52,087 nucleotides of DNA from the IMG/VR virus record IMGVR_UViG_3300047300_000518, positions 1 through 52,087 of that record; one strand, 5' to 3'. Positions 1-52,087 of the stretch are shown here, piece after piece. Under the pieces are notes generated by a model, which was not told the DNA's origin, did no database searches, and saw only the letters and a program-made list of their open reading frames with translations. This DNA is from a virus. Made by a program: the position numbers and the translations under genes. Positions within the stretch are counted from its first letter, which is position 1; every line of letters starts with the position of its first letter.

Positions 1-1
1 A

Positions 2-139
2 CCTTGGGGCACAAAGCAAGTGTATCTTGATATGGCTTCTACCATGATTCGCCAACAAGCCAAGCGTATTGAGGAGTTGGAAGAAAACCTAGCATCATTA
101 AAGCACAGATACAAAGCATTGAACTGGAGTGAAGAATGA
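2..139 (+). CDS. Partial small protein, 3' end only
   Basis: The window opens inside a reading frame that runs to a TGA at 137-139; 45 residues are visible. The end is rich in Glu, Lys, Leu and Arg (IEELEENLASLKHRYKAL) and would form a short helix or coiled coil. Its stop overlaps the ATG of the next gene (ATGA), the coupling used throughout this arm. No function is recognised, and the true start lies outside the window. Confidence 0.6.
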   Translation, partial: PWGTKQVYLDMASTMIRQQAKRIEELEENLASLKHRYKALNWSEE

Positions 140-354
140 ACCTAACAGACGCAGAAGTATTCCTAATGATATGGGCGGTGATTGCAACTGCGTCATCAGC
201 ATATTACTCAACTAAATACAAGACCGAACTGCAAGAAAAAGAAACACTCATGGAAGCCGTGATTGGCGTAGCTAAGGGCGAGGCGGAGATTAGCCTCAGG
301 GGTAATCGTGTATCTATTAAGGAGAAACAAGATGGCAATAGCACAGGCAACTAA
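136..354 (+). CDS. Small membrane protein
   Basis: 72 residues. One hydrophobic segment covers about residues 8-24 (FLMIWAVIATASSAYYS), followed by a charged cytoplasmic-type tail; it is probably a single-pass inner-membrane protein. The ATG overlaps the stop of the upstream frame, and its last 23 bases overlap the start of the VWA gene. Family not recognised; the membrane call rests only on hydrophobicity. Confidence 0.6.
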   Translation: MNLTDAEVFLMIWAVIATASSAYYSTKYKTELQEKETLMEAVIGVAKGEAEISLRGNRVSIKEKQDGNSTGN

Positions 355-1459
355 GCTCGACAAAGCTAAGACGCAGATTGTATTAGACCACCCGTTCTTT
401 GCAAACATTCTACTTAAGCGTAAGCTAACTGAGGACAACACCATTCCGACATTAGCTGTTGATGCACGGGGTAATATCTACTACAACAAAGACTTCATCG
501 AGGGTCTTACTGTACCGCAAGTAGTATGGGGTTTGTGTCATGAGATTGGTCATGTCATCGGACAGCATGCTATGCGTAAGAAACATCGTGACCATCGTAA
601 GTGGAACTATGCAGGCGACGCTTGGATTAACGATATGCTCAACGATGCAGGTGTAGGTCATGCTATTCCTAACACAGTAGATATGCCAGGGTCTAAGGAC
701 AAGACTACCGAGACTATCTATGATGAGCTACCTGACGACCAAAGTGGCAAAGGTGGAGGTAAGGGTCAGTCGTTCGACAACGGTCTAGGTGACGACATCA
801 AATATGAGGACTTAACTGAATCTGAACGTCAAGAGATTGAAGCGGCTAACAAGGTAGACATAGCTCAAGCTGCTCAAGCGGCTAAGGCTAAGGGTAAGTT
901 ATCAGGCAAGCTAGCTGAGATTGTGGCTGATGTGATTAACGTCAAGACACCATGGTATGAAATCCTCGAGCGTTACATGACTGAGTATGTCAAACAAGAC
1001 CAATCGTGGCTACGCCCTAACCGCAGACACATCGGTGCAGGTACGTATCTACCCTCCATGGCACGTGAACCTAGTATGGGTACAGTCGTAGTTCAAATCG
1101 ACGTATCAGGTTCAATCAGTAAGCAGGAGTTGGATTACTACGCAGGTCACCTATCACGCATCTCCAAGCAGTGTAATCCTGACAAAATCCACGTTATCTA
1201 CACCGACACTGAAATCCAAAAACACATGGAGTTTGAGGCTGGTGAAGAAGTTAAGCTCGAGTTCTATTCAGGCGGTGGCACTCATATGCCTGCAGGTTTT
1301 GACTGGGTAGCTGAACAAGGCATTGAGCCTAGCGTGTTCGTGTGTTTGACTGACGGCTATACCGAGTTTGGTGAAGCACCTTCGTTCCCTGTTGTATGGT
1401 GTATCAGCTCTAACATCCAAGCGACACATGGCGAGACTATCCACTTCGAGATGGAATGA
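332..1459 (+). CDS. Metallopeptidase-like / VWA-like protein (DUF2201 type)
   Basis: 375 residues. The N-terminal half has HEIGHVIGQH, with the zinc-site HExxH at about residues 70-74; the C-terminal half has a VWA MIDAS-type motif DVSGSIS starting near residue 257, plus a later CLTDGYTE segment. This two-part layout matches the DUF2201 metallopeptidase plus VWA-like domain proteins, which in bacteria and phages usually work beside a MoxR-type AAA+ ATPase in protein remodelling or cofactor insertion. No MoxR gene is visible here; it may lie to the left. The start at 332 is chosen over an in-frame ATG at 308 because AGGAG sits just upstream, at about 319-323. A Gly/Lys-rich linker lies near residue 140. 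The role in infection is unknown. Confidence 0.85.
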   Translation: MAIAQATKLDKAKTQIVLDHPFFANILLKRKLTEDNTIPTLAVDARGNIYYNKDFIEGLTVPQVVWGLCHEIGHVIGQHAMRKKHRDHRKWNYAGDAWINDMLNDAGVGHAIPNTVDMPGSKDKTTETIYDELPDDQSGKGGGKGQSFDNGLGDDIKYEDLTESERQEIEAANKVDIAQAAQAAKAKGKLSGKLAEIVADVINVKTPWYEILERYMTEYVKQDQSWLRPNRRHIGAGTYLPSMAREPSMGTVVVQIDVSGSISKQELDYYAGHLSRISKQCNPDKIHVIYTDTEIQKHMEFEAGEEVKLEFYSGGGTHMPAGFDWVAEQGIEPSVFVCLTDGYTEFGEAPSFPVVWCISSNIQATHGETIHFEME

Positions 1460-1650
1460 TGGTAGAGCTAACCGTAGAGTTTATCTGGGCTAAATGGTTT
1501 GTACGCAACAAGCATCTTAATAACCAAGACGTACGTATACCATGCGACACATCCGAAGAAGCCATGAACATACTTGAACAGCTTAACGGACAACCATACG
1601 AGGTAATAGATGCCTTTCACAGAGCCCGTCAAAAACTTGGGCGACCCTGA
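1456..1650 (+). CDS. Small hypothetical protein
   Basis: 64 residues, starting ATGATG across the stop of the VWA gene; either ATG could be used. The middle (DTSEEAMNILEQLNG) is acidic and helix-like. It overlaps the next gene by 41 bases in another frame. Not recognised. Confidence 0.55.
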   Translation: MMVELTVEFIWAKWFVRNKHLNNQDVRIPCDTSEEAMNILEQLNGQPYEVIDAFHRARQKLGRP

Positions 1651-1831
1651 CGTTTGGTGGCACGAGTGTAAGACAAGAACAAAGCTCATGGATGGTTTTT
1701 ATACCGTGGGCGATGTAACTTTTGTACCACCACTATGGCATGCCCACCCCAAGTGGGATGAAAAATCACAATTTTTTGAAACGGAGGAAGAGGCTAAAGC
1801 GTGGCTTGCCACCATGTATAAATTTCGTTAA
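1610..1831 (+). CDS. Small hypothetical protein, Trp-rich
   Basis: 73 residues with several Trp and aromatic residues (DPDVWWHECKT, PPLWHAHPKWD) and an ending like FFETEEEAKAWLATM, typical of small globular phage proteins. It starts inside the previous gene, so translational coupling is likely. No family recognised. Confidence 0.55.
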   Translation: MPFTEPVKNLGDPDVWWHECKTRTKLMDGFYTVGDVTFVPPLWHAHPKWDEKSQFFETEEEAKAWLATMYKFR

Positions 1832-1850
1832 ATAACTCATTGAGAACCAA

Positions 1851-2228
1851 ATGAAAACACAAACACAATTACCATTAGTAGTACAAAAAACAATCCAAGC
1901 AGCTATTCGTCAGTTAGAAGCAGCAGGCTGTGAGTTCCGTGTAAATGCACCAGACGGTAAATCATACGGAACTTTGAAGGTTGAAGAACCTAAGAAGAAA
2001 AAGATGAATCCTGACCGTGAGTACGGTGAACTGCGTGCTTACTACGACCAATACATGAAGTACAACGTTGCGGTTGGTGATGTTGTAGAAATACCACACT
2101 CACCTAAATACACCCCTGAAGAAATTCGTGGCGGTATCTGCGCAAAACTTACAAGTCGTTGGGGTAAGGGTACATACACCACAGCCATTACTAAAGCAGG
2201 CACAGTACAGATTCTTCGTACAGCATAA
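1851..2228 (+). CDS. Small basic hypothetical protein
   Basis: 125 residues. A predicted N-terminal helix (residues 8-25) is followed by a Lys-rich segment EEPKKKKMNPDREYGEL, a spacer, and a C-terminal stretch with many Thr and Lys that could suit a nucleic-acid contact (inference only). It lies between two unknown small genes, and the next gene's RBS overlaps its stop codon. No named domain seen. Confidence 0.65.
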   Translation: MKTQTQLPLVVQKTIQAAIRQLEAAGCEFRVNAPDGKSYGTLKVEEPKKKKMNPDREYGELRAYYDQYMKYNVAVGDVVEIPHSPKYTPEEIRGGICAKLTSRWGKGTYTTAITKAGTVQILRTA

Positions 2229-2238
2229 GGAGGGCATC

Positions 2239-2820
2239 ATGGTTAGTGATGAGATGAAGCAAGAACTGCTAGAAAAGTATCACGACATCAACGTAGACCA
2301 CGATTGGTGGGAGTTTTTGTATGAAGACTTTAAAGACGAAATGCTCGAGAAGGGTATTGACATAGACGATATTTCATTCTCAGGCTTTTGGTCACAAGGT
2401 GATGGTGCATCGTTCACAGGCAAAGTTCGTAGCCAAGACATGGGTAAATTCATGGATGCGCATGACCTTAGTGAAAGATATCCTGCAGCTCGTTACTTCT
2501 GTCAGTTTGACGAAGTGTGGTTGAACCTGTATAGAACTTCATCTCATTACAGCCATGAGAACACAGTGGATGTATCAATGCACGACTCTACGGGTAATCC
2601 CTATGTTGAAGGTTGTGCACGTTGGGATATTTATGATACTATGCAAACCCTGTTTGACACTGAGTACGCTCAGTTAGAACTTGACTGTGAAGAAATACTT
2701 CGTGGTTACATGCATGACTTGTATCGCAGACTAGGAAAGGAGTACGAATACTTAACATCCGAAGACGTCGTATGGGAAACCATACTATCTAATGAATTAC
2801 ATGTAGAACTTACTAACTAA
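2239..2820 (+). CDS. Conserved phage protein of unknown function
   Basis: 193 residues, acidic and rich in Asp, Glu, Tyr and Trp. The opening (KYHDINVDHDWWEFLYEDFK) and the SFSGFWSQGDGAS motif look like a phage family sometimes labelled antitoxin or antirestriction-like, but I know of no proven function. The start at 2239 rather than an in-frame ATG at 2128 is set by AAGGAGG at 2227-2233 with a 5-base spacer, which also overlaps the stop of the previous gene. Strong acidity could suit DNA mimicry; this is speculation. Confidence 0.75.
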   Translation: MVSDEMKQELLEKYHDINVDHDWWEFLYEDFKDEMLEKGIDIDDISFSGFWSQGDGASFTGKVRSQDMGKFMDAHDLSERYPAARYFCQFDEVWLNLYRTSSHYSHENTVDVSMHDSTGNPYVEGCARWDIYDTMQTLFDTEYAQLELDCEEILRGYMHDLYRRLGKEYEYLTSEDVVWETILSNELHVELTN

Positions 2821-2832
2821 AGGAGCATTACT

Positions 2833-3495
2833 ATGGCACACGTAGCCATTTCAAGAGACTTTCTTCAACGTGTTGAAGACAAAATTAACCGCATGCGAAG
2901 TGCTGAACTCAAAGCACTAGGTGCTGAACCTAAAGTTGTTATATCACCTGAGTCACAACTGATGCTTGAAACAATATGGGGTGCTAACTTGCACCTTCGC
3001 AAACAAATCCCTGAATCATGGCGTAACAAAAATAATTGTGCCCGTGTTCACTTCCTTACAAAAACCACAAGAGTAAATAGCGACGGTGACACTGTGGCTG
3101 TAGCTATGAGTGTAACGGTACAACCAACGGCTGGTGAGTTTGATTTCCCACCTGATTCTAATTGGCACACAATGCGTATGCTTAGTGACCGTGACCATCC
3201 TGACTTTAAAGAAGTAGTTGCTTATTGTGATGCTAAGGCTGAGATTGAGATGCGTTGGGATACAGTACGTAACAAGGTTACAGATTTCTTCAAGTCATGC
3301 AAGTCTATGAAAGAAGCAGTAACACTTTGGCCTGATTGCAAGGTATATATCGACGAAGAAGATATTAAACGTTACGAGAAGAAAGTTGTTAAGTCTGCAT
3401 CACAAGACTCAGATGCCGCTAAGGTATTGGCAGGTTTGGACACAGACGAACTAATGGGTGCAGCAGTCGTTGCACGTTTATCAGGAGCAGCATAA
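2833..3495 (+). CDS. Conserved hypothetical protein
   Basis: 220 residues, mixed alpha/beta by appearance: a helical N-terminus (RVEDKINRMRSAELKAL), a central part with Trp and Pro (IWGANLHLRKQIPESWRN), and a charged helical C-terminus. A strong AAGGAG precedes the ATG. The stop overlaps the start of the next gene. Family not firmly recognised; a nucleotide-modification-associated or DNA-binding role cannot be told from the sequence. Confidence 0.7.
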   Translation: MAHVAISRDFLQRVEDKINRMRSAELKALGAEPKVVISPESQLMLETIWGANLHLRKQIPESWRNKNNCARVHFLTKTTRVNSDGDTVAVAMSVTVQPTAGEFDFPPDSNWHTMRMLSDRDHPDFKEVVAYCDAKAEIEMRWDTVRNKVTDFFKSCKSMKEAVTLWPDCKVYIDEEDIKRYEKKVVKSASQDSDAAKVLAGLDTDELMGAAVVARLSGAA

Positions 3496-3776
3496 TGAAA
3501 GACCAACTACACACAGCATTTCTACGAGCCATGCAGATTGAGGATGATTTGTACAAACTCAGTTACGTATCGGCAATCGTGGCTATCGTAGCAGAACGCA
3601 CATCAGATAATGATTCAAGCGGTGCATTGTGGGCTGCTAGTGATATGACTATTCAGATGCGTGACCACTTCGAACAACAGCTAGGAGACCTCAGAACCTT
3701 GCTTGTTGAGCTACGTGATAAAGCACCCGCAGGTAAGAAACGTGGCAGACCTGCCAAGAAAGCGAGTAAGAAATGA
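3495..3776 (+). CDS. Small protein with AT-hook-like tail
   Basis: 93 residues. A largely helical body (residues 1-75) ends in a basic tail with KKRGRPAKK: the GRP core flanked by basic residues is the AT-hook signature, which binds the minor groove of AT-rich DNA. DNA binding is therefore inferred from the tail. It overlaps its neighbours by 1 and 4 bases. Confidence 0.65.
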   Translation: MKDQLHTAFLRAMQIEDDLYKLSYVSAIVAIVAERTSDNDSSGALWAASDMTIQMRDHFEQQLGDLRTLLVELRDKAPAGKKRGRPAKKASKK

Positions 3777-3949
3777 AAGAACTCTGGGATGACGCTAAGA
3801 AGAAGTTCTTAGGTGTAGCAGTTGCTATCTTCGCTGGCTTCTGTATCGGTAAGATTTATACGTGGGACACAATCATTAGTGACTGCAAAGTTGTGGGTGC
3901 GTTCCGTATTGCTAACACAGCATTTCACTGCAAGATGTTGATGCCATGA
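3773..3949 (+). CDS. Small single-pass membrane protein
   Basis: 58 residues. A charged N-terminus (KELWDDAKKK) is followed by a hydrophobic span at residues 12-26 (FLGVAVAIFAGFCIG) and a C-terminal part with SDCKVVGAFR and two or three Cys that may face the periplasm. Small phage proteins with this DCKV-G-FR pattern recur, but their function is not known to me. ATG overlaps the upstream TGA and its own TGA overlaps the next ATG. Confidence 0.6.
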   Translation: MKELWDDAKKKFLGVAVAIFAGFCIGKIYTWDTIISDCKVVGAFRIANTAFHCKMLMP

Positions 3950-4068
3950 AACTAGCTACGACACTCATATTTATATGCTCAGTTATAACGGCTTTGTTCG
4001 GTAGCATTGACAAAGCCATCTTCTTAATACTAATAGCTATATACATTCAAGGAGGTAGGAATGAATGA
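3946..4068 (+). CDS. Very small membrane protein
   Basis: 40 residues with two hydrophobic stretches (TLIFICSVITALFG and AIFLILIAIYI) joined by SIDK, so probably a two-pass membrane peptide. The ATGA overlap at its start and the overlap at its end with the next gene place it firmly in the operon. Holin-like or superinfection-exclusion roles are possible but unsupported. Confidence 0.5.
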   Translation: MKLATTLIFICSVITALFGSIDKAIFLILIAIYIQGGRNE

Positions 4069-4273
4069 AGTATTTTACAAGAACGTCAGACCAGTACCAC
4101 GTACGATGGATGAAGCATATAAGACGCCGACGTATGCACAGGCCATTTGGAAGTGCGAGAGTGAAACCGAACGCGGATTGTCAGCCTTGCTTGAGAAATT
4201 CTTAGGTATGGCACTACTGTTTGTGTTTGGCTTTGGTGTCGCAGGATTCACCGTATGGCTTACACGTACTTAG
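4061..4273 (+). CDS. Small membrane protein
   Basis: 70 residues, with a soluble N-terminus of about 45 residues and a C-terminal membrane span (FLGMALLFVFGFGVAGFTVWL). Its AAGGAGG ribosome site (about 4049-4055) lies inside the end of the previous gene. C-tail anchoring in the inner membrane is likely. Unknown function. Confidence 0.65.
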   Translation: MNEVFYKNVRPVPRTMDEAYKTPTYAQAIWKCESETERGLSALLEKFLGMALLFVFGFGVAGFTVWLTRT

Positions 4274-4419
4274 TTTACGACGAAGACAAGGAGCTAATGC
4301 GTAAAGTCCCCCGTAAGGAGGAAGCAGAAGCACTAATTGAACTTAGGGAAGGGTGGAGCTATACTCGTGCCCTCGCCCCTAAAAAACCACAACCCGTTTA
4401 TGAGGATGCCCCATTTTGA
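4255..4419 (+). CDS. Small acidic hypothetical protein
   Basis: 54 residues in a frame opened by an ATG that overlaps the end of the previous gene by 19 bases. Rich in Glu and Lys (KVPRKEEAEALIELREGW), ending in YEDAPF. Not recognised. Support is the unbroken chain of start/stop overlaps on both sides. Confidence 0.5.
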   Translation: MAYTYLVYDEDKELMRKVPRKEEAEALIELREGWSYTRALAPKKPQPVYEDAPF

Positions 4420-4577
4420 CAGTCACACACAATTTAATTAAACAACTAGAAGAACGCCTCATTCGCATTGAGTCAAGGTTAGTACAGCTCATGTATCACA
4501 TGGGTATGCAGAACCCACACGAGAAGCAATATGACGCACCTATCACGCAGGACAACCAAGGTAAGGAGTTTCAATGA
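4416..4577 (+). CDS. Small coiled-coil protein with TTG start
   Basis: 53 residues. The start is a TTG that overlaps the upstream TGA as TTGA, with GAGG about 10 bases ahead, and the gene ends by overlapping the next ATG as ATGA. Residues 6-27 (NLIKQLEERLIRIESRLVQL) have a leucine/isoleucine heptad pattern, so a short coiled coil is likely. No function is known. The TTG assignment is inferred from the overlaps. Confidence 0.55.
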   Translation: MTVTHNLIKQLEERLIRIESRLVQLMYHMGMQNPHEKQYDAPITQDNQGKEFQ

Positions 4578-4861
4578 ACCACATTGAACTATACGAAAAA
4601 CAACACGGTAAAGAAGCAACAAAAGTCTATGCATTTACGTTACTTCAAATTCAACTTATTCAAGGCATGAGCTTATTACACAGCGGTGACTTAGATGATG
4701 ACGAAACTGTTGAGCTATTGGCTAAGTTATCAAAGTTAAGTAGTGCCCAAGCTCAGATGTATGTAAAGCATCTTGATTTGACTGAAGAAGAAATACAAGA
4801 CGCTATGGAAGCTGCGTCTGATTATATGCATTCAGAAACATTCGGTGAAACTATTCAATGA
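4574..4861 (+). CDS. Small acidic helical protein
   Basis: 95 residues, acidic and mostly helical by composition (long runs of Leu, Glu, Asp and Gln, e.g. DDDETVELLAKLSKLSSAQ). It overlaps both neighbours by 4 bases. No motif beyond this is seen; function unknown. Confidence 0.65.
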   Translation: MNHIELYEKQHGKEATKVYAFTLLQIQLIQGMSLLHSGDLDDDETVELLAKLSKLSSAQAQMYVKHLDLTEEEIQDAMEAASDYMHSETFGETIQ

Positions 4862-5061
4862 AAAAGAAACAGCCATCTAAAAGTAGAGGCTTGAACCAAG
4901 TAAAAGGGATTGACTACGACGGTATGAATCAACAAGAAGTCGCAGATGCATTAGGTATTAGTCGTACCGCAGTGCAACAAATTGAAAAGCGTGCCTACAA
5001 GAAGTTCCGCAGGGAACTAGCTAAACGACTAACACACGTAACTGATTTATTAGGAGATTAA
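4858..5061 (+). CDS. Small helix-turn-helix protein, sigma region 4-like
   Basis: 67 residues. Residues 23-55 (MNQQEVADALGISRTAVQQ followed by IEKRAYKKFRREL) match the C-terminal helix-turn-helix of sigma-70 region 4, where the recognition helix contacts the -35 element. No core-binding region 2 is present, so it is more likely a stand-alone regulator or an anti-sigma/appropriator-type protein than a full sigma factor. It sits just ahead of the replication block, where it could switch transcription; that is inference. Confidence 0.7.
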   Translation: MKKKQPSKSRGLNQVKGIDYDGMNQQEVADALGISRTAVQQIEKRAYKKFRRELAKRLTHVTDLLGD

Positions 5062-5062
5062 T

Positions 5063-5434
5063 ATGCCAGGTGGAGCACCATTAGGTGGTATCGGCGATGT
5101 GAACAGCAACGCTAAAGGTTCAGGTGCAAGATACAACGACGGTAAGGCAGACATTAGTTTGATTCCGTTATGCACGCTAGAAGACGAAGCAAGGGTATGG
5201 ATGTATGGCAAACAGAAGTATGCGGCATGGAACTGGGCTAAAGGTATGGACTGGTCTGTACCACTTGCTTGTGCTATGCGTCATATTGCTGCTTGGCAGC
5301 GAGGCGAAGAACTAGATGCAGAGTCGGGTTTACCCCACTTGGCACACGCCATGTGTAATCTTAGAATGCTTACCCTGTATTCAAAAACTTACCCTGAAGG
5401 GGATGACAGACCACCTAAGGACTTAATGCCATGA
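5063..5434 (+). CDS. dATP/dGTP diphosphohydrolase-like protein (DUF5664)
   Basis: 123 residues. The core runs RYNDGKADISLIP, then ARVWMYGKQKYAAWNW, then MRHIAAWQRGEE and ESGLPHLAHAMCNL; this order is that of the N-terminal domain of phage dATP/dGTP diphosphohydrolases (the family that includes MazZ of 2-aminoadenine phages, which removes dGTP or dATP to feed Z-base synthesis). It is a single-domain form. AGGAG precedes the ATG. It lies two genes upstream of the polymerase, consistent with shaping the nucleotide pool. No PurZ is visible, so a Z genome is not shown. Confidence 0.75.
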   Translation: MPGGAPLGGIGDVNSNAKGSGARYNDGKADISLIPLCTLEDEARVWMYGKQKYAAWNWAKGMDWSVPLACAMRHIAAWQRGEELDAESGLPHLAHAMCNLRMLTLYSKTYPEGDDRPPKDLMP

Positions 5435-5670
5435 GACAGACCAGACTAGGTTCGCTGATTGAAGTAAGTATCAACATCTTTATTGGGTATTGGATTAACT
5501 TCGTGGCTAACCTAGTTATTCTGCCCATGTTTGGATTGAACGTGTCTATCGCAGATAACTTTGTAATAGGTTTTATCTATACATTTATCTCGGTAGCACG
5601 TAGCTATGTAGTTAGAAGATGGTTTGAGAAAAAGATTCACCAAGCCGCTATGAGGATTGCAAATGACTAG
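5431..5670 (+). CDS. Small two-pass membrane protein (DUF7220-like)
   Basis: 79 residues with two membrane spans (about 12-32 and 43-60) separated by LNVSIADNFVIG, then a basic tail ARSYVVRRWFEKK. This pattern, including RSYVVRRWFE, matches a widespread phage membrane family I associate with DUF7220. It is overlapped at its end by the polymerase gene. Function not established. Confidence 0.7.
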   Translation: MRQTRLGSLIEVSINIFIGYWINFVANLVILPMFGLNVSIADNFVIGFIYTFISVARSYVVRRWFEKKIHQAAMRIAND

Positions 5671-7513
5671 ATTAGTAACGCTGGACTTCGAAACGTATTA
5701 CGACCAGAAGACATTCAGCTTAAGTAAGATGACCACGGAGTCGTACATCCGTGACCCACGCTTTGAAGTAATTGGAGTAGGAGTAAAAGTAGATGACTAC
5801 CCGACAGATTGGTTCAGCGGTTCTCATGACGATATTAGAGATTGGCTTATGGTTCTCGACTGGAGTGATGTTAATCTTCTATGCCATCATACCGCTTTTG
5901 ACGGTGCTATCCTCAATTGGATTTTTGGAATTAAGCCCAAATACTATTTCGATACTTTATCAATGGCAAGACCACTACATGGACTCACCGTTGGCGGTAG
6001 CCTGTCTGCTTTGGCTAAGTTTTATGGTCTGCCGGCGAAAGGCACGGAAGTAATCAAAGCATCAGGGAAAACCCGTAGACAGTTTGATATGACTGAGTTG
6101 CATGAATACGGCAACTACTGCAAGAACGACGTCGAGATTACTCGTATGTTGTTTGACATCCTTAAGACTAAGACAACACCTAAAGAAATGTACATCATTG
6201 ATTTGATGCTACGTATGTTCACTGACCCTGTATTAGTGCTAGATAAAGATACGCTGACTAATCATCTGACCAGTGTGCGAGATAAAAAAGAAAAGCTCAT
6301 GGCTAAGCTCGATGCAGCTATTGGTCGTGAGAACCTGATGTCCAATCCAAAGTTTGCTGAAGTCTTGCAGAAGCTTGGGGTTGAACCACCTATGAAAACA
6401 AGTTTACGAACTGGAAAGGAAACATATGCGTTCGGTAAGACAGACGTTGAGTTCAAGGCGTTACTCGAGCACGAGGATGAGCGGGTTCAAGCGGTCGTTG
6501 CGGCGCGCTTTGGTATTAAATCGACTCTCGAAGAGACACGGACAGAAGCGTTCATTGGCATCTCGGAGAGAGGCCCTCTCCCAATTTTGCTTAATTACTA
6601 CGGGGCACACACTGGTCGTGCATCAGGTGGCGACAAGATTAATTTACAGAACCTCCCTAGGGGCGGTGCACTACGTCAAAGTATTCAAGCACCCGCAGGT
6701 CACTCGTTGGTGGCGTCTGATTCGTCACAAATTGAAGCACGAGTTGTTGCATGGCTCGCAGGTGAAACCGATTTGGTACAAGCGTTCGCCGAAGGAAGAG
6801 ATATTTACTCCGAGTTCGCAACGGATGTATATGGCAAGAAAGTTACAAAGGCTGACAAAGTCGAACGGTTCGTTGGTAAGACTTGCATCCTCGGTCTAGG
6901 CTATGGCATGGGTAAGGATAAGTTTAAGACTACCCTAAAGATTGGACAAGGTGGTATTTCTGCTGACGTAACGATTGATGAAGCTGAGCGTGTAGTCAAG
7001 CTATACAGAGATAAGTATCCGATGATTGCAGTTTTGTGGAAACAAGGACAAGCCGCATTAGATGCTATGGTCAAGGGCTATGAGTATGAGCTTGGTACAG
7101 CCAAACTAAGATGCACACCTGATGGTATTGAGTTACCTAACGGTATGAAAGTGATTTACCCTGAGCTTCGTGTCGGAGATGATGGTAACTACGAGTACAG
7201 GAACAGGTATGGATTCACTAAGATTTACGGCGGTAAGCTAATCGAGAACGTGGTTCAAGCACTAGCTCGTATTGTGGTGTTTGACCAAATGGCTAAGATT
7301 GACCAGACCCTACGTAAGAACGACAAGCCAGGTAAGCGTGCTAAGGTTGTATTGACAGTGCATGACGAGGTTGTTGCCGTAGTACCTGATGAAGATGCTG
7401 CTAACTGTATGAACATGATGATGGACTTCATGAAGCAAGCTCCAAGTTGGTGTGCTGATTTACCCGTTGCATGTGAAGCTGATATTGGAAAATCTTATGG
7501 TGACGCCAAGTAG
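5663..7513 (+). CDS. polA: DNA polymerase, family A (PolA type) with 3'-5' exonuclease
   Basis: 616 residues, the likely replicative polymerase. The N-terminus has exonuclease motif DFETY (D8, E10). The polymerase part has GAHTGRASGGDKINLQNLPR, motif A at DSSQIEARVVAW (D353), an O-helix RFVGKTCILGLGYG (R402, K406, L410, Y414), and motif C TVHDEV (H567, D568, E569). Leu410 sits where E. coli Pol I has Phe762 and T7 has Tyr526. There is no 5'-3' exonuclease domain. The start is the ATG at 5663 with GAGG at 5652-5655, preferred over a TTG at 5657. It overlaps the end of the membrane-protein gene by 8 bases. All catalytic residues appear intact. Confidence 0.95.
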   Translation: MTRLVTLDFETYYDQKTFSLSKMTTESYIRDPRFEVIGVGVKVDDYPTDWFSGSHDDIRDWLMVLDWSDVNLLCHHTAFDGAILNWIFGIKPKYYFDTLSMARPLHGLTVGGSLSALAKFYGLPAKGTEVIKASGKTRRQFDMTELHEYGNYCKNDVEITRMLFDILKTKTTPKEMYIIDLMLRMFTDPVLVLDKDTLTNHLTSVRDKKEKLMAKLDAAIGRENLMSNPKFAEVLQKLGVEPPMKTSLRTGKETYAFGKTDVEFKALLEHEDERVQAVVAARFGIKSTLEETRTEAFIGISERGPLPILLNYYGAHTGRASGGDKINLQNLPRGGALRQSIQAPAGHSLVASDSSQIEARVVAWLAGETDLVQAFAEGRDIYSEFATDVYGKKVTKADKVERFVGKTCILGLGYGMGKDKFKTTLKIGQGGISADVTIDEAERVVKLYRDKYPMIAVLWKQGQAALDAMVKGYEYELGTAKLRCTPDGIELPNGMKVIYPELRVGDDGNYEYRNRYGFTKIYGGKLIENVVQALARIVVFDQMAKIDQTLRKNDKPGKRAKVVLTVHDEVVAVVPDEDAANCMNMMMDFMKQAPSWCADLPVACEADIGKSYGDAK

Positions 7514-7555
7514 TTTATGTGATACGATTGCCCCACTATTTTTTGTGGAGTGTGT

Positions 7556-8209
7556 ATGACAATACCAGCATGGACTTTTAGCCAGCTAGAAAAATTCGAG
7601 ACTTGTCCTAAGCAGTATTACCATGTAAGGGTCAAGCGTGATGTTATCGAACCACCGACTGAGCATACTAAGTGGGGTGAAGAAGTGCATACGGCTCTTG
7701 AACATCGAGTCATGCATGGAACACCACTACCCGAAGGCATGCAACAGTGGGAAGGTATAGCGGCTAAGCTCTGTGCATTACCTGGTACTAAGCTCTGTGA
7801 ATACAAGATGGCTGTGGATAGTAACTTCAAACAGACCTCATGGAAGACTGCATGGACTCGTGGTATTGCTGACTTGGTTGTTATTAACGGCAAGAAAGCG
7901 GCTGTGTTTGACCATAAGACTGGTAAGCGTAAGCTGACCGAACAGCTATCATTGTACGCAGCGTATGTATTTATCCACTTTCCTGAAGTCGAAGAAGTCA
8001 CAACAGGTTTTATTTGGCTCAAAGAAAAGAAGATTGATAAAGAAACGTTTCACCGTGACCAACTGCATGAGATATGGCAAGGGTTTTTACCTAGAGTAAT
8101 TAAGTTGGAGTCAGCTTACGATAGAGATTCGTGGCCTGCAAGACCGTCAGGTTTGTGCAAAGGTTGGTGTCATGTTCGTGAGTGTGCACATTGGAAGAGT
8201 AAAGCATAA
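7556..8209 (+). CDS. PD-(D/E)XK nuclease, Cas4/RecB-like, probable Fe-S cluster
   Basis: 217 residues. The core has GIAD (D106), DHKTGK (D119, K121) and a Q-x3-Y helix (Q130, Y134), the RecB/Cas4 nuclease layout. Four cysteines, C17 (CPKQYY) near the N-terminus and C201, C205, C210 (CKGWCHVREC) at the C-terminus, are placed as in Cas4/AddB proteins, where they bind a 4Fe-4S cluster that holds the fold. It likely degrades or processes DNA ends in replication/recombination. ATG 7556 is chosen because GGAG at 7547-7550 is well spaced; an upstream GTG at 7550 overlaps that site. No cas1 or cas2 is nearby. Confidence 0.85.
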   Translation: MTIPAWTFSQLEKFETCPKQYYHVRVKRDVIEPPTEHTKWGEEVHTALEHRVMHGTPLPEGMQQWEGIAAKLCALPGTKLCEYKMAVDSNFKQTSWKTAWTRGIADLVVINGKKAAVFDHKTGKRKLTEQLSLYAAYVFIHFPEVEEVTTGFIWLKEKKIDKETFHRDQLHEIWQGFLPRVIKLESAYDRDSWPARPSGLCKGWCHVRECAHWKSKA

Positions 8210-8508
8210 TGGCTAAGACTCCTGAAGGTAAGGTAAAAGACGCGGTCAAGAAGGAGCTAAGTGCCCGTGGTATATGGTATTTTATGCCCGCCGCAAACGG
8301 CTTTGGTAAAGTTGGTATTCCCGATATAATATGTTGTTATGGAGGCAAGTTCCTAGCTATTGAGACAAAAGCTCCAGGAAAACGTAACAACACGACACCG
8401 AACCAAGACGCTCGCATAAACGAAATCAGAGCTGCTAAAGGTTGGGCTTTAGTGGTAGATGATGTACAACAAGTAAAAGAGTTTTTAGACGATGTCAGAC
8501 ATAATTGA
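8209..8508 (+). CDS. VRR-NUC family nuclease
   Basis: 99 residues, the usual size of stand-alone phage VRR-NUC proteins. The active-site pattern is GIPDII (D39) followed by AIETKAPG (E52, K54), a PD-(D/E)XK-type site seen in Holliday-junction or flap nucleases such as FAN1. It directly follows the Cas4-like nuclease (the TAA and ATG overlap by one base), so both probably act on replication or recombination intermediates. Confidence 0.9.
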   Translation: MAKTPEGKVKDAVKKELSARGIWYFMPAANGFGKVGIPDIICCYGGKFLAIETKAPGKRNNTTPNQDARINEIRAAKGWALVVDDVQQVKEFLDDVRHN

Positions 8509-8698
8509 TAGAGCGAATGATTTAGTAGAGCAGACCGATTCGTTGGCACTGCGTGCTATTCGTTCAAAGTTAAAACCAGAAGCCGAAGCTACAGGATTTT
8601 GTTTAGCCTGTGGTGAGGATGTAGAAGCCCCACGTCGTTGGTGTGATGCAGATTGCAGAGACATGTGGGAAAAAGATAAGAGAAGGAAACAGCTATGA
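8492..8698 (+). CDS. Small DksA/TraR-like zinc-finger protein
   Basis: 68 residues. A helical N-terminus is followed by four Cys in the order CLAC (C37, C40) and C51/C55 (RWCDADCRDMWEKD), a zinc ribbon like those of small phage TraR/DksA-type proteins. It lacks the long acidic-tip coiled coil, so an RNA-polymerase effect is only possible. It overlaps the nuclease end by 17 bases. Confidence 0.7.
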   Translation: MSDIIDRANDLVEQTDSLALRAIRSKLKPEAEATGFCLACGEDVEAPRRWCDADCRDMWEKDKRRKQL

Positions 8699-8955
8699 AC
8701 AAAGGTGGACCAACAAAAGCAGCGTACGATAAAGCGTACAATGCAAGACCCGACCAAGTTGAAAAGCGTGTGAAACGTAACCAAGCCCGTGCAGAAATGA
8801 TGAAGGCTGGCAAAGTTACAAAAGGTGACGGCAAAGACGTTGACCATAAAAAACCGCTCAAGAATGGTGGAACAAATGCAAAATCAAACCTCGAAGTCAA
8901 AACCAAAACAGAAAATCGTGGATGGCGCAAAGGGAAGTCAGGTTATAACATCTAA
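8695..8955 (+). CDS. HNH endonuclease-like protein
   Basis: 86 residues, basic. The C-terminal half has DVDHKKPLKNGGTNAKSNL (D50, H51, N61, N65), the first and central parts of an HNH site as found in small phage HNH proteins; a classical final His is not obvious. Start overlaps the previous stop. It could be a free-standing nicking enzyme or a packaging-helper type, but it is far from the terminase. Confidence 0.75.
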   Translation: MNKGGPTKAAYDKAYNARPDQVEKRVKRNQARAEMMKAGKVTKGDGKDVDHKKPLKNGGTNAKSNLEVKTKTENRGWRKGKSGYNI

Positions 8956-9211
8956 CTTTGGTGGTAAACCAGTTAGTACATGGTACGGTTTCCCTGTACC
9001 TAAAGGCATTGAATATATTGGTGATGAAACAGTACACAACATAGGTAAACCAGGTGCTACATGGCGATGTTGGTGGTATAAGCATGGCAAGATGGAATTC
9101 ATAACATTAGATGTGGACATACCACACGAAGAAAAAATACTGACTACACTTACAATTATGAGGATGAGTGATGGCAACGCTGATAAAGGAGAAGGAGGCA
9201 GTCCTTCTTAG
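8876..9211 (+). CDS. Hypothetical protein
   Basis: 111 residues if it starts at the ATG 8876 (GGTGG about 6 bases ahead); ATGs at 8864 and 8825 are in frame alternatives. It overlaps the HNH gene by about 80 bases in another frame. Contents: a basic N-terminus, a Gly/Trp-rich middle (FGGKPVSTWYGFPVPKG, TWRCWWYKHGKME) and an acidic end. It also overlaps the helicase start. No family recognised. Confidence 0.6.
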   Translation: MQNQTSKSKPKQKIVDGAKGSQVITSNFGGKPVSTWYGFPVPKGIEYIGDETVHNIGKPGATWRCWWYKHGKMEFITLDVDIPHEEKILTTLTIMRMSDGNADKGEGGSPS

Positions 9212-10730
9212 GGTACGTGAACCCTCAAAAATCACAACAGTAATACCTACTGCTAAGTTGTTAAAAAACCACATTGTGGCTGTCCCTCATCGTCCTGACG
9301 AATTGAGAGTGTTACAACATCTAGGGTTTGAAGGCATACCTACACCACTACGGACTAACTACGAGTTCCCAAAAGCAGGCGGTAGGTTTGACCCATTCAA
9401 AGCTCAGATTGAGACAGCAGACTTCTTATCCATGCACAATCGTTGTTTCGTGCTTAACTCTATGGGTACTGGTAAGACAGTCAGTTCATTGTGGGCGTTT
9501 GACTACATGCGTAGTCGCAAGCAAGTTAATAAAGCTTTGATTATTTGTCCGCTATCAACCATGGAACGTACATGGGCAGACGAAGTATTCAAGACATTCC
9601 CACACCTTGACGCTACAGTTTTGTATGGTACAAGACAAAGACGTTTGAAGTTACTGCAACAAGAGTCACACCTGTATGTAATCAACATTGACGGTATTAA
9701 AACAATCAAAGAAGCATTGGCTAAACGACCTGATATTGACTTAATTATTGTGGATGAAGTAGCTATGTTCCGTAATGCTAGTACAAGCCGTTGGAAAGAA
9801 TTAAACGAAATACTTAACAAACAATCACCACGTCGTGTATGGGCTTTAACTGGTATGCCTACCCCAAATAGTCCGTTAGATGCATGGGCTCAGTGTCGAG
9901 TAATTACACCCAATAACACCCAATTACCTAAGTATTTTGGTAAGGCTCGTGATGTGCTGATGAAACAGCTTACACAGTTCAAGTGGGTCCCGCGTGATAA
10001 CGCTAACGACACAGTCAAAGAATGGATGCAACCTGCTATTCGATTCAGTCTTGATGATTGTACGGATTTGCCTGAACAGATTCATATTAGTCGTGATGCT
10101 CAGATGTCTGACGAGCAAAAGAAAGCTTACGTAGAAATGCTAAGTGCTTTGAAGACCGAGTACGAAGGTGGCGAACTCTTAGCTGTAAACGAGGCTGTCA
10201 AGGCTAATAAGTTAGTACAGATTGCTTGTGGCGTTGCGTATGGTAAAGATGGTGAAACAGTTGTGTTGCCGTCAAAAGACCGTATTGAAGTACTTAAAGA
10301 AATCATCGAAGAGTCAGAAGGTAAGGTCATCGTATTCGTACCACTTACAGGTGTTCTTGAAGAGCTTGCATTTGAGCTAGGTCAAACATGGCCAGTGGCT
10401 ACGATACATGGTGGTACGCCAAAGTACGAACGGGATACTACATTCCATGATTTCCAGACCCAAAAGACACCACATGTCTTGATTGCAAACCCAGCAACAA
10501 TGTCTCACGGGTTAACCCTAACTGCGGCAACAACCATTATTTGGTATGCTCCAGTGCACTCAAACGATATTTACGAACAGGCCTGTGCTAGGGTTAGACG
10601 CCCTGGGCAGAAACGGACAACAGTAATCGCTCACATCGCAGCTAGCGAAGTAGAAAGGAGAATATATCAGCGACTCAAAACTAAACAAAAAATGCAAGGT
10701 TTGTTGCTTGACATGATGAAAGATGTCTAG
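9171..10730 (+). CDS. SNF2-type superfamily 2 helicase
   Basis: 519 residues. Walker A SMGTGKT (97-103), motif Ia-like ICPLSTMERTW, motif II DEVA (195-198), motif III LTGMPTPNSPLDAW, and C-terminal motifs IHGG and QACARVRRPGQKR give a complete SF2/SNF2 core. DEVA replaces the usual DEAD/DEAH. In phages such single-domain SNF2 proteins are thought to remodel DNA or proteins at forks; it may serve as the accessory helicase here. Start at ATG 9171, with GAGG at 9160-9163, rather than the GTG at 9168. Confidence 0.9.
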   Translation: MATLIKEKEAVLLRVREPSKITTVIPTAKLLKNHIVAVPHRPDELRVLQHLGFEGIPTPLRTNYEFPKAGGRFDPFKAQIETADFLSMHNRCFVLNSMGTGKTVSSLWAFDYMRSRKQVNKALIICPLSTMERTWADEVFKTFPHLDATVLYGTRQRRLKLLQQESHLYVINIDGIKTIKEALAKRPDIDLIIVDEVAMFRNASTSRWKELNEILNKQSPRRVWALTGMPTPNSPLDAWAQCRVITPNNTQLPKYFGKARDVLMKQLTQFKWVPRDNANDTVKEWMQPAIRFSLDDCTDLPEQIHISRDAQMSDEQKKAYVEMLSALKTEYEGGELLAVNEAVKANKLVQIACGVAYGKDGETVVLPSKDRIEVLKEIIEESEGKVIVFVPLTGVLEELAFELGQTWPVATIHGGTPKYERDTTFHDFQTQKTPHVLIANPATMSHGLTLTAATTIIWYAPVHSNDIYEQACARVRRPGQKRTTVIAHIAASEVERRIYQRLKTKQKMQGLLLDMMKDV

Positions 10731-10758
10731 TAACGTTACATCCCCACACGGAGAAAAC

Positions 10759-11139
10759 ATGAAACTTAATGAATTAGTCGGTAAATATATCGAACTACGG
10801 GACAAAAAATCAGAGCTCAAAGCCGAGTATGATGGCAAAGTTGCAAAGATTGACGCCGTGCTCGATAAGATAGAAGTAAAGCTTTTAGAAGTGTTTGACA
10901 CAGCAGGTATGGATTCGGTCAAAACAGAGTTCGGCACTGCATACACTTCTCAACGTTCCACAGCTTCAGTGGCAGACAAAGAAATATTTATGAACTTTGT
11001 TAAAACCAACGAAGAGTGGCCACTGCTAGAAGTACGTGCTGCAAAGTCAGGTATTGAGCAGTTCAAAGAAGCCAATGGAGATTTACCTCCAGGCATAAAC
11101 TGGCGTGTCGAAAGAACCGTCAACATTCGTAGAAGTTAA
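10759..11139 (+). CDS. Conserved phage protein next to the SSB-like gene
   Basis: 126 residues. The N-terminal 50 residues are helical and highly charged (LVGKYIELRDKKSELKAEY), the rest has GTAYTSQRSTASVADKEIF and ends PPGINWRVERTVNIRRS. This layout is a recurrent phage family (I associate it with DUF7173) often found just ahead of an ssDNA-binding-type gene, as here. GGAG at 10750-10753 decides the start; an in-frame ATG at 10723 is the alternative. Likely a partner in DNA replication or recombination, unproven. Confidence 0.7.
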   Translation: MKLNELVGKYIELRDKKSELKAEYDGKVAKIDAVLDKIEVKLLEVFDTAGMDSVKTEFGTAYTSQRSTASVADKEIFMNFVKTNEEWPLLEVRAAKSGIEQFKEANGDLPPGINWRVERTVNIRRS

Positions 11140-11155
11140 ACCACAGGAGTAAGAA

Positions 11156-12034
11156 ATGGCAAATATTATTGCTTTCGAGTCTGGTAACTTACCAGCATAT
11201 TTAAAATCAGTAGACGTATCAACACTAAACTCAGAACTAACTAGCCACGCAAGTGGTGGTTTCCCAATTATTTCAATCAAGGGTAAAGTGTTCGCAGTAG
11301 TTCGTGATGGTGACCGTAAGGTATTACCTAACCCTAAAGACCCTGATAGCCCAGCTACAGCAATTGATGTAGTAGTTGTTAAAGCCAACAAAGGCACATC
11401 AAAAGTATTCTATGCAGGTGGCTACTCAGAAGGTGGCGACAACAAGAAGCCTGATTGTTTCTCAAACACAGGTGACCGCCCAGACCCATCAGTAAAATCA
11501 CCACAAGCTAAATCATGTGCTATGTGCCCACATAACCAATGGGGTTCACGTACTGGTGAGAACGGTGGTAAAGGTAAAGCTTGCCAAGATTCAGTTCGTA
11601 TTGCGATTGCAGCACCTTCTATGTTGAATGACCCAATGTTGTTACGTGTACCACCAGCATCTATCCGTGCTTTGGGTGAGTATGGTCAGACATGTGCTAA
11701 GCGTGGCGTTCCATACAATGCTGTTATTGCTAAGCTTGGTTTCGACATGGAATCACCAACACCTAAACTAATCTTCAAGCCATTAGGTATGTTGGATGAG
11801 GCTAGCTTTGCTCAGGTTAAACTAGTAGCTGAAAGCGATACGGTTGCTAACATTCTTGGTAAAGTTGGTTCACCAGACGCATTACCAGCACCTACTGTGC
11901 AAGCAGAAGCTCCTGAATTAGAAGAAGCACCTGCCCCTAAGGTAGAAGAAGCACCAGCACCTAAGAAGAAAGTATCTGTAGCGTCAGTTGATGTATCAGA
12001 CTTGAACTTAGATGACCTAAACTTTGATGACTAA
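11156..12034 (+). CDS. Probable single-stranded DNA-binding protein
   Basis: 292 residues. A body with four cysteines (C101, C121, C124, C143; SCAMCPHNQWGS) that could bind zinc, a Pro/Ala/Glu-rich linker (about 245-275), and a short acidic tail ending DLNLDDLNFDD. A globular DNA-binding core plus flexible linker plus acidic tip is the plan of SSB, T7 gp2.5 and T4 gp32, where the tip recruits replication proteins. The zinc-like Cys set recalls gp32. It lies between helicase and primase genes. Assignment is by architecture and context, not by a firm family match. Confidence 0.6.
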   Translation: MANIIAFESGNLPAYLKSVDVSTLNSELTSHASGGFPIISIKGKVFAVVRDGDRKVLPNPKDPDSPATAIDVVVVKANKGTSKVFYAGGYSEGGDNKKPDCFSNTGDRPDPSVKSPQAKSCAMCPHNQWGSRTGENGGKGKACQDSVRIAIAAPSMLNDPMLLRVPPASIRALGEYGQTCAKRGVPYNAVIAKLGFDMESPTPKLIFKPLGMLDEASFAQVKLVAESDTVANILGKVGSPDALPAPTVQAEAPELEEAPAPKVEEAPAPKKKVSVASVDVSDLNLDDLNFDD

Positions 12035-12040
12035 TTTCAC

Positions 12041-12168
12041 GGCATCTGGCAGATGTGCGGGGGTTATGGTTTCCCCCATACTGTTCCGCCTACTCTGTGA
12101 GAGTGTAGGTCAAACCCAAAACGTCAAACGGGAATCTGCCTAGACGTGACCGCGGCGAGAGCGCCGCC
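12041..12168 (+). ncRNA. Candidate structured RNA in an intergenic gap
   Basis: The 155-nt gap between 12035 and 12189 is unusually rich in complementary segments. Pairings seen by eye: 12048-12054 with 12134-12140 (7 bp, GGCAGAT/ATCTGCC) as an outer helix; a hairpin 12059-12077 (five G against five C); a hairpin 12089-12109 (CCTAC/GTAGG); 12121-12125 with 12143-12147, which would form a pseudoknot with the outer helix; and a perfect 6-bp GC hairpin with an AGAG loop at 12152-12167. No T tract follows, so it is not a plain terminator. No known RNA family is recognised. Function (processing site, leader or trans RNA) is open. Confidence 0.5.
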
Positions 12169-12189
12169 CTAACAATATCGGAGTATAAA

Positions 12190-12444
12190 ATGAGTAATGT
12201 ACAAATCGACCAAAGAAAAGTAGGTGGGGTAGTCATCGAAGCAAGTCGTATTCTTGCTGATAAAGGTTTCAATCGTGGAGAAATTATTTTAGGTTTGTCT
12301 GAGTTAATTGGTCGAGTTATTGTAGACACTGCACAGACAGACATTCAAGCATCTGAGTTGGCTAAAGTTTCTGTCGACCACATGACCCGTACAATCGACA
12401 TCGGTATTAAAGCAACTGAATCTAAGATTATCACTGGGGTATAA
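12190..12444 (+). CDS. Small hypothetical protein
   Basis: 84 residues, mostly helical (VVIEASRILADKGFN, SELIGRVIVDTAQTDIQA). GGAG (12180-12183) precedes the ATG by 6 bases. It is the first gene after the structured gap and leads into the primase gene 2 bases later. No family recognised; replication-associated by position only. Confidence 0.65.
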   Translation: MSNVQIDQRKVGGVVIEASRILADKGFNRGEIILGLSELIGRVIVDTAQTDIQASELAKVSVDHMTRTIDIGIKATESKIITGV

Positions 12445-12446
12445 AC

Positions 12447-15395
12447 ATGAATACCTTGGAGTTTCTACGGGCGATACTGCCCGAAGACGGTGTCTATTAC
12501 ACAGCTATTTTTAAGCCAGGGTTTCATGCACCTGCACATAAACCATTCACAAGTCTTGAGGCTATGGCAGATGCTATTGTCAAAATGGATGCTGGTGACT
12601 GGACTGTGTACCACGCTTGTGCTTCATATAAAGATGAGTTCGTTGATGTTGATGGTAAGAAAAAATACAGAATAAGCGATAACTGGAACAGAGCTAAAGC
12701 ATTCTGGGCTGACCTTGATTGCGGTGAAGATAAAGCTGCTGAAGGTAAAGGCTACGCAACTAAGCGTGAAGCTGCTATTGCTATGAAAGAGTTCTGCGAT
12801 AAGACTGGTTTTCCAAAGCCTTTTTATGTAGATAGTGGCAACGGCATACATGCATACTGGCCTTTAACACAAGCTATTAGTTCTACCACATGGGTTAAAA
12901 TGGCTACTGTGCTTAAAGCAGTATTTGCACATCATGGCGTATTAGCTGACCCATCAAGAACTTCTGACTTTGCATCTATCCTACGACCAGTAGGCTCACA
13001 TAATAAAAAATCGGACACGTATAAACCTGTTGTAGCTAAGAACAAAGTAGAACCTATTGACGTAAAACAGTTAGCAGATATTCTAAAAACACTGGCTGAA
13101 GACCTACCAAAACAACCTGTAGTACAAACCAAAAAATATGAAATTAATGATGACCTTACAGCACATTTGGCACCGACTGCTCACATGGAAAGCTCTGCTA
13201 AAGCTATTGCTGAAAAGTGTAATCAGTTGGCAATCATTCGTGATGCTCGTGGCGATGTTGATTATGAGCAGTGGCGTGGTGGCCTTGGTATTATTAAGCA
13301 TTGTGTGGAGGGTAGTGAGCTTGCTCATGAGTGGAGTTCAGGCCATCCGGAATATGAATATAACGCTACAGAAGAAAAGCTAAATAGCTGGGAAGCTGGT
13401 CCAACGACCTGCGAGTTCTTTTCAAAATGCAATCCACATGGCTGTTCAGGCTGTCAGTTTGCAGGCACGATTAAGACACCTATGGTTTTAGGGCGTATTG
13501 TTCCTGAAGCAAAAGAAGAAATAGTCGAAGCCAAGGTTGAAGGCAAACAAGTTCAGATTGAAGTACCTGCATTTCCTGAGAACTTTAAGTTTGAAGACGG
13601 CCGTATGGTTCGTTATATGCAGGACAAAGACGAGATTTGGCATCCATACAGCTTTGCATTAGCTTTGTTCTACCCAATATATCGTGTTCGTAAAGAGAAC
13701 GGCGAATCAGCAGTTGGTGTCCGCATGCATATGCCACCACCATTTAATACAACAAAAGAGTTTGAAATCGACGCAAGCTTAGTAGCTTCTCCACAGAAGT
13801 TGGCTGAAGCATTAGGTAAGTACGAAGTCTACTCAACAGGCTTTAAAGGTGCTAATGACCACATGAGTGCGTATTTACGTGAATCTATTGAAAAACTTAA
13901 GCGTGAAGCTGAAGAACTAACGACATTAACTTCGTTCGGTTGGAAAGATAACATGCAGTCGTTCTTGATTGGCGACAGGCTTTACCACAAAGATGGTACT
14001 ACCCGTAAGGTGTTAGTAGGTGGTAATGCTAGAGCTAAGATGGTTGCTTTCCCTGAGCCACGTGGTTCTGTTGATAAGTATTCAGAAGCTTTGAACTTTA
14101 TGTATTCAGGCAAGGACATGATACCGATGCAGTATGCAGTTGCGTCTGGTTTTGGTTCTGTATTGACGCCACTTGGCCCGACAATCTATAAAGGCTTGTT
14201 GATGGCTATTACTGGTGGAGCTACTGCCAAGGGTAAGACATCTGTTTGTTTGTCAGCGTTATATGCGTTTGGTGATGCAGACAAGATGAAGATTGCTACT
14301 GACAAGGGTTCAACAGTTAATGCTCGTTACGCTACGCTTAGCACATACCAAAACATACCTTTATTGTTAGATGAGTTTACTAAGATTTCGGCAGATGATT
14401 TCTCAGCATTAGCTTATGCCATTTCGCAGGGTGAAGATAAGAGCCGTATGTCTGTGTCAAACAACAAGGGCGTAAGTTTTGCTGAGCAAGAATACTGGCA
14501 GATGAGTCCATACGTTACAGCTAATACAGACTTGCATGGTTTATTGTCCACAGAAGTTGGTAACTCACAAGCTGAAGCTGTTCGTGTGATTCAGATTCGT
14601 ATCGACCAGTACAAGCTAAACAAAATTAGTATTGCCGAAGCAGATGCTGCCATGAAGCAGATGGAGTTGAACTTAGGCTGTGCTGGTGAAGAGTTTATTA
14701 AGTTCGTGGTTGCTAACCGTGAAGACGTGCTACATAGAATGGCTAATATCGGTAAGCGTTTAGAACAGGCTATGCCTGACGTGAAGTATCGTTTTTACCG
14801 TAACCATGCTATCTGCTCTTTGACAGCTATTAACATCACAAATCAGCTTGGTATTACTAAGTTTGACGAAGAAGCGTTATATCACTTTACGATTGAGCTA
14901 TTTGAAGAGTTGGCTAACACCATTACTGAACAGAATACGCTTACACCTGAAGACGCTCTTAACACGATGATTACGGATTTATCGTCACGATTCATTGTAA
15001 GTAATGACTATCGCCATTCACGTGATGCATTGGGCCCTGAGTTAGTGCAGTATAGGGGCTCTGCAAACACAGTCGCTGGTCGTTATATTGAGGTCAACAA
15101 AAACAAGCCTAATCCGTTTAGCGGTAAGTTATTTATATCACACAAAGAAGTCTATGCTTGGTGCAAAAAACACCGTGTTGAAGCTAAAGACATCATTGAA
15201 TGGGGTAAAGATAACAAGCTTGTGACCGTTCCTGATAAGAAAATCAGTTTGGGTAAAGGCACTAATATCAAAACAGGTAATGCTGCTTGTATCTGTGTCG
15301 ACATGGTAAGGTTGGAGAACCTTGCACCTAACGGGTTTATATCAGTGGTTGGTGGTAGTGATAATGCCGACGACCAAGAAATGACTGGAACGTGA
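12447..15395 (+). CDS. Primase fused to a DUF927-like ATPase/helicase
   Basis: 982 residues, the largest plus-strand gene. The N-terminal part has FWADLDCG (D89, D91) and SGNGIHAYW (S130 to H135), then a RPVGSHNKK segment: the hhDhD, sxH and basic motifs of archaeo-eukaryotic-type (AEP) primases. A Cys cluster follows (C322, C328, C333, C336; NPHGCSGC) and resembles a zinc site of phage primases. The C-terminal half has Walker A GGATAKGKT (about 590-598) and Walker B LLLDEF (D642, E643), a DUF927-type P-loop domain. No DnaB/T7 gp4-type helicase is seen, so this is likely both primer maker and replicative motor. A terminator lies 56 bases after its stop. Confidence 0.85.
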   Translation: MNTLEFLRAILPEDGVYYTAIFKPGFHAPAHKPFTSLEAMADAIVKMDAGDWTVYHACASYKDEFVDVDGKKKYRISDNWNRAKAFWADLDCGEDKAAEGKGYATKREAAIAMKEFCDKTGFPKPFYVDSGNGIHAYWPLTQAISSTTWVKMATVLKAVFAHHGVLADPSRTSDFASILRPVGSHNKKSDTYKPVVAKNKVEPIDVKQLADILKTLAEDLPKQPVVQTKKYEINDDLTAHLAPTAHMESSAKAIAEKCNQLAIIRDARGDVDYEQWRGGLGIIKHCVEGSELAHEWSSGHPEYEYNATEEKLNSWEAGPTTCEFFSKCNPHGCSGCQFAGTIKTPMVLGRIVPEAKEEIVEAKVEGKQVQIEVPAFPENFKFEDGRMVRYMQDKDEIWHPYSFALALFYPIYRVRKENGESAVGVRMHMPPPFNTTKEFEIDASLVASPQKLAEALGKYEVYSTGFKGANDHMSAYLRESIEKLKREAEELTTLTSFGWKDNMQSFLIGDRLYHKDGTTRKVLVGGNARAKMVAFPEPRGSVDKYSEALNFMYSGKDMIPMQYAVASGFGSVLTPLGPTIYKGLLMAITGGATAKGKTSVCLSALYAFGDADKMKIATDKGSTVNARYATLSTYQNIPLLLDEFTKISADDFSALAYAISQGEDKSRMSVSNNKGVSFAEQEYWQMSPYVTANTDLHGLLSTEVGNSQAEAVRVIQIRIDQYKLNKISIAEADAAMKQMELNLGCAGEEFIKFVVANREDVLHRMANIGKRLEQAMPDVKYRFYRNHAICSLTAINITNQLGITKFDEEALYHFTIELFEELANTITEQNTLTPEDALNTMITDLSSRFIVSNDYRHSRDALGPELVQYRGSANTVAGRYIEVNKNKPNPFSGKLFISHKEVYAWCKKHRVEAKDIIEWGKDNKLVTVPDKKISLGKGTNIKTGNAACICVDMVRLENLAPNGFISVVGGSDNADDQEMTGT

Positions 15396-15451
15396 TATAG
15401 TTCAGTTGCTAGAAGGTTTCTTGCATGCCCGCTAGCTCTCCTCGTGTGGTT

Positions 15452-15481
15452 ACCCCCAGATTAAAACCTGGGGGTTTTTTT
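15452..15481 (+). terminator. Rho-independent terminator of the plus-strand operon
   Basis: An 8-bp stem (ACCCCCAG paired with CTGGGGGT), an 8-base A/T-rich loop and a run of seven T. Seen directly. It ends the left-arm transcription unit. In the reverse direction no T tract follows the stem, so it is mainly one-way, although the converging minus-strand operon stops inside its T tract. Confidence 0.9.
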
Positions 15482-15620
15482 ACCAAATGAAGCAGATGCG
15501 TATGAAGCCTAAGCTGATACCAAGTAAATATGTGTCTTCGGTATCGTTCGGGTCTAAATCCATATACTCAATACCCACGGTAAATCCGTGGATAAACGAC
15601 GCTTCAATAGCGAAGTTCAT
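15480..15620 (-). CDS. Very small hypothetical protein, last gene of the minus operon
   Basis: 46 residues. ATG lies one base after the stop of the preceding gene and GGAAG is 7 bases upstream. The pattern (FIHGFTVGIEYMD, then YLLGISLGFIRICF) alternates hydrophobic residues as in short beta hairpins and resembles small phage proteins of unknown function. The TAA falls in the T tract of the opposing terminator, so the two operons meet with no space between them. Confidence 0.6.
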   Translation of the reverse strand: MNFAIEASFIHGFTVGIEYMDLDPNDTEDTYLLGISLGFIRICFIW

Positions 15621-15621
15621 G

Positions 15622-15882
15622 TTAGCACTTCCAGCGTTTTAGAGCTGCTGCTTTACGAGTAGGTTTGCCGTTCTCGTCTTTCATTGGACCAGGCATACCA
15701 GACATACGTGCACAAAACGAACGCTTGCGTGGACCGCCTTCAGGCTGTGGAGCTTTAAGGTTTGAACCAGTAGCAGCGTTATACTTTGCACGACCCTTGG
15801 CAGTTAGGCCAGCACCTTGAGATACAGGTAGCTTTTCGCCACGACCAACGGATAAATTTACACTTTTCTTTTTAGTAGCCAT
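15622..15882 (-). CDS. Small basic phage protein (DUF6321-like)
   Basis: 86 residues, pI strongly basic. Contains GAGLTAKGRAKYNAATGSNL, then PEGGPRKRSFCARMSGM and ends RKAAALKRWKC. This order matches a small family common in marine and freshwater phages (I associate it with DUF6321). Function unknown; Lys/Arg content and position after the injected-type giant gene suggest a DNA-associated or virion protein (inference). Confidence 0.75.
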   Translation of the reverse strand: MATKKKSVNLSVGRGEKLPVSQGAGLTAKGRAKYNAATGSNLKAPQPEGGPRKRSFCARMSGMPGPMKDENGKPTRKAAALKRWKC

Positions 15883-15891
15883 GACCAGTCC

Positions 15892-16122
15892 TTATCTGTA
15901 GTTAGCTGTTTTCTTGGCAATCTTTGCCGGTTGTTTTACAAACTGCTTGCCTGCTTTGTTACCTGCAGCTTTTGCTTTGTTAGTTGCAGCCTTTTCACCA
16001 GGGCTTAGTGACTTCCATGCAGCGTCAGGCAAATAACGTTTTTTACCCTTCGATGGTGTACCGTCAGATGTACGCCACTTCTGTGCTGTCCAGTCTTTTA
16101 GTGACTTTTGTGGGTCTTTCAT
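15892..16122 (-). CDS. Small basic phage protein
   Basis: 76 residues: PQKSLKDWTAQKWRTSDG, KRYLPDAAWKSLSPGEKAA, and a Lys/Ala-rich end KQFVKQPAKIAKKTANYR. The KSLKxWTxQKWRTSxG and RYLP-LSPxE-AATN motifs recur in small phage and giant-virus-associated proteins (possibly DUF5872). Likely nucleic-acid binding by charge. Overlaps the next upstream gene by 4 bases. Confidence 0.7.
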   Translation of the reverse strand: MKDPQKSLKDWTAQKWRTSDGTPSKGKKRYLPDAAWKSLSPGEKAATNKAKAAGNKAGKQFVKQPAKIAKKTANYR

Positions 16123-16304
16123 GACTTGTAGCCTCCGCCTTTAGCTTTGTACTGTTTGGCTAATAGTTGAGCTTTACGAGCCGACCATTCACCTGGGTCA
16201 CCACCGGCAGTGCCAGCCTTAATCTTTTCAAACAACGCTTTACGCATTGTAGGCTTGGTGTAATTACCAGCCGCATTTACTTTGGATTTAGCTTTTGTTG
16301 CCAT
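16119..16304 (-). CDS. Small basic conserved phage protein
   Basis: 61 residues. NAAGNYTKPTMRKALFEKIK and GGDPGEWSARKAQLLAKQYK, ending KGGGYKS, match a small family widely repeated in cyanophage- and pelagiphage-like genomes. Its function has not been shown to my knowledge. Strongly basic, so a role in the packaged DNA core is possible. Confidence 0.75.
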   Translation of the reverse strand: MATKAKSKVNAAGNYTKPTMRKALFEKIKAGTAGGDPGEWSARKAQLLAKQYKAKGGGYKS

Positions 16305-16312
16305 ATTAATCC

Positions 16313-19300
16313 TTAAATTTTAGAAATTTGTCTCATAAACTCGCGGTTAGACTTAGTAGTCTGAACCCCACCTACAACACCTGCTTCGCGTTTCTTCTGC
16401 TCTTGTGGAGCTTTTAGTAAGTCTGACAACGGTTGAACTTTAAGTCCGTTTCTACGCTTAGCATCCTGCATTTCCTGCCATTCTTTACGAGCTTTAGCCA
16501 TACCATCAGTGTCACGAGCATTTGATGCTTTGACATAATCACGCTTGATTTCGCCTGTTCTATCTTTATAGAACTGCTCTGTATCAATAGCCGCACCCTG
16601 CACAAACGTTCTGTCTGTAATCTTGTTGCTTGGTAAACCAATGGCTACTGACAACATATCCAAGAAGCTAATATCTTCAGGCTTAATTACCACATCACCA
16701 TTCTTAAGAGTTACGCCATCCATCAAGCCAAATCTAGCTGCTTTCATGGACTGTGCCAATCCGGCTGGAGATAATCTTTCCAGACCTTTGTAGTACTCAC
16801 CGTCGGCCATCAGTGCCACACCTTCACCAGCACGTTGTATCAAGCTACCAGTAGCACCAGTTAATAATGCATAACCACCTTGAGCGATACCAGCGCGGCT
16901 CAAGTCCACATCAGCGTATGGCAAGATTGAAAGCATCTGACCCATACCTAACTTACCTGACAAGTCCACACCAGCAAACTTCGGCGCACCTTTTAGGATG
17001 ATGTCGGCTAACGCCTTGTCACCTATCATTTTACGTAGCGTCAACTCAGGATTGTCTGGCTCGTCATCATCACCAAACGCAGCACCCATAATCCATGCGA
17101 TTGCAGCAAAACCTGGGAAGCCCATCAAGCCACCAACTGCAAGCGTATGACCTAGGGTAAACCCTAATGCTCTACGAGCAATCATTTTTTCTTGCTTAGA
17201 CGCACCAGCAAACGAGTCTTTAATCAACTTAGCCATCAAGCTAATCTGAATTAACTGGAACTTACGGAACTGGGTAGCTAAACGACCTAAGCCCTGACGT
17301 GTAATACGTGGAGCATTAAAGCCTGAATAGTCACCGTGGGTACGTAAAATCACATCATCAGCATATGCTACAGCCTGTTCTTTATTGCTACCTGCTTTAA
17401 TTTCTAAGCGATATGCGGCAACTGCTGTGGCTACACGGTTAATAGATTCAATATCTTGAGCTACTTTACGTAGCTTTTCAATAGCCTTACCGGCAAGCTC
17501 AGCTTTTGAGCCTTCTGTATCTCTCCAACGACCTAAATCTTGGTCAAGACTAATATCAATACGACCGTTGTTTACCAAAGTTTCGATGGCTTCACGCACA
17601 TCGGCTGGTAGTTTAGAGTAACTTTCTTCTGACAAACCTTCGTTCTTAATCATGTTGAAGATTTGTTTGTAGGCTGTAGTGAACTCACCCCATGCCTGGT
17701 TGTAGTCATGCTTACCAGCTACATACGGTAATGACATCATAAATGGCTGAGTCATGTTTTGTAAGTAGTACGCTGGGTTAGTCAAAAGCATCCAGAATGA
17801 TGTTGCACCCAATGCCTTATTAATAACTGGGCTTGGTTCGTAGCTTAGACCTAATGCATGACGACGCATGAACTCGTTGTAGTATTCACGACGGACATCA
17901 CGACCTGGCTTTTGCTCATCAGCTTCCTTGCGCATTTGTTGCAAGGTGTCGTAAATCTTACCGCTGTTATGCAAGGTAGAAATAAAGTGAGCAGTCGCTA
18001 ACCCTTGGGTAGCAAACGAACGCATCATGTCATCTTCAGCACCAGCAACGTTTTTACGACGACGCTCAGACTGGCGTGCAGACTGTTCAGCTAATAATGT
18101 AAGGTGTAGGTCAGCAATCAAACGGTTAATTGCTTGAGTGGCTTTAGCACTACCTGCCTCATCCATCGAATCATTTGCTAGGTTACGCAAGCGGTAGAAC
18201 ACGTTTTGTACGTCACGACCACCATACACGTCTTGCTTAGCGCTATCCTTCTCAAATGCTTCTGAAACGTAGCCGTACCCCTCTGTGAGAAGTTGTTCTT
18301 CAATCTTACGGCCTTCACGCTTAGTTTCAGCAAAAGCAACGTAGTAATCAGTTTCGTTCTTCTCAAGCTCACGGATTTTAGCTTGTGCTTCTTTGCGTTG
18401 TTCAACAGTTTTGCTCTTATCTTTAGCATCTTTTTCAGCCTGCAAGTATGCATTTGACTTAGCGACAACTACATAGTTACCGAAACGCTTTAGTGGAGCA
18501 TAGGGTTTACCCGCACGAACAGCCATCAAAGTGCTGTAGTCTTTTAGTGATGCAGCTTTCTTTTGCTCTAAGCTTGCCACTTCAATCATGTCATTAGCAT
18601 CACGAGCAGCCTTAATTAATGCATCATACTCAGAGTTAATGTTCTCAATAACACCACGCTTCATATCTTGTAGGGTGTCATGGCCATGCTTAAACACAGC
18701 TTTAACTACATCCTGAGCATCTTTTGGTAGCGCATCAAACTCAGCTTTTAGCACTGGGTCAATATCTGGAGCTTTCTTGAGGTAGCCTGGGTCATATGCC
18801 CACTTACCATCCACGGTGGATTTCTTCAAAAATGCATTGACTGTGCCTGGGCCAGTACCACGAACCTTAGCATCTAACTTGTCGTATTGTTGCAAGATAA
18901 GGTCTACACGACGTTCGTATTTAGTCTTAACAGCTTGTTGCTCACGAACTAGTTTTACGTAGTCTGTAGCTGATTTAACATATTTAGATGCAATACGAGC
19001 CAAGTCTTCTGTAAATGCCAAGTATGTAAGACCACGGCGACCTAAGTCACGGATTGTGGCAGTAATCTCAGCAACTGGACCTTGTAGCTGTTTTGGCAAC
19101 TTCTGGATATTACCTTGCTGTCTACGTGAAAAACGCACATTACCTGATGACAAACCGCCTTCATAACTAACCACACGAGATAAGGCGTTGTCTGAAAACA
19201 ACACCATGTTTTTAGTTTCTCTGTCGCGTTCATCTAATACGTTCTCAAGGATGGCCATGTATTCGTCTGACCCAGAAGGGATAAGCATATCCAAAGGAAT

Positions 19301-22300
19301 ACTTTGTTTGTCAGAAGAAACGATGTTTAGACGTGAGCCTTTTATTGCCACGTACGATGGTTTAAATCCTTTTATACCACTAAAATCAACGTCTTTTAGT
19401 AGAGGTATTTTATTAACAGCCACTGTGCCAGCTAATCCACGGCTACTACGGTCAAGGTATGTATTACCTTCAATACCAAGCATGCGTAGATATTCAGACA
19501 CAACCTGTTTAGACATGAATCTGCCTTGTTTAATTGTGTCAATTACGCTATCAGGAAGCTGGAAGAACAAATCTGAAATGCCTTTGTTTTCTAAAAACAC
19601 TAGTGCGTCTTGCAAATCACGCCCAGTCATCTCATCTAAGTCCATGTTGATTTCTTCAACCATGTTTGTTTTTAGTTCTTCTGACAACTTAGCTTCTAGT
19701 ATTTTTAGAATCTCAGGTTGTTTACTTAGGCTTACGTCCAAATCAAGAATCTTGTCTTCCGTTGTCATTGGAAGGTTGCGAAGAACCTGACCTGGTTTTT
19801 TGGCAGCATCAACTACAGCAAAGTCTTCTTCTTTAATTCTGTCGATAGCAGCTAGCGAATCTTTATAAAACTTGACGCTACGCTCTAAGTCCTTACGCAC
19901 GGCATCTGGTAGTTTTTTAGTGAATATGCCTTTTTTATTTAGCTTTTCTTCTGTTTCCGCTAGTAGTCTTGTGTTTGCGCGTTTAGAAGAATCTATAGCT
20001 TCTTTAACGGTAACGTTATTGTGTTGTAGTCTATTAAGAACTGACTGTGCAATCGAGTTTTCCATGAACTGTGCAAAGTCTTTTCTATACAAATCCAGGT
20101 CAAACGAAGTTAACTCTGTGTAGTCTTTACCTTTATAGGTAACTTTACGGTCTGCAAATACACCAAACACATCACTAAACTTGCGTTTAACGTCAGCACG
20201 CATATAGTCAAGGGCAATACCAAAACGCTGAGCTACATACAAGCCCCAGCCGTAAGCAACAGCACCTTCACCGGTGCCAATAGCACTGGTTTTAAAGTTT
20301 CTGAACTCTGCAGATGTACCATGATATGTGCCACTGATTTCAAGCTTAGCTGCACCAAACGCTAAATCGACTAGGTTATTGGCTGATAACTGGTCAAACT
20401 TACCAAAACCAATCTTACGAAGTGCTACCTTCATGGCAGCCATCAAAGTTCTAAACCAAGCTGCAATCGGACCTTCTTGTTTTGCAATAGCTTGTGGTTG
20501 AATACCTAAGGCTACGGCTTCTTCTACAAAGTATGCAAGTAGTTCATCTAACTGCTCGTTAGTGGTTAGCGGCTTACCTTCAGCTTTTGCCACTTCTACA
20601 GCAGCATCAACACGACCTTGTGCATTTCTAGCAATAATTGATTCTAAACTGTCTTTTTTAGATTTCGACCAATCAAGAACTTGGGCTGTTAGTTTTCTGT
20701 AGTTATCAGTTCCTAACAAGTTTTCCATGCCAAGATGCACACCTACTTCATGCAAGAACACAGGCAGCTCTTGACCAACCTGAATCTGACTTGCAATCAT
20801 GTATACACGTCTACCATATACAAAAGCCTGAATATCACCAGCTTTTTTAACTACGGCTTTGACATACTTTGGTAATTCTTCGTATGAATCAACAATTGTT
20901 ACTAGCTCGTCAAAGCGTTTGTTGGCTGAGAACATCTGTTTTAGCAGGCTCTTAAGGTCAGTTGCATCGTAAGTTGAGTTCTTACCAGCGCCTTCGCTAC
21001 GGCTAAACTGAGTTTTTTCTGTGGCCGCAATCAAATCATTGTCAGTGATTAACTGGTTCAAACCAGCTAAGTTATCTTTCTTGTCGTAAACCAAGTCAAC
21101 GACATACCCTTGCACAACAGGAGTCTGGTCTTCGTACAAACCTAAACCATGCTGTTCTGCGTACTTATTCCATAGGGCTTCTGCTTTTTCAACAGCAGTT
21201 TTACCTTCTGTACCGCCTTCTTCAGCAGCGGCTTCAGCTTCCATTTCTTTCTTGACGTTACGACGCTTAACCTTTTTAGCTGTTTCTTGAGCCAAGGCTG
21301 TCAAACGGTCTGTAATGTCCTGCATTACTTGCGTATCTTCTTTGTCAAGTGCTTGTTCGTACAATGCACCTAAGGCGTCTTTATCAAGTTTGCCTTCTTT
21401 TAGCTTTTCTACACGGTCTTTATATGATGCTTTCTCAAAGTCAAATACATTGGCAGTACCCTGACTGCCTTCTTTAAGCGTAGCAAAACCAGCCTTCTTG
21501 CCTTTGTCTGCATCACCAAATGCTTCTTCGTCAGATAGCACAGGGGTAGTATCTTCTGTAGCACCTTCTTCAAGGGCTGTTACTTCTTTTTCTATTTCTT
21601 CCGCAGACTCAGTAGTGTCGGTATAACCTTCAGCTTCACGTACACCAAACAATCTTTCTGTGTCGTCACGGTTAATATCCATGGAATCAGCAGCTTCCAT
21701 GATGGTTTCAAAGTTACCAATCTTACGAACGGTAACTGGCTGGATTTTGTACTTCTTAGCAAGAGCCTGTACGTTCTTGTCCGTCATGTCCTTGAGGTAT
21801 GCCTTAGCAATCTCAATATCACGCTCTTTGTTTTTGCTCTTAGCAAAACGTTTTGCAAGAATCTCGTCAGCTAACTCAACACGTTGCTCGTCAGACAACC
21901 TAGCAGTTTTACCCTTTTCGGTATCTTTCTTAGTGTTGGCCTTCAAGAATGCATCAAGTTTTCTAAACCCAGCACCAGACAAATTAGTATTTGCAGTTTT
22001 GATTAGGCTCTTCTTGATGTCAGAGTAGCGTTTACCAGCTGCAATACCTTTATTAATAATGCCGTTGATAAGACGAGCTACAGCTTTACCACGTTTTTCT
22101 GCAGTACCAACTAGTAGGTCGTCTTGTTCAAACGTTATTTCTTGACGCGTTCTTTGCTTTTCATCTTGACGACTTTGAACGCTAGGTCTTCCTGCGGTGC
22201 CGATAGTGGTGCCAGCCCGTACTCCGCCTGCTGCTGGCTGTCCAGCTTGCTTGCTAGTCTGTCCTTTAGCGACACTTCCTGGTTGCTCGGATTGAACGCT

Positions 22301-24031
22301 GCTGGGTTGAAGAACCCCTGGTCCTCGACCATCCCCTTCAGTTGTTCCGCCTTGCTCTGATACTGCTCGAACCCCGGCATCACTTTGCTTTTGCAGTTGC
22401 AATTTTCCATCTAATTGTCCTTTCGGTAATAAATCAATTGTTGGTACTCGCTGCTCTGCTGGAATACCGGCTAGTTCATCACGTAGTGCGTGAATAGGTT
22501 CAACCTTAGCTAACTGTTGTTGTGACTTAACAGCTTTCAGAGCATTGTCCAAATCTAACTGAACACGAGCTAAGACTTCTTCAATAGATTCAGCCTGTTC
22601 AACGTACTGAGATACAGCTTTGGCTAATGAATTTGGATTTAGTGCTTTACCGCCAGTTAATGCATTGGCTTGTAAATAAGCATCTTCTACTGCTAACTGA
22701 ACTGGTGATTTTTCTTTTTCTGTAGCTACAAATTTATCCACAGCCTGGTTAAGCTGGTTTTCAGTAAAGTAAACCTTACCCTGGAATTTGTATACGTTCT
22801 TAGTTGGACTAAGCGGAACTGTCTCACCACCATATTTTGCATATGTGGCTTGTCTTACTTTGTTTAGCTCAGCTAGCTCTGCTTGCTGTTGTGCAAGAGT
22901 TTCTTGGTCTTTTTGTTGCTGTGCAGAGGCTTGAGCAGCTGCCTGTTGAGCTTGTTCAGTAGGTGTTACCTGCTGTGTTGTTTGTGGAAGATTAATTGTT
23001 GCAGCTGGAGCTTGACTATCAATAGCTTTATTAATTGCACCAGACTCTGTATTTGTTTCTGTGCCAATATCATTAGCATCTGCTAAAACACTGCCTGAAC
23101 GTTGTTTTGTTAATGCACCGACTGTAAGACCGGTACCGCCGCCCATAATACCGCCAAATGCAGCTGAACCTAATACGCCTTTAGCAATTGATACATCTGG
23201 GTCGTATTCATTGGCTGCTACGTTTGCGGATAACTTAGTTGCACCTTCTTCAATAAACTCAGAACCAAATTCTTTAGCACCTGTTTTTAGAATGCTCGTA
23301 GTAGCACCCTTGGCTAATGCAGCTTCAGCACCAAACGCACCCATAGCAAAACCAACCGGAGCTGCCATTAATGATGCTTTTCTTGCGGCTCTTGTAGCTA
23401 ATTCCTGACGCTCTGCTTCTGCTAAATCTGCAAAACGTGGTGAGTTCATAATAGCGTCGTAAGCTTCACCAGCAGCATCACCACCAGCCATAGCACCACC
23501 AGTAGCCATACCGGCGCCAGTAGCAGTTCTAGCAATACCTTTTTCAGCCATGCCTAAAGCACCGGCAGCGCCTCTAGCCCCTTTAATTGCAGAACCTGGA
23601 ACAACAAAAGAACCTAATGCTTGAGCTGCAGTAAGTAGCGGGCTTTCAGTTACATAAGAACCTACACCTTTTAACTGTGTGCCAATCTCATCAGACTCTA
23701 ATGCACGACCAAGCTTCTCTTTTGAAATTTGTGATGCAAGACTTTGCTTACGTTCACCTGACTCAATAAATTCACCAAGGCCTTTAGAAAAGTCTGTACC
23801 TGGTTCTACGAAGTCAGCAATAGATTTAACACCACCTACGGCAGCGTTGGCAAACTCAATAGCTAAATCATTAGCTACAGCTGCAATATTTCTTGATTTT
23901 GGAATGCCTAGATAAACTGCTGTGTTGTCCGCATCTAAACCAGTAATTCGACTAACTTGGTCAAAAATGGTTTTGTCGTCTACATCTTTAAGCGCCGGGT
24001 TAGCGGCGCGTAGTTCATCAATTGTCGGCAT
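16313..24031 (-). CDS. Giant polyvalent protein: metallopeptidase, ADP-ribosyltransferase and LPD38-like domains
   Basis: 2,572 residues, 15% of the window. Order: an N-terminal helical part; a Gly/Ala-rich hydrophobic region (about 115-315) suited to membrane crossing; a Gln/Ala-rich linker; a low-complexity Gly/Gln/Ser linker near 540-635; helical parts with a possible helix-turn-helix (KKYKIQPVTVRKIGN); an MPTase-PolyVal-like domain with HEVGVHLG (zinc HExxH at 1094-1098); an ART-like domain opening YHGTSAEF at 1236 and AYGWGLYVAQRF; long coiled coils; and an LPD38-like C-terminal part (about 2240-2420). Such polyvalent proteins are packaged and injected with phage DNA to act on host proteins. 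The neighbouring coiled-coil gene fits an ejection complex. Domain borders are estimates by eye. Confidence 0.85.
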   Translation of the reverse strand: MPTIDELRAANPALKDVDDKTIFDQVSRITGLDADNTAVYLGIPKSRNIAAVANDLAIEFANAAVGGVKSIADFVEPGTDFSKGLGEFIESGERKQSLASQISKEKLGRALESDEIGTQLKGVGSYVTESPLLTAAQALGSFVVPGSAIKGARGAAGALGMAEKGIARTATGAGMATGGAMAGGDAAGEAYDAIMNSPRFADLAEAERQELATRAARKASLMAAPVGFAMGAFGAEAALAKGATTSILKTGAKEFGSEFIEEGATKLSANVAANEYDPDVSIAKGVLGSAAFGGIMGGGTGLTVGALTKQRSGSVLADANDIGTETNTESGAINKAIDSQAPAATINLPQTTQQVTPTEQAQQAAAQASAQQQKDQETLAQQQAELAELNKVRQATYAKYGGETVPLSPTKNVYKFQGKVYFTENQLNQAVDKFVATEKEKSPVQLAVEDAYLQANALTGGKALNPNSLAKAVSQYVEQAESIEEVLARVQLDLDNALKAVKSQQQLAKVEPIHALRDELAGIPAEQRVPTIDLLPKGQLDGKLQLQKQSDAGVRAVSEQGGTTEGDGRGPGVLQPSSVQSEQPGSVAKGQTSKQAGQPAAGGVRAGTTIGTAGRPSVQSRQDEKQRTRQEITFEQDDLLVGTAEKRGKAVARLINGIINKGIAAGKRYSDIKKSLIKTANTNLSGAGFRKLDAFLKANTKKDTEKGKTARLSDEQRVELADEILAKRFAKSKNKERDIEIAKAYLKDMTDKNVQALAKKYKIQPVTVRKIGNFETIMEAADSMDINRDDTERLFGVREAEGYTDTTESAEEIEKEVTALEEGATEDTTPVLSDEEAFGDADKGKKAGFATLKEGSQGTANVFDFEKASYKDRVEKLKEGKLDKDALGALYEQALDKEDTQVMQDITDRLTALAQETAKKVKRRNVKKEMEAEAAAEEGGTEGKTAVEKAEALWNKYAEQHGLGLYEDQTPVVQGYVVDLVYDKKDNLAGLNQLITDNDLIAATEKTQFSRSEGAGKNSTYDATDLKSLLKQMFSANKRFDELVTIVDSYEELPKYVKAVVKKAGDIQAFVYGRRVYMIASQIQVGQELPVFLHEVGVHLGMENLLGTDNYRKLTAQVLDWSKSKKDSLESIIARNAQGRVDAAVEVAKAEGKPLTTNEQLDELLAYFVEEAVALGIQPQAIAKQEGPIAAWFRTLMAAMKVALRKIGFGKFDQLSANNLVDLAFGAAKLEISGTYHGTSAEFRNFKTSAIGTGEGAVAYGWGLYVAQRFGIALDYMRADVKRKFSDVFGVFADRKVTYKGKDYTELTSFDLDLYRKDFAQFMENSIAQSVLNRLQHNNVTVKEAIDSSKRANTRLLAETEEKLNKKGIFTKKLPDAVRKDLERSVKFYKDSLAAIDRIKEEDFAVVDAAKKPGQVLRNLPMTTEDKILDLDVSLSKQPEILKILEAKLSEELKTNMVEEINMDLDEMTGRDLQDALVFLENKGISDLFFQLPDSVIDTIKQGRFMSKQVVSEYLRMLGIEGNTYLDRSSRGLAGTVAVNKIPLLKDVDFSGIKGFKPSYVAIKGSRLNIVSSDKQSIPLDMLIPSGSDEYMAILENVLDERDRETKNMVLFSDNALSRVVSYEGGLSSGNVRFSRRQQGNIQKLPKQLQGPVAEITATIRDLGRRGLTYLAFTEDLARIASKYVKSATDYVKLVREQQAVKTKYERRVDLILQQYDKLDAKVRGTGPGTVNAFLKKSTVDGKWAYDPGYLKKAPDIDPVLKAEFDALPKDAQDVVKAVFKHGHDTLQDMKRGVIENINSEYDALIKAARDANDMIEVASLEQKKAASLKDYSTLMAVRAGKPYAPLKRFGNYVVVAKSNAYLQAEKDAKDKSKTVEQRKEAQAKIRELEKNETDYYVAFAETKREGRKIEEQLLTEGYGYVSEAFEKDSAKQDVYGGRDVQNVFYRLRNLANDSMDEAGSAKATQAINRLIADLHLTLLAEQSARQSERRRKNVAGAEDDMMRSFATQGLATAHFISTLHNSGKIYDTLQQMRKEADEQKPGRDVRREYYNEFMRRHALGLSYEPSPVINKALGATSFWMLLTNPAYYLQNMTQPFMMSLPYVAGKHDYNQAWGEFTTAYKQIFNMIKNEGLSEESYSKLPADVREAIETLVNNGRIDISLDQDLGRWRDTEGSKAELAGKAIEKLRKVAQDIESINRVATAVAAYRLEIKAGSNKEQAVAYADDVILRTHGDYSGFNAPRITRQGLGRLATQFRKFQLIQISLMAKLIKDSFAGASKQEKMIARRALGFTLGHTLAVGGLMGFPGFAAIAWIMGAAFGDDDEPDNPELTLRKMIGDKALADIILKGAPKFAGVDLSGKLGMGQMLSILPYADVDLSRAGIAQGGYALLTGATGSLIQRAGEGVALMADGEYYKGLERLSPAGLAQSMKAARFGLMDGVTLKNGDVVIKPEDISFLDMLSVAIGLPSNKITDRTFVQGAAIDTEQFYKDRTGEIKRDYVKASNARDTDGMAKARKEWQEMQDAKRRNGLKVQPLSDLLKAPQEQKKREAGVVGGVQTTKSNREFMRQISKI

Positions 24032-24050
24032 TCGGTATTACCCTAAGTTT

Positions 24051-25442
24051 TTAGCTGTTTAAGTATACAACTTGGTCGTCAGTTAGTCCACGTCCACCTT
24101 TACCATATTTCTTAATTAGCTCAGGCTTTGATAAGGTCTTCTTGTCTTTTTCAAATGCCGCTGGTAAATCACGAACATCAATAGCAGACTTTTCAGCTAC
24201 ATAAGCTTGACGGCGTTCACGACTTGCACGAGATTTTTCTTCTGTTTCAAGTGCAGCTTGTTTACGTTTCTCAGCTGATTTAGCAGCTGGAGAACCTTCT
24301 GGTGGAACGTAGCTAGGCTTTTTCTCAGTCTCAATAGCCTTCTCAGGCTTTTTAGATTTATCAGCGTCAAGGTTTTTACCAACTTGGTCAGCTAGATTTT
24401 GGGTAGTCCCTGGAGAATTAGCGTCTTTAAGAACCCCTGCATATTTATCTTGTAGCTGTCTTAATCGGGCAGCAAAATCTTTTGCAGTTGGGTCAAGGTT
24501 CTTAAGTTCATCAAAGTATGCCTTAACACCTTCTTGACGGAAGTTATCTTTTGGCGTGCCCTTAGCGTTGTATGCACGGTCAACAACACCACCAGTGCCT
24601 TTGTATTGACGCTCAATATCCAAGTTCTCACGCTTAATACTGAGTTCTTCACGTTGATTCAAGTATGTTAATAGCTTATCTGGACCACCTAAAAGGCTAA
24701 CTGCGCTATCTTGGAACTTACCATATGCTGCTTTTTCCAATGCTTTTAATGCGTCTTCACCGTTCGTAAACGTCTGTAGTACATCACCCTTAGGGCCAAG
24801 AACGTTAATTTTTCCAACACCATCTTTACCTGGAACAAACTCAGTTTTTAAACCATTTTTGTTTGCAAGTTCTGATAAGCCTTGCATACCTTTACTTTCC
24901 CATGTACCACGGGCTAAGGCTAAATCTTTGTTTAAAGTGCTACGCTTAAGGTCGAACTCGTCGTCTAAATCAGATGCACGTGATTCTTTCTTTAGACCCA
25001 AAGCTTCTACGTAACCCTTACGGCTAACACCAGCAGCAGCTTTAGTGTAATCACCCATGGCTTGACGGTTTGTATACTCGCCAGCAGTTAAGTCAGGTAA
25101 TGCACTCTTAACACCAATATTTTCTCTTAGTGCGCCAGCGGCAGCTTGAGCAGAGGCTTTTTCACCTTCAGGACCAAAACCAGCAGCCTGGTCAGATAAC
25201 ATCTTAGCTTGCTGAGTACCAATACCCGTATCTGCAGTTTGAAGTGCTTCTGTGTAATCGTTCTTTTGACCTACACGTCCGTATGTTTCTGCAAATTTAG
25301 TATCAAGAGCTTTCTGCTCTTGCATTTCTTGACGCAGCTTTTCACGCTGCATCTGACGTAGCTCTTCTTCGCCTAAACGTTCATATGTATTTAGGCCTGA
25401 TTCTAAAGCCTTACCAAGTGCTAAACCCCAGTTAATTGCCAT
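24051..25442 (-). CDS. Probable internal virion (ejection) protein, coiled coil
   Basis: 463 residues, no membrane span, with long charged helices (YERLGEEELRQMQREKLRQE, REELSIKRENLDIERQYK) and an Ala/Gln-rich middle. The C-terminus is very rich in Lys, Glu and Ser. Composition and position next to the giant injected protein resemble T7-type core proteins (gp14-16 region) in role, not in sequence. Its start overlaps the upstream stop. Function is inferred. Confidence 0.65.
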   Translation of the reverse strand: MAINWGLALGKALESGLNTYERLGEEELRQMQREKLRQEMQEQKALDTKFAETYGRVGQKNDYTEALQTADTGIGTQQAKMLSDQAAGFGPEGEKASAQAAAGALRENIGVKSALPDLTAGEYTNRQAMGDYTKAAAGVSRKGYVEALGLKKESRASDLDDEFDLKRSTLNKDLALARGTWESKGMQGLSELANKNGLKTEFVPGKDGVGKINVLGPKGDVLQTFTNGEDALKALEKAAYGKFQDSAVSLLGGPDKLLTYLNQREELSIKRENLDIERQYKGTGGVVDRAYNAKGTPKDNFRQEGVKAYFDELKNLDPTAKDFAARLRQLQDKYAGVLKDANSPGTTQNLADQVGKNLDADKSKKPEKAIETEKKPSYVPPEGSPAAKSAEKRKQAALETEEKSRASRERRQAYVAEKSAIDVRDLPAAFEKDKKTLSKPELIKKYGKGGRGLTDDQVVYLNS

Positions 25443-26563
25443 TATTGTACTTTCGAGTAATCAACTAATAAATAACCATCTTCACCCATGACAGCGGCTT
25501 CAGGAACTTCTTGAGCCATAACGCCAACATATCTGCCATAGCCCCACTTGTCTTTGTATTCGTCTTTATACTCAAAGCTATATAAAGTTGTACCTTTTCG
25601 TGTCATACCTTCATATTTGATGTTCTTTTTAATACGAACGTCTGAACCGTACTTCATATAAGCAGCACCGAGTGTACCGATTGCTGAACCTAAACCAGCA
25701 GAACTTGTAGCATTAGCCTGTTGTTGAGCGTTGTATGCATTAACATCAGCGTTGTATTTCTGAACACCTAATGTTCCAACCTGACCCCAACCTGACATAG
25801 CACCAGTATTAGCTTGGTTCATTGAAGAACCTAAAGCACCGTAGTTAGCCATAGTAGTTTGACCAGCACCTAGTGCTTGCCCGCCAGCAGTTAAAGCTAA
25901 ACCTGTTGAAGATGCTTGGTTACCAAACTGACCTTGTGCAAGAGCAGCAGCGTCCATTTTCTTAGCCCAGCCTAACTGAGTAGCAGCATCACGAGCTTTA
26001 GTTGCAGCAGCTGCAGATGTTGCAGCTTCCATAATTCCTGAACTACGAGCCTGGCCTTGATAACGACCAGATGTTGGGTCAATACCATAAGCTTTCATTT
26101 GACGTGCTGTAGCTTGGTCTTGAATATCAAACTGTGACTTAACATCACCTAAGGCTAATGCGGCTTGACGGTTAACTTCTGCTTCACCACCAGCTTCTGC
26201 AGCTTGTTTATAAATATCTGCACGTAGTGGAGTACCTTTTTCTTGATACTCTTTCATAGCAATATCTGCCGCTTGAATCTGTTTTGTCTGCATTTCTTTA
26301 TCTAATGCAAACTGCTCATCAGCACGAACTTCTTGTTTTAACGTAGCCTCTTTCATAGCAGGCCATACTTCTGTTTTCCACTGGTTTAGATATTCTTCTG
26401 AAATTTCAGCAAGTTTTTGTTGTGCCAAACCAATGTTAGGGTCTGCTGCAGGAGCACCGCCGCCACCGCCTTTACCACCTTCAAGAGTGTCAGGACGATT
26501 ACTGCCAAGCTTCTTTTGGAAAGCTCGTTCAGGTAACATATCAAAGTGGGCGTCTAATCTCAT
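25442..26563 (-). CDS. Virion protein with C-terminal S74-type chaperone
   Basis: 373 residues. A Gly-rich opening, a long Ala/Gln-rich helical region (about 45-300), then SDVRIKKNI at 307-315 and VGVMAQEVPEA and VDYSKV near the end: the intramolecular chaperone of endosialidase (Peptidase_S74), whose Ser-Lys dyad would be S307 and K312. In tail spikes it folds trimers and is cut off. Here the body looks like an internal/ejection protein rather than a beta fibre, and the S74 part is short (about 67 residues, lacking the usual helical tail), which is odd. Overlaps the GNAT gene by 4 bases. Confidence 0.75.
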   Translation of the reverse strand: MRLDAHFDMLPERAFQKKLGSNRPDTLEGGKGGGGGAPAADPNIGLAQQKLAEISEEYLNQWKTEVWPAMKEATLKQEVRADEQFALDKEMQTKQIQAADIAMKEYQEKGTPLRADIYKQAAEAGGEAEVNRQAALALGDVKSQFDIQDQATARQMKAYGIDPTSGRYQGQARSSGIMEAATSAAAATKARDAATQLGWAKKMDAAALAQGQFGNQASSTGLALTAGGQALGAGQTTMANYGALGSSMNQANTGAMSGWGQVGTLGVQKYNADVNAYNAQQQANATSSAGLGSAIGTLGAAYMKYGSDVRIKKNIKYEGMTRKGTTLYSFEYKDEYKDKWGYGRYVGVMAQEVPEAAVMGEDGYLLVDYSKVQ

Positions 26564-26979
26564 TGTCTAACTCCAAGCCAACGGCATTCTTCTTTAAGCA
26601 TTCCGTATAAAATCATGTCTGTGCCATCGCTAGCACCTCTTCTTATCACACCTTCTTGCACAAAGCCTAAATGCTCATCAAAGCGTCTAGCCTCTATGTT
26701 ATCAACTCTTACCAATCCTGTCACGCGATTACAGCCTAATTGTATGAATGGATAAGCAAAAAATCTGAATAAGAACTCTCTGTTTAGCCACCGTTTTCCT
26801 TCAGCCGCAACATGCATACATATTGACGGGCCGTTATACATGTTATATACCACACCTGCCAGGATTTTACCATCCTCATACACACCTAAACCGATAGCCT
26901 CACCGAAGTCGTTCTCGTCAACCCGAGCCCCAACCCAGTCAATAATCTCTTTATCGCGTCCGTAAACGAATTCTTTCAT
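26560..26979 (-). CDS. GNAT-type N-acetyltransferase
   Basis: 139 residues with the GNAT layout: beta strands around ILAGVVYNMYNG, FLFRFFAYPFIQLGCNRVTG, and the ending VDNIEARRFDEHLGFVQEG, the typical motif in which a helix leads to -LGF-. No clear RxxGxG/A acetyl-CoA loop is seen, so it may belong to the RimJ-like side of the family or be a degraded copy. Phage GNATs among structural genes are common; the substrate is unknown. Confidence 0.85.
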   Translation of the reverse strand: MKEFVYGRDKEIIDWVGARVDENDFGEAIGLGVYEDGKILAGVVYNMYNGPSICMHVAAEGKRWLNREFLFRFFAYPFIQLGCNRVTGLVRVDNIEARRFDEHLGFVQEGVIRRGASDGTDMILYGMLKEECRWLGVRQ

Positions 26980-27185
26980 TGTCCTGAGTAGTTTAGTGCT
27001 GCAATAATCTCGTTAAGTTTGCTAACAATTTGGTCGTTTGTAGCTCCAGCGGCTAGCTGGTCAATCTGTCTTGTACCAGGACGAACCCCAGTCATAATCT
27101 CAATATTTTCCCGCATGGCTGTAACCACTTGGGTTAGTGTCTTATCTGTTGAACTGTATGGCGGAATAGCAGGCTTTTTTATCAT
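26976..27185 (-). CDS. Small virion-associated hypothetical protein
   Basis: 69 residues: an N-terminal PAIPPYSSTDKTLTQVVTAM, then MTGVRPGTRQIDQL and a helical end IVSKLNEIIAALNYSG. This looks like a small phage protein seen next to tail genes, of unknown role. It overlaps both neighbours by 4 bases, so it is co-translated with them. Confidence 0.65.
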   Translation of the reverse strand: MIKKPAIPPYSSTDKTLTQVVTAMRENIEIMTGVRPGTRQIDQLAAGATNDQIVSKLNEIIAALNYSGQ

Positions 27186-28996
27186 GCAACACCTCTAGTT
27201 TCACCAATACTTGTGCCCATAACAAACGACCTAACAGGTACGTTTCCTGTAATTTTTACTTCATAAACGTAGGCTTTGCCTGTAGCTGGCATACGAATCG
27301 GCTCTTGATTTAAGACACCGGTAGTAAATACTTGCTGTTCGTCAGCGTAGATAATCACCTGAATGTTTCGTACATCCGCTTGAGTTGGAATATCAGCCAA
27401 AATACTACCGTTAAACTCATGAAAATTCATTAAGTCGTCATTAAACCCGCCGCCTAGACCGTTTGTAGCCGATGCAAATAAGGCTTGGTTACTTGCAATA
27501 ACACTTGCTACAAACTGGTTATACGCTACCTGGTCATCCAAATAGTCATAGTTAGCTTGTAACTTAATTGTAGAAAAGCTCATCGGGTTTGGCATGACAA
27601 ACTTTTTAGACTTCCACTCGTATAAAGTGTTGTTAACCTGGTCTGCATCTAGCTGATAAAGCTTGTTATCAAACTGAGAAATGGCGTAGATATAACCCGT
27701 GCCGCGGTCAATGTAGACAGAAGTAGCGTCAAAGCTTAAGAACGACAACGGTGGAATATCACCACGGGCAATAACCAAAGCCTCAATACCTGTCGGTGTA
27801 TTGTGAAAACACATATACAAGTTGTTATAAATAACCCCCAGCATGCTTGTCGGAGCTAAAGTTTGCCATTCGTCACGAGTGTACAAAGGTGTTGTAATTA
27901 CGTCTTGAGTACCAGCACCAATAGAAACCAAGCCGTTAGGGGATGCATAAAGCACACCATACTGGTCAGAAGCGATTGACCGCTTAGAAGCACATGGTTG
28001 TGGAATAGGTAGCTTAGTTTGTGACATAGCCGCTGGAGTAGTACCAGTAATCAAATACGGGAACTTATTAGTCATAACAACTAATGTAGTGTCATAAACA
28101 CCTAAACCAACGATTGGGTATTCAACTGCCAATGTGTAAACAGAAGGCCATGCATGGGGCAAATATGGCTCACAGAACCATACTTCGTTGTCCTTAAATC
28201 CAGCCAAAATACCGTTAGGCATAGCCACAAGGCCTTTTAGTCCTGACGGCGGCGGTTCAAATTCTAAAGTTGTAAGTCCTTCTCCCAACTGATTAACAGT
28301 TAAGTTATCCACAAAACTGGTTGTAGAAATAGGAATCTCAGCCACAAAACTATAAACAACAGATGTAGCACCAACAACAGTTCTATAGATGCGACGATGT
28401 GTGATGTTATATCCAGTTGTAGGAGCTGCAGCAAATCCATTAACTGTTACTGTTGCTCCACTACTGGATACTGTTACATTAGCTGCTGGACTTGGACCTG
28501 ACTCTTCTGTTACTGCACCAAAAGTTGATACGTAGGTATATACATACGCTCTATCTTCGGCTGGGGCCGTTGTTCCAGAAGCTACTAGATTAGGAGCCGT
28601 TGTTGGGTTTGGTACACCCATATATAACCATGAATCTGGGAATGGGTCTGTACCTGCACCGCTAGATGTTGCAAGTGCATAGTTTGTCTTTTTTGGTGCT
28701 CCGTCACCTGTATAGTAAATACGGTAATCTGAAACGTCAGCTACTGGACCAGGGACTACATCAACGTCTGCAGCCCATGTAAGCCACTTAAACGCACCGC
28801 CAGCACCTTCTAGTTTATAAACCGTCTGAATACCAGGGGTTGTAGGAGCATAAACTTCCGTTGGCTTTCTCCATGAGCGTAGCTCACGAGATTGTAATTT
28901 TACGTTACTTGCTTCTTGGGCTTGATTGCCTTCAAGTAGGGTAGGGCCAGTTCTTGGTACTGTACCTGAAAAGTTATCAATCTTTATGACTGGCAT
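27182..28996 (-). CDS. Large beta-rich tail protein (nozzle/stem-like)
   Basis: 604 residues, no membrane spans, opening MPVIKIDNFSGTVPRTGPTL and rich in Thr, Val, Pro, Gly and Tyr. Two central segments with AYVYTYVSTFGAVTEESGPSP and YNITHRRIYRTVVG have the look of fibronectin/Ig-like or beta-propeller strands. Phage proteins of this type sit between lysis and ejection genes and are usually annotated as tail or stabilisation proteins; a role like T7 gp12 (tail nozzle) is plausible by size, composition and position only. Confidence 0.65.
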   Translation of the reverse strand: MPVIKIDNFSGTVPRTGPTLLEGNQAQEASNVKLQSRELRSWRKPTEVYAPTTPGIQTVYKLEGAGGAFKWLTWAADVDVVPGPVADVSDYRIYYTGDGAPKKTNYALATSSGAGTDPFPDSWLYMGVPNPTTAPNLVASGTTAPAEDRAYVYTYVSTFGAVTEESGPSPAANVTVSSSGATVTVNGFAAAPTTGYNITHRRIYRTVVGATSVVYSFVAEIPISTTSFVDNLTVNQLGEGLTTLEFEPPPSGLKGLVAMPNGILAGFKDNEVWFCEPYLPHAWPSVYTLAVEYPIVGLGVYDTTLVVMTNKFPYLITGTTPAAMSQTKLPIPQPCASKRSIASDQYGVLYASPNGLVSIGAGTQDVITTPLYTRDEWQTLAPTSMLGVIYNNLYMCFHNTPTGIEALVIARGDIPPLSFLSFDATSVYIDRGTGYIYAISQFDNKLYQLDADQVNNTLYEWKSKKFVMPNPMSFSTIKLQANYDYLDDQVAYNQFVASVIASNQALFASATNGLGGGFNDDLMNFHEFNGSILADIPTQADVRNIQVIIYADEQQVFTTGVLNQEPIRMPATGKAYVYEVKITGNVPVRSFVMGTSIGETRGVA

Positions 28997-29013
28997 AGCC
29001 TACCCTTTTTTGA

Positions 29014-29277
29014 TTACTCTACTGCGTTGATTGCTGCAGCAATATCGTCTTCTACCACAACTTCGGCTTTCTTACGAGTAGCCTTTGGTTTTTCAACAAC
29101 TTCAGCTGGAGCTTCTAAAGCAGCAAGCATTTCTTCGCCTTCGGCTGTTACGTAGAACACGCCTTCTTCGTTGATTTTACCAACAAATACACGGTTTCCG
29201 ATAGGGCCAGCAATGTAATTACCACCTACAACTTCAGCGTTTAATTTAGTTACTAAATCGTCTTTACTAATAGCCAT
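29014..29277 (-). CDS. Small hypothetical protein
   Basis: 87 residues. Globular first half (LVTKLNAEVVGGNYI, NRVFVGKINEEGVFYVT) followed by an Ala/Glu/Lys-rich tail (EKPKATRKKAEVVVEDD). Resembles a small family found near phage head-tail genes; no known function. Confidence 0.6.
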   Translation of the reverse strand: MAISKDDLVTKLNAEVVGGNYIAGPIGNRVFVGKINEEGVFYVTAEGEEMLAALEAPAEVVEKPKATRKKAEVVVEDDIAAAINAVE

Positions 29278-29292
29278 GATTACTCCTTGTGT

Positions 29293-29769
29293 TTAGCTAA
29301 TATAAAGGGCTCGTTCGTCTTTACGACGCTTATCAAGCCCTGGCAACACTTTACCACCTGCTTTGTTCCATTTCAAGAACTCTTCAGCCGCACCCTCAAA
29401 ATCACCTCGATTGTGTTTCATGCGTAAAGTACTGTTCTGCAAGTTACCAAGACCTACGTTAAATGCAAATGAAACTAATGCATCAAACTGACCTTGTGAT
29501 GTACCCTTTGGGCATAAACGCATAACCCCAGCTTCAAACCGTCTTAGGTCTTGTCTGAGGATTTCGTCAACTTCAGCCATTGTTAAAACCCTATCCCAAC
29601 CATCAGGAATAGGCAGTTGTTTTCTATCAGCCAACTTAACTTTAGCGTGGTTAGGGTCAATGACATGTCCAACTCCTACCGTCCACAAGAGCGCTGGACA
29701 TTGATACGGCTTAGTCCGAACACCCTCATGGTGTTTAATCATATGGATAGTTTTATCACTTACGTTCAT
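29293..29769 (-). CDS. Endolysin, GH24 phage lysozyme (muramidase)
   Basis: 158 residues, near the size of T4 lysozyme (164). HHEGVRTKPYQCPALLWTVG gives catalytic Glu15 and Thr30, with Cys24 at the position of T4 Asp20. The rest (FDALVSFAFNVGLGNLQNST, KWNKAGGKVLPGLDKRR) is standard for GH24. It hydrolyses the MurNAc-GlcNAc bond. There is no signal peptide or SAR anchor, so it needs a holin, which is the next gene. Coding overlap of 4 bases with that gene. Confidence 0.95.
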   Translation of the reverse strand: MNVSDKTIHMIKHHEGVRTKPYQCPALLWTVGVGHVIDPNHAKVKLADRKQLPIPDGWDRVLTMAEVDEILRQDLRRFEAGVMRLCPKGTSQGQFDALVSFAFNVGLGNLQNSTLRMKHNRGDFEGAAEEFLKWNKAGGKVLPGLDKRRKDERALYIS

Positions 29770-30266
29770 TTTTTCCAGTTTCTAGAACCGAACCAGAAGC
29801 CGATAATACCACCAAGCATAGCCATTTCATCATCACTAAAGATTTCGCTAGCCACTTTTAATAAATCATCAACGTTTGTAATAAGAATTGGGTGTGTAAA
29901 TACATAAGCACCAATACCTACGTTAATAAAAAACAACTCAAGTACAAATAAATAAGTAACCATTGGGCGTACTGTAGCTACAAATGTAGAAGCCCAACCT
30001 GCTGCTTTTTCTAAAACTTTGGCATCATGCTCATAAGCCGCCTTAGTCATTTCCATGTCAGCATTAATGGCAACCTGCTCTGTGCGGATTTCTTCTACCT
30101 TAGCCTGGGCAGCATAACCAGCGGCAAGCATCTGTAGCTCACGCTCTGTCTGCATTTTTGCTAGTTCTAGTTCATGGGCTTTGTCAGCTTTATCCTGGAA
30201 AAAATCCAACAGTTTTGGTAAACCTGAGATTAAAAGACCACCAAGGGTTGAAAATAAAGATAGCAT
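29766..30266 (-). CDS. Probable holin (3TM/GTA type)
   Basis: 166 residues. An N-terminal hydrophobic stretch (FSTLGGLLISGLPKLLDFF), a long charged coiled coil (about 25-95), then two hydrophobic spans (VTYLFVLELFFINVGIGAYV and MLGGIIGFWFGSR). The RPMV and FSDDEMAMLGGIIGFWFGSR patterns resemble the three-span holin family of gene transfer agents. It forms the inner-membrane pore that releases the downstream lysozyme. The 4-base overlap with the lysozyme supports this. The coiled-coil part is longer than in small holins. Confidence 0.8.
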   Translation of the reverse strand: MLSLFSTLGGLLISGLPKLLDFFQDKADKAHELELAKMQTERELQMLAAGYAAQAKVEEIRTEQVAINADMEMTKAAYEHDAKVLEKAAGWASTFVATVRPMVTYLFVLELFFINVGIGAYVFTHPILITNVDDLLKVASEIFSDDEMAMLGGIIGFWFGSRNWKK

Positions 30267-30267
30267 G

Positions 30268-30720
30268 TTAGTTTCCTAATCTGTTTGTTGTAACTCGTTT
30301 TAGTGTGTTCATTTCAGAACGTAATGCTCCACTGGTAACTTCTAACTCAACCTTTTGTGCAGCCAAACCAGCACGTAGTTCTTTTTGTACAGATTCAGAA
30401 ACAACTTTAGCTTCACGGGCATTAATTGTGGCATCGCTAGTTCTGTCTTGTAACTTAGCAATAATCTCACGCTGTTCGTTAACCTTCTCTTCAAGAGCAA
30501 TAACCTTACGTTTAGCTGCCGCAGCATCAGAAGCCACATCACTAAAGTCGTTATACATACCAATAAGCTCGTTAGCCTTAGTAATTGTGTGATAACCAAA
30601 CGTACCAATAGCAGGAATAATAGTAATAACAATACCTGCCAACATAGTATTCTGCTTAGCCCAGTCTAAAAGGCTTTGTAATTTGCCTGTTGCCGCTTCA
30701 ATCTTATCAATATCGCTCAT
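30268..30720 (-). CDS. Membrane-anchored coiled-coil protein, possible inner-membrane spanin
   Basis: 150 residues: a membrane span at about 27-45 (MLAGIVITIIPAIGTFGYH) then a long coiled coil to the end (AKRKVIALEEKVNEQREIIA). An N-in, C-out anchor with a periplasmic coiled coil is the plan of Rz-type inner-membrane spanins, and it lies right before holin and lysozyme. No outer-membrane Rz1-type lipoprotein with a lipobox is visible, so the partner is missing or different. Assignment is by layout and position. Confidence 0.6.
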   Translation of the reverse strand: MSDIDKIEAATGKLQSLLDWAKQNTMLAGIVITIIPAIGTFGYHTITKANELIGMYNDFSDVASDAAAAKRKVIALEEKVNEQREIIAKLQDRTSDATINAREAKVVSESVQKELRAGLAAQKVELEVTSGALRSEMNTLKRVTTNRLGN

Positions 30721-31742
30721 TGCTCATACTCCACTGTATCGTCTGCCATTCGTTTAAGTTTGTCAGCCTGGTTTTTTAAAGGTAAGTTTAGTAATTCCAT
30801 CAGAAAATCATTGTGGTGTCTTATTGCTGGCGGAATTGATTGGTTTATTGAAACCTCTGGAAAAACGTTTGGTTGCTGTATCCCAGGCTTCACAAACAGC
30901 TCCAACGATAGCGCTCGGTTTAGTCCACCGATACTTAAGCTGTCCTTTTTCACCAAAGATGGGGATGGGGATGCCTTGGGTGTCGAAGCTGGCGTAGAAG
31001 TCGTTTCTGTCTTTGTTTCTGTTTTCGTCGATGCTGTTGGGGAGGCGCTCGTCGTCGATACAGGCGTAACTTCCGTTACAGTCGCACTGCCTGTTACATC
31101 CATGGACACACTTGCTGCTGGTACACCAGGTGTCACACTTGGCGTGCTGACTACCGTTGCAGTCTGACTCACTGGACTGGCCGGATTTACCGGACTCACT
31201 GGCGATGTAGGATTCGTAGGATTGCTGAGCGACTTCACGCATGTGTTGGATGTAGTCCCCCAAGCTGACCATATGGGACTCCCATACGGGTTCGGACATG
31301 CCGATGTCTGAGTCTGAGTTATTGACCCTGTGTATCCCGTCGGACAACTTAGCGTTTGGGTTTGGCTGCTTGCTTGACATGTTGGCGGGTTTTGGACGCA
31401 GGTGTTTGAGCTTGTTTGCCACGCGCTGTAGGTTTGCGTTTGACAGTAGTAGGTGCGGGTTTGGGTGATGCTTCCGCTGTAGTTGGCCGGGCAGCTGAGC
31501 GTTTGGCTTTCGATTCTGTTTGTACAGGCTGTGTATCCTGAGCAGAAGGCACTTTGCCAAATTGTTGAATAAGCTCCTGGCTGACATGCCCAACAGTCAG
31601 CGTTGGCTGTACAGGCTTGTCCGTAGGTTGGGTTTGAATACCAAGAAGTCGTGCAATAGCACGCATTATATTGCGCATAAGAGTTACTCCTTATCAGTAG
31701 TAGCAGGCACAGCAGGCTTAGACTTCTCAGGAACGTAACCAT
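30717..31742 (-). CDS. Secreted Cys-rich protein with thrombospondin-like repeats
   Basis: 341 residues. A signal peptide (MVTFLRSLSLLCLLLLI, likely cut after SYA-23) is followed by a Cys-rich region and two repeats (about 78-117 and 126-170) of the form QTLSCPxxYxGSITQT, then WSAW or YSAW, then SSNTC, which resemble thrombospondin type 1 repeats. A Pro/Ser/Thr-rich stalk (about 170-265) and a soluble C-terminal part follow. Codons are unusually rich in third-position C for this phage (AAC, TAC, ACC, AGC, TGC), suggesting import. Start at 31742 has GAGAAG 5 bases upstream. It is overlapped in another frame by the 109-residue gene. It could be an outer spanin substitute, adhesin or surface modifier; unproven. 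Confidence 0.7.
   Translation of the reverse strand: MVTFLRSLSLLCLLLLIRSNSYAQYNACYCTTSWYSNPTYGQACTANADCWACQPGAYSTIWQSAFCSGYTACTNRIESQTLSCPANYSGSITQTRTYYCQTQTYSAWQTSSNTCVQNPPTCQASSQTQTLSCPTGYTGSITQTQTSACPNPYGSPIWSAWGTTSNTCVKSLSNPTNPTSPVSPVNPASPVSQTATVVSTPSVTPGVPAASVSMDVTGSATVTEVTPVSTTSASPTASTKTETKTETTSTPASTPKASPSPSLVKKDSLSIGGLNRALSLELFVKPGIQQPNVFPEVSINQSIPPAIRHHNDFLMELLNLPLKNQADKLKRMADDTVEYEQ
31349..31678 (-). CDS. Basic 109-residue gene, nested in another frame
   Basis: The ATG has an excellent AAGGAG, 8 bases upstream, immediately after the stop of the 165-residue gene. The N-terminal 45 residues (MRNIMRAIARLLGIQ, then GHVSQELIQQFGK) look like real protein; the rest is a Lys/Pro/Ala/Gln-rich basic tail that could be the off-frame image of the repeats. 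The whole gene lies inside the secreted repeat gene in a different frame. A third frame is also open here. Both genes may be used, or this one may be older and overprinted. Confidence 0.5.
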   Translation of the reverse strand: MRNIMRAIARLLGIQTQPTDKPVQPTLTVGHVSQELIQQFGKVPSAQDTQPVQTESKAKRSAARPTTAEASPKPAPTTVKRKPTARGKQAQTPASKTRQHVKQAAKPKR

Positions 31743-32181
31743 ATAGCTTCTCGAATCGTTTAGGTTCTTGTTTAATCCAAGCATCGCGAGCTGCGTCACC
31801 TATCATACCCGCAATCGGGCAAGGTGAACCAGACATCTCCATTGCTGTCCAAACACGTTTATCATCACACAACACAGCTACTGCAGCAACTTTTAGACCT
31901 AAGTCATTCAAAGTCTTAGCAATTTTAATTCTTTCGCAGTTTTCGTCAGTTACTACAACACCCGTCGCAATACCAAACACAGAAGAACTGTAAGCTCCAG
32001 ATACAGGGATACCGCATACGTCCTGTGAGAAAGCTGACATTGAAGGTGCGATTGCAGATGGTGGAGGTTGTCCTTTGTAATTAATGGTTGTATCTTGTGC
32101 ACGGGCAACTCCTAAAGCCACTCCTAACAGAGTAGCAACTACTAAAATACGGAAAAAATGTTGTTCTATAAAATCGCTCAT
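31684..32181 (-). CDS. Conserved phage protein with N-terminal membrane anchor or signal
   Basis: 165 residues from the ATG at 32181, which overlaps the previous stop as ATGA; a longer in-frame start at 32247 would run inside the upstream gene. Residues 10-28 (FFRILVVATLLGVALGVARA) form a span or signal ending in AxA, then YKGQPPPSAIAPSMSAF, four or five Cys in the middle, and a charged tail. The PPPSAIAPSMSAFSQDVC and CERIKIAKTL segments recur in phages of fresh water and soil; function unknown. It likely acts in the periplasm, in keeping with the lysis neighbours. Confidence 0.7.
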   Translation of the reverse strand: MSDFIEQHFFRILVVATLLGVALGVARAQDTTINYKGQPPPSAIAPSMSAFSQDVCGIPVSGAYSSSVFGIATGVVVTDENCERIKIAKTLNDLGLKVAAVAVLCDDKRVWTAMEMSGSPCPIAGMIGDAARDAWIKQEPKRFEKLYGYVPEKSKPAVPATTDKE

Positions 32182-32372
32182 GATGGTAACTTTCCTGTAC
32201 CAGCTAACCATGTAATTAAAGCTAAAGCACCTAAGCCAACAATCCAAAAAAACTTTTTAACTACTGACTGACCAATACTAATGTAGACATTCTCAATAAC
32301 CCGTTCGGTTACACGCTCTACAATATGTTCAATCTGCTCATCCGTCAGGGCAATCTTTTTGTCGTCAGCCAT
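32178..32372 (-). CDS. Small membrane protein
   Basis: 64 residues: a charged helix (LTDEQIEHIVERVTERVIENV) and a membrane span (about 41-59, FFWIVGLGALALITWLAG). A short soluble helix plus one span suits a lysis accessory or membrane regulator. Stop overlaps the next start. Confidence 0.65.
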   Translation of the reverse strand: MADDKKIALTDEQIEHIVERVTERVIENVYISIGQSVVKKFFWIVGLGALALITWLAGTGKLPS

Positions 32373-32379
32373 GGCTATC

Positions 32380-32736
32380 TCACTTGAGGTTTCTTAATTT
32401 GTACAAAGTCGATAAATACAAGCCGATGATTTCATCAATCTTGTTTTGAATGGTTGTGTCTGTCTTTTCAGCGGCTGTAAAGCGTTCTTTTTGAATCATA
32501 TCCATGTAGCTTTCAAGAACGTCAGCAATATTTTCGTATTCTTCGTCTTCTAAGAATGGGATGTCTTTAATAATACCTTTACGACCCTGATACATTTCTG
32601 CCAAGTCGTCAGCCATTTCAATAACATTTTCGTAGAAATCACCCAATGCCATGTGCTGGGCATAACTAGTAGTCTGTAAATGTGCACGGTGAGCTAAGTC
32701 ACGGCTTAAAAACAAAATTGCGATTAACTTACCCAT
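32380..32736 (-). CDS. DUF5856-like four-helix protein
   Basis: 118 residues, entirely helical by sequence: LFLSRDLAHRAHLQTTSYAQ, DFYENVIEMADDLAEMYQG, then two more helices. The SRDLAHRAHL and MALGDFYENVIEMADDLAE segments match a phage family I associate with DUF5856, which resembles a ferritin-like four-helix bundle. No function is proven. Confidence 0.75.
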   Translation of the reverse strand: MGKLIAILFLSRDLAHRAHLQTTSYAQHMALGDFYENVIEMADDLAEMYQGRKGIIKDIPFLEDEEYENIADVLESYMDMIQKERFTAAEKTDTTIQNKIDEIIGLYLSTLYKLRNLK

Positions 32737-32933
32737 TATGCAGCCTCTGTGTATGTTGATACTGTGCCGTCAGCATAGTACAGTGTTAGGGTTTTCCCTG
32801 ATATAACCATGCGAGCTGGTTCACTTCTGCAGCACACAGGTGTAATTATATCCATGTCTGCCAAGACATTTTGCAATTTGTACATATCGTACAACACCTT
32901 AGCTTCGTTTTCGCATTGACAATCTAAGCTCAT
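32736..32933 (-). CDS. Small Cys-containing protein
   Basis: 65 residues with CQC near the N-terminus and VCCRS in the middle. It ends in short strands (RMVISGKTLTLYYADGT). Overlaps the stop of the next gene by one base. Not recognised. Confidence 0.6.
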   Translation of the reverse strand: MSLDCQCENEAKVLYDMYKLQNVLADMDIITPVCCRSEPARMVISGKTLTLYYADGTVSTYTEAA

Positions 32934-32940
32934 ATATACC

Positions 32941-33579
32941 TTAATCTGGGTAACCGTTGACTACAATAGTCCAACCGTTTTGAGTTCTTGTACCAGCCAA
33001 GTCATTGAAACTATCGCCCCAACCACTGACAGAAATACTTGTACCTGTATCCCCCGTGCCAAACTTTGGGTGTCTATCAATTGAGAATGATGTTGTACCT
33101 GTTCTGGCGATTGAGTATGTGTAAGAAACGTTCGTATATGGCCAGTTAGGTGCTCTTGTTGTAACGGAAGAACCAACGCTAATATTACCGATATTTAGTG
33201 TCCAGACGTTAGTCCAATACGGACGTGTGTTACTTGAAGCTCTTGAAGAATTAACAGCACCTTGATTAATTAACCACGCAGAATCACAAGTTTGGCAGTT
33301 TGGTGGGTCTGTTGGCCATGCACCCATAGTTAGAATAAACTCACCATTTATTTTATCTAAAGCAAAGCCAGCTTGGCCTGAATAACAGCGACCACTACCA
33401 TGAAAATTCATGATATTTTGGTTCCAGTATTTGCCTTTTAGGTCATTTAAACTAATTGCGCCTGTCAGCTTCTCAGCTAATTTACGTACGTTTGTGTTGT
33501 TTAGGTTAATGCCAGAAGTGCTCACCCCTAGCTCGGCAGCTACATCAGAAAGAGATATTACGCCCGTTGGTGTTGGCAT
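32941..33579 (-). CDS. Tail-fibre-associated protein
   Basis: 212 residues: a helical N-terminal module (MPTPTGVISLSDVAAELGVS, LTGAISLNDLKGK), familiar from phage fibre-like and appendage proteins, followed by a Gly/Ser/Thr/Trp-rich beta region with Cys-x2-Cys (CQTCDS). It probably belongs to the fibre complex. Function inferred from composition and position. Confidence 0.6.
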   Translation of the reverse strand: MPTPTGVISLSDVAAELGVSTSGINLNNTNVRKLAEKLTGAISLNDLKGKYWNQNIMNFHGSGRCYSGQAGFALDKINGEFILTMGAWPTDPPNCQTCDSAWLINQGAVNSSRASSNTRPYWTNVWTLNIGNISVGSSVTTRAPNWPYTNVSYTYSIARTGTTSFSIDRHPKFGTGDTGTSISVSGWGDSFNDLAGTRTQNGWTIVVNGYPD

Positions 33580-34268
33580 TACATTGTTCCATAACCAGTA
33601 ACGTTACCGATAACTGTGAAGTTACCAGACGAATCTAATTTAGCTACGTTTGTGCCGTTGTAGTTAAAAAACAACGTTGTTCCTGTTGGTGTAATGTTCC
33701 AGCCACCTGTATTTTGAATACGTGTAGCTTGAGTAGCTGTTGCCGCATTACCTGAGATACCAATATTCCATGTGCCTGTTGCGCCAGTACCATCATTTGA
33801 TGGGGTTTCTGAGTCAAGCTCTGTAATAGCTGCCTGAACGTCCGTAGCTGCAATACCACCTGCTGGGGTAAAACTTACTGCTGAAGCCGCATGAGCACCA
33901 GTTGGGTCTGAAATGTGAGCGTTAATTAATGAACCAGCGCTTGAGTCAGAATAGTCCTTAGCATCTTGTAAAAGAGCAGCCATGGCTGCAGCCACTGGGC
34001 GTAATTCGAATCTGTCACCACCTGTAAATGCACGGGCTGAAGTGTTATCTTGAGCACGAACGACTGTCAAAACATCTGTTGCTCTAGCTGTGACTTTAAC
34101 AATTTCAAGGTTATTAGAGCTGTCAACCAATGTGGCAAAGAAAAATTCACCAGACGCCAAAGATGGAAATAGCGAACCCTGCCCTGTAGTCAGAGTAATG
34201 GTTGTAGACGATGTAGTAATTGAACTAGCTAGCGTCCCAGAGGCGTTGTTACTAAATTTGACAGTCAT
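33579..34268 (-). CDS. Tail fibre / virion structural protein
   Basis: 229 residues. An N-terminal domain with TITLTTGQGSLFPSLASGE and EIVKVTARATDVLTVVRAQD is a common attachment module of phage tail fibres and appendages; the C-terminal part is Gly/Ala/Thr-rich beta structure (GTWNIGISGNAATATQ) as in fibre shafts. Trimeric fibre likely; host binding role by analogy. Confidence 0.7.
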   Translation of the reverse strand: MTVKFSNNASGTLASSITTSSTTITLTTGQGSLFPSLASGEFFFATLVDSSNNLEIVKVTARATDVLTVVRAQDNTSARAFTGGDRFELRPVAAAMAALLQDAKDYSDSSAGSLINAHISDPTGAHAASAVSFTPAGGIAATDVQAAITELDSETPSNDGTGATGTWNIGISGNAATATQATRIQNTGGWNITPTGTTLFFNYNGTNVAKLDSSGNFTVIGNVTGYGTM

Positions 34269-34298
34269 GGTCTAATTCCTTAATCTTTCTGGATTTTA

Positions 34299-34463
34299 CT
34301 ACGTATTATCGTCCGCAGGCAATGGTTCGTTGCCTTCTTCAAGCCACTTTAAATATGCTTGGTAGTCTGTGTTGGCTGGGTCAAAGGGGATGAAAGCATT
34401 GTCTGCTAAGCGTTGAACGATAGAAGGCGTTCTTCCAAGATACATTGGTAAAAATTTATACAT
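34299..34463 (-). CDS. Small tail-fibre-associated protein
   Basis: 54 residues, starting directly after the stop of the upstream fibre gene; GGAG lies 6 bases ahead of the ATG. Contains AFIPFDPANTDYQAYLKWLE, a motif seen in small proteins that accompany phage fibre genes (assembly or chaperone role suspected). Confidence 0.65.
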   Translation of the reverse strand: MYKFLPMYLGRTPSIVQRLADNAFIPFDPANTDYQAYLKWLEEGNEPLPADDNT

Positions 34464-35477
34464 TTATAACTCCGCTGACGCTATAACAACAGTCGTGTTT
34501 GGTACAACTGCGAGAAAACATTGTTGTCCAACCCCAAATGAATTAGAACTTGAATAGCCCTGAAGATGAGTCCCCCACTCTGACGCATCATTAGCGGAAA
34601 GAGTCGCACAAGTTACTCGGAAAGCTCCAGGAACGTGCACATAGAAATTTGATGCAGCTGCTAGAGATACCGTTGGTGCTGCTCGCTTAACAGTTTTCCA
34701 TTCAATAAATGCTTGAAAATTTCCAGCATTACCATTGCCGCCACCAATTCCAATATCTTTATCTGCACCAGAACCAGTAGCATACACTGCTTCACAATAC
34801 CTTTGGCAAAGCTGTAACTCAGTTCCATAAGGTCTGTAATCAAAGCTAGTAGCAGTAGAGCCTTTTTCTAGTTGAACGCCTGTTATTTCAAAACCATCAC
34901 CACTTGCTCCTGTAGCATTGCAATTTATTTCAAAACTAAATGCTTTTGCTGTTGCAGGGATTGTTACTTGTACATTATAAAATGCTGCCGTTGTTCCAAT
35001 AGTTACAGTTGGAGAGGCAAAAACAGTACTAGTAAAATATACTGACGCATCTTGTGTTGTTGAATATCTAAAATAAATAATTAGATTAGTTGATGCGGCA
35101 TTTGAATTATTTGCTTTAGCCCAAAAACCTAAAGTAACAGTTTTACCAACTAAATCATAAAAATTATTGTATTCAATCTGCTGGGCGATTTCCGAATAAG
35201 AACTACTCCCTGTCATTGTTAGCTTCAATGAATTATTAAACCCAGAGATTGTAGAAGTAATTTGTTGTACGTTAGCAGCTTGAGCTTGACCAACCCATCT
35301 ATCTAATGTGTACTTGGATGAGTTAATACTTACACTAGCGCCAGCATTTCTCTGGTCAATCATCATTGCACCATTGATGATGCGGTTCTTTCCTAGGTTT
35401 ACAACGCTGTCAATAGATGATACTGGTAAGTCGTACGTACCCGCTATGATGTTTGCTAAGTTTCTTGCGTTTGACAT
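34464..35477 (-). CDS. Tail fibre / receptor-binding protein candidate
   Basis: 337 residues. A short N-terminal module (MSNARNLANIIAGTYDLP), then NRIINGAMMIDQRNAGASVS and YTLDRW, a beta-sandwich region with GKTVTLGFWAKA and FEITGVQLEKGS typical of carbohydrate-binding-like (CBM) modules in phage fibres, and QLCQRYCEA, a motif that recurs in the tip region. The tip ends in Gly/Ser-rich strands. Host-surface glycan binding is probable. Confidence 0.75.
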   Translation of the reverse strand: MSNARNLANIIAGTYDLPVSSIDSVVNLGKNRIINGAMMIDQRNAGASVSINSSKYTLDRWVGQAQAANVQQITSTISGFNNSLKLTMTGSSSYSEIAQQIEYNNFYDLVGKTVTLGFWAKANNSNAASTNLIIYFRYSTTQDASVYFTSTVFASPTVTIGTTAAFYNVQVTIPATAKAFSFEINCNATGASGDGFEITGVQLEKGSTATSFDYRPYGTELQLCQRYCEAVYATGSGADKDIGIGGGNGNAGNFQAFIEWKTVKRAAPTVSLAAASNFYVHVPGAFRVTCATLSANDASEWGTHLQGYSSSNSFGVGQQCFLAVVPNTTVVIASAEL

Positions 35478-35484
35478 TGTTATT

Positions 35485-35536
35485 CCTTAACCGGCATCGC
35501 TTAAAGTAATTGTGTAAGTTGCCATGTTTTTATCCT
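35485..35536 (-). repeat. 52-nt repeat, copy A, encoding a 12-residue peptide
   Basis: Identical to 38572-38623. On the minus strand it holds ATG 35525 to TAA 35487, encoding MATYTITLSDAG, with AGGAT upstream as a weak ribosome site. The peptide resembles the start of the 98-residue gene at 37717 (MNYTVTLSAAED). It lies between two fibre genes at each site. Likely a relic or recombination junction. Confidence 0.85.
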
Positions 35537-35538
35537 TT

Positions 35539-36699
35539 TTAACCTACTAAAAATCCTGAAAACGAAGAGTTATCAGACCACCATACAGCAGAGCTTGATA
35601 TGCAACTTACATAGTCTCCCGCGTTCAAATATAAAGTTACACTTAATCCGCCAGCGTTGAACAGTGATGCTGTGTTTAAATCTTCATATCTTGCATTTAC
35701 CTCAGCCCCGTTAACCCTAATATCTTGCCATCCTACACTTCCTGTAGCGCCATAGTGTTGTATGGTTAAATTGAATTGGTAAACTCCAGCAACTGGGGCA
35801 GTAAAGCGACCATTAGCAGTGTTGTAATGGCTACCAATATTAAAAACAGCAGTATCCCAAGCCGCTTCCCCACCGCCAAAAACATATGATTGATTAGCCC
35901 ACTGCGCTTTAAAAGCTGGCTGATACGGTGTAGTCACACGACCAGAACCATCAACAGCAATACGAGCTAATCCATTAGTTTGAATCTCAGCTAATCTATT
36001 TCCACCAGCAGCCAACGCTGTTCTTGAATCGTCAGCATATACCCAACCTTTTCTATCTTCAGCAACACACATCTCAACAATGTTGCCACCTGATGCAGTG
36101 TTAAGTGTAACCGCTCTACCGACACCACCTTTGTTTGGGGTAGTTGTACCTACGCCGATGTTTGCCATTACGTCTAAATCACCGGTCATTGTGTCGCCAG
36201 TTTTTCTTACAGCATCGGCCACTGCGAATGACACCAAGCCTACAACATCCACGATGTCGCCTGAAGTTAAACCGCTACCAAACACTACGTTTGTGCCACT
36301 AGATACTGTGACGTCTGTACCGTTTACAAGCTTGACACCGTTGAGATAAACAGAAATCATCCCTGGGTTGTAGCCACCAGTTACTGGAAAGTTAACTTGT
36401 CCACCAGTCGCAACAAACGTTTGGCGAATCTCTGCTTTATTGGCAATCTGTGTAGTAGGCGTATAAGCAATAACAGTTACTTCGTCGTTTAAAGCTGCAG
36501 CTGCTACTAATGTGATGTTTGCGCCATCTGTTGCTGTGTAGTCTGTTGTTTCTAATAGAAGAATACCGTTGAGGTAAACGTCAACAAACCCTAAAGCATA
36601 CCCGCCGTAAACAGGAAATACAGTCTGACCAGCTGTTGCAGTTAGCTTAGTGACTGTACGTAGTACGTTAGATGTTTGCGCTTGTCCGATATATGACAT
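35539..36699 (-). CDS. Tail fibre with C1q-like tip
   Basis: 386 residues. Two N-terminal beta repeats (GQTVFPVYGGYALGFVDVYL and GQVNFPVTGGYNPGMISVYL) are the shaft-attachment type common to phage appendages; a middle with GVGTTTPNKGG and VDGSGRVTTPYQP; and a C-terminal C1q-like domain (NGRFTAPVAGVYQFNLT, ending FSGFLVG). C1q-like tips in phages bind host surfaces. It is a paralogue of the 326-residue gene at 38631-39611. Confidence 0.75.
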   Translation of the reverse strand: MSYIGQAQTSNVLRTVTKLTATAGQTVFPVYGGYALGFVDVYLNGILLLETTDYTATDGANITLVAAAALNDEVTVIAYTPTTQIANKAEIRQTFVATGGQVNFPVTGGYNPGMISVYLNGVKLVNGTDVTVSSGTNVVFGSGLTSGDIVDVVGLVSFAVADAVRKTGDTMTGDLDVMANIGVGTTTPNKGGVGRAVTLNTASGGNIVEMCVAEDRKGWVYADDSRTALAAGGNRLAEIQTNGLARIAVDGSGRVTTPYQPAFKAQWANQSYVFGGGEAAWDTAVFNIGSHYNTANGRFTAPVAGVYQFNLTIQHYGATGSVGWQDIRVNGAEVNARYEDLNTASLFNAGGLSVTLYLNAGDYVSCISSSAVWWSDNSSFSGFLVG

Positions 36700-36702
36700 G
36701 TT

Positions 36703-36906
36703 TTATTCCGTTGGTGTTGACGCTAGTGTAACAGTCCCATCATCTAATACAACAAGCTGATTAGGTAAAACAGGGTTATCTTCGTCCCAAATAACGTTAA
36801 CAGCAAAAAAAGTAAGACTGGAATCTTGTTCTTTGAGAAATTGCTGTTGCGACTCAGAAAACAAAACGCTAATAACCTGTTGATTTTTAATAACGGCGTA
36901 AATCAT
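36703..36906 (-). CDS. Small hypothetical protein of the fibre region
   Basis: 67 residues from the ATG at 36906, just after the stop of the upstream gene; an in-frame TTG at 36918 is possible. IYAVIKNQQVISVLFSESQQ and NQLVVLDDGTVTL suggest a compact beta fold. Fibre-region accessory of unknown function. Confidence 0.55.
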   Translation of the reverse strand: MIYAVIKNQQVISVLFSESQQQFLKEQDSSLTFFAVNVIWDEDNPVLPNQLVVLDDGTVTLASTPTE

Positions 36907-36907
36907 T

Positions 36908-37417
36908 TTAATAACCAATAATCAAATGAACATAAAAAGTAAGAACGCCACTTGTTAATCCAGACATGGCCATGTTTGATTGCCATTGAATTAATGGAGA
37001 TGTTGGATTGCCGCCTTGGAATACTATGCGTAACGTATATCGTTGCGTGTTTGCAGCGTGACCAACGTACTTTGGCGTATCCAATGAAAAAGTAGAGTAG
37101 TCATTTGTAGTCCTTGACTTAACTGGTATTGAGCCAAAATCTGCGATAATCTGGTAATGGTCACCGCCATAGCCAGCCGTGTTTGAATAAGCTCCAACGT
37201 GAGCAATACCGTCCCTACCAAACAAGCCCGCATCAGTTAATGTATACCAAGTATTAGCAGATATATTGCCAGTAATAGGAAATGTAATAACACTTAGCTT
37301 ATCTGCGTTTGCTCCTGTAGCAATCTTTGGCGTCGTAATGGCAGAGTCAGCAATGCTTGGAGTGGTTAATTGATAACCACCACCCAACAACTTACCAAGG
37401 TCAAGGGCCTTAGTCAT
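36908..37417 (-). CDS. Tail-fibre/virion structural protein
   Basis: 169 residues. A Gly-rich N-terminal helix (LDLGKLLGGGYQLTTPSIAD) is followed by strands (ITFPITGNISANTWYTLTD, YTLRIVFQGGNPTSPLIQW). Typical of short fibre or tip proteins. No firm family. Confidence 0.6.
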   Translation of the reverse strand: MTKALDLGKLLGGGYQLTTPSIADSAITTPKIATGANADKLSVITFPITGNISANTWYTLTDAGLFGRDGIAHVGAYSNTAGYGGDHYQIIADFGSIPVKSRTTNDYSTFSLDTPKYVGHAANTQRYTLRIVFQGGNPTSPLIQWQSNMAMSGLTSGVLTFYVHLIIGY

Positions 37418-37420
37418 GGA

Positions 37421-37717
37421 TTAGCCTTGTGCTTGTTCTGCAGCTAAACGAGCTGCTGCTTCTGCTTCGGCTTCGGCTTGACGTACTGCTGCAGTCTTAA
37501 CCCAGCCTTGAGCAAATGCTAGTGTTACCATGTCGTCTTTAGAACCTGGGATTTGAGTACCAGTTTCCAAGCATTTCTGTACAGTTACCTGTACGATTTC
37601 TTCAATAGCAATACGAGCACGCTCGTGTACTGCGTTCTGAATCCAGTCATCTTGAGAAAGAGCTGCGTATGATAATGCAGCGTCTTCTGCTGCGGATAAA
37701 GTTACTGTGTAGTTCAT
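37421..37717 (-). CDS. Conserved fibre-locus protein
   Basis: 98 residues: beta start NYTVTLSAAEDAALSYAAL then DWIQNAVHERARIAIEEIVQ and a helical Ala/Glu-rich end. A recurrent small family found next to phage fibre genes. The two 12-residue minigenes nearby look like truncated relatives of its N-terminus. Confidence 0.7.
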   Translation of the reverse strand: MNYTVTLSAAEDAALSYAALSQDDWIQNAVHERARIAIEEIVQVTVQKCLETGTQIPGSKDDMVTLAFAQGWVKTAAVRQAEAEAEAAARLAAEQAQG

Positions 37718-37719
37718 TG

Positions 37720-38019
37720 TTACTCCTTCGGATATTGTTGCTTAACAGCATTAATTGTATCTTGCCATACGGTTGTGCCGTTAATAGCATCCCAGTATTG
37801 CATGTCTAGTTGAGATTGAATGGATGGGTAGGCAGAGGCACGGTCACGTTGGTATTGTTTAGAAGCATACTCGGTGTGTAGGCGAGCAACCTCTGCGTTG
37901 ATTTCAGATTCAGTTGGTTTAGTTTGCTCAGTGTCGAGCCACTCAATACCATCATATGAATCACCGTTAAGTGTCCATTGGGATTTTGGTCGCAAAGAAT
38001 TAAGAGCTTTATCAATCAT
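37720..38019 (-). CDS. Small tail-fibre-associated protein
   Basis: 99 residues: YDGIEWLDTEQTKPTESEI, then RASAYPSIQSQLDMQYWD and a helical end. The YPSIQxQLDMQYWD motif is frequent in small proteins beside phage fibre genes, thought to be assembly factors or tip parts. Overlaps its upstream neighbour by 4 bases. Confidence 0.7.
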   Translation of the reverse strand: MIDKALNSLRPKSQWTLNGDSYDGIEWLDTEQTKPTESEINAEVARLHTEYASKQYQRDRASAYPSIQSQLDMQYWDAINGTTVWQDTINAVKQQYPKE

Positions 38020-38564
38020 GCCGCAATCTCCATTACCATAATTGTTGACGGGACAGATGCGCCATTCAAATCGCCAGTGTACTCCGTTCTTCCAACATAA
38101 CTATTTCGACCACCATACGTAAAAGTTTGCCACTTATAAGTTACGGCAGATGTAGTTGCGGGGCTATCTAAATATTGAGTTGATACAGCAACAAGATTAA
38201 CATCAGACGCAGCCGAAGGATTCATTGCGGCACTTTGGCGTGTTGCAGAGCCTAATGAATCTCCTTGAAAAATATTAGCGCCGTTCCGCAGTAATTGGAA
38301 TTTTGGGTACGGATATGTTGGAGAGCCCGCAAAAAAATTACTGACAACAAGAATCTTAGAAGATGTTGAGCTTGGAGTAATGGTTACAGAAAGACCTGTT
38401 ATGTCCACATAGCTACCACTACTTGTTACAAACCCATCAGTTTTAACAGTCTGAACTACCTGAATAACGCTCCCGCTAGGAGCATTGGCATCAGGCACTT
38501 GACCTGTTAACTTAGATGCAGCTAAGGAATCGATTGCAGCGTTTTGTATTTTACTTAATGCCAT
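38016..38564 (-). CDS. Tail fibre protein
   Basis: 182 residues: N-terminal MALSKIQNAAIDSLAASKLTG, then a beta-rich part (SGSVIQVVQTVKTDGFVTS; SGSYVDITGLSVTITPSSTS) usual in phage fibre tips, ending in VPSTIMVMEIAA. Probable host-binding appendage. Confidence 0.65.
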   Translation of the reverse strand: MALSKIQNAAIDSLAASKLTGQVPDANAPSGSVIQVVQTVKTDGFVTSSGSYVDITGLSVTITPSSTSSKILVVSNFFAGSPTYPYPKFQLLRNGANIFQGDSLGSATRQSAAMNPSAASDVNLVAVSTQYLDSPATTSAVTYKWQTFTYGGRNSYVGRTEYTGDLNGASVPSTIMVMEIAA

Positions 38565-38571
38565 GTTATGT

Positions 38572-38623
38572 CCTTAACCGGCATCGCTTAAAGTAATTGT
38601 GTAAGTTGCCATGTTTTTATCCT
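38572..38623 (-). repeat. 52-nt repeat, copy B, encoding a 12-residue peptide
   Basis: Exact copy of 35485-35536; ATG 38612 to TAA 38574 again encodes MATYTITLSDAG. At both sites the element follows a gene whose protein starts MSY[IV]G and has a C1q-like tip, and precedes a different fibre gene, so the copies mark a module edge. Confidence 0.85.
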
Positions 38624-38630
38624 ATTAAAG

Positions 38631-39611
38631 TTAGCCGAGTAAATGACCACCAAAATATCGTTGAGTGCCATTTATAGCTCCAACGACAGTACCAGTTTTA
38701 ACTTCAACATAATCTCCAACAGCTAATGAAATAGGCTGTGTAAGTGAAGCTGCCACATAAATGTTAGAGCCATAAGCAGCAGGATCTACAGGACTTCCAC
38801 CAACTAATGTCCCATTTTTGTAAAACCCAAATTGAATATCCTGATTACCAGAGCCAGAGCCTTTTGTTCTCATCGTAAAATAAAACAAATAAGTGCCAGC
38901 TACTGGGGCTGTAAAACGATAAGTTGTAGTGTTGTAACAACTTCCAATATTGACATTAGAAGTTCCCATTGGGACAACAGCGTTAGAAGTGCTAAAATCT
39001 ACACCACTGGTATCATACGCATAAAAAACTGGCTGATAAGGCTTAGTCACACGACCAGAAGAGTCGATGCGCATGCGCTCTGTGTTATTGGTGCCAAAAG
39101 TCATAACACCGTTAGAGATGTTATTAAAGCCTGAGTTAGTTCCGTCTTGAAATAGATACGCAGCAGTAGTAGCACCTGTGCCAATTTGCAATAAACCACC
39201 GCCAGTACCACGAACTTCTAAAGTTTTATAAGAGCCATAAACCGTAGGACTTGTTGTACCAATACCAACATTGCCAGAACCATCCCAATAAGGGGCGCCG
39301 CCAGACAACTTCGCTGGAGTTACTGAACCATCTGCTGGTACAGTGCTCATAAAAGTCTGGTCACGGTACGCCACGTAGATGTTGTTTGTTCCTGAGCTAG
39401 GCGCCTCACTGAATGTGAGAGTCGAACCGTTTACTGAGTAAGACCCATCGTAAGGTGACTGCTGTACGTTGTTAACAACTACTTCAATAGAGGCTGCACT
39501 AGATGCAGGAGCTGGTAGCGTAAAGACGGTCTGAGAGCCCGTACCATTGAATGAAGCAGTACGAACACCCTGAAATGCTACGTTAGGTAAAACGTAACCG
39601 ACATAGCTCAT
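38631..39611 (-). CDS. Tail fibre with C1q-like tip (paralogue)
   Basis: 326 residues. An N-terminal beta repeat (GTGSQTVFTLPAPASSAASI; TFSEAPSSGTNNIYVAYRD), a central shaft with GNVGIGTTSPTVYGS, RMRIDSSGRVTKPYQP, and a C1q-like C-terminus (YRFTAPVAGTYLFYFTM ending FGGHLLG). It shares the hinge DSSGRVTKPYQP and tip fold with the gene at 35539-36699, but its other parts differ, as in recombining fibre modules. Confidence 0.75.
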   Translation of the reverse strand: MSYVGYVLPNVAFQGVRTASFNGTGSQTVFTLPAPASSAASIEVVVNNVQQSPYDGSYSVNGSTLTFSEAPSSGTNNIYVAYRDQTFMSTVPADGSVTPAKLSGGAPYWDGSGNVGIGTTSPTVYGSYKTLEVRGTGGGLLQIGTGATTAAYLFQDGTNSGFNNISNGVMTFGTNNTERMRIDSSGRVTKPYQPVFYAYDTSGVDFSTSNAVVPMGTSNVNIGSCYNTTTYRFTAPVAGTYLFYFTMRTKGSGSGNQDIQFGFYKNGTLVGGSPVDPAAYGSNIYVAASLTQPISLAVGDYVEVKTGTVVGAINGTQRYFGGHLLG

Positions 39612-39931
39612 TAGCTAATCTCCAATACGCTAGCAATAACGTCAGCAGAACTTGCTGCAGAAGTCACAACTTTAAGTGCATCGCCTGTTTCTAATACCAG
39701 CTTTTGGTCACCACCAACTAATACAGCAGATGTACCCACCGGCACAATCGCACCTTTTACAACATAGTAGTCTACGCCACCTGATGTGACATAAGCATCC
39801 GCAGTAATTGTTGCTGCACTTGTATTAGCTACTGATAAACCAATCACAGTAGTAGAAGTAGAGGCAGTGATAACCGTAGCAGCTGATGTGCCCACGCTTT
39901 TCGAGAAATAATTTTTAAACGTATTTGCCAT
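39611..39931 (-). CDS. Small virion/decoration-like protein
   Basis: 106 residues, nearly all beta-type (TVIGLSVANTSAATITADAY, GGDQKLVLETGDALKVVTS). Widespread in phages beside fibre and capsid genes; I recognise the pattern NxxTxxITADxxV..VVGGDQK but know of no fixed role. Decoration or connector protein possible. Confidence 0.65.
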   Translation of the reverse strand: MANTFKNYFSKSVGTSAATVITASTSTTVIGLSVANTSAATITADAYVTSGGVDYYVVKGAIVPVGTSAVLVGGDQKLVLETGDALKVVTSAASSADVIASVLEIS

Positions 39932-39934
39932 GTT

Positions 39935-40738
39935 TTATCCTAAAGCGATTGCCATCGCGACTGCAGTTCCAGCCTGGTCTACATCCATTGAGGTACGAGC
40001 TACCGCCGGTGATTGATTCTGCCATACGGCACCATTTCTTACAAGAAAGTCATTAGTTGCAGCGCCTGAAATAGATACATCATGTAACTCATCAAGCTCG
40101 TAACCATTGTCGATTTTTACAAAAATAGAACCGACTACTGCATGAACGCGCTGAACCCAACCTAAAATAACAATGTGGTTAGGAGCGGAAGGCTTAGTAG
40201 TTGTATACGCACCGGCCACTGTTGGAGATAGATAAATAGCTGCGCCTTCAGTCAGTGTAGAAGTATTTAACCCGTTTACTACACCAACATGTGTGACAAA
40301 ACCCTCAGCACCAACCGCAATAGGCTCAGTAACCATACCAATACTGTTTGCAGAGGTTGATTCTCCGTTTGCCTGTGCTAGTTTTACAGCAACTCTATTA
40401 CCCTGAGCACCCGAAATATAAACAATCTGGCCGTCAGTTAATGCAACGCCTGAGTCGTTATAAACACGAATAACTTGCTCTTGGCCAACTTGGAGTGTTA
40501 CGTTGCCGCCTTTTAAACCTAAAGCAGCAGTGCCGTTACCGTCATCCCAGCCAAATTCACCAATACCTGGAGTAACAGCAGCCGTAGTATCAAGACTTAA
40601 CTTATCTGTCAGCGTGTCTACAAAGTCAGGACTAGCCCCAGCTTGGTATTTATCGCTGTTTAGATTCGAAAAGTTGGCATCCACCTCATTATTAGTGAGG
40701 GGACTGCCTTTGACACTACGGAGTGTTATTGTGCTCAT
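39935..40738 (-). CDS. Virion/tail-fibre structural protein
   Basis: 267 residues: LRSVKGSPLTNNEVDANFSN, LKGGNVTLQVGQEQVIRVYN, ALTDGQIVYISGAQGNRVAV and a Val/Ile-rich middle. The VGQEQ..RVYN...LTDGQIVY..GAQG block is frequent in fibre-base and appendage proteins of podoviruses. Trimeric adapter is plausible. Confidence 0.7.
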   Translation of the reverse strand: MSTITLRSVKGSPLTNNEVDANFSNLNSDKYQAGASPDFVDTLTDKLSLDTTAAVTPGIGEFGWDDGNGTAALGLKGGNVTLQVGQEQVIRVYNDSGVALTDGQIVYISGAQGNRVAVKLAQANGESTSANSIGMVTEPIAVGAEGFVTHVGVVNGLNTSTLTEGAAIYLSPTVAGAYTTTKPSAPNHIVILGWVQRVHAVVGSIFVKIDNGYELDELHDVSISGAATNDFLVRNGAVWQNQSPAVARTSMDVDQAGTAVAMAIALG

Positions 40739-41175
40739 TAGCTAACTGTAATCTGCCAAGTAATTGTCATTGCGTCGTCTGCGCCTTTGTTAACAACCGC
40801 AAATACTGTACGGCATAACATTGTGCCTGAGCTTGATGCATTGAAGATACCTGCTTCTACAACAGCGCCTGTACCTGTACCTGCTGGGAATGTAGCTACA
40901 TAAGTAACCACTGCGCCTGCTGAAGAATCAGATGTCAAAGCAACACGACCTAATTCTGAACCCAAAGCGGTATTACCTGCAGCGGCAGCTGTGTTATCAG
41001 CACCTACAGCCATCCAACCCATTTCAGTTGGTGTACCAACCATACGAGCTGCAATAAACTCTTTGCCAGTAGTTACAACCAAGTTTTTGATGTCTTGGGT
41101 GTCCTTTAACTTACCGTCTTTATCAAACAACTGAACTTTAACTTGTCCAGTAACTTTTAAGTTTTCAACTAACAT
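40738..41175 (-). CDS. Virion structural protein, beta-rich
   Basis: 145 residues: ENLKVTGQVKVQLFDKDGKL, NLVVTTGKEFIAARMVG, then MGWMAVGADNTAAAAGNTAL. A family I have seen in podovirus tail regions, likely an appendage subunit. No proven function. Confidence 0.65.
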   Translation of the reverse strand: MLVENLKVTGQVKVQLFDKDGKLKDTQDIKNLVVTTGKEFIAARMVGTPTEMGWMAVGADNTAAAAGNTALGSELGRVALTSDSSAGAVVTYVATFPAGTGTGAVVEAGIFNASSSGTMLCRTVFAVVNKGADDAMTITWQITVS

Positions 41176-41184
41176 GTTTTACTC

Positions 41185-42084
41185 CTAAGTAAATGTGCGG
41201 TATTCACCGACGTAATCTTCCAAAAAATAAGTAATATCACAATAATTCTGTGCATACAACCATCCGGTGTCATCGGGAGCCGCAGAATCACTTAATCCCT
41301 TACCAGGATTCTTCACTATTTGGTCAGAAAAAGCAATAGAATCAGCCGAAATTAGCTTAGAAAACGCAGTTGCAAGGGATTCTGACACAGTCGCTGCATC
41401 AGCCTTAGCCATCTCAACAATAAATGTCTGAGCATCGGTAAAGCCAAAAGCATCTAGTAAAGTTCTTGAGAAAGCAATCGCTTTAGCATCCAGCATATTT
41501 ACTGAATCCGAAGACGTTCTTTCTATATAAATCTGGTTGGCGTCTGTAGCAAACGCCATATTCATAATGCCTTTTTCAAAATGGTGCTGGTTACCATCAG
41601 TAACGTCTGCTCCATCCTGCATTGCAACACCGTCAGGAATGAATTTACTAAAATCCTGAGACTGAATATCGTCGCTGGCAGCTACAGCTTCAAATAGGTT
41701 TTTAAGATATGAATAAGCTACAGCATCGCTAACATTAGCCGTATCGGCAAAATTACGGATAAATATAAGTAAAACACTCACAACATCGGCTGTAGAAACA
41801 GAGTCGTACTTACCTAAGCCAAAAATCTTACTTGTAACTGCATCGGTAGATAAAACTGAATCCGACGCACGTTTAGCTATTGCTAACGCTGTAGAATCAA
41901 GAACAACCTGGGTTTCGCCAACATATGGGTTCTTGTTAAGCACATCTAAAGATGGCTCAACTTTCAATAAAACATAACTAATTGCTGGTGCTGGTATTAC
42001 ATAAGTAACGTTAGCGCGAGCGTCTACAACGGAAATACCCGCCCGTAGTCTTACTCGCGAGGTCGATACCTTTGCACCTATCAT
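41185..42084 (-). CDS. Repeat-containing virion protein
   Basis: 299 residues made largely of divergent repeats of about 30-35 residues with the recurring core (K/L)xxxDSVxxxDxxxxxF (e.g. KYDSVSTADVVSVLLIFIRNF, SSDSVNMLDAKAIAFSRTLL). N-terminus SRVRLRAGISVVDARANVTY. Such repeats suit an extended spacer or fibre rod. No family recognised. Confidence 0.6.
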   Translation of the reverse strand: MIGAKVSTSRVRLRAGISVVDARANVTYVIPAPAISYVLLKVEPSLDVLNKNPYVGETQVVLDSTALAIAKRASDSVLSTDAVTSKIFGLGKYDSVSTADVVSVLLIFIRNFADTANVSDAVAYSYLKNLFEAVAASDDIQSQDFSKFIPDGVAMQDGADVTDGNQHHFEKGIMNMAFATDANQIYIERTSSDSVNMLDAKAIAFSRTLLDAFGFTDAQTFIVEMAKADAATVSESLATAFSKLISADSIAFSDQIVKNPGKGLSDSAAPDDTGWLYAQNYCDITYFLEDYVGEYRTFT

Positions 42085-42413
42085 TAGAAGTCAGCACGTA
42101 CCACAAATTGAAGCTTGTCATAAACTGTCTGAATCTGCCCGTCAGCGAATGTAACTTCGATTTCGCCTTCGTATTGACCATCTGCATCAGCCAAAGCCGC
42201 AGGGTCAGACGCCCAGTAAAACTCAACTATACCGCCTGTTGCATTAGTTACTGTACCAGTTAAGGTTGCTTTAATTGTAGTAGCACCTACAGCTCTAAAC
42301 TTTAAACGGCATGTCGCACCAGTCAAAGCTACAGGCAAACCTGTATTTTCGTCTGTAATCTCACAAACCAATGCTGGACGGGTATCACCCTGTACTAATT
42401 TAATTACACTCAT
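42084..42413 (-). CDS. BppU-like N-terminal domain protein (appendage base)
   Basis: 109 residues. KLVQGDTRPALVCEITDENTG, ALTGATCRLKFRAVGATTIK, GIVEFYWASDPAALADADG and YEGEIEVTFADGQIQT give the immunoglobulin-like fold of phage baseplate upper protein N-terminal domains, which fix receptor-binding proteins to the virion. Small stand-alone form. Confidence 0.75.
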   Translation of the reverse strand: MSVIKLVQGDTRPALVCEITDENTGLPVALTGATCRLKFRAVGATTIKATLTGTVTNATGGIVEFYWASDPAALADADGQYEGEIEVTFADGQIQTVYDKLQFVVRADF

Positions 42414-43072
42414 ACAAACCTCTGGAATTCGGCACGGTTAGAAGTACGGGTCAAGCCCTTGTTCATAGCAATTCTAGTATCAGACACACCGGCACGATAA
42501 ACACGCTCAGCGTCTTTAGCACTTACTCTATCAAAGTATGGCTGGCCTGGAGTTCCGTAAAGAATAGAACGGGCACCGTTTGCAATAACGTCTAGGAAGT
42601 TTTCGTATAGCTCAGAAGTAACTTCTTCGGAATCACGAGTTGGTGCAATAGCAGCACGAATACTTAAAATATTAGCTTGGTCTTCATATGGGTAAGGAAC
42701 CAATACAATCTCAGGCTTAATAATCTGCGTAAAGTATTGTGGTGAACCTTGAACTTGCTGCCAATCACCCATGCGATAAATATTAGCTAGCGTATCTGGT
42801 GGTTGCGGAATCAACAAGTTTGTGTCGTAGTAAGCTGAAACAATACCCACCAACTTGGTATCTGCTGGAGTGGGAACTACGTAGTTAGCCTGTCCGTTAA
42901 CAACAGAAATAGGAGCTACGTTAATCTGCCAATAGTAAGTACGAGTGCAAAAGTCAATACAAGTATTACGAATAGCATTAATCGCAATATGTTCTGGTAC
43001 GTCTGGGCAAAACTGCATTACCTCAGGTAAAAACTCGTCATATGGAACGGTTACGCCATATAAAGCTGTCAT
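42410..43072 (-). CDS. Head-tail adaptor / tail-tube-like protein
   Basis: 220 residues: EFLPEVMQFCPDVPEHIAIN, IDFCTRTYYWQINVAPISVV, then a C-terminal helical part. This resembles the adaptor/tail tubular A-type proteins that attach below the portal in podoviruses. Next to the DUF6682-type adaptor gene, with a 4-base overlap. Confidence 0.65.
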   Translation of the reverse strand: MTALYGVTVPYDEFLPEVMQFCPDVPEHIAINAIRNTCIDFCTRTYYWQINVAPISVVNGQANYVVPTPADTKLVGIVSAYYDTNLLIPQPPDTLANIYRMGDWQQVQGSPQYFTQIIKPEIVLVPYPYEDQANILSIRAAIAPTRDSEEVTSELYENFLDVIANGARSILYGTPGQPYFDRVSAKDAERVYRAGVSDTRIAMNKGLTRTSNRAEFQRFV

Positions 43073-43755
43073 GATTCAGTTCCCGGAGTAGATGGGTTAC
43101 GTGGCTGTAAGTTCTGGTTAGGGCTGTTCTTAATCTCTGTTTCAGACTTGATGCCCATAGTAGCCATAAATGTCTGTAAATAACCGCTAGCCAAAGCCAA
43201 ACCTGGCGCATACTCAGCATCTTTGCTGCAGGCACGGTACATTACGTAATCCAAAATAGCTGTTTGGAAAATATCCCTTACACCAATAGTCTGTGACTCT
43301 GCCGTCAAATCAGTAGGTTCTGGTGAGTAATTAATCTGTACGTATCCGTTACCTGTGTTGGGTGGGTATACATAAAAAACTGTCTGGTCTTGCTGGTCAA
43401 AAACATATGACTGCGGAACTACAGTTGGGGTTGCTGCGTGCCAGTTAGGATTGTAAGCGTCCATAACTTGCTGTGAAACAGGGCGCACTGCGCGACCTGG
43501 GCGAGTACCATCGGTACCCATATAGCGTGTTACACCTAATAAAGTCCAGCCGTCTGACGGAATGCTCTGACGAGTACCTGCAGCTAGTCTTACTGTTGAA
43601 ACTTTGTTTGTTGCGTTTGGTTGCAACAAAATAATCTGGCGCTGAGCGTCATTAATCCACCCCAAAAGCTCTGCTCTTGTCCAACGGGTATTACCAGCGT
43701 CTAATAAAAGCGTCGATGCTTTGTTAATTATGGATTGGGCTGTAATTGTGCTCAT
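43069..43755 (-). CDS. Phage adaptor protein (DUF6682-like)
   Basis: 228 residues. TAQSIINKASTLLLDAGNTR, WTRAELLGWINDAQRQI, PSDGWTLLGVTRYMGTDG and AYNPNWHAATPTVVPQSYVF are the successive blocks of the DUF6682 phage adaptor family. Expected to bridge portal and tail. Lies downstream of the capsid gene as in other podovirus late regions. Confidence 0.8.
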   Translation of the reverse strand: MSTITAQSIINKASTLLLDAGNTRWTRAELLGWINDAQRQIILLQPNATNKVSTVRLAAGTRQSIPSDGWTLLGVTRYMGTDGTRPGRAVRPVSQQVMDAYNPNWHAATPTVVPQSYVFDQQDQTVFYVYPPNTGNGYVQINYSPEPTDLTAESQTIGVRDIFQTAILDYVMYRACSKDAEYAPGLALASGYLQTFMATMGIKSETEIKNSPNQNLQPRNPSTPGTES

Positions 43756-43772
43756 AACCTATAAATGTGGGT

Positions 43773-43791
43773 GAGGGGGAAAATCCCCCTC
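43773..43791 (-). other. Stem-loop after the triple-repeat gene
   Basis: A 7-bp stem (GAGGGGG with CCCCCTC), small loop, in the only gap between the capsid-proximal gene and the adaptor genes. No T tract follows on the minus strand, so it may slow transcription, protect the mRNA 3' end or be cut. Seen directly; function inferred. Confidence 0.5.
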
Positions 43792-43795
43792 TATT

Positions 43796-44038
43796 TTATG
43801 CTGTTACTGCCAAAGCCGCAACAATAGCAGTTGCCTGCGTACCGTATAGACCTTGCTCAACTAAATCAACGATATCTGATGTACCAGCATTTACTGCAAT
43901 GATTTCAGAAGCTTGAGTCGTTGAAAACCCTTGGCTTACTAAATCGCTTGCTGTTGCTGTTCCATCGTCAACCGCAATTACTGCCTGTGATTGAGTTAAG
44001 GACAAACCGCTTGATACTAAATCATCAATAATGGCCAT
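43796..44038 (-). CDS. 80-residue protein of three tandem repeats
   Basis: Three repeats of about 26 residues (IDDLVSSGLSLTQSQAVIAV, SDLVSQGFSTTQASEIIAV, VDLVEQGLYGTQATAIVAAL). Each has a helix-turn-helix-like layout rich in Gln and Ala. Directly follows the capsid gene on the mRNA and is bordered by hairpins, so it may be a minor capsid, spacer or decoration protein. No family recognised. Confidence 0.7.
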   Translation of the reverse strand: MAIIDDLVSSGLSLTQSQAVIAVDDGTATASDLVSQGFSTTQASEIIAVNAGTSDIVDLVEQGLYGTQATAIVAALAVTA

Positions 44039-44063
44039 TTCAGTCTCCTAAAAAAGTTAGGAT

Positions 44064-44083
44064 GGGTAGGGTAAACCCTACCC
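44064..44083 (-). other. Stem-loop after the capsid gene, partial terminator
   Basis: Perfect 8-bp stem (GGGTAGGG with CCCTACCC), 4-base loop. On the minus strand, ATCCTAAC then TTTTTT follow the stem, so it may act as an imperfect terminator that limits read-through beyond the major capsid gene. Confidence 0.55.
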
Positions 44084-44089
44084 TACCGA

Positions 44090-45100
44090 TTAGCCCGCTG
44101 CTACCAACAAGGCAACTGCGTCAGCTTGAGTTACTTTGTAACCATAAACGTTCAAGCCACGGATTAGCGTGCCGAAGTCGTTAGGGTTCTGTAAGCTCTC
44201 AACCTTAGCGATTTGTGAAGCGAAGCTGATACCAGACTTGTGACCAGCCATGATTGCGTGACGCTTAACATAAGAACCAGCACCAGTTGTAGTGCCATCC
44301 CAGTTTTGGCCAGCTGCTGCACGTGGTGTCAAGTTAGACACATAAACTGTGAAGCGGTCAATCATACCAATCTTACCGTTACGCAACACGCTTGTGCCGT
44401 CGCCCATGAACTGAGCTTGTGCCAAGTTAGATTGCATAAGGATTTGACGCTCAGTTGGAGTGATAACCAACCAACGGTCTGTTTCAGGAACGTTTGCTTC
44501 GTCCAATACTGAAGACAATGCAGTGATGTTCTGAAGGATGTTAGCAGCTGTCAAAGTTACTGCAGCAGCGTCTGTACCCAAGTTGTAGCCGCCAGAAATC
44601 TTACCAGCAGTTGCGCCTTGGTTGTAAGCAGCGCCTTGATTGAATGTACCGCCCAATACGTCACGGTCGATAGCAATCTTCATTTGCATAGCTGCGTCGT
44701 TTGTAAAAACGTCCATCAATTTTGGCTTAGCTTGTAATTCCAAAACGTTGTTAACGTTTACGCCGAAGTACTTACCTTTGTTGATTGTCAAAGAGATAGT
44801 GCTTGGAGCTGGAATTTCATATGCCAAGTTTTGGCCGATTGAATAGTTATTAACTGTAATCGTTGGGATTGTGTTAATAATTACTGTGTCGCCCATACCA
44901 GTGATGTCGCCTTGCCAATCTGTGTTAGCAATTTCACCGAATACTGTAGCTGCATAGAACTTCTGAGCCAATTTACCAGACCAAAGAGTCGGGATAAAAG
45001 TACCAGAATATGCTGTACCAGAGTATGATGTCGCGCCGTTAGGAGCGTTAAAACCACCTGCGTTAATTGGGTACACTGCACCCGGAGTTACTGTAGCCAT
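44090..45100 (-). CDS. Major capsid protein
   Basis: 336 residues, the usual size of podovirus HK97-fold capsids. Thr/Asn/Ala-rich N-terminal part (AVYPINAGGFNAPNGATSY), WSGKLAQKFYAATVFGEIAN, ITGMGDTVIINTIPTITVN, and C-terminal blocks ILMQSNLAQAQFMGDG, GKIGMIDRFTVYVSNL typical of the phage major-capsid family. Sits between scaffold and adaptor genes. No other capsid candidate in the window. Confidence 0.9.
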   Translation of the reverse strand: MATVTPGAVYPINAGGFNAPNGATSYSGTAYSGTFIPTLWSGKLAQKFYAATVFGEIANTDWQGDITGMGDTVIINTIPTITVNNYSIGQNLAYEIPAPSTISLTINKGKYFGVNVNNVLELQAKPKLMDVFTNDAAMQMKIAIDRDVLGGTFNQGAAYNQGATAGKISGGYNLGTDAAAVTLTAANILQNITALSSVLDEANVPETDRWLVITPTERQILMQSNLAQAQFMGDGTSVLRNGKIGMIDRFTVYVSNLTPRAAAGQNWDGTTTGAGSYVKRHAIMAGHKSGISFASQIAKVESLQNPNDFGTLIRGLNVYGYKVTQADAVALLVAAG

Positions 45101-45163
45101 GTTATTTCCTTTCTAGAGATTTAGGCTGTTACATATTTGCCACAGTAACTTCGGGATTACTTC

Positions 45164-46138
45164 CTATCGGATTCGTCCTTCTGCCGCTGCGGCATGGATT
45201 TCATTTTCAATACGAACCGCGTCATCAGGAGAAACATTTCCTCGTCTAACGTCCTCATAAAACTGGCCAATTTCCGCTTGAGTGAAAATTCGCTGGCTGT
45301 TTGAGTCCGCTGGGTCTGGACTTGCTGCCCTTGAACGGGTCGGTGCAACTTGACGCTGAAGTTCTTGGCTCTTTTGCTTAGCTGGCTGAGCTGGTGTAAT
45401 TAGCTTCTTGTACGCTTCAAATACCGTTGCAACACGATTTACATCTAAAGCTTCATAAGCGTTTGTAAGCGCAGCTTGCTTAGGAATACCATAAACTGGG
45501 TCTACTTCACTTAACCAAGCTAAAAAGCCTTGGTCTACGTTTAGCGACTCCCAATCTGGGACTCTTTGTGACAAACCCATCAAGAAACGGTCTTTATCAG
45601 ACACAACTTGACGTTCACTTACATCACCTAACTTGCCTTTGAGCTCTTTAATTTCGCTCATCAATTGTGATTCACGTTTTCTAAAATCAGAAACTTTAGA
45701 TTCTGTGGCACGCTCGATAAGGTCAATTAAATCGGGACCAAATGCTTCTTTGTCTTGTTCAGTGATTAAAGACGGCGTATTTGTAGGTTCCTGGGGTACT
45801 TGTGCTTTAGCAGCCGCTGCATCTGCAATAAGTTGCTGAACCTGTTGATTCAACTCTTTAACTTGCGAATGTAGTCTTGGCACTTCTGCATCGTACATGC
45901 CTTTCAGAGTATGGTATTTATTCTCCCACTTCTCTTCAGGAATCTGATTTGCCGGCTCTTGCGAAACGGGTGCTGGTGCAGGTTCTACAACTTGCGCTGC
46001 AGGCTCCTGTGGTTGACTTCCTTCGCCAGTCTCCGGGTCTTGAGGGGGTTCCCCTTCACCGGTCTTCTCTCCGTTAATTTCCGCCACTAGACGGTCTGCA
46101 TCTTCAATTTGTTGTTGTACTGCTTTTGGCAACGCCAT
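45164..46138 (-). CDS. Scaffold protein
   Basis: 324 residues starting at MALPKAVQQQ (AAGGAG is 7 bases ahead; a longer in-frame start at 46171 is less likely). N-terminal third is acidic and Pro/Gln/Glu-rich (GEKTGEGEPPQDPETGEGS), then a coiled coil (RLHSQVKELNQQVQQLIADA), charged central helices, and a basic C-terminal helix (RAASPDPADSNSQRIFTQA). Assists procapsid assembly and leaves on DNA entry. Immediately upstream of the major capsid gene on the transcript. Confidence 0.85.
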   Translation of the reverse strand: MALPKAVQQQIEDADRLVAEINGEKTGEGEPPQDPETGEGSQPQEPAAQVVEPAPAPVSQEPANQIPEEKWENKYHTLKGMYDAEVPRLHSQVKELNQQVQQLIADAAAAKAQVPQEPTNTPSLITEQDKEAFGPDLIDLIERATESKVSDFRKRESQLMSEIKELKGKLGDVSERQVVSDKDRFLMGLSQRVPDWESLNVDQGFLAWLSEVDPVYGIPKQAALTNAYEALDVNRVATVFEAYKKLITPAQPAKQKSQELQRQVAPTRSRAASPDPADSNSQRIFTQAEIGQFYEDVRRGNVSPDDAVRIENEIHAAAAEGRIR

Positions 46139-46170
46139 TTCTATCTCCTTTCGCTCCGACTCACGATTCA

Positions 46171-46280
46171 AGCTCCGACTTTACGGTCAGCCATCCACGC
46201 TAAACGGTCTGCTACTTGTTGTACTACGGGTTAAAAAACCTTTACTTCTCGCCCAGCTCCGTCTTTACGGTCTGCTGTTT
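46171..46280 (-). repeat. Repeats in the gap between scaffold and upstream genes
   Basis: 18-nt segments at 46171-46188 and 46255-46272 differ by one base (AGCTCCG[A/T]CTTTACGGTC), a shorter match (ACGGTCTGCT) recurs at 46204-46213. On the minus strand each reads ADRKxGA in one frame, with a stop between the two reads, so it may be a decayed gene or a small operator set. No complete gene is seen in 46139-46264. Confidence 0.55.
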
Positions 46281-46504
46281 GATTTAATTTTAGTGAGTAG
46301 TGCTTCCGCACCTTCGATGTTGTCCAATAACTCAGACAGCATACTAGCTTCTCCCTGAAGCTTAAAAATCAATTTTTCATCTTGAGTGATGGCCATCTTC
46401 TCAAGTGCCCCCTGCCTTTTGGCTCTGAGATACTCTCTAAAGTGGTCAAACTCCGATGCTCTTAAATGAGTCAAGCATCGAGCTACTCGCTCGTCAATTC
46501 TCAC
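46265..46504 (-). CDS. Small helical hypothetical protein
   Basis: 79 residues: LTHLRASEFDHFREYLRAKR then IFKLQGEASMLSELLDNIEG. Mostly helical, charged. Between portal and scaffold, so maybe an assembly helper. Not recognised. Confidence 0.6.
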   Translation of the reverse strand: MRIDERVARCLTHLRASEFDHFREYLRAKRQGALEKMAITQDEKLIFKLQGEASMLSELLDNIEGAEALLTKIKSNSRP

Positions 46505-46696
46505 TTATTTTGACAATCCATCAGTTTTTGCTGACTCTTGTGCTACTTCTTTACCGCCACGCTTGCCCAAACCGATGATGTCACCAGATGAACCACCTGC
46601 GCCAACAGAACCACCTTTGCACATACCATCAGTCTTTGCAGACTCTTGTGCTAGTTCTTTGCCGCCGCGTTTTAATGTGCTAATAATTTCTGCCAT
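46505..46696 (-). CDS. 63-residue protein with an internal duplication
   Basis: Two copies of LKRGGKELAQESAKTDGMCKG and GKRGGKEVAQESAKTDGLSK, joined by a Gly/Ser-rich linker. Duplicated basic helices; unknown role near portal and scaffold. Confidence 0.65.
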   Translation of the reverse strand: MAEIISTLKRGGKELAQESAKTDGMCKGGSVGAGGSSGDIIGLGKRGGKEVAQESAKTDGLSK

Positions 46697-46722
46697 TTCG
46701 GGCTCCTTAAATAATTAATTAC

Positions 46723-46751
46723 TATTTACTGCTTTTTTTCAATCGTGTCAA
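46723..46751 (-). promoter_or_regulatory. Candidate promoter at the end of the portal gene
   Basis: On the minus strand a perfect TTGACA overlaps the portal stop, followed by a 17-base spacer and TAAATA, a weak -10. It would drive the scaffold-capsid segment. The -10 matches the consensus at only three positions, so this is a tentative call. Confidence 0.35.
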
Positions 46752-48868
46752 GCACCTGGAGGTAAAAATCTATTCTGCACTGGAGCACCATCCATTAAGG
46801 CTGGACCCTGTTGCGGATTAGGAGGAGTACCACCAGCTTGCGCCTGACCTGTTTGTTGAGCTTGTTCCATACCTAGTTGAGCTTGCTGCATAGCCTGCAT
46901 CTGCATTTCTTGCAACTGCATCTCTTCTTTCGACGGGACAATATCATCAACGTTCAAGTCTAATGTTCTAGCGGCCTGACGTAGCAACTCTGCAATACCT
47001 TTCGGTCCTACAACTTGTTGTGCAATCGGGCTGTTTAGAGCAGTAGCCAAGAATTCGTTTCTACGTTGAGCAGCAGACTCTTTTTCCATCAATGAAGCAG
47101 CACCACGTGCTTGGATGTTTACATCACCCTTCAAATCTGGGTCGTCGCTATAACGCATGTTGTAGTAATACAAACGGTCGATACATGGCTTGATAACGTG
47201 CTCGTCGATGTTTGCAATAACTTGTTTAATTGATTTACCAGCATTAGTCATCAACATTGACATACCAGATGCTGTTCTACCAGCGCCACCTGATGGTGCT
47301 CCGCCGGTCATATAACGTGGAATACCTGTGTACTCATCTGCCAACACTGCAAACTTCTCATATACAGCCATCAATTCGTTAGCCATAGAGTTTGGTTGGT
47401 AGAAAGTAACAGGAGCTTGCCCGCCGTTCATTGGGTCTGAAGTCACCTGCCAAATCTTCCACGGGAAAATCTGTGTAACGTTCTCACCTTCAGGTAAGCG
47501 GTCAATGTTGTAAACAACTTGTGGCCCTGACGCCAAGCTCATGTTGTTCACCAAAGCTCTTGCAGCAGCGTTACAGATGTCTTGTGAGTCACGGCATAGG
47601 TCAGCTACTGAATTACCCCAGAACGCGCCTGGCACCTCTTCGTATGACGCCTTGTAGTATGGTTTACGACCTAGTGGGTCTGGATTAACGACTGCTTTAA
47701 TAATCCAACGGCCAATTAACCACCCTTCAATCGGATACTCAGCTAATGGGTCAGGAACTTCTTCCTCGCTCATACCCCAATCTAGTAGCAGTCGGCCTTG
47801 TACTGAACCCCAGAATTGTAATGCGTCAATGAGTTCAGATGGATTTTGTCCAGCTGCTGTAGTTGATTTACCTTCAGCTGTAGCCTTAGTTAGGTCAACG
47901 TAAATCCATTCACGCAAACCGCCTTTACCATATTCTTCTAAAACACCCCGGATAGCGCCGTCGCTATAACCATCAACACCCAACATAGACACCAAATCAG
48001 AACGACTGAGTTTATGACGCTCAATAAGGTATCCATCGTTAACTGTTGACGCATCTGGCGCAGGGTAGATATCAAACGGGCTAACACGTTCCCACTCCAA
48101 CATTAGTGTGTTCTGAACATCAAGCACGTAGTCTTGACCTTGTTGTACCCACTTCAAAGCTGGACGATTACGAACTACTGGGCCCTTTAAAATCGCTGAT
48201 GGGAATGTTACGAGGTCATCAATAAACTGTGCAAACGCTGTAGTCCACTCACCTTCTAACAACTGTGAGTGCATTTTCTTTTCCATGCGGTCAGCTGTTT
48301 CGCGGGCGATAGTACCTAACTCACGATATGCTGCATCTTTGAGGTCAAGCAACATCTGCTTAACTTCTTCCTGCCCTGGGTTCATACCCATAGACAACAT
48401 CATCTCCAAACGCTTCTGAGCTTCTAACATCAAAGCCTGCAAGATGTTCGGGTCCATGTCAGGAATCGGATTTGGTTTTAACGACCATGGTTTGTCGTCA
48501 GCACCTGTTAACAAAACGTCGCGTAGCCAGCTCGAAGCCGCTCTACACTTGTTCGATGTCAACATCATGTAAATTGTTGCAGAGCCTTGCTCGCGCAACT
48601 GTGCTAATTTATCGGGGTCGTACTCACCTCTGCGGGCCCGTACTGACTTGAGCATCTTTTGCTCAATTGTATATTCTTTTGCCATACGAGCGTACATCCA
48701 CTTTTGTTTGATATACGCTGCTAAATTTTGAATCGGTGCTTCGTTGTTTGCCTGTTGAGCTGCTGCTTTTTCCTCAGCAAGAAGCTGTTTTACGGATTTA
48801 ATGGGGACAATTCCGCCAACCGTCACGTTCGGTGCGTTCTCGCTAGTGATATTCAGTGCTCGTTCCAT
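46748..48868 (-). CDS. Portal protein
   Basis: 706 residues. Opening GGIVPIKSVKQLLAEEKAAA, central LIERHKLSRSDLVSMLGV, WGNSVADLCRDSQDICNAA and the tail YIKQKWMYARMA are in line with the large P22/podovirus-type portal family; C-terminal Gln-rich helix (MQLQEMQMQAMQQAQLGMEQ) fits the barrel. Located directly after TerL, its packaging partner. Forms the dodecameric head vertex. Confidence 0.9.
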   Translation of the reverse strand: MERALNITSENAPNVTVGGIVPIKSVKQLLAEEKAAAQQANNEAPIQNLAAYIKQKWMYARMAKEYTIEQKMLKSVRARRGEYDPDKLAQLREQGSATIYMMLTSNKCRAASSWLRDVLLTGADDKPWSLKPNPIPDMDPNILQALMLEAQKRLEMMLSMGMNPGQEEVKQMLLDLKDAAYRELGTIARETADRMEKKMHSQLLEGEWTTAFAQFIDDLVTFPSAILKGPVVRNRPALKWVQQGQDYVLDVQNTLMLEWERVSPFDIYPAPDASTVNDGYLIERHKLSRSDLVSMLGVDGYSDGAIRGVLEEYGKGGLREWIYVDLTKATAEGKSTTAAGQNPSELIDALQFWGSVQGRLLLDWGMSEEEVPDPLAEYPIEGWLIGRWIIKAVVNPDPLGRKPYYKASYEEVPGAFWGNSVADLCRDSQDICNAAARALVNNMSLASGPQVVYNIDRLPEGENVTQIFPWKIWQVTSDPMNGGQAPVTFYQPNSMANELMAVYEKFAVLADEYTGIPRYMTGGAPSGGAGRTASGMSMLMTNAGKSIKQVIANIDEHVIKPCIDRLYYYNMRYSDDPDLKGDVNIQARGAASLMEKESAAQRRNEFLATALNSPIAQQVVGPKGIAELLRQAARTLDLNVDDIVPSKEEMQLQEMQMQAMQQAQLGMEQAQQTGQAQAGGTPPNPQQGPALMDGAPVQNRFLPPGA

Positions 48869-48928
48869 GCGCCAACCATAATAGATAATACCGAACTTAT
48901 ACTCGGTAAATTGTTGTCAGTCAAGTAA

Positions 48929-50329
48929 TTATACCCAGATATACCCGGTTTTCTGTACTTCTTTTGCTTTTGGTGTCAAAACGGCACCAGTTAAATTTCC
49001 GTCTGCGTGTAAACATGCGTATTGAAACGCGTCAGCAATGTGAGAATACTTGTTTTTTTCTGGTTTGTCATCCACATCTCCAGAACTTTTTACTTTGTAT
49101 CTATACCCACCGCGCAAAGCGTTTATCAAATTTCTACAAGATGGGTCAATTAACATCGCTGGGTCACCATCAACAGACCTTGTAAGTAATTTATCAACCG
49201 CTGTCAGTCGAGCCACAATACTGTTCGATTTAGCCGCAATAACTCTAAAACCTTCTTGTTTCAGAATATCAAACACTGAACGTTCATCTGTTTGTGCTCT
49301 TTGTTGTCCTGCCGGGTCACCAATAACAATAACCGGCATACCTGGGAATTTATTAGCTAGCAACGGCTTTAGCTTCTCACGGACAAATCTAAGCGTACCC
49401 ATCCCCTCGGAAACCAAATCCGCGTAGGTTAAAAACCTTCCCTGCATATCAATCTGACTAATCGTACAGGCTGGTGTTAAACCAAAGTCCATGCCGATAA
49501 CCAGAGGATTGGTTGAGGCTTTGATGTAGTTTAGCTCTTTTTCTGCAACATGGGTATCCCTATCGAACGCCCTAAATACAGGCTGTCCTGAAAGTGACTT
49601 ACCAAACTTTGCGTTAATGTAAACATCAATCCAGTCTTCTGACTTACCTTCTGCCAAGTTCTCATAGTATCCGTCTGGCAAAAACTCAACCCAGTCAGCA
49701 TCTTGGCTTAAACCTGACGGCTGGAAAAAACATTCAGCGTTAGCTGGAGGGTCAGATAAATAGTTTTCCCAGAATGTATCCATATCCGGTGGGTTGGTCA
49801 TCCCCCAGATGTGTGCGTTAGAAGTACCATCATCAGTAACACAGCCGACACCATTATCAAGTTTAGAAGGATAACGACCAAGTCGACCCTGGAGGGCGTT
49901 AAAAATCTCGGGGTTAATTTCTCGGAACTCGTCCAGAATACCAAAACTAGCCTGCAAAGAAAGCAAACGGCGTACGTCGTTAGAATCATCGAGACCACGG
50001 AATAATATTTCACACTCAACATCATCGAACCTCAGGATGAATTTATATTCTGATTTTAAATACGCCCCAGCCTGTCCGTCAGGGAACCAACGTAGTACGT
50101 CAGGAATAGACGTATCTCGCAACTGCTCTCGAGTGTTACGAACCCAGATAGCACGTGACCTTCTAATACCGTCCTTACAGGGCGCCATCTGTTTGGCGTG
50201 ATAAGCAATCTTCACAATACCAGCTGTGGTCTTCGTACTACCCACCGGTCCCACGATTAGGGATACGAATGCTTCACTTTGTAAAAACGGTTCAACACTT
50301 GGTGGTGGCGTGTAGTTAAGATGGCTCAT
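48929..50329 (-). CDS. terL: Terminase large subunit
   Basis: 466 residues. N-terminal ATPase: Walker A GPVGSTKT (27-34) and Walker B FGILDEF (D133, E134). C-terminal nuclease: GMDFGLTPAC (D281), a VIGDPAG segment, and HIADAFQY near the end, consistent with the RNase H-like terminase metal site. The Walker A lacks the usual G before K (T instead). Cuts and packages the genome at the portal. Start overlaps the upstream gene. Confidence 0.95.
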   Translation of the reverse strand: MSHLNYTPPPSVEPFLQSEAFVSLIVGPVGSTKTTAGIVKIAYHAKQMAPCKDGIRRSRAIWVRNTREQLRDTSIPDVLRWFPDGQAGAYLKSEYKFILRFDDVECEILFRGLDDSNDVRRLLSLQASFGILDEFREINPEIFNALQGRLGRYPSKLDNGVGCVTDDGTSNAHIWGMTNPPDMDTFWENYLSDPPANAECFFQPSGLSQDADWVEFLPDGYYENLAEGKSEDWIDVYINAKFGKSLSGQPVFRAFDRDTHVAEKELNYIKASTNPLVIGMDFGLTPACTISQIDMQGRFLTYADLVSEGMGTLRFVREKLKPLLANKFPGMPVIVIGDPAGQQRAQTDERSVFDILKQEGFRVIAAKSNSIVARLTAVDKLLTRSVDGDPAMLIDPSCRNLINALRGGYRYKVKSSGDVDDKPEKNKYSHIADAFQYACLHADGNLTGAVLTPKAKEVQKTGYIWV

Positions 50330-50810
50330 TCTCGTCCGTAAGTTTTTCTGGCGTTATGTCGATAACTTCTCGCTCAGGTTTCGGTGTACTGAAATTAATG
50401 CTGATACTAAACCCAGGGCCAGATGCTACTTGCTGATTTGCTTTCGGCTCCATGTCTGCTAACTTTGCACCAAGCTTAATAAACTCCAGCTTCTGCATTA
50501 ACGTTGCGTCATGCCCCCGAGCGATTTTATAGGCCTCTTCGAAAACGTCCTCTGTCAGAGCTTTTGCCTTGATTTTGAATGTAAGACCAGATGCTTCTAA
50601 CTCAGCTCGTTGTTTTTCTACAGCCATCTGGAACGGCTTGTAATTTTTTAGTTTTTGCCAATCGTCGCCTTCAATGCCATAGCGTGCAGCTAAGACTTCA
50701 GGTTCTTCCATACCAAGAGCAATATTCATAATCAACTCTTGCGACGGGCTCAGCGCGGGTTTGTAAACCTCAACGCTTCCAAATTCATCAAGATTTAGGT
50801 CTGTTGGCAT
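50316..50810 (-). CDS. Probable small terminase subunit
   Basis: 164 residues upstream of and overlapping terL by 14 bases. NIALGMEEPEVLAARYGIEG resembles a DNA-binding helix-turn-helix; later a coiled helix (ALTEDVFEEAYKIARGH, LMQKLEFIKLGAKLADME) and an acidic C-terminus as in TerS proteins. Recognises phage DNA and stimulates TerL. Assignment mainly by context. Confidence 0.7.
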   Translation of the reverse strand: MPTDLNLDEFGSVEVYKPALSPSQELIMNIALGMEEPEVLAARYGIEGDDWQKLKNYKPFQMAVEKQRAELEASGLTFKIKAKALTEDVFEEAYKIARGHDATLMQKLEFIKLGAKLADMEPKANQQVASGPGFSISINFSTPKPEREVIDITPEKLTDENEPS

Positions 50811-50949
50811 TTACGTATGCTTTTATGAGGTCACGCAATACTTGTGACATGGTTTTACGCTTTTCCCAGGCAATTTCCTTCAGAAGAACCATAGTTTCAG
50901 GGTCCAAACAGAAGTTATGCCTGTGAAGTTTCTTTTTTTCTTCGGTCAC
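50788..50949 (-). CDS. Small ribbon-helix-helix protein, GTG start
   Basis: 53 residues. The GTG start overlaps the upstream TGA as GTGA. HNFCLDPETMVLLKEIAWEK then RKTMSQVLRDLIKAYV is the strand-helix-helix layout of CopG/MetJ-type DNA binders. Overlaps the small-terminase-like gene by 23 bases in another frame. It may be an autoregulator of the late operon or a packaging helper; it is a good partner for the palindrome at 52030 (inference). Confidence 0.7.
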   Translation of the reverse strand: MTEEKKKLHRHNFCLDPETMVLLKEIAWEKRKTMSQVLRDLIKAYVNANRPKS

Positions 50950-51128
50950 TTCTTCATACCCTTGAGTGTTTGAGCTAATCTAGCTCTCTGACCTAGTTTT
51001 CCAGGTGCTTTTGAGGCTTTTTCTAGCGTTTTTGCAGGGATTTTCTCGCCTTTTTTAACGCCTAATTGCTCTCTTAGAGCCCCTGGTTTCTTGATTGCAC
51101 CGGCAATCCAGTTCTTTTTCGTGGCCAT
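50946..51128 (-). CDS. Conserved small phage protein, in frame inside the HNH gene
   Basis: 60 residues from an internal ATG (51128) with AGGGG about 5 bases ahead. ATKKNWIAGAIKKPGALREQ, LGVKKGEKIPAKTL, LGQRARLAQTLKGMKK: the family is usually a separate gene of about this size in other phages. Here it is also the C-terminal third of the HNH frame. Either product may be made. Confidence 0.6.
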   Translation of the reverse strand: MATKKNWIAGAIKKPGALREQLGVKKGEKIPAKTLEKASKAPGKLGQRARLAQTLKGMKK

Positions 51129-51542
51129 TTTTGCCCCTTTTTTAGTGTTAATGGTGTGTATATTAGCTGATTTTCGCGCTTTTGCAATCTTTTTGCGCTG
51201 AATTCTTTCGTCGTGGTGGTGTTTTCGGTGGCAATTACTGCATAAAACCACGCATTTTGCTATTTCTTTTTCAATTCTGATACGGTTATGACCGTCTGAA
51301 ACTAGCTGATTGACCTTTTTATCAGACTTACAAGGCCTTACATGATGGAAATCTAGGGTTGCTGGATGGTTTTCGCCGCATTCTATGCAGGATTTAGATG
51401 CTTTAAACGCCGCAAACCACTTGCGGTTCTCTCTTTTGTTTTTATTTATCTTTGAAATGACCAGTTCGCGGTTTTTTTCGTAGTACGCCTTTGAATACCC
51501 GGCTTGCTTTGACTTTCTTACTTCTGGGTCCTTGTACGGCAT
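50946..51542 (-). CDS. HNH endonuclease fused to a small phage protein
   Basis: 198 residues. N-terminus PYKDPEVRKSKQAGYSKAYY; C52-x2-C55 and C101-x2-C104 zinc pairs around DFHH (D64, H66, H67) and HRKHHH form a HNH nuclease; the last 60 residues are the small conserved protein described at 50946-51128. HNH genes beside terminase often cut near cos/pac or home. The fusion looks like an HNH gene inserted in frame with loss of its stop. Start overlaps the GNAT end by about 100 bases. Confidence 0.75.
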   Translation of the reverse strand: MPYKDPEVRKSKQAGYSKAYYEKNRELVISKINKNKRENRKWFAAFKASKSCIECGENHPATLDFHHVRPCKSDKKVNQLVSDGHNRIRIEKEIAKCVVLCSNCHRKHHHDERIQRKKIAKARKSANIHTINTKKGAKMATKKNWIAGAIKKPGALREQLGVKKGEKIPAKTLEKASKAPGKLGQRARLAQTLKGMKK

Positions 51543-51963
51543 CCGTCAACCTTTTTCTCCAATACAAAGCGTCACTATAACCCCATGGATTTGTCGGGTC
51601 AAATAATTTAAAGCCTTGGTTAATAAGAGAATTACTTGAAGCAGGGTTGTCCCTAGTATCAGACACAAGCCATTTATATCCCAACTGTTTTGCTTTCCTG
51701 ATGCGTACCGCGATAAGTCGGTTCTGTATACCCAATCCGCGATAGGCAGGCACCACGCCAGCACGACAAAGGTACCCAGTGTCACTCCATGAAGCAGACC
51801 GAACAAGGCCAGCAAAACCAACCGGCGTATTACCTTCATAAGCTATCCACCACCATCCAAAGTCTGTGTCATAGGGTTCATCGTACGGCAGGCAGCGCTG
51901 TTGTAAGTGCAGGAGCAAGCTCCGCACATCGTCTTTTTTAGCGTTTACCTGTTTTATGCGCAT
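51442..51963 (-). CDS. GNAT-type N-acetyltransferase
   Basis: 173 residues. WWWIAYEGNTPVGFAGLV, GYLCRAGVVPAYRGLGIQNR (the acetyl-CoA loop RGLGIQ) and ASSNSLINQGFKLF give a complete GNAT fold; the last 35 residues are a basic extension that overlaps the HNH gene. First gene of the minus operon. Substrate unknown; phage GNATs can modify host proteins. Confidence 0.85.
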   Translation of the reverse strand: MRIKQVNAKKDDVRSLLLHLQQRCLPYDEPYDTDFGWWWIAYEGNTPVGFAGLVRSASWSDTGYLCRAGVVPAYRGLGIQNRLIAVRIRKAKQLGYKWLVSDTRDNPASSNSLINQGFKLFDPTNPWGYSDALYWRKRLTDAVQGPRSKKVKASRVFKGVLRKKPRTGHFKDK

Positions 51964-52029
51964 AAGACGATTTTACAGGGAAATTTATGTCAAGAATTTG
52001 AATATTTTTAGGGGGGTGTTTTTTAATTA

Positions 52030-52046
52030 ATACACATGGTGTGTAT
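52030..52046. promoter_or_regulatory. Palindromic operator candidate
   Basis: ATACACA-TGG-TGTGTAT, two perfect 7-base arms, in the gap 51964-52087 upstream of the minus operon. A dimeric regulator such as the RHH protein of this operon could bind here. A 13-base part of it (ATGGTGTGTATAT) recurs at 51151-51163 above the small conserved gene. No clear promoter is seen in the gap. Confidence 0.5.
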
Positions 52047-52087
52047 ATGACTATTTTTACCGGGCGCGTTACGGCAAATACGTAAGC

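What the first reader, a model, noticed from the sequence alone, without database searches (positions are those of the whole stretch)
16313..24031. 2,572-residue injected-type polyvalent protein with peptidase and ADP-ribosyltransferase
One gene spans 7.7 kb and strings together a Gly/Ala hydrophobic region, a HExxH metallopeptidase-like module (1094-1098), an ART-like module (from 1236) and an LPD38-like end. Such proteins are thought to travel with phage DNA and act in the host at once; the combination and size here make a strong candidate for a multi-function host take-over system. Modules and order are read directly; activity is inferred.
Basis: partly seen in the sequence, partly recalled or inferred. 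Interest (0 to 1): 0.8.

Follow-up and report, generated by a model that had tools for sequence, protein, structure and literature searches.

The report
Phage-injected protein with swappable peptidase cassette
A very large virus protein, probably packed in the particle and fired into the bacterium with the DNA, carries a metal-dependent protein-cutter and a host-modifying enzyme in a central slot that close relatives swap wholesale for other protein-cutters while keeping both ends, which suggests a modular delivery system with interchangeable payloads.

Summary
The gene is real: 24031..16313 on the minus strand, 2,572 residues. It is a phage polyvalent (injected-type) protein with an HExxxH (not HExxH) metallopeptidase (1013-1235), an ADP-ribosyltransferase with the H-Y-D active site (H1237, Y1265, D1614), and a LPD39-like/PLxRFG (not LPD38) all-helical C-terminus. 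It lies at the end of an ejection-protein operon matching Burkholderia phage JC1, whose giant protein at that place is in purified virions (PMC9144972). New here: relatives with near-identical ends carry unrelated centres. Of 61 full-length relatives found through the C-terminus alone, 33 have the HExxxH peptidase and 26 of the other 28 an HExxH peptidase of at least four other types in the same place. Peptidase type turns over almost at random on the C-terminal tree, and pairs 97% identical in the flanking 9.6 kb differ in cassette. HExxxH cassettes are flanked on both sides by short paired motifs (here TQFSR/VRFSR) that the second type lacks. Best reading: a virion-delivered carrier whose resident peptidase cuts cassette and effector loose at its own sites. 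Family and architecture are well supported; cleavage, injection and activity are inferred.

The parts
16313..24031 (-). giant polyvalent ejection-type protein, 2,572 aa
   Evidence: full-length relatives L002, L004, L005 (and L003 over 44-2572)
23102..24031 (-). N-terminal Gly/Ala-rich delivery domain (res. 1-310), related to N4 virion RNAP N-terminus
   Evidence: phrog_18222 4.8e-49 and phrog_2206 1.4e-8; profile scores N4 gp50 27.5 vs shuffle maximum 12.1, JC1 gp69 27.0 vs 5.6
21662..21829 (-). helix-turn-helix-like segment (about res. 735-790); Sigma70 region-4-like in relatives
   Evidence: alignment A1; Sigma70_r4/r4_2 in a few relatives, best 3.8e-5; no hit in the window protein itself
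20999..21013 (-). 5' boundary motif TQFSR (res. 1007-1011), candidate processing site
   Evidence: in a stretch with pLDDT below 50
20327..20995 (-). HExxxH metallopeptidase domain (res. 1013-1235)
   Evidence: helix/strand pattern of the model
20735..20752 (-). zinc motif H1094-E1095-V-G1097-V-H1099
   Evidence: invariant 71/71, HExxxH 38/38
20522..20545 (-). E1163..E1170 (ELLAYFVE): candidate third zinc ligand
   Evidence: 71/71, but AYFxEEA was one of the search seeds; 24/38 by a strict regex in the unbiased set
19172..20347 (-). ADP-ribosyltransferase module (res. 1229-1620) interrupted by a variable helical insert
   Evidence: ART-PolyVal; H1237 47/50, Y1265 48/50, D1614 39 D + 5 E of 50; BFVD structure matches to ART-PolyVal proteins, 7e-11
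19124..19138 (-). 3' boundary motif VRFSR (res. 1632-1636), candidate processing site
18377..19111 (-). LPD39-like region (res. 1641-1885); the cassette junction lies at its start
   Evidence: LPD39 in 10/51 relatives, best 2e-21; junctions
18479..18496 (-). PLKRFG signature (res. 1846-1851)
   Evidence: invariant among the five closest
16325..18361 (-). all-helical PLxRFG C-terminal module (res. 1891-2569)
   Evidence: NF032893 7.4e-89; model pLDDT 81, pTM 0.72, no PDB match
24051..25442 (-). 463-aa gene upstream, found only in close relatives
25442..26563 (-). virion structural protein (373 aa), homologue of JC1 gp64
   Evidence: phrog_8003 6.9e-47; phmmer 5.5e-25
26560..26979 (-). acetyltransferase of the ejection operon, homologue of JC1 gp63
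   Evidence: phrog_4470 1.5e-46; 7.6e-31
27182..28996 (-). internal virion protein (604 aa), homologue of JC1 gp61
   Evidence: phrog_511 8.6e-154; 2.1e-94

Best explanation
It is a virion-packaged ejection protein of a podovirus that doubles as a carrier for interchangeable enzyme cassettes. Made late, it would be packed with the DNA, and its Gly/Ala N-terminus and helical PLxRFG C-terminus would take it through the tail and envelope. The zinc peptidase in front of the C-terminal module then cuts the polypeptide at paired short sites flanking the cassette (here TQFSR and VRFSR), freeing the peptidase-ART part, and the ART modifies host proteins with NAD+ to favour takeover. Shown: domains, catalytic residues, operon position, fixed ends with swapped centre, near-universal presence of a peptidase of changing type, paired type-specific boundary motifs. 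Inferred: packaging and injection of this protein, peptidase activity, cleavage at the motifs, and ART activity and targets.
For: Catalytic signatures. Operon homologous to JC1 gp61-gp69, whose giant gp69 (which has a related peptidase, E=9e-12) has 51 unique peptides in purified virions (PMC9144972). N-terminus related to N4 vRNAP and JC1 gp69. Close relatives share ends but not centres. 59/61 relatives sampled through the C-terminus have a metallopeptidase motif in front of it, chance 0.0044 per protein. 26 type changes on 74 tips, shuffled mean 29.9. Motif before C1 in 28/39 type-1 vs 1/25 type-2 proteins, p=6e-8. 5' and 3' motifs of one protein match better than shuffled pairs, 0/5000. Codons of the paired motifs often differ synonymously (29 of 93; window Ser AGC vs TCA), so likeness is largely at peptide level. 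Both motifs lie in low-confidence, probably disordered linkers.
Against: No biochemistry and no virion proteomics for a PLxRFG-type member. N4 vRNAP has the same layout (zincin before a helical end) yet is packaged unprocessed (PMC5512222, PMC12633501). Motif pairing could reflect shared ancestry or module-end linkers: FS-type tails also follow other modules. Type-2 pairing is weak (184/5000). The window's own motif pair was not the best-scoring 7-mer. Seven relatives carry the peptidase with no ART between it and the C-terminus, so freeing the ART cannot be its only role. PDB fold searches gave no match.
Confidence: 0.55

Rival explanations
1. The metallopeptidases are host-directed effectors. 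They are swapped because hosts evolve resistance, as with polymorphic toxins, and the flanking motifs are mere linkers.
For: Almost random turnover of peptidase type fits an arms race. Type 2 resembles the lethal-factor family (ATLF, E=0.0012). Several relatives carry a peptidase and no other recognised cargo.
Against: Some metallopeptidase is almost always kept (59/61), in the place just before the C-terminal module, which points to a role in the carrier itself. Boundary motifs change with the peptidase type.
Confidence: 0.25
2. The zincin is a structural or packaging domain, as suggested for N4 vRNAP, and is not used as a protease.
For: N4 vRNAP has hydrophobic N-terminus, cargo, zincin and a large helical C-terminus and is ejected uncut; its MPTase region is needed for encapsidation (PMC5512222, PMC12633501). 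A similar N-terminus is present here.
Against: Catalytic residues are strictly conserved, and unrelated zincin sequences with intact HExxH replace one another, which a purely structural role would not require.
Confidence: 0.15
3. A plain anti-restriction (DarB-like) protein, as many homologues are annotated.
For: phrog_10089 'DarB-like antirestriction' matches the C-terminus, 2.8e-60. Some relatives with this C-terminus carry a helicase (PBC5).
Against: No methylase or helicase family hit in this protein; the shared part is the carrier end, not the enzymes.
Confidence: 0.04

Closest known systems
Polyvalent proteins with zincin MPTase and Tox-ART-HYD2-type ART (Iyer et al. 2017, PMC5512222)
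   Same: Large multidomain phage protein next to virion genes; HEXXXH-type MPTase (explicitly described there); ART with H-Y-D active site; autoprocessing already proposed there.
   Different: That paper does not report swapping of the peptidase cassette at one fixed site between near-identical carriers, near-universal retention of a peptidase of changing type, or paired type-specific boundary motifs (text searched). It does note extensive mosaicism in Helicobacter PBECR proteins.
Burkholderia phage JC1 / Bcep22-like giant 'DarB-like' protein gp69 (PMC9144972)
   Same: Same operon place and neighbours; contains a related HExxxH-type peptidase domain (E=9e-12) and a related N-terminal region; found in virions by mass spectrometry.
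   Different: Cargo is transglycosylase, methylase and SNF2 helicase; the C-terminus is LPD38 (1.9e-33), not PLxRFG.
N4 virion RNA polymerase gp50 (PMC12633501)
   Same: Related N-terminal region; HExxH domain directly before a large helical C-terminal part without known fold.
   Different: Cargo is an RNA polymerase; C-terminal parts not detectably related; ejected unprocessed.
PLxRFG proteins of Lastavirus SopranoGao/LASTA, Rhizobium RHph_TM3_14A, Sinorhizobium PBC5
   Same: Same C-terminal module (RHph 1.6e-117, PBC5 1.3e-143; SopranoGao and LASTA by tblastn); RHph has the same gene order.
   Different: Cargo differs: inorganic pyrophosphatase (RHph), helicase (PBC5); a tblastn of the peptidase-ART cassette found only four weak partial matches among all phage records, none in these phages.

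Membership tests
phage-type polyvalent protein | several domains of unrelated activity in one large polypeptide | tested here: met
   peptidase, ART, N-terminal and PLxRFG modules
phage-type polyvalent protein | encoded among virion structural genes | tested here: met
   downstream of internal virion protein and structural genes, syntenic with JC1 gp61-gp69
phage-type polyvalent protein | present in virion and delivered to host | not testable with these tools
   only by homology: JC1 gp69 in virions (PMC9144972)
zincin MPTase, HEXXXH clade | HExxxH helix with downstream glutamate helix | tested here: met
   HExxxH 71/71 and 38/38; E1163/E1170 conserved, partly seed-biased; strand and helix order in the model
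classical HExxH zincin | HExxH | tested here: not met
   no HExxH in the protein
ART-PolyVal (PF18760) | score above the curated cut-off | tested here: inconclusive
   18.8-22.9 bits against 31.2 in the window protein; relatives of the same region reach 1e-22
ART-PolyVal / Tox-ART-HYD2 | H (strand 1), Y (strand 2), D (strand 5) active site | tested here: met
   H1237, Y1265, D1614 conserved in 47, 48 and 39(+5 E) of 50
LPD38 (PF18857) | profile match | tested here: not met
   no hit; JC1 gp69 is a positive control at 1.9e-33
LPD39 (PF18858) | profile match | tested here: inconclusive
   none in the window protein; 10/51 relatives over the same region, best 2e-21
PLxRFG domain protein (NF032893) | score above 100 bits and PLxRFG signature | tested here: met
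   299 bits, PLKRFG at 1846-1851
DarB antirestriction protein | DNA methylase and SNF2-type helicase | tested here: not met
   no such hits
N4-like virion RNA polymerase | RNA polymerase domain | tested here: not met
   phrog_2206 match confined to residues 122-511

The most novel reading that the evidence does not exclude
A self-excising cassette system: an injected phage carrier has one slot into which peptidase cassettes are exchanged together with their own pair of cleavage sites, so that whichever peptidase is resident can cut itself and any partner effector free after delivery. This would be a swappable-warhead logic comparable to polymorphic toxins, but virion-borne and peptidase-gated.
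Probability: 0.35. Interest if true: 0.8.

Novelty: new variant of a known kind. Interest (0 to 1): 0.6.

Why it matters
Whether the zinc peptidases of polyvalent proteins process their own polypeptide or attack the host has been open since 2017. The paired, type-specific boundary motifs and the natural swap pairs (nearly the same phage, different peptidase) turn it into a direct test with predicted cut sites. If right, it shows how phages exchange injected payloads without re-evolving the delivery machinery, and it offers a family of site-specific metalloproteases with co-inherited candidate substrates.

Tried and rejected
LPD38 at the end: not found; replaced by LPD39-like/PLxRFG. HExxH reading: no such motif. 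Homology of the C-terminus to the N4 vRNAP C-terminus: hhalign probability 1.3%, rejected. Chimeric assembly as the cause of the swaps: judged unlikely because cassettes continue in frame, the same junction recurs in contigs from different samples, and each type occurs in several contigs; not excluded for any single contig. DNA direct repeats as the reason for the paired motifs: partly disfavoured by synonymous codon differences, although 64 of 93 same-residue codons are identical. Composition bias as the reason for the N-terminal match to N4: disfavoured by shuffles and reversal. MPTase presence counted in the first large set was discarded as biased, because the seeds lay in the peptidase; the C-terminus-seeded set was used instead.

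Full report
OBSERVATION. The ORF at 16313..24031 is real and uninterrupted, but it runs on the minus strand (2,572 aa, ATG). The record is an IMG/VR virus contig of 52,087 bases with portal, major capsid, terminase, tail-fibre and lysis genes of a podovirus-like phage. The protein contains no HExxH. Pfam gives only a sub-threshold ART-PolyVal match (1236-1304, 18.8 bits against 31.2), no LPD38, and NCBIfam gives a strong PLxRFG match (NF032893, 299 bits).

DOMAINS. Scanning IMG/VR with the peptidase-ART region found over 100 relatives. In 71 non-redundant peptidase domains HExGxHxG is invariant. In a second set, recovered only through the C-terminal module, HExxxH is present in 38/38 and HExGxHxG in 37/38. 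In 50 ART modules the active-site residues fall on H1237, Y1265 and D1614, the H-Y-D configuration given for polyvalent-protein ARTs (PMC5512222). ART-PolyVal reaches 1e-22 in relatives, and the central model matches ART-PolyVal proteins in BFVD. The C-terminus is all-helical in the model (pLDDT 81, pTM 0.72) without a PDB counterpart. The segment before it is LPD39-like in relatives (best 2e-21). LPD38 is absent here but present in JC1 gp69, so that search had a working control. The Gly/Ala-rich N-terminus is distantly related to N4 virion RNA polymerase and JC1 gp69 (27 bits against shuffle maxima of 12 and 6).

CONTEXT. The gene ends an operon: 604-aa internal virion protein, acetyltransferase, 373-aa virion protein, 463-aa gene, giant protein. 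Burkholderia phage JC1 has gp61, gp63, gp64 ... gp68, gp69 in the same order, with 2e-94, 8e-31 and 5e-25 matches for the first three. JC1 gp69 (4,515 aa) has 51 unique peptides in CsCl-purified virions (PMC9144972), and my peptidase profile finds a related domain in it (E=9e-12). Rhizobium phage RHph_TM3_14A has the same gene order and the same PLxRFG end, but an inorganic pyrophosphatase as cargo. So this place in the genome encodes virion-delivered giants, and the cargo differs. Four relatives in metagenome-assembled genomes are labelled Oxalobacteraceae, Burkholderiaceae, Zoogloeaceae and Silvanigrella, so a mainly beta-proteobacterial host range is likely (inference).

SWAPPED CENTRE. Five full-length or near-full-length proteins (the window's and L002-L005, found with the whole sequence) share N- and C-termini, but the centre is peptidase+ART in three and different HExxH domains in L003 and L004. 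At DNA level L002 and L004 are 75% identical up to the cassette and 80% after it, with 2.9 kb against 1.26 kb of unrelated sequence between. Closer pairs are sharper: L118 (type 1 + ART) and L120 (type 2) are 92.5% identical before and 96.8% over 9.6 kb after; L122 (type 2) and L123 (type 1) are 99.5% over 6.4 kb before and 96.8% over 9.6 kb after. The downstream junction falls repeatedly at the start of the LPD39-like segment, just before a conserved LPK.

A PEPTIDASE IS ALMOST ALWAYS KEPT. To avoid selecting for the peptidase, I scanned with the C-terminal alignment (seed pattern inside the C-terminal module). Of 61 proteins with a complete 5' end, 33 have the HExxxH domain; 26 of the other 28 have HExxH within 300 residues before the LPD39-like segment, where shuffled sequence gives 0.0044 per protein. 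Motif contexts fall into at least five types: HExGxHxG; HE[IV][GA]HxxD; HELIHA; HEVQHAIQ; HEVIHYL and others. On a tree of the C-terminal module the types need 26 changes on 74 tips, against a shuffled mean of 29.9: turnover is nearly random with respect to the carrier. The ART occurs only with type 1 (27 of 39 against 0 of 35 others in the tree set). Some relatives have the type-1 peptidase directly before the C-terminus without ART (L053, L055, L064, L068, L069, L071, L086).

BOUNDARY MOTIFS. Type-1 cassettes are bracketed by a short motif of the form x[KRQ]F[GS][KR], before the peptidase (30/38, lenient pattern with a 10% base rate) and about 15 residues before the C-terminal part (28/39, strict pattern with a 0.9% base rate; 1/25 in type 2, p=6e-8). 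Type-2 proteins more often have [VILA]xRx[SAGR]R there (10/25 against 0/39). The two motifs of one protein resemble each other more than shuffled pairings (18.8 against 16.8 +/- 0.39, 0/5000; type 1 alone 0/5000; type 2 184/5000). In the window they are TQFSR (1007-1011) and VRFSR (1632-1636), with Ser encoded AGC and TCA; 29 of 93 same-residue codons differ overall. In type-1 relatives not in the first set the 3' motif recurs (15/24 strict) but the lenient 5' motif is weaker (16/45). These motifs were found by inspection and then tested on the same set, so the p-values are optimistic, and relatedness of the rows is not removed. FS-type tails also end other modules in this protein class (seen, e.g. 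'..DPDIRYSR..').

MECHANISM. Shown: architecture, catalytic signatures, operon position, swapping, retention of a peptidase, paired motifs. Inferred: packaging and injection of this protein; cleavage by the resident peptidase at the motifs; release of the ART; host modification. The self-processing idea was proposed for polyvalent proteins in 2017 (PMC5512222). The natural swap pairs and cognate motifs are new support. Against it stands N4 vRNAP, which has a zincin in the same relative position but is packaged uncut (PMC5512222, PMC12633501).

NOVELTY. The protein is a member of a known class (polyvalent proteins, HEXXXH MPTases, H-Y-D ARTs). The hypervariable peptidase slot with co-swapped flanking motifs was not found in the papers searched, which cover open-licence literature only. 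Hence: new variant of a known kind, with a clear bench test.

Noticed in passing
L002:10001-18505 (residues about 990-1300): An extra insert before the peptidase contains an L,D-transpeptidase (YkuD)-like domain; YkuD matches 2 of 37 N-terminal regions.
   Followed up: partly
window 21662-21829 (-) and the same region of relatives: Helix-turn-helix segment resembling sigma-70 region 4 in several relatives; possibly DNA binding within an injected protein.
   Followed up: partly
L139/L145 (L004) centre: Type-3 peptidase shares the ETLxHELxHA context of the N4 vRNAP zincin (phrog_2206 4.5e-14; weak), so one cassette type may be shared with virion RNA polymerases.
   Followed up: partly
window 24051-25442 (-): 463-aa gene between the structural genes and the giant gene; no match in the phage records and found only in close relatives; its position corresponds to JC1 gp68, a virion protein.
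   Followed up: partly
window 26560-26979 (-): An acetyltransferase gene sits inside the ejection operon and is found in 40 of the fetched loci and in JC1 and RHph_TM3_14A; its role is unknown.
   Followed up: no
L136 and L154: The only two of 61 full-length relatives without any zinc-peptidase motif; they form one clade.
   Followed up: no
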